Assembly (NCBI GenBank): GCA_944329385.1
Contig: CALVIE010000006.1
Span: 1 to 34,456, forward strand
Direction of reading: 5' to 3'
Source: an uncultured Bacilli bacterium
GTDB lineage: Bacteria > Bacillota_I > Bacilli_A > RF39 > UBA660
DNA length: 34,456 nt
The position numbers and the translations under genes were made by a program. Shown piece by piece: positions 1 through 34,456 of the stretch; positions within the stretch are counted from its first letter, which is position 1, and the number at the start of each line of letters is the position of its first letter. The notes below the pieces were generated by a model, which ran no database searches, had not been told where the DNA came from, and worked only from the letters and a program-made list of their open reading frames with translations.

Positions 1-7
1 TTAAAGC

Positions 8-44
8 AAAAAGATGAATTCTTTTCCACAGGATTCATCTTTTT
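8..44. terminator. Hairpin with a DnaA box in its loop, left edge of oriC
   Basis: Perfect 12-bp arms (8-19 and 33-44) enclose a 13-base loop that contains TTTTCCACA (22-30). The left arm starts with an A run and the right arm ends in a T run, so the hairpin could terminate transcription in both directions and insulate oriC from a gene left of the window. Whether the DnaA-box-like loop is functional or coincidental cannot be told from sequence. Confidence 0.55.
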
Positions 45-305
45 TATTAGCTTTAGAAAATTTTACCGGAACTCAAAGCAAGTTTTCCACAGTAAAATTT
101 TTTCGTTTTTTATCCACTTTTTATTTCCACATTTAATAGCCCTATATTATATATCATTTTTTCCATTTTTCAACAGCTGTGTAAAAATAAAACTTATTCA
201 CAAAAGTGGAAAAAAACTTATCCACAAAATATGTGGAAACTTTCTAATAATCCCAAAAATTCGACAAAAATCGACTGTTAATAACTTTTTTTATAATTTT
301 CCACA
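22..305. other. oriC: oriC, upstream DnaA-box cluster
   Basis: Gene-free stretch before dnaA, dense in DnaA-box-like 9-mers. A perfect TTATCCACA lies at 218-226 and TTATTCACA at 194-202. TTTTCCACA occurs at 22-30, 83-91 and 297-305. A reverse-strand TGTGTAAAA is at 178-186, and near matches are at 110-118 and 232-240. The surrounding sequence is almost only A and T. This matches the box cluster upstream of dnaA in Bacillus-type bipartite origins. DnaA binding here would both help build the initiation complex and repress dnaA. A weak -10-like TAAAAT at 336-341 may belong to the dnaA promoter. Confidence 0.85.
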
Positions 306-377
306 GTTTTTCTTTAAAAAAATGTAAAAATAATGTAAAATATTGATTAGATTGTTTTAAACTTTGGGGGTAATAAT

Positions 378-1721
378 ATGGATTTAGAAAGTATTTGGTC
401 CGTTTTTTTATCTAAAATTGAAATTAAGCTAAAACCAGTTTTATATCAAACATGGTTTCAAGAAACAAAATTAATTGATTTAAATAATGAATATGCTGTT
501 ATTTTAGTTCCCCTAGATGTACATAAAAAACATTTAATGGAAAACTATAGTGAAATAATAAAAGAAACTTTTATGGAAGTAACAGGTTCTATATTTAAAT
601 TTAAATATGTCACTCAAGAAGAAATAAATGAAGATAAAAAAAAGCCAGAAATAAATGAAAATAACGAAGCAACATTTGAAAGCGGATTAGATAGTAAATA
701 TACATTTGATAACTTTATTTCAGGTGAAAGTAATAAATTTGCCAAAGCCATTGGTCTTGCCGTAGCAGAAAAACCTGGTGCCATGTATAATCCCTTATTT
801 ATATATGGAAATAGTGGTTTAGGAAAAACTCACTTAATGCATGCTATTGGTAACTATATTGTATCTACATCCAATAAAAAAGTTTTATATGTAACAAGTG
901 AAAAATTTGTTGATGATTTTCTTAATATCTATCGCAAAAATGAAACAAGTAATTTTAAAGCTGTGGATAATTTCAAAAGAAAATACCGCGACATAGATGT
1001 ATTAATGATTGATGATATTCAATATCTTGAAATTGCAAGTAAAACACAACAAGAATTTTTCAACACTTTTAACGAACTACACACTCAAAATAAACAAATA
1101 ATTATTTCATCAGATAGATCTCCAGATGATTTAAAAAAACTAGAAGAAAGATTAAGAACAAGATTTAATTGGGGATTAACCATTGATATTCTACCACCTG
1201 ACTTTGAACTTAGAATGGCAATACTAGATAAAAAAATAGAAGCTCAAGGAATTGGTAATTTTGTTCCAGAAGAAGTAAAAGAATATATTTCTAATAACTG
1301 CACCACAGATATTAGAAAACTAGAAGGAGCTTTGACTAGAGTCTTTGCTTATGCTACTATAATGAATGGTTCAGAAATAACATTAGAACTTGCCGTTGAA
1401 GCTTTAAAAGATTATATTGGAAAAAATATAATATCTAGGAACAAAATAGACCAAGTAATCCAATTAGTTGCCAACAACTATAATATAACCGTCGAAGATA
1501 TTAAATCAAAAAAAAGATTGTCAAAAATATCTGTTCCAAGACAAATAGGTATGTACATCTGCCGAGTCCATCTAAAAGAATCTTTACCTAAAATTGGTAG
1601 CGAATTTGGAGGAAAAGATCATACAACAGTTATGCATTCTGTCGCTAAAATCAAAAGAGAATTAAAAAAAGATAAAAATCTTGAAGTCGAAATATCTAAA
1701 ATAATTAACCAAATAAAATAG
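378..1721 (+). CDS. dnaA: Chromosomal replication initiator protein DnaA
   Basis: Initiator ATPase that binds DnaA boxes and melts oriC. At 447 aa it has the usual length. The N-terminal domain (about 1-80) is followed by a charged linker. The AAA+ domain carries Walker A GNSGLGKT at 144-151 and Walker B in VLMIDDIQ. The C-terminal helix-turn-helix holds the DnaA signature GGKDHTTVMHS at about 411-421; Lys replaces the common Arg in GGRDHTT, a conservative change. The ATG follows a GGGGG ribosome site by the right distance. The gene lies between two DnaA-box clusters, so autoregulation is likely. A perfect reverse DnaA box, TGTGGATAA, lies inside the gene at 962-970. Confidence 0.98.
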   Translation: MDLESIWSVFLSKIEIKLKPVLYQTWFQETKLIDLNNEYAVILVPLDVHKKHLMENYSEIIKETFMEVTGSIFKFKYVTQEEINEDKKKPEINENNEATFESGLDSKYTFDNFISGESNKFAKAIGLAVAEKPGAMYNPLFIYGNSGLGKTHLMHAIGNYIVSTSNKKVLYVTSEKFVDDFLNIYRKNETSNFKAVDNFKRKYRDIDVLMIDDIQYLEIASKTQQEFFNTFNELHTQNKQIIISSDRSPDDLKKLEERLRTRFNWGLTIDILPPDFELRMAILDKKIEAQGIGNFVPEEVKEYISNNCTTDIRKLEGALTRVFAYATIMNGSEITLELAVEALKDYIGKNIISRNKIDQVIQLVANNYNITVEDIKSKKRLSKISVPRQIGMYICRVHLKESLPKIGSEFGGKDHTTVMHSVAKIKRELKKDKNLEVEISKIINQIK

Positions 1722-1736
1722 TGGAAAATATAAAAA

Positions 1737-1860
1737 TTATCCACAGTTATCCACACAATGTAAATAAGGAAAAAAGCCATATATTATATATAAAAAAATA
1801 CTTTTTCCACACTTTTCCACATCAATAATAAAAAATAATTTATAAATAATAAAAATAAGG
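1737..1860. other. oriC: oriC, downstream DnaA boxes and AT-rich unwinding region
   Basis: Between dnaA and dnaN there are two perfect TTATCCACA boxes (1737-1745, 1747-1755) with start-to-start spacing of 10 bp. A second pair of TTTTCCACA boxes (1803-1811, 1813-1821) has the same 10-bp phasing. They are followed by about 40 bp with almost no G or C (1822-1860). This arrangement resembles the B. subtilis incC/unwinding element, where DnaA loads on phased boxes and spreads into the AT-rich strand. I place the strand-opening site here by analogy. Confidence 0.85.
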
Positions 1861-1871
1861 AGGAATAAAAA

Positions 1872-2993
1872 ATGAAATTTGAAATTAAACAAAACATACT
1901 TTTAGAACATTTAAACTATGTCATAAGAGGCATATCTACAAAAAACTTAAGACCAATACTAAACTGTATAAAATTTGAACTTACTGATAAAGGCTTATAT
2001 TTAATGAGTACTGATAGCGAAATATCAATAAAAACTTTTATTGATAAAAAAGATATTATTAAAATAGATACAACAGGTGAAATAGTAGTATCTGGTAAAT
2101 ATATATACGAAATAATAAGAAAATTACCAGATGAAATTATTAATTTAGAAGAAGTAATAGACTCTAAACTGTATATAACAACCAAAAATTCCTCATTTAC
2201 TTTAAATTGTAGTAATGTAAATGAATTTCCAGATTTAGAATTAGAATTTAACCAAAACCCAATAATACTAAATCAAAAATTATTTAAAACTATAATCAGT
2301 CAAACAGCTTTTGCTACTTCTACTAGTGAAACAAGACCAGTTTTAACAGGAATAAACTTTAAAATAGAAGGAGATATTCTTACTTGTACAGCAACAGATT
2401 CTTATAGATTAGCAGTCAAAACAATAACTTTAGAAAATAAAGCTGTGGAAAATTCAAATATTGTTATTCCAAATAAAAATCTAAATGAACTAGTAAAACT
2501 TATGAATGAAGATGAAGAAAATATTGAAATGCATATTTTTGCAAATAAAGTTGTCTTTAAATTTAATCAAATTATAATGATGACAAGATTAATAAGTGGA
2601 ACTTACCCTGATACTTCAAAATTAATCCCAGAATCATACGAATTAACCTTAAAAGTAAAATATGATGATTTATATAGTGCAATAGATAGAGCATCTTTAT
2701 TAACAAACGAAAGTGATAAAAACACCATAAAATTTGAAACTAACAATAACACCGCATTAATTTCTTCAAATATTCCAGAAATAGGTAACGTTGAAGAAAA
2801 AATAACTGTGGAAAAAAATAATGATAGTGATATAAAAATAGCCTTTAATTCAAAATTTATGATGGATGCTGTTAAATCATTACAATCAGATGAAATAGAA
2901 CTTATGTTCAATGGAGAAATAAAACCAATAATCTTAAAAAATCCGGAAAATACTGATTTAATTCAATTAATTTTACCAATAAGAACTTACTAA
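1872..2993 (+). CDS. dnaN: DNA polymerase III beta subunit (sliding clamp)
   Basis: Ring-shaped processivity clamp that tethers polymerase III and many repair proteins to DNA. The 373 aa match the family length, with three repeated clamp domains. Recognisable segments are the opening stretch FEIKQNILLEHLNYVIRGIS, the central TRPVLTGINF and the C-terminal QLILPIRTY, the last being typical of clamp C-termini. An AAGGAGGAAT ribosome site precedes the ATG. It follows dnaA across the right half of oriC and ends in its own terminator, so it is separated from the following comK-family gene. Confidence 0.97.
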   Translation: MKFEIKQNILLEHLNYVIRGISTKNLRPILNCIKFELTDKGLYLMSTDSEISIKTFIDKKDIIKIDTTGEIVVSGKYIYEIIRKLPDEIINLEEVIDSKLYITTKNSSFTLNCSNVNEFPDLELEFNQNPIILNQKLFKTIISQTAFATSTSETRPVLTGINFKIEGDILTCTATDSYRLAVKTITLENKAVENSNIVIPNKNLNELVKLMNEDEENIEMHIFANKVVFKFNQIIMMTRLISGTYPDTSKLIPESYELTLKVKYDDLYSAIDRASLLTNESDKNTIKFETNNNTALISSNIPEIGNVEEKITVEKNNDSDIKIAFNSKFMMDAVKSLQSDEIELMFNGEIKPIILKNPENTDLIQLILPIRTY

Positions 2994-3008
2994 AAGTTCT
3001 TTTTTTTC
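2981..3008 (+). terminator. Rho-independent terminator of dnaN
   Basis: The stem AAGAACTT (2981-2988) / AAGTTCTT (2994-3001) with a 5-base loop is followed by a T run to 3007. The left arm lies in the last codons of dnaN. Confidence 0.8.
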
Positions 3009-3099
3009 AAAAAAAATACCTTCCTCGACACATTTCGGCATATTTCGACCAATAAAATGAGTATAAGAAAGATGTCTTTTTTAGACAAAGGGAGGTTTT

Positions 3100-3552
3100 A
3101 TGACTCAAGATATGTATAAAATTAATAGTAATACTTGCGCACTAATTCAAGAAAATATAGGAACAACCAAAATAATTGATGATAAAAGTGAAATAATAAT
3201 TAATACACCACTAAACAAAATTCTTAACTATAATTGTATTTATTATGGAAGCTCTTTAAAAGGAAGATTAGAAAGCACTAAATATATTTTAGGAAATAAA
3301 TATAAATTACCGATCATCATTGAAGAAAATAAAGAAATTATTTTTTTCCCAACAACTTCAACCAGAAATGAAAACTGTATATGGTTATCATTACAAAATA
3401 TAGATAGATATGAAAATCATCAAAACTATATTACTGTTCATTTTAAAAACCAACAAAAATTAGATATTAATATATCTTCAAATTTTTTTGAAAATCAAGT
3501 ATTAAGAGCGACAAGATTGCTATTAATTCTAAAAAGTCGCAAAAGTAACTAA
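3100..3552 (+). CDS. comK: ComK-family transcription factor
   Basis: Probable homologue of ComK, the minor-groove DNA-binding master activator of competence in Bacillus. The 150 aa are shorter than B. subtilis ComK (about 190), lacking the C-terminal tail. The ComK core is recognisable: YGSSLKGRLESTKYILG (about 49-65), KLPIIIEE, FFPTTSTRNENCIWLSL and FENQVLRA near the end. The ribosome site GGGAGG is well placed before the ATG. The gene is flanked by terminators, so it is transcribed alone. It sits between dnaN and recF, where most Bacillota carry the small S4-domain gene yaaA. The activating DNA and targets are unknown; it might regulate DNA uptake or something else. The family call is fairly firm, a competence role is inference. 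Confidence 0.8.
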   Translation: MTQDMYKINSNTCALIQENIGTTKIIDDKSEIIINTPLNKILNYNCIYYGSSLKGRLESTKYILGNKYKLPIIIEENKEIIFFPTTSTRNENCIWLSLQNIDRYENHQNYITVHFKNQQKLDINISSNFFENQVLRATRLLLILKSRKSN

Positions 3553-3560
3553 TTTTATCA

Positions 3561-3588
3561 AAAAATAGACCTTATTTCGTCTATTTTT
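3561..3588 (+). terminator. Terminator after the comK-family gene
   Basis: Perfect 10-bp stem AAAAATAGAC (3561-3570) / GTCTATTTTT (3579-3588) with an 8-base loop. The right arm ends in a T run. Confidence 0.8.
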
Positions 3589-3608
3589 GCGTTTTTAAGC
3601 CCATTTTG

Positions 3609-3617
3609 TGATATAAT
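3609..3617 (+). promoter_or_regulatory. Extended -10 promoter of recF-gyrB-gyrA
   Basis: TGATATAAT is an ideal extended -10 element for the housekeeping sigma factor. It lies just after the comK terminator and 77 bases before recF. No convincing -35 was seen. The leader that follows contains an imperfect 28-base hairpin (3643-3670) with the palindromic core TAATTTTAAAATTA. Confidence 0.7.
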
Positions 3618-3693
3618 GTTTATGAGGTATAGGAGTATGTTAAAGCCTGTAATTTTAAAATTAGTAGCTTAAAAATAGGTAGTGAGGTAAAAC

Positions 3694-6734
<3,041 letters not shown>

Positions 6735-6745
6735 GGAGGTAACCT

Positions 6746-9196
6746 ATGGATCACACAAGAGATAGATTAGAAGAAAACAACATAGTAAATGAAATAGAAA
6801 GTTCATTTATTGAATATGCCATGAGTGTTATCAAATCACGTGCCCTACCCGATTTAAGAGATGGTTTAAAACCAGTACATAGAAGAATATTATATTCCAT
6901 GTATGAATCAGGATATACACCTGACAAACCACATAAAAAAAGTGCTCGTATCGTCGGAGATGTTATGGGAAAATATCATCCACACGGTGATTCAAGTATT
7001 TATGAAGCTATGGTTCGTATGGCTCAAGATTTTAGTTATAGATATATGTTAGTAGATGGTCATGGAAACTTTGGAAACATAGAAGGTTATGGAGCAGCTG
7101 CTATGCGTTATACCGAATCAAGATTATCTAAAATTTCTCTAGAATTACTTAAAGATATTAACAAAAACACTGTAGATTTCGTACCAAACTTTGATGAATC
7201 AGAAAAAGAACCTGCAATTCTTCCATCTAGATTTCCAAATATATTAGTAAATGGAACTATGGGTATTGCTGTTGGTATGGCCACAAACATTCCACCACAT
7301 AACTTAGGCGAAGTAATAGATGGATGTGTAGCTTACATTGATAATCCAGACATTGATACAGATGGATTAATGAAATATATTAAAGGACCAGACTTTCCTA
7401 CTGGTGCAACCATACTAGGAAATAGTGGCATTAAAAAAGCCTATGAAACAGGAAGAGGAACAATAACAATAAGAAGTAAAGCTACAATTGAAGAAAAAAA
7501 CGGACGTCATTATATAATAGTTGATGAAGTTCCTTATGGTGTTAACACTTCAGATTTAAAAGACAAAGTTGCTGAACTTGTTCATACAAAAGTAATCGAT
7601 GGTATTTCAGATTATCATACAGATTTAAAAGATGGTATAAAAATAACCATAACATTAAAAAAAGATGCCAACCCACAAGTAGTTTTAAATAACTTATATA
7701 AACATACACAGTTTCAAACTACATATGGAATAATACTTCTAATGCTTGATAATAACACGCCAAGAACTCTAGGACTAAAAGACATCATTTCCAAATATAT
7801 TGATTATCAAAAAGAAGTTATCATTAGAAGAACTAAATTTGATTTAGATAAAGCGGAAAAAAGAGTTCATATCTTAGAAGGATATAAAATAGCTTTAGAT
7901 AATATTGATGATTTTATTAAAATAATTAGAGATGCAAAAACAGATACTGAAGCTAAAACTAAATTAATTGAAAAATATAATCTAACAGAAATTCAAGCCG
8001 AGGCAATATTAGAATTAAAATTACGTAGACTAACCGGATTAGAAAGAGAAAAAATAGAAGCCGAATTAAAAGATTTACTAGAAAAAATAAAATACTATAA
8101 AGAAATACTTTCCTCAGAAGCCAAAGTGTTAGAAATAATTAAAAATGAAATGCTAGAAATAAAAAATAAATATGGTGATGAAAGACGTACAAACATCGAT
8201 ATGACAGCCATTGACTATATCGAAGACGAATCACTCATACCTGTGGAAAACATTGTAGTAACTCTTACAAACAAAGGATATATCAAACGTATGACCAGTG
8301 AAACATATAAAACACAAAACCGTGGAGGAGTTGGAATTAAAGGAATGACCACAAACGAAAACGATTTTGTGGAAAAACTAATATCAATGACTACTCACGA
8401 TTATCTAATGTTTTTCACAAACAAAGGAAAAGCATATAGAGTCAAAGGTTATGAAATACCACAATATAGTAGACAATCAAAAGGTATACCAATAGTTAAT
8501 CTATTACCTTTCGAAAAAGAAGAAGAAGTAACCGCAATGCTTAAAATAGACCAAAATGAAGAAAATAACAATATTGTATTTTGTACACAAAATGGTTTAA
8601 TTAAACGTACAGCTTTATCAGAATTTGAAAATATTAGAAAAAGTGGAAAAATAGCTATTTCATTAAAAGAAAACGATCAGTTAATCTCTGTCAAAAAAAC
8701 AACTGGGGAAAACGAAATAGTTATTGCCGCTTCAAACGGTAGAATGATTAGATTTGGTGAACAAGAAATTAGAATAATGGGTAGAACAGCATCAGGAGTC
8801 AAAGGAATTGATTTAGGTGATGGCAAGTGCGTTGGATGTGAAATAGCAAATCCAGATGAACAAATACTAGTCGTAACAGAAAAAGGCTATGGAAAACGTA
8901 CAAATATAACCGAATATCGTATGACACATCGTGGAAGTAAAGGAGTCAAAGCATTAAACATAACAGAAAAAAATGGAAATATTGTTTCATTTAAAATAGT
9001 TAAAGGCGATGAAGACCTAATGATAATTACAAATAGCGGTATAATCATAAGACTTCCAATAGAACAAATTTCAACAACTGGTAGAGTTGCTCAAGGTGTA
9101 AGATTAATTAATCTAAAAGAAAATCAAAACGTAAGTAGTATTGCTTTATTAGATAAAGAAACAAGCGAAGAAAACCAAGAACAATCAGAAAACTAA
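6746..9196 (+). CDS. gyrA: DNA gyrase subunit A
   Basis: DNA-cleaving subunit of gyrase. The 816 aa are the normal length. The winged-helix and tower region include [10 protein letters not shown] (78-87), the quinolone-resistance-determining region, with Ser83/Ser84 and Glu87 as in susceptible Gram-positive enzymes. The catalytic tyrosine is Tyr122 in AAMRYTE. The C-terminal domain shows pinwheel-blade repeats and a GyrA-box, QNRGGVG, which supports gyrase rather than topoisomerase IV. The C-terminus is a short acidic tail. The ribosome site AAGGAGGT precedes the ATG. The gene ends just before the first parS site. Confidence 0.98.
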
Positions 9197-9201
9197 TCCA
9201 A

Positions 9202-9217
9202 TGTTTCACGTGAAACA
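9202..9217. other. parS: parS site 1
   Basis: Exact TGTTTCACGTGAAACA inside a 20-bp palindrome (9200-9219) with no further arms. It begins 5 bases after the gyrA stop and directly precedes the gyrA terminator. Confidence 0.95.
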
Positions 9218-9222
9218 TTAAG

Positions 9223-9247
9223 AAGAACGTTTAGTGCGTTCTTTTTT
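9223..9247 (+). terminator. Terminator of the recF-gyrB-gyrA operon
   Basis: Stem AAGAACG (9223-9229) / CGTTCTT (9237-9243) with a 7-base loop, followed by a T run. It lies just after parS site 1. Confidence 0.8.
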
Positions 9248-9311
9248 ATATTAAATATATATAAAAGAAAATAGAATATTAAAATAATATTACAATATAT
9301 TTTAAAACTAA

Positions 9312-9327
9312 TGTTTCACGTGAAACA
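9312..9327. other. parS: parS site 2
   Basis: Exact 16-bp parS at the centre of the longest palindrome of the array, 38 bp perfect (9301-9338). The outer arms are TTTAAAACT and its complement. Confidence 0.95.
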
Positions 9328-9438
9328 TTAGTTTTAAACACAATAAAATATATTTTTATAAAAGTGTGTACAATTTTTTAATTCAAATTCATATATTATT
9401 ACTATGTTCAAAATATAAAAACAATATTTTAGCACCAA

Positions 9439-9454
9439 TGTTTCACGTGAAACA
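9439..9454. other. parS: parS site 3
   Basis: Exact 16-bp parS in a 26-bp palindrome (9434-9459), outer arms ACC/GGT. Confidence 0.95.
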
Positions 9455-9539
9455 TTGGTATATTACTAACAATATAGTAAAAACATTAAAATTTACAATT
9501 AAAAATCCAAAATTATTTTCAAATTTTCCACAGTTCTAA

Positions 9540-9555
9540 TGTTTCACGTGAAACA
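9540..9555. other. parS: parS site 4
   Basis: Exact 16-bp parS in only a 20-bp palindrome (9538-9557). Its flanks do not match each other because the site is the junction of the 101-bp duplication. Confidence 0.95.
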
Positions 9556-9640
9556 TTGGTATATTACTAACAATATAGTAAAAACATTAAAATTTACAAT
9601 TAAAAATCCAAAATTATTTTCAAATTTTCCACAGTTCTAA

Positions 9641-9656
9641 TGTTTCACGTGAAACA
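9641..9656. other. parS: parS site 5
   Basis: Exact 16-bp parS in a 30-bp palindrome (9634-9663), outer arms GTTCT/AGAAC. A TTTTCCACA ends one base before it (9625-9633). Confidence 0.95.
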
Positions 9657-9815
9657 TTAGAACAAATAAATAATCAACAACAAATAACAAAAACATCTAA
9701 AAAAATTTAAAGATAAATTTCAAAACTAACATTTTATATAAAAGTTAATATAGTTAACATTTATAAATAGTTATGTTTATTAAAAACATTAATTACAATT
9801 TTTCCACAGTATCAA

Positions 9816-9831
9816 TGTTTCACGTGAAACA
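9816..9831. other. parS: parS site 6
   Basis: Exact 16-bp parS in a 34-bp palindrome (9807-9840), outer arms CAGTATC/GATACTG. TTTTCCACA (9800-9808) overlaps the left arm. Confidence 0.95.
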
Positions 9832-10004
9832 TTGATACTGAATAACACAAAAATGTGCTATGTTTTCAATTTGTAAAAATAAAATAGTGAAAAATATTAT
9901 TTATAAAAAATAAAACCTAGCATTTTACTAAAAAATAAAATAATTTATACCATATAATTAAAATATTTATATACTTTATATTAAAAAAATATTTATAGTA
10001 CCAA

Positions 10005-10020
10005 TGTTTCACGTGAAACA
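10005..10020. other. parS: parS site 7
   Basis: Exact 16-bp parS in a 28-bp palindrome (9999-10026), outer arms TACC/GGTA. Confidence 0.95.
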
Positions 10021-10182
10021 TTGGTAAACATTTAAAATTGTATTCATATAATAATATGCAAACAATATAAAATTAAATGTGAATACAATAAAAATATTTA
10101 AGTACAATTAATATGTATATATAATAACAGTAAATAATTTTATATTTAAACAACAATATATAAAATTTTACTTTGCTAGCAA

Positions 10183-10198
10183 TGTTTCACGTGAAACA
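10183..10198. other. parS: parS site 8
   Basis: Exact 16-bp parS in a 28-bp palindrome (10177-10204), outer arms TAGC/GCTA. Confidence 0.95.
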
Positions 10199-10384
10199 TT
10201 GCTATTATTTAAATAAAAATATACAAAAATATAAAGTTAATTGCAAATCCTAATAAAATCTTTAAATATATTTATATATAAAATAATAAAAAGCTTTATA
10301 TCTTAAAAATATAATATATAAAATTTAATAAAAAAATTATAAAAACTTTAATATATGGTAATAATGAATAAGATATAGGACTAA

Positions 10385-10400
10385 TGTTTCACGTGAAACA
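10385..10400. other. parS: parS site 9
   Basis: Exact 16-bp parS in a 26-bp palindrome (10380-10405), outer arms ACT/AGT. A reverse DnaA-box-like TGTGGAAAA follows at 10418-10426, and the SRP RNA promoter lies about 50 bases on. Confidence 0.95.
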
Positions 10401-10450
10401 TTAGTAAAAAAAATTACTGTGGAAAACTAATCAAAACTTATAAAAAAATA

Positions 10451-10482
10451 TAGACATTTTTCTCTAATTATTATAATATAAT
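10451..10482 (+). promoter_or_regulatory. Promoter of the SRP RNA gene
   Basis: A -35-like TAGACA (10451-10456) precedes two overlapping TATAAT hexamers (10472-10477 and 10477-10482), just before the predicted RNA 5' end at about 10487. Spacing is 15 or 20, so the -35 assignment is uncertain. Confidence 0.6.
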
Positions 10483-10486
10483 TATT

Positions 10487-10564
10487 GGTACAACATTTAT
10501 GGCTGAACCAGGTCAGAATTGGAAAATAGCAGCCTTAAGGTCCTCTAAATGTGTGTACCTTTTT
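10487..10564 (+). ncRNA. ffs: Signal recognition particle RNA (4.5S type)
   Basis: A short hairpin RNA of about 78 bases. The ends pair (GGTAC at 10487 with GTACC at 10555-10559). The apical part carries the conserved SRP helix 8 motifs: CCAGGTCAG on the 5' side, a GGAA tetraloop and AGCAGCC on the 3' side. A T run at 10560-10564 ends it. The product binds Ffh and targets nascent membrane proteins. It is the short form without an Alu domain, unlike the long B. subtilis scRNA, but sits in the same place, next to tadA and dnaX. Confidence 0.9.
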
Positions 10565-10578
10565 ATATAGGTGATAAT

Positions 10579-10986
10579 ATGGATAAATATATGGAAATAG
10601 CTTTAAAAGAAGCAAAAAAAAGCCTAAAAACAGATGATGTTCCAGTAGGTGCACTCATTGTAGAAGACGGCAAAATCATTGCTAAATGTCATAACACACG
10701 AGAAAAAACACATCAAATTACTAAACATGCTGAAATAAATGCCATTGAAAAAGCTTGCAAAAAGAAAAAAACCTGGCACCTCAATAACTGCGAATTGTAT
10801 GTCACACTTGAACCGTGTAGTATGTGTATAGAAGCCGCAAAACAAGCTAGAATAAAGTGTATAATATACGCAGCTAAACAAGAAAAAAAAGCAAACTTAA
10901 AAACTCCAGAACTTATTCAAATTAAAAATGTGGAAAACTCTAAGAATTTACTAAAAGATTTCTTTAAAAATAAGCGAAATAAGTAA
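10579..10986 (+). CDS. tadA: tRNA-specific adenosine deaminase TadA
   Basis: Converts A34 to inosine in tRNA-Arg(ACG), needed to read CGN codons. From this ATG it has 135 aa with the zinc deaminase signature: HAE at 50-52 (catalytic Glu51) and PCSMC at 79-83. I chose the ATG at 10579, preceded by TAGGTGAT. An in-frame ATG at 10549 lies inside the SRP RNA, would add ten unrelated residues and has no ribosome site. The gene follows the SRP RNA by 15 bases, so read-through expression is possible. It ends at an 8-bp stem terminator. Confidence 0.93.
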   Translation: MDKYMEIALKEAKKSLKTDDVPVGALIVEDGKIIAKCHNTREKTHQITKHAEINAIEKACKKKKTWHLNNCELYVTLEPCSMCIEAAKQARIKCIIYAAKQEKKANLKTPELIQIKNVENSKNLLKDFFKNKRNK

Positions 10987-11022
10987 TTATCATAAAAAAA
11001 TCCCAACTTATTTCCTTTTTTT
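10976..11022 (+). terminator. Terminator after tadA
   Basis: Stem GAAATAAG (10976-10983) / CTTATTTC (11007-11014) with a long 23-base loop, then a run of T. The T run touches the DnaA box of the dnaX promoter. The long loop makes it a weaker call. Confidence 0.5.
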
Positions 11023-11042
11023 GTGGATAACTATGATATAAT
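11022..11042 (+). promoter_or_regulatory. dnaX promoter with an embedded perfect DnaA box
   Basis: An extended -10, TGATATAAT (11034-11042), lies 21 bases before the dnaX ATG. Directly upstream, in the -35/-10 spacer region, is TGTGGATAA (11022-11030), the exact reverse complement of the DnaA box TTATCCACA. Bound DnaA would overlap RNA polymerase, so repression of dnaX by DnaA is plausible. Confidence 0.65.
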
Positions 11043-11063
11043 AAAACAGTATGAGGTGGTAAA

Positions 11064-12788
11064 ATGTATCAAGCACTATATAGAAAATATAGACCTAAAA
11101 CCTTGGATGATATATATGGACAAGACATTATCGTTAAAATTATTAAAAACTCCATATTAAACAATCAAATCAATCACGCCTATCTATTCGCTGGACCAAG
11201 AGGTACAGGAAAAACTAGTATTGCCAAAATATTTGCTAAAATAATTAATTGTGAAAATCCGGTAAATTGTATTCCTTGTGGAAAATGTCTTAGCTGCACA
11301 GAAAAAAATAACAGTGATATTATTGAAATTGATGCCGCCAGTAATAATGGAGTTGATGAAATAAGAGAACTAAGAAATAAAGTCAATCTCCTTCCAGCAT
11401 ATGGAAAATATAAAGTATATATAATAGATGAAGTCCATATGCTTACCCAAGGTGCCTTTAATGCCCTATTAAAAACTTTAGAAGAGCCCCCTGCTCACGT
11501 AATCTTTATCCTAGCTACCACTGATCCACATAAAGTAATAGAAACAATCTTATCAAGATGTCAGAGATTAGACTTTAAAAAAATAAGTAATGAAGCCATT
11601 GTTCAAAACTTAAAACAAATTGCTAAAAAAGAAAATATTGATATTGATGAACAAGCCCTGTATGAAATAGCAAACCAAGCAGATGGCGGAATGCGTGATT
11701 CCGTTGGTATGTTAGACCAGGCAAGAGCCTATACTGAAGGAAAAATAACAGTGAATGATATTCATGATATAAATGGCACCTTAACCGAACAAGACTTAAA
11801 TAACCTATTAGAAAACATTTTAAATAATAAATTAGATATTATTTTAGAAAAAATAGATGAATATAATGATAAAGGTAAAAATTTCATTAAATTAATTGAA
11901 GAATTCATCAATTTTATAAGAAATATTATTTTATATAAAGAAGCACCTAAATATTTTGAAGAAAAACATCCAAATATTGAAAATTACAAAAATATATCAA
12001 AGAAAATAGAAATTAACCACCTTTTTGAAATAATTGAAACACTAAATAAGTATTCTTTTGAAATGAAAAACAGTAATAACCCAAAATTGTTATTTGAACT
12101 TGCTTTTATAAAAATAATTTCTACAAAAAACACCATAAATGTGGAAAAAGTCCAAGAAATTACCCAAAATAATGAAAAATTATCTCAAAATCAGGAAAAA
12201 ATAGAAAAAAAACAAGAAAAACAAGTTGAAATTGTGGAAAAACAAAAAAAAGATTTTCTAAAAAGCGAACAAAACACAAACAAACAAACACCTGTATCGT
12301 TTCAAAAAACTAAAAACAATGAAAAAATTAGTAAAACTATAAACAAAATAAAACAAATAAGAATTGATAATACCCTCGCCCACTTCAACAAGCAAACTAT
12401 GAAAAGTATTATTCCATCTCTTGAACTTCTTAACGATTTACTATTAGATAAAGAATATAGTAATGCCGCATCTATTATTTTAGATGGTACCCTCAAAGCT
12501 GCCAGTGAAGAAAATTTAATATTTGTCTATAAAACAAAAAGATTATCAGAACAATTTAACGAAAATTTAATAATTCTTGAAGAAACTATTGAAAAAATAT
12601 TAAATAAAAAATATAATTTAATTGCAACAGATTTAGATGAATGGGAAATACTTAAAAATGATTTCAATAATAAACTAAGGCCATTTATCTATAAAGAAGA
12701 ACAATTTAACTTAGAAGATATCTTCAAAGAAGAAGAAATTAAAAACAACATTGAAACAATGTTTGAAGATATAATAGAATATAATTAG
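11064..12788 (+). CDS. dnaX: DNA polymerase III tau subunit
   Basis: Clamp-loader ATPase. The 574 aa are close to B. subtilis DnaX. The opening is MYQALYRKYRPKTLDDIYGQ. Walker A GPRGTGKT is at 44-51, zinc-binding cysteines at about 63, 72, 75 and 78, Walker B IDEVHML, and the SRC sensor motif follows. Residues from about 370 form a Gln/Lys/Glu-rich low-complexity linker, then a C-terminal domain (about 430-574) expected to contact the polymerase. I saw no obvious frameshift signal for a short gamma form. It begins the dnaX-ebfC-recR unit. Confidence 0.96.
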   Translation: MYQALYRKYRPKTLDDIYGQDIIVKIIKNSILNNQINHAYLFAGPRGTGKTSIAKIFAKIINCENPVNCIPCGKCLSCTEKNNSDIIEIDAASNNGVDEIRELRNKVNLLPAYGKYKVYIIDEVHMLTQGAFNALLKTLEEPPAHVIFILATTDPHKVIETILSRCQRLDFKKISNEAIVQNLKQIAKKENIDIDEQALYEIANQADGGMRDSVGMLDQARAYTEGKITVNDIHDINGTLTEQDLNNLLENILNNKLDIILEKIDEYNDKGKNFIKLIEEFINFIRNIILYKEAPKYFEEKHPNIENYKNISKKIEINHLFEIIETLNKYSFEMKNSNNPKLLFELAFIKIISTKNTINVEKVQEITQNNEKLSQNQEKIEKKQEKQVEIVEKQKKDFLKSEQNTNKQTPVSFQKTKNNEKISKTINKIKQIRIDNTLAHFNKQTMKSIIPSLELLNDLLLDKEYSNAASIILDGTLKAASEENLIFVYKTKRLSEQFNENLIILEETIEKILNKKYNLIATDLDEWEILKNDFNNKLRPFIYKEEQFNLEDIFKEEEIKNNIETMFEDIIEYN

Positions 12789-12803
12789 AAAGAAGGAATA
12801 AAT

Positions 12804-13100
12804 ATGAATATTCAAGCTATGATGAAACAAGCTCAAAAATTACAAAATGATATGTTAAAAGAAAAAAAACAAATTGATGAAAAAATATTTGAAGGAAAAT
12901 CATCACTTGTTACCGTTAAAGTAAAAGGTACTAAAGAAATAACAGAAGTAAAAATTGATGCCGAAAGCTTAGAAAAAGATGATATAGAAATGCTTGAGGA
13001 CATGATATTAGTTGCTGTAAATGAAGCTAATCATAAAATAGATGCTGAAACAGAAGAAAAAATGGGAAAATATACTAAAGGAATGCCAGGATTATTCTAA
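12804..13100 (+). CDS. ebfC: Nucleoid-associated protein, YbaB/EbfC family
   Basis: Small dimeric DNA-binding protein (98 aa, YaaK in B. subtilis). The family pattern is clear: MNIQAMMKQAQKLQNDMLK coiled-coil start, the VKVKGTKEITEVKID strand and a C-terminal KYTKGMPGLF ending. The ribosome site is AGAAGGAATA. Its stop shares a base with the recR start (TAATG), the usual dnaX-ebfC-recR coupling. Confidence 0.95.
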   Translation: MNIQAMMKQAQKLQNDMLKEKKQIDEKIFEGKSSLVTVKVKGTKEITEVKIDAESLEKDDIEMLEDMILVAVNEANHKIDAETEEKMGKYTKGMPGLF

Positions 13101-13699
13101 TGAACTATCCAAAAACAATATTAAATTTAATTGAATGTTTTAAAAAACTTCCTGGAATAGGCGAAAAAACTGCCGAAAGACTTGCTTTGGCAACATTAAA
13201 CATGGATGGTGAAATAATTGAACTCTTTAGTAATTCATTGACCAATATTCAATCAAAAATAAAAAAATGTCCAAGATGTGGTAGTCTTACAGAAGATGAT
13301 TTATGCCAAATATGTCAAGACAAAACAAGAGATACCACTACTCTTTGCGTAGTCGAAGAATGTAAAAATGTAATTCTTTTTGAAAAAATTGGTTCATATA
13401 AAGGTTTATATCATGTCCTAGGTGGACTAATTTCACCATTAGATGGAATAAACCCTGAAGATATTCATATTGATAAATTAATTGATAGAATAAAAAAAGA
13501 AAATATTAAAGAAGTAATTTTAGCCATAAAACCAAGTATTGAAGGAGAAACAACAGCTCTTTATATAAGTAAAATGCTAGAAAATACTGATGTAAAAATT
13601 ACTAAAATAGCTCATGGTATACCAATGGGAGCTGATATTGACTATATTGATCCATTAACTTTAGAAATGGCTATAATGGACCGTACAACCATCTCATAA
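13100..13699 (+). CDS. recR: Recombination protein RecR
   Basis: Partner of RecF and RecO in loading RecA on gapped DNA. The 199 aa are the normal length. Order of parts: helix-hairpin-helix LPGIGEKTAERLA, a C4 zinc finger CPRCGSLTEDDLCQIC, and a Toprim domain starting CVVEECKNVILFEK and including YHVLGGLISPLDG. The start overlaps the ebfC stop by one base, implying translational coupling. Confidence 0.97.
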   Translation: MNYPKTILNLIECFKKLPGIGEKTAERLALATLNMDGEIIELFSNSLTNIQSKIKKCPRCGSLTEDDLCQICQDKTRDTTTLCVVEECKNVILFEKIGSYKGLYHVLGGLISPLDGINPEDIHIDKLIDRIKKENIKEVILAIKPSIEGETTALYISKMLENTDVKITKIAHGIPMGADIDYIDPLTLEMAIMDRTTIS

Positions 13700-13737
13700 A
13701 AAACACCTTATTATTATATAATTTATTGAGGTGTTTT
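13700..13737 (+). promoter_or_regulatory. Inverted repeat covering the bofA ribosome binding site
   Basis: Arms AAAACACCT (13700-13708) and AGGTGTTTT (13729-13737) pair perfectly across a 20-base loop and abut the bofA ATG. The right arm contains the AGGTG ribosome site, so in mRNA the hairpin would hide it. It might instead act as a weak terminator after recR. Confidence 0.5.
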
Positions 13738-13923
13738 ATGCTAAAAAAACTTTTAAAGCTTTTTAAAAAATTTGTTATGAGTTTTTTCATGTTATATGGT
13801 TATAATGTTTTAGTCCCTGCTGTCGCTATCATTCCAATAAATTTAATTACTGTTTTACTAATAACATTCTTTAGTATTCCTGCATTTATCTTTTTAATTA
13901 TAATAAGACTTGTTGTATATTAG
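13738..13923 (+). CDS. bofA: BofA-family membrane protein (pro-sigma-K processing inhibitor)
   Basis: Sixty-one residues, mostly hydrophobic, with two predicted membrane segments. The second half, IPINLITVLLITFFSIPAF, matches the BofA family signature (IPIN then a GIPG-like turn; here SIPA). In sporulating Bacillus BofA holds the SpoIVFB protease inactive in the forespore membrane. It follows recR, the family's conserved place. I use the ATG at 13738 after AGGTG; a TTG twelve bases upstream would start inside the ribosome site. The sporulation role is inferred from family only, as no SpoIVF proteins are in the window. Confidence 0.8.
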   Translation: MLKKLLKLFKKFVMSFFMLYGYNVLVPAVAIIPINLITVLLITFFSIPAFIFLIIIRLVVY

Positions 13924-13936
13924 GAGGCTATAATAG

Positions 13937-14884
13937 ATGTTAGATGAATATAAAAATTCACAGCCAATTATTTATAAAATATTAAAAAATGCAATTTTAA
14001 ATGATAAATGCTCCCACGCCTATTTAATAGAAACAGGCGGTTTTTATGATTCACTAGGCTTTACTATGGCCTTTGTTAAATCCCTTTTATGTCCTAAAAA
14101 AAACTTAACTAAAGAAAAATGTGGTAATTGTCATCAATGTGAAGTAATTGATTCAGGTAATTTTCCTGAAATAGAAATAATTAAACCAGATGGATTATGG
14201 ATAAAAAAAGAACAACTTCAAAATCTTCAAAAAGAATTTAATACCAAAGCATTAATAGGAAATAAAAGAGTTTATATTATAATGGAAGCTGATAGACTAA
14301 ACAAATCATCTGCCAATTCCATCTTAAAATTTCTAGAAGAACCTGATAATAACCTTATAGCCATACTTCTAACTGATAATATATATAACGTTTTAACAAC
14401 TATTATTTCTAGATGTCAAATTTTAAAATTAAAATCTACTAATATTATAAATTCTTCACTTAATCAATACCAAAAATTAAAGCAAATAACCGCATCGAAT
14501 TCTAACATAGAAGATGATATAATAAATCAAAAAATAGAAAAAGCCATTGATTTTGTTAATTACTATGAAAAAAATCATTTAAATACAATGCTATATATTA
14601 ATAAACTATGGCACGATAACATCACAACTAAAGAAGAATATTTGATAGCCTTTGAAGTAATTATAAATTATTATAAAGATATTTTAAATTATAATCTACT
14701 TAAACCATTGGAAATATTTGAATTAAATGATAATATAAAGAAAATTGCTCAAAATAACAGCACGCAAGAAATATGTAACAAAATAACTAAAATAGTTACA
14801 TTAAAAGATTTAATAAAATATAATATAAATACATCTTTATTAATGGATAAATTAATAATGAGTTTAGAAGGAGTGATACAATGA
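13937..14884 (+). CDS. holB: DNA polymerase III delta' subunit
   Basis: Clamp-loader stator subunit (315 aa). Its start resembles DnaX (LKNAILNDKCSHAYLIETGG), but the Walker A lysine motif is absent, as in other delta' proteins. It has zinc-binding cysteines (CPKKNLTKEKCGNCHQC), the SSANSILKFLEEPDNN segment and SRCQ. The ribosome site is TAGGAGG. The stop overlaps the ricT start by four bases (ATGA). In B. subtilis tmk, yaaQ and yaaR lie between bofA and holB; here they are missing, giving a shortened locus. Confidence 0.93.
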   Translation: MLDEYKNSQPIIYKILKNAILNDKCSHAYLIETGGFYDSLGFTMAFVKSLLCPKKNLTKEKCGNCHQCEVIDSGNFPEIEIIKPDGLWIKKEQLQNLQKEFNTKALIGNKRVYIIMEADRLNKSSANSILKFLEEPDNNLIAILLTDNIYNVLTTIISRCQILKLKSTNIINSSLNQYQKLKQITASNSNIEDDIINQKIEKAIDFVNYYEKNHLNTMLYINKLWHDNITTKEEYLIAFEVIINYYKDILNYNLLKPLEIFELNDNIKKIAQNNSTQEICNKITKIVTLKDLIKYNINTSLLMDKLIMSLEGVIQ

Positions 14885-15672
14885 TCAAAGTAGTTGGAGT
14901 TAAATTTAAACCTCATGGACAAATATATTATTTTGATCCAGAAAATTTAAAACTAAAAGAAAATCTTACTGTTATCGTTGAAACAGAACATGGGCTCCAA
15001 TTTGGAACTGTAATTAATAAAAACATTGAACTTCCTGACTCAAAAATCCCCAATAATTTAAAAAAAGTAATAAGAATATCCACCAAACAAGATTATTTAA
15101 AACATAAAAAAAATCTTAAAGATTCATCATTAGCCTTAAAAAAGTGCCGTGAAATTGTTGAAAGAGATAATATAAAAATGCATGTTATTGATGCTAACTA
15201 CACATTTGATAGAGATAAATTAATATTTAGATTTTTAGCCGATAATCGTATTGATTTTAGAGATTTAGCTAAAGAACTTGCTTCAATTTATAGAGTTAGA
15301 ATTGAATTAAGACAAATAGGTGTACGTGATAAAGCAAAAGAAATTGGTGGTTTTGGTCCTTGCGGTCAAAAACTTTGCTGTGCTAGATTTTTAAAAGATT
15401 TGAATGCTGTATCTATAAATATGGCAAAAAATCAAAATATTGCCCTTAATCCAAGTAAAATAAATGGTGTTTGTAGTAGATTAATGTGCTGTCTAAAATA
15501 TGAAGATGAAACTTATGAACAAATTAGAAATAATATGAAAGAGCTTGGTGAAAAAATAAATACAGAATATGGTGAAGGTACAATCACAAGTTTAGATATT
15601 CTAAATAAAAAATATAAAGTAAATATTCCAAATCATGGAATCATAGAAATAAATGCCGATGAAAGTAATTAA
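14881..15672 (+). CDS. ricT: RicT (YaaT), PSP1-domain protein
   Basis: Subunit of the RicA-RicF-RicT (Y-) complex, which stimulates RNase Y-dependent mRNA maturation and is needed for normal competence and sporulation in B. subtilis. The 263 aa contain the PSP1 core (VGVKFKPHGQIYYFDP start; DNRIDFRDLAKELA). Two cysteine motifs, GPCGQKLCC and CSRLMCC, fit the iron-sulfur ligands of the family. It overlaps holB upstream by four bases and yabB downstream by 20. No yabA gene lies between ricT and yabB, as one would find in Bacillus. Confidence 0.92.
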   Translation: MIKVVGVKFKPHGQIYYFDPENLKLKENLTVIVETEHGLQFGTVINKNIELPDSKIPNNLKKVIRISTKQDYLKHKKNLKDSSLALKKCREIVERDNIKMHVIDANYTFDRDKLIFRFLADNRIDFRDLAKELASIYRVRIELRQIGVRDKAKEIGGFGPCGQKLCCARFLKDLNAVSINMAKNQNIALNPSKINGVCSRLMCCLKYEDETYEQIRNNMKELGEKINTEYGEGTITSLDILNKKYKVNIPNHGIIEINADESN

Positions 15673-16378
15673 CTATCTTCTTGGCTATGAAAATATAAAA
15701 ATAGTTCAAGATAATCAAATGTTTAATTTTTCATTAGATTCTGTATTACTTCCAAACTTTATAACCATAAATGAAAGTACAAAAAAAATATTAGATATTG
15801 GAACAGGAAATGCCCCTATTCCTTTAATATTATCACAAAAAACAAATGCCCATATTACAGGAGTAGAAATACAAAAAGAAGCCTATGATATGGCCATAGA
15901 ATCAGTAAAATTAAATAACCTTGAAAATAAAATAACCATAATTAATGATGATGTAAAACATTTTTATAAAACATCCCCTACTGACTTTTATGATATCATA
16001 ACCTGCAACCCTCCATATTTTGAAGTAAAAGAAAGCTCAAAATTCAATAAAAATGATTATAAAACAATTGCCAGACATGAAGTAAATTTAAAATTAGAAG
16101 ATATATTAAAAATATCCAAAAAACTTTTAAAAAATGGTGGAACTTTAGGTCTAGTTCATAGACCAGAAAGATTAATTGATATTCTAACCATTATGCGAAA
16201 ATACAATATTGAACCTAAAAAAATAATGTTAATTTATCCAGGAAAAAATAAAGAAGCTAATATACTATTAGTTGAAGGTAAAAAAAATGGAAAAAAAGGA
16301 CTAAAAATACTTCCTCCATTATATAGTCATAATGAAGATGGTTTTTATACCGAAGAAATAAAAAAATATTTTAAGTGA
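15653..16378 (+). CDS. yabB: YabB/TrmN6-type tRNA adenine-N6 methyltransferase
   Basis: Probable SAM-dependent methyltransferase modifying A37 of tRNA-Val (TrmN6/YfiC class), 241 aa. The SAM motif is LDIGTGNAPIPLIL and the catalytic motif CNPPYF (NPPY) fits N6-adenine methylation. The N-terminus, NQMFNFSLDSVLLPNF, is typical of the family. Two in-frame ATGs compete, 15653 and 15659. Neither has a clear ribosome site, and the gene overlaps ricT, so coupling to ricT translation is likely. It is followed at once by rsmI, as in B. subtilis. Confidence 0.88.
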   Translation: MPMKVINYLLGYENIKIVQDNQMFNFSLDSVLLPNFITINESTKKILDIGTGNAPIPLILSQKTNAHITGVEIQKEAYDMAIESVKLNNLENKITIINDDVKHFYKTSPTDFYDIITCNPPYFEVKESSKFNKNDYKTIARHEVNLKLEDILKISKKLLKNGGTLGLVHRPERLIDILTIMRKYNIEPKKIMLIYPGKNKEANILLVEGKKNGKKGLKILPPLYSHNEDGFYTEEIKKYFK

Positions 16379-16388
16379 GATGATAAAA

Positions 16389-17225
16389 ATGATACAAAAA
16401 AGTTATGATGGTTCCCCTACTTTATATATCGTTCCAACTCCAATTGGAAACTTAGAAGACATTACCATAAGAGCTATTAATATTTTAAAAGAAGTAGATG
16501 TAATATTTGCCGAAGATACAAGAACAACCAAACAATTATTAAATCATTTTGAAATAAATAAAAAACTAATATCAAGTCATTTATATAATGAAAATCAAAA
16601 CGAAGAAAAAGAAATTGATTATCTAAAAAATAAAAAAAACATCGCTATTGTAAGTGATCGAGGTACACCTGTAATTAGTGACCCAGGCTATATTTTAGTC
16701 AAAACAGCCATTGAAAATGGTTATAACGTAGTTTGTTTACCAGGCCCAACTGCTGTAATTCCAGCTTTAGTAATGTCAGGTTTAAGTGGAGGCCCATTCA
16801 CATTCTATGGCTTTTTAAACAGTAAAGAAAGCAAACGAAAAAAAGAATTAGAAACATTAAAAAATACACCATATCCTATAGCTTTCTATGAAGCTCCACA
16901 TAGATTGATGAAAACATTAAATAACATATATGAAATATTTGGTAATAGAAAAATTGCTATTGTAAGAGAAATAAGTAAAAAATATGAAGAAGTAATTAGA
17001 GATAATGTGGAAAACTTACTTAAAACTGTGGAAAACTTAAAAGGAGAAATAGTCATTGTAGTAGAAGGAAACCAAAAAAAAGAAGATTTCTCTAATCTAT
17101 CAATAAAAAACCACGTGAATTTGTATATAGAAGATGGTCTAAAACCAAATGATGCTATAAAAAAAGTAGCCAAAGAACGTGGACTACCAAAAAGTATAAT
17201 TTATAATGAATATCATAATTTATAA
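16389..17225 (+). CDS. rsmI: 16S rRNA C1402 2'-O-methyltransferase RsmI
   Basis: Methylates the ribose of C1402 in the decoding centre, with SAM. About 278 aa of the tetrapyrrole-methylase fold: IVPTPIGNLEDITIRA at the N-terminus, AEDTRTTKQLL, SDRGTPVISDPGY and CLPGPTAVIPAL. I prefer the ATG at 16389, spaced from GTGAGATGAT, over 16380, which lies within that element; family members begin similarly close to LYIVPTPIGN. Two DnaA-box-like TGTGGAAAA motifs lie in it, 21 bp apart (17006, 17027). Confidence 0.93.
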   Translation: MIQKSYDGSPTLYIVPTPIGNLEDITIRAINILKEVDVIFAEDTRTTKQLLNHFEINKKLISSHLYNENQNEEKEIDYLKNKKNIAIVSDRGTPVISDPGYILVKTAIENGYNVVCLPGPTAVIPALVMSGLSGGPFTFYGFLNSKESKRKKELETLKNTPYPIAFYEAPHRLMKTLNNIYEIFGNRKIAIVREISKKYEEVIRDNVENLLKTVENLKGEIVIVVEGNQKKEDFSNLSIKNHVNLYIEDGLKPNDAIKKVAKERGLPKSIIYNEYHNL

Positions 17226-17246
17226 GGTGAAAACCTTATTTTTTTT
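17222..17246 (+). terminator. Terminator after rsmI
   Basis: Seven-bp stem ATAAGGT / ACCTTAT closed by a GAAA tetraloop and followed by a run of T. It overlaps the rsmI stop and the end of the convergent XRE gene. It closes the long co-directional block that began at tadA/dnaX. Confidence 0.85.
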
Positions 17247-17559
17247 CATCTGCAAAATCGACCATTGCTTGCAAATAAGCTTCAGCTTTTAATTTGTTTT
17301 CATTATCCAATTTTCTATAATTTTCAATTAAAGCAAACTCATCTTCATTTAAATTAGAATTAGAAACATTATCACTTAAATCCAACAAATAATCAACTGA
17401 CACATCAAAAATTTTAGCCATTTTAATAATGATAGATAACTTAGGTTTTATTTTACCACTAATATATTGACTTATAGCTTCTTGTGAAACCCCAAGTTCT
17501 ACAGCAAGTGATGTTAATGATTTATTTTTAGCTTTTGCAATTTTCTTTAAATTTTTCAT
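17236..17559 (-). CDS. XRE-family transcriptional repressor (107 aa)
   Basis: Small DNA-binding regulator. Residues about 5-60 form a lambda-repressor-like helix-turn-helix (SLTSLAVELGVSQEAISQYI then GKIKPKLSIIIKMAKIFDVS), followed by the LLDL ending common in Cro/CI-type proteins and a short acidic, possibly helical C-terminus. It is transcribed away from the exported protein at 17661. The 101-base gap holds a 17-bp inverted repeat, the likely operator, so it probably controls itself and that neighbour. The ribosome site on the minus strand is AAGGAG. The ligand or signal is unknown. Confidence 0.88.
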   Translation of the reverse strand: MKNLKKIAKAKNKSLTSLAVELGVSQEAISQYISGKIKPKLSIIIKMAKIFDVSVDYLLDLSDNVSNSNLNEDEFALIENYRKLDNENKLKAEAYLQAMVDFADEKK

Positions 17560-17606
17560 ATCTACTCCTTATAATTTTACAAAATTTGAATTATCTACAA
17601 AAATTA

Positions 17607-17646
17607 TATAATTATTACTTCAAAAATAATTGAAGTAATAATTATA
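17607..17646. promoter_or_regulatory. Long inverted repeat, candidate operator
   Basis: Perfect 17-bp arms (17607-17623 and 17630-17646, inner half TTACTTCAA / TTGAAGTAA) separated by 6 bases, between divergent genes. The size and symmetry suit two XRE dimers. There is no T run, and it ends 14 bases before the exported protein's ATG, so it could also form a leader hairpin near that ribosome site. Confidence 0.65.
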
Positions 17647-17660
17647 ATAAGGAGATAAAT

Positions 17661-18224
17661 ATGAAAAAAAATTTTAAAGGAATAATAATAGGAACTATAA
17701 TAGGAGTATTATTATGTAATATAGTAGGTGTATGTGCTGTAACATATTTTCCGTCAAATCAAACAACATATGACAATAAAACAAGTGGCCTTAATGCAAC
17801 CAATGTTCAAGATGCCATCGATGAGTTATATAATCAATGTGGCCATTTAACTGAATTAAATAATTATTTCTATTATATAGAACCCCAAGATGGCATTTTC
17901 CAAATGAATTTAAATAGTGGAAAGACAAGTAGAATTGGAAAATATGCTATTAATCCTACCAGTATTTTTATTAAAGATAATTATATATATTATGCTAATA
18001 GTTCAGGGATTTATAGAATGGATATAGATGGTAATAATCAAGTAAGATTAAGTACAAGTAAAAATGTATATCATTTATATGTTACACAGCAGTATATATA
18101 TTATATATACGCTTATTCAAATAGTTACCAATACATTCATAGAATGAATCTAGACGGTACTTCTGATACAAATATAAAAGAATTATATGGAAACTATATA
18201 AATAGTGAAATAATAGTTAAATAA
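17661..18224 (+). CDS. Exported protein with YIYY beta-repeats (DUF5050-like)
   Basis: Unrecognised surface protein, 187 aa. An N-terminal signal or anchor helix (about 7-29) is followed by YDNKTSGLNATNVQDAIDEL, a motif seen in exported and phage-tail-like proteins of gut Firmicutes. The rest repeats aromatic beta-strand units (NYFYYIEPQDGIFQMNL, NYIYYANSSGIYRMDIDG, YIYYIYAYS..YIHRMNLDG) like the blades of DUF5050-type propellers. There are too few units for a closed ring. The ribosome site is AAGGAGAT. Its divergent XRE neighbour and the inverted repeat suggest switched expression. Function unknown. Confidence 0.65.
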   Translation: MKKNFKGIIIGTIIGVLLCNIVGVCAVTYFPSNQTTYDNKTSGLNATNVQDAIDELYNQCGHLTELNNYFYYIEPQDGIFQMNLNSGKTSRIGKYAINPTSIFIKDNYIYYANSSGIYRMDIDGNNQVRLSTSKNVYHLYVTQQYIYYIYAYSNSYQYIHRMNLDGTSDTNIKELYGNYINSEIIVK

Positions 18225-18226
18225 AA

Positions 18227-18254
18227 ACAGTATAAAGTCTATCCTTTATACTGT
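18227..18254 (-). terminator. Terminator of the minus-strand dehydrogenase
   Basis: Perfect 11-bp stem (18227-18237 / 18244-18254) with a 6-base loop between convergent genes. On the minus strand it is followed by a T run (AAAAA at 18223-18227 on plus), so it mainly serves the dehydrogenase and overlaps its last codons. Confidence 0.75.
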
Positions 18255-19180
18255 CCCCCATTAATATGAAATACTTGTCCTGTTGTATATGAAGCATCAT
18301 CACTAGCTAAATAAACATAAATAGAAGCAATCTCATAAGGATCCGCACATCTTCTCATATCACTGTCTGCTCCAAGTGTTGGAATTTTATTAGGCATCCA
18401 GCAACTAGGTTGTAATGCCGTCCAAAAATATCCAGGTGCCACCGCATTAACCCTTACACCTTTAGTCGCTAAATTAGTAGCTAATGCCCTAGTAAATCCC
18501 ACTATTGCCCCCTTACTTGTAACATAATCAATTAACTCTGGTTCACCATAAAAAGTAGTAACCGAAGTTGTATTAATAATTGATCCTTTATTCATATAAG
18601 GTAAACAATACTTTGTCAAATAAAACATCGAATAAATATTAGTTTTCATCGTATAATCAAATTGTTCATTAGAAATATCTTCTAATTTTTTTTGTTGAAA
18701 TTGTACTCCTGCATTATTAACTAAAATATCAATTCTTCCAAAACACTCCATTGTTTTATCAGCTACCATCCTACAAAAATTACTATCTTTCAAATCTCCA
18801 GAAATTAATAAACATTGACCTCCTAAATTTTCAATATATTTCTTAGTATATTCCGCATCTTCATGTTCATTATAATAAACAATAACTACTCTTGCTCCTT
18901 CTTTTACAAAATAAACCGCAACTGCCCTACCTATCCCAGAATCTCCACCAGTAATAATAGCCACCTTATCTTTTAACTTACCACTACCCTTGTAATTATA
19001 ATTATCAAAAATAGGCTTTGGTTCCATTAAATACTCCATTCCAGGTTGTTTAACTTGATATTGTGGACAAGCCTTAATTTTATATTCCTTTCCTAAAATC
19101 CCATCATTACACTCATTCACATATAAAAGGCCATAATTATTATTTATATCGCACCCTTCACATCCAAATTTTTCATTCAA
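18239..19180 (-). CDS. Short-chain dehydrogenase/reductase (GSP39/YhxC-like)
   Basis: NAD(P)-dependent oxidoreductase, 313 aa. The nucleotide motif TGGDSGIG is at 77-84, NNAG at 155-158, and the catalytic residues are Ser206, Tyr219 and Lys223 (YVTSK). The preceding QPGMEYLMEPKP...GSGKLKDKVAIITGG stretch is typical of the general-stress GSP39/YhdF/YhxC group. The first 40 residues are unusual, with four cysteines (7, 10, 24, 38), including CEGC, that might bind a metal. The start is TTG: a stop codon directly precedes it and AGGAGATGATT is well placed. Substrate unknown. It sits in an accessory insert between rsmI and pth and looks less AT-rich than its neighbours, so transfer is possible. 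Confidence 0.85.
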   Translation of the reverse strand: MNEKFGCEGCDINNNYGLLYVNECNDGILGKEYKIKACPQYQVKQPGMEYLMEPKPIFDNYNYKGSGKLKDKVAIITGGDSGIGRAVAVYFVKEGARVVIVYYNEHEDAEYTKKYIENLGGQCLLISGDLKDSNFCRMVADKTMECFGRIDILVNNAGVQFQQKKLEDISNEQFDYTMKTNIYSMFYLTKYCLPYMNKGSIINTTSVTTFYGEPELIDYVTSKGAIVGFTRALATNLATKGVRVNAVAPGYFWTALQPSCWMPNKIPTLGADSDMRRCADPYEIASIYVYLASDDASYTTGQVFHINGGQYKG

Positions 19181-19236
19181 TCAAATCATCTCCTAAATTA
19201 TTCTATTCAAAAATAATCAAAATGACTATCTAAATG

Positions 19237-19245
19237 TGGTATAAT
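19237..19245 (+). promoter_or_regulatory. Extended -10 promoter of pth-mfd
   Basis: TGGTATAAT lies 29 bases before the pth ATG, between the divergent dehydrogenase and pth. No clear -35 was seen. Confidence 0.7.
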
Positions 19246-19273
19246 ATTATCGTCAAAAAAGCAGGTGATAAAA

Positions 19274-19846
19274 ATGAAATTAATTGTTGGTTTAGGTAAT
19301 CCAGGGAAAACTTATGAAAACACAAGACATAATGCTGGATTTAAATTCATAGATAAATTCGCAGAAAGCCAAAACTTAAACTTCAATAAAGAAAAATTTG
19401 ATGGAATATACACAGAATTTAATTATAAAAATGAAAAAATTATTTTATTAAAACCCCAAAAATATATGAACCTCTCAGGCGAAGTCTTAATAAAATTCAA
19501 AGATTTCTATAAAATAGACTTAAATGATATTCTAGTCATCTGTGATGATTTAGATACACCATTAGGTAAAATAAAATTGAAATATAAAGGCTCATCTGGA
19601 GGCCATAATGGCTTAAAAAACATCGAATCGCACCTTCATTCAAATGAATATAAAAGAATTAAAATCGGCATATCAAATAATAAAGACAAAGATAAAATAG
19701 ACTATGTAATTGGTAAAATGCCTAAAGAAGAACTAAACATATTAGAACAAGTCACAGATAAAGCCGAAGAAATATTGATAGATTACTTAAATATGACATT
19801 TGATAATCTAATGAATAAATATAACAGCAAGGAAGTGATAAAATGA
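19274..19846 (+). CDS. pth: Peptidyl-tRNA hydrolase
   Basis: Releases peptides from tRNAs that drop off ribosomes. From this ATG 190 aa, opening MKLIVGLGNPGKTYENTRHN with the catalytic His19 and Asn9. Further marks are KPQKYMNLSGE, the catalytic Asp in VICDDLDTPLGK and GSSGGHNGLKNIE. An upstream in-frame GTG at 19265 is part of the ribosome site AGGTGATA, so I reject it. The stop overlaps the mfd start (ATGA). Pth followed by mfd is the order of the B. subtilis spoVC-mfd region. Confidence 0.96.
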   Translation: MKLIVGLGNPGKTYENTRHNAGFKFIDKFAESQNLNFNKEKFDGIYTEFNYKNEKIILLKPQKYMNLSGEVLIKFKDFYKIDLNDILVICDDLDTPLGKIKLKYKGSSGGHNGLKNIESHLHSNEYKRIKIGISNNKDKDKIDYVIGKMPKEELNILEQVTDKAEEILIDYLNMTFDNLMNKYNSKEVIK

Positions 19847-22800
19847 CCTTCCTAGATAAAATATTTAATAAAGTTGAAAATAAAGAACTAATCGGATTAA
19901 ATAACGAATTAAAAAGTATTTATATCTATCAAAAATTCAAAACATCAAATAATTCTATTATTCTAGTCACCTCAAACCTCCATGAAGCCGGACTAATTTA
20001 TAATTCACTAATCAACTATACAGAGAAAGTATGGTTTTTTCCAATGGATGATTTCATAACAAGCGAAGCCATTGCCATATCACCTGAGTTTAAAATAACA
20101 AGACTAGAAACCATGAATTCAATTATTAACGAAAATAAAGCCATTGTCATCACTAACTTAATGGGCTATTTAAGATTTTTACCTTCAAAAGAAAAATTCA
20201 AACAAAGTCAAATCAAACTAAAAGTTGGTGACTCCATTCAAATAAATACCCTAGTAGAAAAATTGTTTAATTTGGGCTATAGAAAAGAAACAACCGTTAA
20301 TATGACCGGTGAAATAGCTACTAGAGGCTATGTAATAGATATATTTCCAATCAATAACGATAATCCAATCAGAATTGAATTTTGGGGCGATGAAATAGAC
20401 TCTATCAGAATATTCAATATTGAAAATCAATTAACCATAAAAAAAATAAATGAAATAACCATTTACCCAAATACTGAAACCTTATTAGAAAACTATAAAT
20501 TCGAAGCAAAACACCTAGAAATGCAGTATGAAAAAAATATCACTAATATAAAAGGATACCTAAATAATCCAATAACCATATATAATAATTATCACTCTTT
20601 AATCGTCAATTATAAACTTCTTTTAGAAGAAATAAAAAACTATAATATCAGTATTGAATTAAATCCAAACACTAAATATATGTTTGACTTTGATGAAGTA
20701 AAAGATAATGACCCAATAATATTCGAAGAATTTGATAATAATCCATCATCTAAAATCTATAAAAAAGTCGGCATAGAACCATTCCCTAAAGATATAAAAC
20801 AAATAAATGATAGATTAAACACTTATATAAAAACAAATAAACTAGTAATAATTTGCCTAGATAATAGATACCAAGTAAATAAACTAATAGAATACTTAGA
20901 AAACCCAAATATAACATATACTAATGAAAACGAACTATATAAAGGAAAAATAAATATAATAGTCAAAAAAATAAATAGTGGTTTTCAAACAGATGAATAC
21001 ATCGTTATAACCGAAAAAGAATTATTTAATAAAAAAGAAGAATCAACATATAAAACAAAATTCAAATATGGAACTAGAATAAAAGATATAACTAAACTAG
21101 AAATTGGTGATTATGTAGTTCATGGCATTCATGGTATCGGAAGATATGAAGGCTTAAAAACAATCATAAAAAATGGATTAAAAAAAGACTACCTAACCAT
21201 AGCTTATAGAGATAATGATAAACTTTATATACCAGTTGAAAAACTAGATTTAATAACAAAATATTCATCAAAAGATGGTGTCGTTCCTAAATTAAATAAA
21301 CTAGGTAGCCATGAATGGCAAAAAACCAAAGCCAAAGCTAGAAAACATGCCGAAGATATAGCTGAAGATTTACTAAAAATGTATGCCATAAGAGAATCTA
21401 AAAAAGGTTATGCTTTTGATAAAGATGGTCAAGAGCAGATCGAATTTGAAAAAGAATTTCCTTATGAAGAAACTCCTGACCAATTAAGAGTAACCGAAGA
21501 AATAAAAAAAGATATGGAGTCAGATAAACCAATGGATAGATTACTTTGTGGTGATGTTGGTTATGGAAAAACCGAAGTAGCCTTTAGAGCCATATTCAAA
21601 GCTATAATATCAGGTAAACAAGCCGCCATTTTATGCCCCACTACTATCCTCTCTTCCCAGCACTTTCAAAATGCCATCGAGCGATTTAAATCATTCCCTG
21701 TTGATATTGCCCTTCTAAATAGATTTGTCAGCCCAAAAGAAACTAAAGAAACACTAGAAAAATTAGAAAAAGGTCAAATCGACCTGTTAATAGGAACCCA
21801 TAGAATATTGTCAGATGATGTTAAATTTAAAGATCTAGGTTTATTAGTAATTGATGAAGAACAAAGATTTGGCGTCAAACATAAAGAAAAAATAAAAGAA
21901 TATAAAAATAACATCGATGTCCTAACCTTATCCGCCACCCCAATTCCAAGAACCTTACAAATGTCGATTGCTGGAATAAGAAGCCTATCATTAATTGAAA
22001 CCCCACCTATAGATAGATACCCTATTCAAACCTATGTTTTAGCTCAAAATAAACAAATAATTAAAGATGCCATATATAAAGAATTAGCTAGAGGTGGCCA
22101 AACATTTATTTTATATAATAGAGTTGAAAACATTGAATCACAAAAATATGAACTTCAAAAACTAGTTCCTGAAGCTAAAATTGGTATTGCCCATGGACAA
22201 ATGAATAAAACGGAATTAGAAAATGTCATGATTGACTTTACCAATAAAAAATATGACATCTTACTATGTACAACCATCATTGAAACTGGTATTGATATTG
22301 AAACTGCAAATACCTTAATAATAATTGATGCCGATCACTTTGGATTATCACAGCTCTATCAAATAAGAGGAAGAATTGGTAGAAGTAATAAAATCGCCTA
22401 CTGCTATCTAATGTATGCCCCTAATAAAATATTATCCGAAATAGCCACTAAAAGACTAAAAGTAATCAAAGACTTCACCGAACTAGGTAGTGGCTTTGCC
22501 ATAGCTATGCGTGATTTATCCATAAGAGGAGCTGGTGATATCTTAGGTAGTAAACAAGCAGGTTTCATAGATAGTATTGGTATAGAACTTTTCTTGCAAA
22601 TGCTAAATGAAGAAATCAATAAATTAAAAGGTGAAAAACCAAAAGAAGAAGAAACCAAAGATACCCCACCACTTATCGACGTATCAACTTCAATTAGTGA
22701 TAACTTTGTTAGTGATGAAGATTTAAAAATTGAAATCCATAAAAAAATATGTGATATTGATTCATACAAAACATTAAAAGAAGTTAAAACCGAACTAGAA

Positions 22801-23130
22801 GATAGATTTGGAAAACTATCAGATGACTTAATAATCTATATGCATGAAGAATTATTCGAAAAATTGGCTAAACAGTTAAATATTACAAATATTAGACAAA
22901 CGAAAAACTCGGTTGAAATAACATTAGATAAAGAACTAACTAATAAAATAGACGGTGAAACATTATTTTTTGAAACAACTAATCTTTCAAGAATGTTTAG
23001 ATTTAGTATGAAATTTGAAAGACTAACTATCACCTTAGACACAATAAAACTAGATAAACACTTTATATATTACTTATTAGACCTATTAGAAATAATAAAA
23101 AAATCTATCAAACAATTTGACAAAAAGTAA
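19843..23130 (+). CDS. mfd: Transcription-repair coupling factor Mfd
   Basis: ATP-dependent translocase that removes RNA polymerase stalled at lesions and recruits UvrA. The 1095 aa are slightly short of B. subtilis Mfd (about 1177). The order is the UvrB-like domain with GYVIDIFPI; the RNA-polymerase interaction domain near 419 (LEIGDYVVHGIHGIGRYEGL); Walker A GDVGYGKT near 569; the DEEQ box (VIDEEQRFGVKHKE) near 670; SATPIPRTLQMS; the motif VI region QIRGRIGRS; and the C-terminal TRCF domain. It is coupled to pth by the ATGA overlap. Confidence 0.97.
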   Translation: MTFLDKIFNKVENKELIGLNNELKSIYIYQKFKTSNNSIILVTSNLHEAGLIYNSLINYTEKVWFFPMDDFITSEAIAISPEFKITRLETMNSIINENKAIVITNLMGYLRFLPSKEKFKQSQIKLKVGDSIQINTLVEKLFNLGYRKETTVNMTGEIATRGYVIDIFPINNDNPIRIEFWGDEIDSIRIFNIENQLTIKKINEITIYPNTETLLENYKFEAKHLEMQYEKNITNIKGYLNNPITIYNNYHSLIVNYKLLLEEIKNYNISIELNPNTKYMFDFDEVKDNDPIIFEEFDNNPSSKIYKKVGIEPFPKDIKQINDRLNTYIKTNKLVIICLDNRYQVNKLIEYLENPNITYTNENELYKGKINIIVKKINSGFQTDEYIVITEKELFNKKEESTYKTKFKYGTRIKDITKLEIGDYVVHGIHGIGRYEGLKTIIKNGLKKDYLTIAYRDNDKLYIPVEKLDLITKYSSKDGVVPKLNKLGSHEWQKTKAKARKHAEDIAEDLLKMYAIRESKKGYAFDKDGQEQIEFEKEFPYEETPDQLRVTEEIKKDMESDKPMDRLLCGDVGYGKTEVAFRAIFKAIISGKQAAILCPTTILSSQHFQNAIERFKSFPVDIALLNRFVSPKETKETLEKLEKGQIDLLIGTHRILSDDVKFKDLGLLVIDEEQRFGVKHKEKIKEYKNNIDVLTLSATPIPRTLQMSIAGIRSLSLIETPPIDRYPIQTYVLAQNKQIIKDAIYKELARGGQTFILYNRVENIESQKYELQKLVPEAKIGIAHGQMNKTELENVMIDFTNKKYDILLCTTIIETGIDIETANTLIIIDADHFGLSQLYQIRGRIGRSNKIAYCYLMYAPNKILSEIATKRLKVIKDFTELGSGFAIAMRDLSIRGAGDILGSKQAGFIDSIGIELFLQMLNEEINKLKGEKPKEEETKDTPPLIDVSTSISDNFVSDEDLKIEIHKKICDIDSYKTLKEVKTELEDRFGKLSDDLIIYMHEELFEKLAKQLNITNIRQTKNSVEITLDKELTNKIDGETLFFETTNLSRMFRFSMKFERLTITLDTIKLDKHFIYYLLDLLEIIKKSIKQFDKK

Positions 23131-23172
23131 GAAAATTGCTAAAATACATCAAAAAAAGAAAGAAGGGGTTCT

Positions 23173-23454
23173 ATGAAACCACAATATACAAAATATTCCA
23201 CAGTAAATTTAAATAGATATAGAGAACAAAAATTAGAAAAATATCAACTAAGAAGAAATATAAAACTAGTTACTAATGACATAAAAGTAGCCTTAATCAC
23301 ATCACCTACTACTTTTATTTTAGGAGCATCATTAGATCAAAATACAATAACCCAAAATTGCCTATACATTATCAGTGGTTGTTCATTAGTATATGCTATA
23401 ACAAACTTATACTTACATAAAAAAGAAAAACAAAAAAAGTTCACTTTAAGGTGA
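23173..23454 (+). CDS. Small predicted membrane protein (93 aa)
   Basis: Unrecognised. A basic, Tyr-rich N-terminus (about 1-33) leads into two likely membrane segments (about 36-55 and 62-80) and a Lys-rich tail, suggesting a hairpin in the membrane. The ribosome site is GAAGGGG before the ATG. It lies 42 bases after mfd and is probably read through from it. Its end forms part of a terminator shared with the convergent XRE gene. No function can be given. Confidence 0.6.
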   Translation: MKPQYTKYSTVNLNRYREQKLEKYQLRRNIKLVTNDIKVALITSPTTFILGASLDQNTITQNCLYIISGCSLVYAITNLYLHKKEKQKKFTLR

Positions 23455-23462
23455 GCTTTTTA
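23436..23462. terminator. Bidirectional terminator
   Basis: Nine-bp stem with one wobble (23436-23444 / 23451-23459), a 6-base loop, a T run on the right and an A run on the left. It lies between convergent genes and overlaps both ends. Confidence 0.7.
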
Positions 23463-23726
23463 TATACCCTTTTCCCTTTTAGTAACTAACTTATCAATAG
23501 AAACCTCTAATGCAACACTTATTCTATATAAAGTAGGAACACTAATTCCTTGATTAGTTTTTTTACTTTCAAGCCCTCCTATTAAAGATGTAGAAACCCC
23601 TATTATTTCAGCCAATCTTTCCTGTGTCATCTTTTCTTTTTCTAAACTATATAATCTTCTATAATAACTAATATTGTCCCCTATTACATCAAATAATTCT
23701 GAATCTGACATCGCATTTAAGTTCAT
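23460..23726 (-). CDS. XRE-family transcriptional regulator (88 aa)
   Basis: Helix-turn-helix regulator. The DNA-binding unit (about 17-80) reads MTQERLAEIIGVSTSLIGGLE then VPTLYRISVALEVSIDKLV. The first 30 residues (LFDVIGDNISYYRRLYSLEK) form the usual leading helix. It diverges from the large exported protein at 23848. The intergenic region contains two complementary 11-base half-sites, one close to its own start and one on the neighbour's -10 box, fitting a repressor that controls both genes. It is clearly a different protein from the XRE at 17236. Confidence 0.87.
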   Translation of the reverse strand: MNLNAMSDSELFDVIGDNISYYRRLYSLEKEKMTQERLAEIIGVSTSLIGGLESKKTNQGISVPTLYRISVALEVSIDKLVTKREKGI

Positions 23727-23738
23727 CTTATCACCCTT

Positions 23739-23749
23739 AACAATATTTT
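23739..23749. promoter_or_regulatory. Candidate XRE half-site near the regulator start
   Basis: AACAATATTTT lies 12 bases upstream of the XRE start codon on its strand. Its exact reverse complement lies at 23811-23821. Confidence 0.5.
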
Positions 23750-23797
23750 CTCATTTATACAGATAGTAAACCACACAATGACACTGATAAATTATCA

Positions 23798-23826
23798 TTG
23801 ACATTGCAACAAAATATTGTTAATAT
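23798..23826 (+). promoter_or_regulatory. Sigma-A promoter of the exported protein, with operator half-site
   Basis: A consensus -35 TTGACA (23798-23803), an ideal 17-base spacer and -10 TAATAT (23821-23826), 21 bases before the ATG. AAAATATTGTT (23811-23821) overlaps the spacer and first -10 base and is the partner half-site of 23739-23749. Binding there would block polymerase. Confidence 0.8.
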
Positions 23827-23847
23827 TAAAATAAAGGAGAGAAAAAT

Positions 23848-25386
23848 ATGAGAAAATCAAATAGAAGAAAACGTAATTATATAATAGCAGGACTATGTAT
23901 GATATTATTGATAATGGTTGTCGGATATGCAGCATTTAGTAGCCAGTTAAAAATAAGTGGAACTTCTAGTATAAGTAGTAGTTGGGACATTGAAATAACA
24001 AATATCGAAACAGTGTTACCATCTGATTTTGGTGCAGAATATCCAGATGGATATAATATAAGTGAACCAACATATACACCAACTAGTGCAACATTTAATG
24101 CAGGATTTGAACTACCAGGAAGTATAATAGGTTATATAGTAGAAATATCCAATTTAGGAAAAATAGATGGACTAATTACAATTGGTAACTTAAGCTGTGG
24201 TGATAATTATTATATTGAATGTACAGTTGATGCTTTTGATAAAAATCCTTTAAAAGACAAACCTACAAATTCAATGAATTTTGATGAGGGACACCAAAAT
24301 TATTCTGATATAGAATTTATTTTAAGACAAGGAGAAAAACATTATATATTTGTTATGGTAGGATATGCGGATGTAACAGAACAACCAACAGATTTAGATA
24401 CAAATATAAAATTAGACTTAACATATGAGCAATACAAAGATACAAGTATTCCAGTTCCATCAGGAGAAACAACTATAATGGGTGGACAAGAAATAGAACT
24501 GGTTTCTGCTGGAGATGGCTTATATAAAGATACTTATGAATCAGGAAGATATATTTATAGAGGTAATAACCCAAATAACTATATAATGTTTAATGATGAA
24601 CTATGGAGAATAGTTGCTAAAGAGACAGATGGAACATACAAAGTAATTAGAAATGAATTACTACCTCAGACCAAACCGAATAATATGCAGTATGATGAAC
24701 ATGGTAATCGTTCTAAGACAAACAATACTTACTGTGATTTTACGAATTCGTGGGATGGATGTGGAGTTTTCGCAGCAGTTAGTGGCATTTACAGAACACC
24801 AGATGGAAAACACAGTGGAACAGTAACAGAAAATTCAAGTATTCAAAAATATTTAAATGGAGAATATTATAATAATTTAAGTTCTACCGCTAAAAATCAA
24901 TTAATTTCTCATTCATTCAATATTGGAGCTGTGGCATACTTAAATCAAAGCGGAAATGATAGTATTGAAAAAAATATAGCTGGTGAGAAAATGTTTACGT
25001 GGACAGGAAATATAGGTCTTATAAATGTAAGTGATTTATTAAAAGCAAGTACTAAAAACAACTGCACCTCAGCCACCGATGCTGAAGTATCATCTAACGA
25101 GGAAATAAATGTATGTTCATCATATTTAATTTCAAAAGCATTAGTACCAAATGATGATAATACTTATTGCGAATGGACAATTAATACTACAGCCAAAGAA
25201 AAAGAACATGATTCTAATTATGTATGGAGTAGTGGATATAGTACTAATAACAGAGGATATAATTTTATTTCTCTTGGTTCATCATCCACAGGTTTCTGCA
25301 GTGCACGTCCTGTTATTTATCTAAATTCTTTAATTAATTTTTCAGGAACAGGAACTCAATCAGATCCTTATATAATAGAAAACTAA
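23848..25386 (+). CDS. Large exported surface protein (512 aa)
   Basis: Unrecognised function. A basic N-terminus and one membrane helix (about 13-32, ending GYAAFSS) are followed by QLKISGTSSISSSWDIEI, a pattern I associate with families of cell-surface proteins in uncultured gut Bacilli. The region to about 200 looks like a beta-sandwich with a Pro-rich end. Residues from about 227 (YIYRGNNPNNYIMFNDELWRI) to the C-terminus (SARPVIYLNSLINFSGTGTQ) resemble a DUF6273-like domain, rich in Asn, Ser and Tyr with several cysteines that could form disulfides outside the cell. No sortase motif is present; it is probably anchored by the N-terminal helix. The ribosome site is AAGGAGAG. Confidence 0.65.
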   Translation: MRKSNRRKRNYIIAGLCMILLIMVVGYAAFSSQLKISGTSSISSSWDIEITNIETVLPSDFGAEYPDGYNISEPTYTPTSATFNAGFELPGSIIGYIVEISNLGKIDGLITIGNLSCGDNYYIECTVDAFDKNPLKDKPTNSMNFDEGHQNYSDIEFILRQGEKHYIFVMVGYADVTEQPTDLDTNIKLDLTYEQYKDTSIPVPSGETTIMGGQEIELVSAGDGLYKDTYESGRYIYRGNNPNNYIMFNDELWRIVAKETDGTYKVIRNELLPQTKPNNMQYDEHGNRSKTNNTYCDFTNSWDGCGVFAAVSGIYRTPDGKHSGTVTENSSIQKYLNGEYYNNLSSTAKNQLISHSFNIGAVAYLNQSGNDSIEKNIAGEKMFTWTGNIGLINVSDLLKASTKNNCTSATDAEVSSNEEINVCSSYLISKALVPNDDNTYCEWTINTTAKEKEHDSNYVWSSGYSTNNRGYNFISLGSSSTGFCSARPVIYLNSLINFSGTGTQSDPYIIEN

Positions 25387-25413
25387 TATGTTAAAAAAAT
25401 ATTTTTCCACAAT

Positions 25414-25444
25414 AAAAGTGATTCTTAAAATCGAATCACTTTTT
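25414..25444. terminator. Bidirectional terminator
   Basis: Perfect 11-bp stem AAAAGTGATTC (25414-25424) / GAATCACTTTT (25433-25443), flanked by A and T runs, between convergent genes. Confidence 0.85.
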
Positions 25445-25451
25445 AAATGTA

Positions 25452-27068
25452 TTAATTATCCATATAATTCATAAGTTTTGGAACAATTTGTTTTTTACGA
25501 GAAACAAGTCCTTCAAAGAAATGTCCTTGTTCTATATTCTCTACTCCAAATGAATTAGAGAAAATATCCTTTGCTTTATCATTGAAGAAAATATAAGAAC
25601 CATTTTTCAAAATATCAGTAACAAATAAAGCAATAGCTGTATATCCTTCCTCAGCTTCTTCATTTAACTCACTAATAAATTCATCTTGTTTACTCATAAT
25701 CTCTTCAGTACTCATAGTTGAAACTTGACCAATTCCCACTTTTTGGTTATCCACCATAAAGTTTTTAAAGTCACCATGAATAATCTCAGAAATACTTTTA
25801 CCTTTCATAGATGATCCAGCCTTAAACATTTCCATACCATACTCTCTAAAGTTTACTCCTGCAATCTTAGAAAGTTCCTCCAAAGCTTCCTTATCAACCT
25901 CAGTAGTTGTAGGTGATGTTAAAAGTAGTGTATCAGAAATAATACCTGACATCATTAAACCTGCATACTTCTTAGGAATTTTAACATTATGTTCTTTAAA
26001 CATCAAATACAAAATTGTTTCAGTACATCCAAGTGGCATATTTCTAAAGTTAATTGGCATATTTGTACCAATATTTCCAATTTTATGATGATCCACAATT
26101 TCAATAATTTCAGCTTCGTCTAATCCGATAACACTCTGCTCTTTTTCATTGTGGTCAACTAAAATAACTTGTTTAGGATGACGACTATAAGCCATACTAA
26201 CTCTAAACACACCTAAACATTTTCCTTCATTATCGACAACTGGATAATTACTGTATTTTTTCTTATTAGCTAAATCTAAAATCTCACCCAAAGCATCATT
26301 TTCATTAATATAAACGATTTCTTTAGTTTTCATTTTATTTTTAATATAGTTACTTAAAACAACTAAGTTTGCAGTTGTTAAACCATCGTGTTTAGTACTA
26401 ATAACATCGACATGATTTTTCTTCGCAATCTCTAAGTGCTCCTTCTTCATTTTAACTCCATTAGTTAAAATAATAATTGATGCGCTATTTTCAACCGCAT
26501 ACTCAATAATACTGTGTCTATCACCAGTAATTAAAACACTTTCCTTATCTATCTTGATATTTTCTTTAAAAGTCGTACTTCTATAACTTGGTGAAATTAT
26601 ATTTCCGCGTATTTCCTTGTCAAATCTTAAAACTTCTTTACCACTTAATGCCTCAAGTAAATTGTCGTAAGACGTATTAATTTTTCTTAAATCATTATTA
26701 ATCAAATTACTTGCGACATCCTTCATCGAAACCGCACCTTTATAAAAGCCATCATTATCAATAACCGGAATTGTTCCAATACTAGTTTCATTCATGTACT
26801 TATAAGCTTTATAAATAGAATCATTTTCCTTTAAAAAGCACCCTTTAGTATAATCAACATCTTTAACCTGAAGTCTTACATCATTTAAAAACTTAGGTCT
26901 ATCAAACTTAAAATAATCTAAAACAAACTCTGTTTCACTATTAATATCACCCAAAACTCTAGGCTCAGTATCCATTCCTAATTGATTTTTTAAATAAGAT
27001 AAAACCAAAGATGATGTCACACTATCAGTATCAGGTTTTTGATGTCCAAAAATTAAAATTTTACTCAA
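25452..27068 (-). CDS. ppaC: Manganese-dependent inorganic pyrophosphatase with CBS and DRTGG domains
   Basis: Family II (DHH) pyrophosphatase that hydrolyses PPi, 538 aa against about 310 for the plain enzyme. The extra length is a regulatory insert: CBS (about 70-125), DRTGG-like (about 150-240) and CBS (about 250-300). Metal ligands are seen in GHQKPDTDS near the N-terminus, in VDHNE and in the DHH motif VDHHKIG. The C-terminal DHHA2 domain includes SRKKQ near the end. CBS enzymes of this kind are tuned by adenine nucleotides. The start is TTG, supported by AAGGAGGAGA; the extended -10 lies at 27094-27102. Transcribed alone. Confidence 0.93.
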   Translation of the reverse strand: MSKILIFGHQKPDTDSVTSSLVLSYLKNQLGMDTEPRVLGDINSETEFVLDYFKFDRPKFLNDVRLQVKDVDYTKGCFLKENDSIYKAYKYMNETSIGTIPVIDNDGFYKGAVSMKDVASNLINNDLRKINTSYDNLLEALSGKEVLRFDKEIRGNIISPSYRSTTFKENIKIDKESVLITGDRHSIIEYAVENSASIIILTNGVKMKKEHLEIAKKNHVDVISTKHDGLTTANLVVLSNYIKNKMKTKEIVYINENDALGEILDLANKKKYSNYPVVDNEGKCLGVFRVSMAYSRHPKQVILVDHNEKEQSVIGLDEAEIIEIVDHHKIGNIGTNMPINFRNMPLGCTETILYLMFKEHNVKIPKKYAGLMMSGIISDTLLLTSPTTTEVDKEALEELSKIAGVNFREYGMEMFKAGSSMKGKSISEIIHGDFKNFMVDNQKVGIGQVSTMSTEEIMSKQDEFISELNEEAEEGYTAIALFVTDILKNGSYIFFNDKAKDIFSNSFGVENIEQGHFFEGLVSRKKQIVPKLMNYMDN

Positions 27069-27093
27069 GTTAAATCTCCTCCTTACAACGTAA

Positions 27094-27102
27094 ATTATAA
27101 CA
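27094..27102 (-). promoter_or_regulatory. Extended -10 promoter of the pyrophosphatase gene
   Basis: Read on the minus strand this is TGTTATAAT, 26 bases before the TTG start. Confidence 0.65.
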
Positions 27103-27173
27103 TTTTTTTCTTTATATTTAAAGTATAAATAACCTATTTAAGTCCATACTAACACCTAGAAAGAGGGAAAAAA

Positions 27174-27698
27174 ATGAAATTAGCTGGAATCGTAAGAAGA
27201 ATAGATGAACTTGGAAGAATAGTAATTCCCAAAGAAATAAGAAAAACACTGCACATCAAAAATGGTGAAAACTTAGAAATATTCATAAATGATGGCAACA
27301 TAATTTTAAAAAAATACTCAGAACTTGGTAACATTAAAGAACTAAGTGACACTATTGCCGAAACATTAAATCAAACATTAAAAGCCAATATATTAATATC
27401 TGATACCGATAAATTCATAAGTATATCTGGTAATTTAAAAACTAAATATCTAACAAAAGAAATCAGCGAAACCGTATTAAAATATATTAATAATAGAAAA
27501 ATCATTTCACTAAATAATGAAACAATAAACTTAACCAAAACCGAAAAAGAAAAAGGAAATATAATTATTTCTCCAATTATTTCATCAGGTGATGCTTTAG
27601 GTGCGATAATATTAATTACAAATAAAGAAATAAATAATCAAACAGTAAACACCATAAATCTCCTATCAAATATTTTAGCCAAACATATTGAAAACTAA
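27174..27698 (+). CDS. spoVT: SpoVT-type transcriptional regulator (AbrB fold plus GAF)
   Basis: DNA-binding regulator, 174 aa. The N-terminal swapped-hairpin AbrB domain (1-50) reads GIVRRIDELGRIVIPKEIRK, almost the family consensus. The C-terminal domain (about 55-174) is GAF-like, as in B. subtilis SpoVT (178 aa), which tunes late forespore genes. The extra domain separates it from AbrB/Abh, which are near 95 aa. The ribosome site is AGAGGG. It follows the pth-mfd neighbourhood, the conserved place of spoVT. A role in sporulation here is inference. Confidence 0.92.
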   Translation: MKLAGIVRRIDELGRIVIPKEIRKTLHIKNGENLEIFINDGNIILKKYSELGNIKELSDTIAETLNQTLKANILISDTDKFISISGNLKTKYLTKEISETVLKYINNRKIISLNNETINLTKTEKEKGNIIISPIISSGDALGAIILITNKEINNQTVNTINLLSNILAKHIEN

Positions 27699-27707
27699 AA
27701 TTAAACA

Positions 27708-27716
27708 TGCTATAAT
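27708..27716 (+). promoter_or_regulatory. Extended -10 promoter of the T-box leader
   Basis: TGCTATAAT lies just after the spoVT stop and about 7 bases before the predicted leader start. Confidence 0.7.
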
Positions 27717-27722
27717 TAACCC

Positions 27723-27937
27723 ATAAATGCTGTGAAGGAAAGAAAAGTAGGTAACTTTATAGAGAGTTTATGGTTGGTGGAAATAAACAAGGTGACTACT
27801 CTAAATGGCTCCTAAGCACTTTAGCCGATATTTAAGCTAAAGCGGTAAACACCGTTATATGTTCAAAGGTAAGAAAATCTTACGAATTAAGGTGGTACCA
27901 CGCTCATAAACGTCCTTATCCTAAGGATGTTTTTTTA
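27723..27937 (+). promoter_or_regulatory. T-box riboswitch, Met (AUG) specifier, of dut-metG
   Basis: Leader RNA that senses uncharged tRNA. Stem I carries the AGTA S-turn, the AGAGAG and GGTTGGTGG distal-loop motifs and, on its 3' side, an AUG at 27805-27807 that fits the specifier position. The highly conserved T-box sequence AAGGTGGTACCACG is at 27889-27902. The competing terminator has a 9-bp stem (27910-27918 / 27922-27930) with a T run. Uncharged tRNA-Met would stabilise the antiterminator and switch on dut-metG. The specifier is read by eye but agrees with metG downstream. Confidence 0.92.
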
Positions 27938-27952
27938 TTTAAAGGAGGAAAT

Positions 27953-28432
27953 ATGCGAAAATTTGAAAAAATATCTTTAAATCAGTTCATCAAAGATACA
28001 AATCTAACAAAAAAAGAATATAATGAAATAATCCTTCCACAAAGAGCTACAAAAAATAGTGCCGGATATGACTTTCATATATTAGAAGATTTAACCTTAA
28101 AACCAAATGAAATCAAAAAAATTCCCACCGGCATAAAAGCCAAAATGAATGATGACGAAGTATTAATGCTGCACATAAGAAGTAGCTTAGGATTTAAATA
28201 TAACCTAAGATTATGTAACCAAACTGGCATAATAGATAGCGATTACTATAATAATGAAAATAACGAAGGTCATATTTTTATAGCTGTTCAAAACGAAGGA
28301 AATAAAACCATAAATATGAAAGCAAATGATAGATTTGCCCAAGGAATTTTTATTAAATATTTAACTACCGATAACGAAATAGAAATAAAAGAAAACCGCA
28401 CTGGCGGTATAGGAAGTACAAGGAGGAATTAA
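27953..28432 (+). CDS. dut: dUTP diphosphatase (dUTPase)
   Basis: Trimeric dUTPase that keeps uracil out of DNA and yields dUMP, 159 aa. The five motifs are present in order: SAGYDF (motif 1), RSSLGFK (2), GIIDSDYYNNENNEGH (3, with the catalytic Asp and uracil-pocket Tyr), RFAQGIF (4) and RTGGIGSTR (5, P-loop-like). The insert in motif 3 resembles that of Firmicutes and phage enzymes. A strong AAAGGAGG site lies right after the T-box terminator. It is separated from metG by one base, so dUTPase synthesis falls under methionyl-tRNA control, which is unusual. Confidence 0.92.
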   Translation: MRKFEKISLNQFIKDTNLTKKEYNEIILPQRATKNSAGYDFHILEDLTLKPNEIKKIPTGIKAKMNDDEVLMLHIRSSLGFKYNLRLCNQTGIIDSDYYNNENNEGHIFIAVQNEGNKTINMKANDRFAQGIFIKYLTTDNEIEIKENRTGGIGSTRRN

Positions 28433-28433
28433 A

Positions 28434-29993
28434 ATGAACCCAAAATTTTATATAACAACATCAATATTTTACGCATCAAGCAAACCACATATAGGAAACA
28501 CTTATGAAGGAATATTAACTGATGCCATAGCAAGATACAAAAGACTAATGGGCTATGATGTCATATTCACAACTGGAACTGACGAGCACGGCGAAAAAGT
28601 CCAAAATAAAGCTAAAGAAGCAGGTAAAACTGAACAAGAATATGTTGATGAAATTGCTCTTGAAGTAAGAAGAATTGATGACATCATGAATATAAGCTAT
28701 GATAAATTTGTTAGAACAACAAACCCACATCATAAAGAAATAGTCGCTAAAATCTTTCAAAAATTATATGACCAAGGTGACATCTATAAAGGAAAATATG
28801 AAGGCTTATACTGTACACCTTGTGAGTCATTCTTCACTGAAAAACAGTTAATAAATGGAAAATGTCCAGACTGTGGAAGAGAAGTTCACAAAACAGAAGA
28901 AGAAGCCTATTTCTTAAACCTAAGTAAATATAATAAATGGCTAAAAGAATATATCGAAACGCACCATGATTTTATCATTCCAGAAAGTAGAAAAAATGAA
29001 ATCGTAAATAACTTTATAAAACCAGGCGTCGAAGATTTGTGTATCTCAAGAACCTCATTTGACTGGGGAGTAAAAGTTCCATTTGATCAAAAACACGTTA
29101 TCTATGTTTGGTTAGATGCCCTAACAAACTATATTACTTTCCTAGGTTATGACCCAGATAAACCATCAGAGCAGTTTCAAAAATATTGGCCTGCTGATGT
29201 TCATATCATTGGTAAAGATATTCTAAGATTTCATACCATATATTGGCCAGTAATACTTAAAGCTTTAAACTTACCAATGCCAAAACATATCTTTGGCCAC
29301 CCTTGGATACTATCAGCCGATAGCGATAAAATGAGTAAATCAAAAGGTAATGTTTTATATGCCGATGAACTAGCTAACCTATTTGGAACCGATGCCATAA
29401 GATACTATACACTTCACGAAATCCCTTATGGCCATGATGGTAACATCAGTTATGACCTAATCATTGATAGAATAAACGCAGACCTCGCAAACACATTAGG
29501 TAACTTAGTCAATAGAACAGTAAGTATGACCCATAAATATTTTAATGGTGAAGTTTTTAAACCAGAAAAACTAGAAGAAATAGATAGTGATCTAATTGAA
29601 AGTGCGAAAACTCTAGGTGATAGAATCGAAGATAAAATGAGTAAATTTAAAGTAGCCGAAGCCTTAGAAGAAATAATCGAACTTTCAAGAAAAAGTAATA
29701 AATATATCGATGAAACTACCCCTTGGATTTTAGCTAAAGATGAAACAAAACAAGAAAGATTAAAAACGGTTTTATATAACCTACTTGAAAGCATAAGAAT
29801 ATCTGCTGTCTATCTATCTGCTTTCTTACCAGAAACAGCAGATAAAATATTCAAACAATTAAATACCCAAAATCGTTCCGCACTTTCTACAAAAACATTT
29901 GATGGTATGGACTCAGGTATTATTTTAAATAAACCAGAAATACTATTTGCCAGAATTGATAAAAATGAATTTTCAAAAAAATTACCTAACTAA
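28434..29993 (+). CDS. metG: Methionine-tRNA ligase
   Basis: Class I synthetase charging tRNA-Met. The 519 aa comprise the Rossmann core and anticodon-binding helices without the C-terminal EMAP/Trbp111-like dimer domain of B. subtilis MetS (about 660), so it may be monomeric. HIGN (19-22) is the HIGH box and KMSKS is near 298. The zinc knuckle has CTPC and CPDC. The ribosome site is AAGGAGG within the dut tail. Controlled by the upstream T-box. Confidence 0.96.
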   Translation: MNPKFYITTSIFYASSKPHIGNTYEGILTDAIARYKRLMGYDVIFTTGTDEHGEKVQNKAKEAGKTEQEYVDEIALEVRRIDDIMNISYDKFVRTTNPHHKEIVAKIFQKLYDQGDIYKGKYEGLYCTPCESFFTEKQLINGKCPDCGREVHKTEEEAYFLNLSKYNKWLKEYIETHHDFIIPESRKNEIVNNFIKPGVEDLCISRTSFDWGVKVPFDQKHVIYVWLDALTNYITFLGYDPDKPSEQFQKYWPADVHIIGKDILRFHTIYWPVILKALNLPMPKHIFGHPWILSADSDKMSKSKGNVLYADELANLFGTDAIRYYTLHEIPYGHDGNISYDLIIDRINADLANTLGNLVNRTVSMTHKYFNGEVFKPEKLEEIDSDLIESAKTLGDRIEDKMSKFKVAEALEEIIELSRKSNKYIDETTPWILAKDETKQERLKTVLYNLLESIRISAVYLSAFLPETADKIFKQLNTQNRSALSTKTFDGMDSGIILNKPEILFARIDKNEFSKKLPN

Positions 29994-30098
29994 CGTAAAT
30001 TGTTGTAAATTGTCGTCATCTTTCCACAAATTCCTCTTGCCCATACAATATACATTATGTTATCCTTAAATAGGACGAATAAATGGAGAGGGAATAAA

Positions 30099-30272
30099 AT
30101 GAACAAACATATTAATGGAATCGGTGTGATGTTTGTTTTAATAATAATTTACTTGACCATGAGTATTATAAATAAATTTAACTACCTAGACCTCGCCTAT
30201 TTGTTATTTATAATTGTCTGCTTCATTAGATTTATCTATATCAAGAAAATTGAACACAAAAATGACCTTTAA
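30099..30272 (+). CDS. Small two-helix membrane protein (57 aa)
   Basis: Unrecognised. It has two hydrophobic segments (about 8-27 and 31-49), a short turn with NKFNYLD between them and a charged tail (KKIEHKND). I start at the ATG after AGAGGGA; an upstream in-frame ATG at 30057 lacks a ribosome site. The stop lies in the terminator hairpin that follows. It is between metG and tatD, which are adjacent in B. subtilis, so it is an insertion in a conserved locus. Confidence 0.6.
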   Translation: MNKHINGIGVMFVLIIIYLTMSIINKFNYLDLAYLLFIIVCFIRFIYIKKIEHKNDL

Positions 30273-30309
30273 ATAGGTCTTTTTTCTCCTTTAAATAGGT
30301 CTTTTTTCT
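30264..30309 (+). terminator. Tandemly duplicated terminator
   Basis: The hairpin GACC...GGTC with a 6-base T run ends the small membrane gene. The 22-base unit 30266-30287 (CCTTTAAATAGG and the T run) is repeated exactly at 30288-30309, giving two consecutive hairpin/T-tract cassettes. A related CCTTAAATAGG lies upstream of the gene at about 30064. Confidence 0.75.
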
Positions 30310-30316
30310 CTTAAAA

Positions 30317-30325
30317 TGTTATAAT
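30317..30325 (+). promoter_or_regulatory. Extended -10 promoter of tatD
   Basis: TGTTATAAT lies 17 bases before the tatD ATG, directly after the double terminator. Confidence 0.65.
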
Positions 30326-30342
30326 AAAAAAGGTGATAAAAA

Positions 30343-31101
30343 ATGTTAATAGATACCCACTGTCACATAAGTGATGAAGATTACGAAAATAAAGAAGAAA
30401 TCATAAAACACATGGAAAATAATATAATGATAGTAAGTACCGCTAGTCCAAAAGATATAAAAGAAGTAATAGACCTTTGTGAAAAACATAAAAATATCTA
30501 TGGTACTATCGGTATTCATCCAGAATTTGCTAATACCTACACTATTGACGACTTAAACAAAATAGAAAAATATTTAACCCATTCTAAAATAGTAGGTATT
30601 GGTGAAATTGGTTTAGACTACCACTATACTAAAGAAAATAAAGAAAAACAAAAAGAATTATTCATAAAACAAATAAAACTTGCAGATAAATATAAAAAAA
30701 CCATAGTCATACATAGTAGAGATGCTATAGAAGATACATATAATATAATAAAGCAGTATAAAAACAAAAAAACAAAATGTAATATGCATTGTTTTAGTGG
30801 TAGCCTTGAAATGGCAGAAAGATTTGTGAATTTAGGTGTAACTCTAGGCATAGGAGGTGTTCTAACCTTTAAAAACGAAAAAAAATTAAAGGAAATAGTA
30901 ACCACCCTAGACATTCATAACTTTGTCTTAGAAACCGATAGTCCATACCTTACACCAGAACCTCTAAGAGGCAAAAAAAACGAACCTAAAAACGTCCAAT
31001 TAGTAGCTGCCAAAATATCCCAATTAACGGGTATAAAATACGCAAAAATCGTTGAAATTACAAGCCAAACAGCTATTAGACAATTTGACTTAAAACTATA
31101 A
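30343..31101 (+). CDS. tatD: TatD-family metal-dependent DNase
   Basis: TIM-barrel hydrolase (YabD in B. subtilis), 252 aa, linked in the family to 3'-5' exonuclease activity in DNA repair. Metal-binding motifs in order: DTHCH at the N-terminus, GEIGLDYH, HSRDA, MHCFSGS and ETDSPYLTPEPLRG. The ribosome site is AAAGGTGAT. The order metG, tatD, yabE is conserved with Bacillus. Confidence 0.95.
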   Translation: MLIDTHCHISDEDYENKEEIIKHMENNIMIVSTASPKDIKEVIDLCEKHKNIYGTIGIHPEFANTYTIDDLNKIEKYLTHSKIVGIGEIGLDYHYTKENKEKQKELFIKQIKLADKYKKTIVIHSRDAIEDTYNIIKQYKNKKTKCNMHCFSGSLEMAERFVNLGVTLGIGGVLTFKNEKKLKEIVTTLDIHNFVLETDSPYLTPEPLRGKKNEPKNVQLVAAKISQLTGIKYAKIVEITSQTAIRQFDLKL

Positions 31102-31104
31102 ATA

Positions 31105-31113
31105 TGGTATACT
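31105..31113 (+). promoter_or_regulatory. Extended -10 promoter of yabE
   Basis: TGGTATACT lies 36 bases before the yabE start, right after tatD. Confidence 0.55.
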
Positions 31114-31148
31114 TTAAATGGTTTCAATTTTGAAATATGAGGTGAAAT

Positions 31149-31853
31149 ATGAAAAAATATCCCCTGAGATATTTAGGCATACCTCTATTAATAAGTATCC
31201 TAACTATCACAGGAATAATTACATCTGGTAACCTATTTTCAGAAACGAAATTTGAAGTAAAAAATTTAAACCAGACAAAAAATTCTGTAGCTTTAACTAA
31301 AGTTATAGAATATGATACAGTCAAAACCTATAATAAAAAAATTCCTACAGGCGTAACTATCACAAAGGAAAAGGGGCATAACGGACTTGCTTATATCGAT
31401 GAAGAAAATAACGAACAAATCATCAAAAGTCCAAAAAATGCAGAAATCGAAATTGGAACTGGTGATAAAGCCGATTACGTAGGAAAAATGACAGGTTATG
31501 GTGCTGACTGCATAGGGTGCTCTGGAAACGGAACTCTAGCTTGTAAAACCAAAACTGGCTCTTACCATAGTCTAACAAATGATGGTATGACCTACATTGA
31601 TGATGAATTTGGTGAAGTTAGAATAATAGCTGCTGCTTTAGATAAATTTCCTTGTGGAACAATTATCAAAGTAGATAATCCAAACCTAGGCACCTTTAAC
31701 GCTATTGTATTAGATACTGGTGGAGCAATGCAAAACGCTTGGAACAGAGGCACAGTCCTTATCGACCTTGCCTACGAAACAGAAAATGATCCAGCTATTC
31801 ATCTATCCACAAGTTCTAACGTCAAATATAGCGTACAAAGATGGGGCTTTTAA
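31149..31853 (+). CDS. yabE: G5/3D-domain cell-wall protein (YabE-like)
   Basis: Probable extracellular peptidoglycan-active protein, 234 aa. A signal or anchor helix (about 9-28) is followed by a G5-like segment (KVIEYDTVKTYNKKIPTGVT) and a C-terminal 3D domain with the three conserved aspartates spread over IIKVDNP, VLDTGGAM and VLIDLAYE. In YabE and Rpf-like proteins the 3D fold is a lytic transglycosylase-like barrel. It is shorter than B. subtilis YabE (about 437) because the N-terminal DUF348 repeats are missing. Five cysteines, four of them at about 119-130 (ADCIGCSG..LACK), are unusual for a secreted wall protein. The ribosome site is TGAGGTGA. Confidence 0.87.
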   Translation: MKKYPLRYLGIPLLISILTITGIITSGNLFSETKFEVKNLNQTKNSVALTKVIEYDTVKTYNKKIPTGVTITKEKGHNGLAYIDEENNEQIIKSPKNAEIEIGTGDKADYVGKMTGYGADCIGCSGNGTLACKTKTGSYHSLTNDGMTYIDDEFGEVRIIAAALDKFPCGTIIKVDNPNLGTFNAIVLDTGGAMQNAWNRGTVLIDLAYETENDPAIHLSTSSNVKYSVQRWGF

Positions 31854-31867
31854 ACCTCATCTTTTTT
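31838..31867 (+). terminator. Terminator of yabE
   Basis: Nine-bp stem with one wobble (31838-31846 / 31855-31863), an 8-base loop and a T run. It overlaps the last codons of yabE. Confidence 0.75.
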
Positions 31868-31917
31868 CTTAATATTTTCTTAAAATACCTTAATTATTAA
31901 TTAAAAAAGTTTATAAT
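31868..31917 (+). promoter_or_regulatory. vanY promoter with three phased CTTAA repeats
   Basis: CTTAA occurs at 31868, 31879 and 31889, 11 and 10 bases apart, on one face of the helix. The third copy is at the -35 position (CTTAAT, 31889-31894), 17 bases before the -10 TATAAT (31912-31917). Direct repeats of this spacing with a poor -35 are the usual architecture of OmpR/PhoB-family activators, so the VanR-like regulator encoded downstream may bind here. Confidence 0.6.
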
Positions 31918-31957
31918 CAAACCAGAATATATTAATATTGCCCTAGAGGTGATATTA

Positions 31958-32596
31958 ATGAAAAAAATTTTAATAATAATTATCAGTATCCTACTTATAT
32001 ATCTAGTTTACTATCTTCAAAAACCTTATGTCTATTCATCAGTAAATCCAATCAGTGAAATAGATCCCTTAATATTAGTTAATAGTGAAAATGCCTTTCC
32101 AGATAATATAAACTTAAACTTAGTAACATTTCAAAATAATAAAGTAGCTGATACAATATATAATGATTTAAAAGATATGTATAATGCTGCCCTAAATAGT
32201 AACATAACCTTAAAAATAAATAATGCTTACCGTTCCAAAGAAAAACAAACAGAAATATTTAACGAACAAGTAAATCAATATATAAATGAAGGATATAATA
32301 AAGAAAAAGCTTATAAAATGACATACCTAACAGTTCAAATACCAGGTTACTCTGAACATGAAACAGGACTCGCTATTGACTTTAGTAACCAAGGGCATTA
32401 TGATGAAAATGAAAAAATGTGGAACTGGCTAAAAAATAATGCCTATAAATATGGTTTTATTTTAAGGTATCCAAAAGATAAATATGAAATAACCAAAATA
32501 AACTATGAGCCCTGGCACTACCGCTACGTCGGTAAAAAAGCCGCCAAAGAAATAACAAATCAAAATATTACTTTAGAAGAATACCTAGGAGGATGA
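31958..32596 (+). CDS. vanY: Membrane-anchored D-alanyl-D-alanine carboxypeptidase, VanY type (M15B)
   Basis: Zinc peptidase expected to remove the terminal D-Ala of peptidoglycan stem peptides outside the cell. It has 212 aa with one N-terminal membrane helix (about 3-20). The M15 signatures are NAYRSKEKQ, SEHETGLAIDF with zinc ligands His134 and Asp141, and EPWHYRYV with the general base Glu184 and zinc ligand His187. I start at the ATG after AGAGGTGAT; an in-frame GTG at 31949 is part of that site. It joins the VanR/VanS-like genes in one unit. It could be a housekeeping wall-trimming enzyme rather than a resistance gene. Confidence 0.9.
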   Translation: MKKILIIIISILLIYLVYYLQKPYVYSSVNPISEIDPLILVNSENAFPDNINLNLVTFQNNKVADTIYNDLKDMYNAALNSNITLKINNAYRSKEKQTEIFNEQVNQYINEGYNKEKAYKMTYLTVQIPGYSEHETGLAIDFSNQGHYDENEKMWNWLKNNAYKYGFILRYPKDKYEITKINYEPWHYRYVGKKAAKEITNQNITLEEYLGG

Positions 32597-32598
32597 AA

Positions 32599-33276
32599 AT
32601 GAATATACTAGTTGTTGATGATGAAATCGAAATAGCTGATTTAATTGAATTATATTTAAAAAACGAAAACTATAATGTATATAAATGTTATACACCTAAA
32701 AAAGCCTTAGAAATAATCAAAAAAAGAAAAATAGACCTTGCCATTTTAGACATTATGATGCCAGAAATAGATGGTTTTACCTTGTGCCAAGCCATAAGAA
32801 AAAAACATAACTTTCCCATCATCATGCTTACCGCCAAAATAACCGATGCCGATAAAATAAAAGGCTTAAATATAGGAGCCGATGATTATATAACCAAACC
32901 ATTCATGCCCCTCGAACTCTTAGCTAGAGTCAAAGCTCAATTAAGAAGATATATAAGCTATAATCAAAACCAAAATAAAATAATTGCCATTAAAGACTTA
33001 GTTTTAGATAAAGATAAACACGAATGTTTAAAAAATAATCAAAAAATAAATCTTACCCCAACCGAATTTTCTATCCTCTACCACCTAGCTCAAAATGAAA
33101 ATAAAGTAGTAACCACCGAAGAATTATATGAAAAAATATGGAACGAACCTTACTATCAATCATCTTCTGCCACGCTTATGGTTCACATTCGTCACCTAAG
33201 AGAAAAATTAAACGAAACCGAAAAAAATAAATATATAAATACCATTTGGGGTGTGGGTTACAAAATAGAAAAATAA
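32599..33276 (+). CDS. vanR: VanR-like response regulator (OmpR family)
   Basis: Two-component response regulator, 225 aa. The receiver domain has the acidic pair Asp7/Asp8, phospho-acceptor Asp51 (LAILDIMMP), Thr78 and Lys100. The C-terminal winged helix (about 130-225) has LTPTEFSILYHL and the end VGYKIEK. The wording is remarkably close to enterococcal VanR from memory (EIADLIELYLKNENY, GADDYITKPF.PLELLARVKAQLRRY). I start at 32599, six bases after AGGAGG; the ATG at 32593 abuts that site. Likely targets are its own operon through the CTTAA repeats. Confidence 0.92.
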   Translation: MNILVVDDEIEIADLIELYLKNENYNVYKCYTPKKALEIIKKRKIDLAILDIMMPEIDGFTLCQAIRKKHNFPIIMLTAKITDADKIKGLNIGADDYITKPFMPLELLARVKAQLRRYISYNQNQNKIIAIKDLVLDKDKHECLKNNQKINLTPTEFSILYHLAQNENKVVTTEELYEKIWNEPYYQSSSATLMVHIRHLREKLNETEKNKYINTIWGVGYKIEK

Positions 33277-33369
33277 TATCAGATAATCACCTACCTCATT
33301 CACATTCATGAATAAATAAAACTTAACCGGCTCAGCCTCTAAAAAAATTAGTAAAATGGAGATATAAAT

Positions 33370-34452
33370 ATGAAAACAAATAAATATGGTAAAGATCTAA
33401 CATTTAAATTCTTAAAAAGACTATTTAAAATAACAGTATTATATACACTTTGCTTCATCATTTTCTATATAATAGGAAGAAAATTGTGTGCAAGTATAAT
33501 TTGGTATCCAGATGATCCTTTGTATATTTTTCTAACAGGTATATTTTATCAAGGTTTTTTTCTTCTAATTTTCTGGTTTATAGGCTTTATAATCATATTT
33601 AGTATAACCTTAATGAAATCACTTTCTTATATTGATGCCTTAGTTTCAGAAAGTAAAAAACTAATCACTAAAACAGATGATAAAATAATATTACCAGATG
33701 AATTAAAAGAAGCCGAAGAAACCATGAACCAAATAAAAAAAGAAGCCTTATTTAATGAAAAATTAGCCAAAGAAAATGAACAAAAGAAAAATGATTTAAT
33801 TGTCTATCTAGCTCATGACTTAAAAACTCCCCTCACCTCTATCATCGGTTATCTTTCCTTATTAGATGAAGAAAAAAACTTAAGTAATAAACAAAAAAAT
33901 AAATTCATTAAAATAGCCTTAGAAAAATCAAATAAATTAGAAACGCTCATAAATGAACTATTTGAAATAACTAAATATAACTCCGAAACAATCACACTAA
34001 AAAAAGAAAAAATAAACTTAACTTTATTAATAAATCAAGTAATAGATGAATTCTATCCAATATTAAAAGAAAACAAGAAAAAAATAAACTTTCAAACTCA
34101 AAAAGATATTTTCATAAAAGCCGATTCCATTCAAATGGCCAGAGTCTTTAATAATCTAATCAAAAATGCCATTAACTATAGCTATGAAAATAGTCCAATT
34201 AATATAAAAATAAAAGAAACAGAAAATCTAATTATAACCATATCTAATAAAAGTAAAACCCTAACTAAAAAGCAGTTAGATCAACTATTTGAAAAATTTT
34301 ATAGAGTAGACTATTCAAGAAATACAAAACTAGGTGGTTCAGGCCTAGGCCTTGCAATTGCTAAAGAAATAATAAAATTACATAACGGAAGCATAACTGT
34401 TAAAAGTGAAAATGAAACAACTACATTCACAATAACCTTACCCCAAAAATAA
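33370..34452 (+). CDS. vanS: VanS-like sensor histidine kinase
   Basis: Membrane sensor kinase, 360 aa, partner of the regulator upstream. Two membrane helices (about 20-36 and 55-80) bracket a very short outside loop (about 18 residues), so it probably senses the membrane or a partner. Catalytic parts: H box YLAHDLKTPLTSIIGYLSLL with His149, N box RVFNNLIKNAINYS and G box GGSGLGLAIAKEI. The kinase core resembles VanS of the vanA type. It lies 93 bases after vanR; that gap has a GGAG site but no clear promoter. It ends four bases before the window edge, so further genes of the cluster may follow. Confidence 0.92.
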   Translation: MKTNKYGKDLTFKFLKRLFKITVLYTLCFIIFYIIGRKLCASIIWYPDDPLYIFLTGIFYQGFFLLIFWFIGFIIIFSITLMKSLSYIDALVSESKKLITKTDDKIILPDELKEAEETMNQIKKEALFNEKLAKENEQKKNDLIVYLAHDLKTPLTSIIGYLSLLDEEKNLSNKQKNKFIKIALEKSNKLETLINELFEITKYNSETITLKKEKINLTLLINQVIDEFYPILKENKKKINFQTQKDIFIKADSIQMARVFNNLIKNAINYSYENSPINIKIKETENLIITISNKSKTLTKKQLDQLFEKFYRVDYSRNTKLGGSGLGLAIAKEIIKLHNGSITVKSENETTTFTITLPQK

Positions 34453-34456
34453 CTAT

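Follow-up and report, generated by a model that had tools for sequence, protein, structure and literature searches.

A compact array of nine identical parS sites lies near the replication origin of an uncultured bacterium of the Bacilli (RF39; UBA660), and in one large clade of its genus many parS sites of such arrays carry DnaA boxes at fixed, helically phased positions. A box kept at a fixed distance from many parS sites suggests, as far as sequence can tell, a built-in physical link from the start of replication to chromosome segregation. The coupling of these two processes in bacteria (i.e., replication start and origin segregation) is an open question, and direct action of DnaA at a centromere rests mainly on Caulobacter so far. 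Here, fixed helical positions of the box beside parS have been kept by evolution in a different phylum, and this fixed geometry makes the DnaA-centromere idea testable with short synthetic DNA.

The window (i.e., the whole stretch of 34,456 nucleotides that was analyzed) contains nine exact copies of the parS 16-mer TGTTTCACGTGAAACA at positions 9202 to 10400, between gyrA and the small signal recognition particle (SRP) RNA gene and about 8.8 kb from dnaA. The copies start at 9202, 9312, 9439, 9540, 9641, 9816, 10005, 10183, and 10385, with start-to-start spacings of 110, 127, 101, 101, 175, 189, 178, and 202 bp. The array is flanked by dnaA-dnaN-recF-gyrB-gyrA on one side and by tadA-dnaX on the other. 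When up to three mismatches were allowed, the window scan returned a single match besides the nine sites (at 25491, with 3 mismatches); the expectation from shuffled sequences was a mean of 0.22 and a maximum of 1. An earlier note on this DNA had described nine identical sites, 101 to 202 bp apart in a gene-free stretch about 9 kb from dnaA and with no further full match in the window. Our scan recovered this layout; the note had missed both the phasing of DnaA boxes and the palindromic extension of the sites. One of the nine sites is the product of an exact 101-bp tandem duplication. The features of the region are as follows.

22 to 305, plus strand: four DnaA boxes ahead of dnaA, which likely belong to oriC
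378 to 1721, plus strand: dnaA (NCBIfam)
1737 to 1821, plus strand: four DnaA boxes between dnaA and dnaN, likely a second part of oriC
6746 to 9196, plus strand: gyrA, left neighbor of the array (NCBIfam)
9202 to 9217: parS site 1, exact 16-mer directly after the gyrA stop
9223 to 9243, no strand assigned: hairpin followed by a T-run, terminator-like, just 3' of gyrA (from the sequence; stem listing)
9312 to 9327: parS site 2, within a 38-bp perfect palindrome (9301 to 9338) with 11-bp arms
9437 to 9638, plus strand: exact 101-bp tandem duplication (copies 9437 to 9537 and 9538 to 9638), with parS and a DnaA box in the unit
9439 to 9454: parS site 3, 5-bp palindromic arms (whole, 9434 to 9459)
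9524 to 9532, plus strand: DnaA box TTTTCCACA, 7 nt left of parS site 4
9540 to 9555: parS site 4, hybrid flanks, created by the 101-bp duplication
9625 to 9633, plus strand: DnaA box TTTTCCACA, 7 nt left of parS site 5
9641 to 9656: parS site 5, 7-bp palindromic arms (whole, 9634 to 9663)
9800 to 9808, plus strand: DnaA box TTTTCCACA, 7 nt left of parS site 6
9816 to 9831: parS site 6, 9-bp palindromic arms (whole, 9807 to 9840), compensatory changes relative to the G002 orthologue
10005 to 10020: parS site 7, 6-bp arms (whole, 9999 to 10026)
10183 to 10198: parS site 8, 6-bp arms (whole, 10177 to 10204)
10385 to 10400: parS site 9, 5-bp arms (whole, 10380 to 10405), compensatory changes relative to the G002 orthologue
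10418 to 10426, minus strand: DnaA box TTTTCCACA, 17 nt right of parS site 9
10477 to 10574, plus strand: small SRP RNA gene, right neighbor of the array (Rfam RF00169)
10549 to 10986, plus strand: tadA (NCBIfam), longest-ORF start; the true start is probably downstream of the SRP RNA

A T-box leader (RF00230) was also found in the window, at 27723 to 27920.

Perfect DnaA boxes (defined as TTWTCCACA) accompany four of the nine parS sites in the window, and their density is 2.16 per kb in arrays versus 0.77 per kb elsewhere. Two arrangements recur in the genus: toward gyrA, 25 sites have a box in the form 5'-TTWTCCACA-N6..8-parS (chiefly at 7 nt), and toward tadA, 33 have one in the form parS-N15..19-TGTGGAWAA (chiefly at 17 to 19 nt). 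Among boxes facing parS within 60 nt, 58 of 59 were located at left 6 to 8 or right 15 to 19, where uniform placement would put 7.7%; shuffled flanks gave 0.01 composites against the 58 observed. Boxes facing away from parS at these positions were never found in the genus arrays, control positions carried almost no boxes, and mismatched boxes at the phased positions were almost absent (4 one-mismatch cases). In an unbiased count of all 9-mers at all offsets around 213 parS sites from about 31 genomes, the top motifs were TTTTCCACA 7 nt to the left of parS and TGTGGAAAA 17 to 18 nt to its right. The left and right gap classes are about 11 bp (i.e., one helical turn) apart. The box remains constant while the gap sequence varies among composites, and the array variants, TTTTCCACA and TTATCCACA, are the same two that form the eight boxes around dnaA. 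The array motifs are thus very probably DnaA boxes under selection for their position.

In a GyrA tree, the composite occurred in 17 of 20 rows of one supported clade and additionally in G009. The left-hand type was restricted to a subclade, and the two placements therefore probably arose separately; repetition of the parS-box unit was partly inherited via unit duplication. The pairing is dispensable, since genus members with short-period tandem arrays (37 to 73 bp) mostly lack boxes in them. Because parS is symmetric, the asymmetry of the left and right classes is not accounted for by a simple ParB-DnaA contact. Surveyed with the exact pattern across 288 genomes of the order, the pairing was present in 5 genomes at gaps of 3 to 25 and in 8 at gaps of 0 to 2, nearly always at gap 1. 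Within the family, other genera had gap 1 (7 genomes of 4 genera) or gaps of 11 to 12 (one genus). In one other genus (L285, L289, L284, and L286 in G164, G339, G078, and G282, respectively), boxes lie 1 nt away on one side of parS and 11 to 12 nt away on the other; these gaps, too, are about one helical turn apart, which, with so few sites, is no more than suggestive. In 395 genomes of the class, the pairing was found nowhere outside this family. Unrelated dense parS arrays had no DnaA box at these gaps, and we rejected the composite as a general feature of dense arrays. A role of the array as oriC itself was likewise rejected: the densest box clusters flank dnaA, one upstream of it and one in the spacer before dnaN, and boxes in the array occur singly and in association with parS.

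The array is a conserved chromosomal feature. Most of 35 other genomes of the genus contain parS arrays of 2 to 13 members, and the gyrA-array-tadA layout was found in essentially every member with an assembled gyrA 3' end (about 30 independent assemblies). Arrays occupy the gyrA-tadA gap across much of this family of gut Bacilli as well: nearly all of 18 sampled genomes from other genera had a whole or partial array there, and named GTDB metagenome-assembled genomes (MAGs) showed the same position. The comparison of the gyrA-ffs gap in relatives proposed in the earlier note thus found the array in place, and recurrence in independent assemblies disposes of the assembly artefact that the note had named as a possible refutation. 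Its comparison with a plasmid centromere or an engineered array fails for a similar reason, the same gap being occupied in about 30 genomes of the genus and in other genera. A plasmid-type centromere on a plasmid was rejected, given that the housekeeping flanks (dnaA-dnaN-recF-gyrB-gyrA and tadA-dnaX) are conserved in relatives. No parS match at up to two mismatches was present in four genomes (G003, G033, G034, and G035), but the gyrA 3' end is missing from these assemblies (a search for it gave only ParC-like matches or a contig break); their zero counts are therefore uninformative, and loss of parS is not supported.

Array architecture turns over rapidly. Spacing is irregular (100 to 300 bp) in many species of the genus, and others have short-period tandem arrays with periods of 37 to 39 bp (G005 and G012), 48 bp (G010), 63 bp (G031), and 73 bp (G030). 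The tandem loci are L088, L090 and L115, L112, L107 and L108, and L109 (strict periods of 48, 37 to 39, 73, and 63 bp), and contigs often break inside such arrays. Among the parS variants in them, several have ...GAAACT as their ending or contain TGTTCC, which suggests recent amplification of units. In genus g62 (L291 to L296), parS sites lie on both sides of tadA and reach into the dnaX region.

Across the order, 240 of 288 genomes had at least one parS site. A GTDB scan for three parS sites with gaps of 82 to 112 nt returned at least 115 stretches, and Bacilli, Clostridia, Actinomycetes, Paceibacterota, Treponema, Bdellovibrionales, and others were among the matches listed. Together with the published Myxococcus cluster, these widespread triplets indicate that dense parS arrays are common in bacteria. 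Widely scattered parS sites are confined to a few lineages, Bacilli included (PMC8357415), so that a tight array is unusual for Bacilli and not for bacteria. The family studied here is an exception to the scattered pattern of Bacilli, and the contrast with known chromosomes drawn in the earlier note was overstated.

The draft genome (99 contigs, 81% complete) was searched for further sites and for partner proteins, both of which had been put forward as checks. Outside the array, the genome-wide parS scan gave two matches only. Both are on contig C29 (L081) and are separated by about 10.6 kb: the match at 14373 is exact, and that at 3773 has 1 mismatch. Contig C29 is probably foreign or contaminating in this MAG, because its tetranucleotide profile deviates (correlation of 0.69, versus 0.80 to 0.92 for the remaining contigs with a length of at least 11 kb; two smaller ones of 7 to 9 kb gave 0.58 to 0.60) and its genes are for sugar/inositol-type catabolism. 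Its two sites were accordingly not taken as a sign of wider scatter. A parA-parB operon was located on contig C26, and its ParB has equivalents of R173 and G201 (SKSRSHITN...GHARAL), a parS-type signature; both residues are absolutely conserved among ParB orthologues (PMC7383237). SMC is also encoded in the genome. A second ParB-family protein (584 amino acids) is encoded at mnmE-mnmG-rsmG, the locus of Noc in Bacillus, and has Q, K, and R at positions 173, 179, and 201 (Noc type). On these recognition signatures, the array would be expected to be a target of ParB and not of Noc. An array of Noc binding sites was rejected, as all nine sites are parS, whereas the Noc-type paralogue has the signature for Noc binding sites (NBS type). 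In that paralogue (L083, 8235 to 9989, on contig C9), an Asn/Ser-rich low-complexity linker of about 300 amino acids joins the helix-turn-helix part to the C-terminal domain, and long Noc-type versions (frames of about 350 to 710 amino acids) occur throughout the genus.

The array is almost certainly a ParB centromere array, judging from the nine exact copies of a 16-bp parS palindrome near the origin and the parA-parB operon with parS-type recognition residues in the same genome. DnaA boxes lie within the parS region, as in Caulobacter: the window array has four perfect ones, and 58 composites were counted across the genus. We reject a plasmid-like or engineered nature of the array as well as an assembly artefact. 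We favor, with reasonable but far from full confidence, an account in which the chromosomal ParABS centromere of this host-associated Bacilli lineage is gathered in one 1.2-kb array near oriC, with adjacent DnaA coupling initiation to segregation. By the known ParABS pathway, each of the nine parS sites would load ParB dimers, which would then close into CTP clamps and spread; the array region would be moved by ParA, and SMC would be loaded there. The single ParB/SMC loading zone proposed in the earlier note is the natural reading of parS sites near dnaA together with parA-parB and SMC. The identity of the boxes implies that DnaA, bound on the same helical face at positions about one turn apart, would place the initiator beside ParB. 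Centromere activity could then be tied to DnaA level or activity, so that origin firing is coupled to origin segregation; for this coupling, which follows the Caulobacter precedent, we see even chances. Observed are the genes, the parS sites with their conservation, and the phasing of the boxes; occupancy by ParB and by DnaA, contact of the two proteins, and the direction of control are what we infer. A more specific and tentative proposal, to which we give somewhat less than even odds, is that a same-face parS and DnaA box form one composite element with a joint DnaA-ParB complex, in which initiator status would license ParB loading or ParA engagement, and that the family has reset the gap in discrete steps (1, 7, 11 to 12, and 17 to 19).

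The boxes could have other roles. In an ordinary chromosomal parS cluster they might serve merely as a sink or reservoir for DnaA close to oriC, in the manner of datA, and have no functional contact with ParB. Their enrichment in arrays (the densities given above) and the proximity of oriC fit this idea, but titration needs neither fixed distance nor orientation, and with 58 of 59 parS-facing boxes at two phased positions we consider it unlikely. About equally unlikely is a one-sided roadblock, in which DnaA next to parS would shape the sliding of ParB clamps and confine them to the array, shielding gyrA and the SRP RNA gene. A tightly bound protein does stop ParB spreading in one direction in vitro (PMC7053999), and the boxes lie directly beside parS on a defined side; however, a roadblock has no need of helical phasing, and DnaA turnover at origins is fast (2.5-s half-time in Bacillus subtilis; PMC6399470).

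DnaA-dependent regulation of the downstream SRP RNA-tadA-dnaX transcription unit is improbable. The last box of the window array (10418 to 10426) precedes the SRP RNA by about 50 bp, and right-hand boxes are frequent at the last parS site, yet many others are at internal sites (e.g., six in G023 and five in G028) and the left-hand boxes are far from the promoter. It is less probable still that the motif is a degenerate parS half-site (TGTTCCAC-like) making a third ParB contact: TTTTCCAC is one base from the half-site TGTTCCAC, but TGTTCCAC itself was never found at the phased positions, where TTATCCACA, a canonical DnaA box with two mismatches to the half-site, does occur. The terminal A is also kept, and the same two variants surround dnaA. 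A plasmid-derived, engineered, or misassembled array has a negligible probability; dense repeats and contig breaks in the arrays of several relatives speak for it, but the same locus is occupied in about 30 separate genomes of the genus and in many other genera, where the spacers have diverged and the array is flanked to either side by chromosomal housekeeping genes.

Among the open-licence PMC literature, a chromosomal parS cluster is a known kind of element, and the phased unit of parS and DnaA box is new. Myxococcus xanthus has 22 parS sites within 3 kb, likewise in one near-origin stretch and bound by ParB in vitro; its cluster lies near parA and not in a gyrA-tadA gap, and the available part of that report mentions no parS-phased DnaA boxes for it (PMC3899335). 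In Caulobacter crescentus, as in the window, the parS region contains DnaA boxes and lies about 8 kb away from the origin (PMC6399470; parS cluster, PMC5815017), and DnaA is reported to bind them, enabling segregation (Mera 2014, as reviewed in PMC6399470). Caulobacter belongs to a different phylum, and the literature consulted on it contained neither fixed helical phasing nor a repeated parS-box unit conserved across species. The Spo0J/Soj system of B. subtilis shares a near-identical parS consensus, ParA-ParB, and SMC, and regulation between ParA (Soj) and DnaA is a further likeness, but its eight to ten parS sites are distributed over a wide region instead of one 1.2-kb array (PMC8357415, PMC6399470). 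At rctA/parS2 of Vibrio cholerae chromosome II, initiator and ParB zones also adjoin at the centromere, although the initiator is RctB instead of DnaA and the locus is a single complex one (PMC6399470).

The parS sites are additionally extended by palindromic arms. Complementarity was more frequent between the two flanks of one site than between flanks taken from different sites of an array (493 versus 390.5 +/- 14.1 in the genus), and the excess was also detected in other genera of the family (z = 7.6) and in unrelated bacteria (z = 3). It spans about six positions beyond the 16-mer, and arm sequences vary between sites though they are palindromic. In an alignment of the window with its close relative G002, we read about five paired changes that keep complementarity, at sites 6, 7, and 9. 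The arms are either a selected longer dyad or an extension by palindrome-templated mutation; template switching at palindromes is a described mutation mechanism (PMC8794818), and compensatory arms offer a natural case for separating it from selection. The 38-bp palindrome at 9301 to 9338 and two other extended parS sites were also matched by a terminator scan, which indicates that read-through transcripts would fold into RNA hairpins at the arms.
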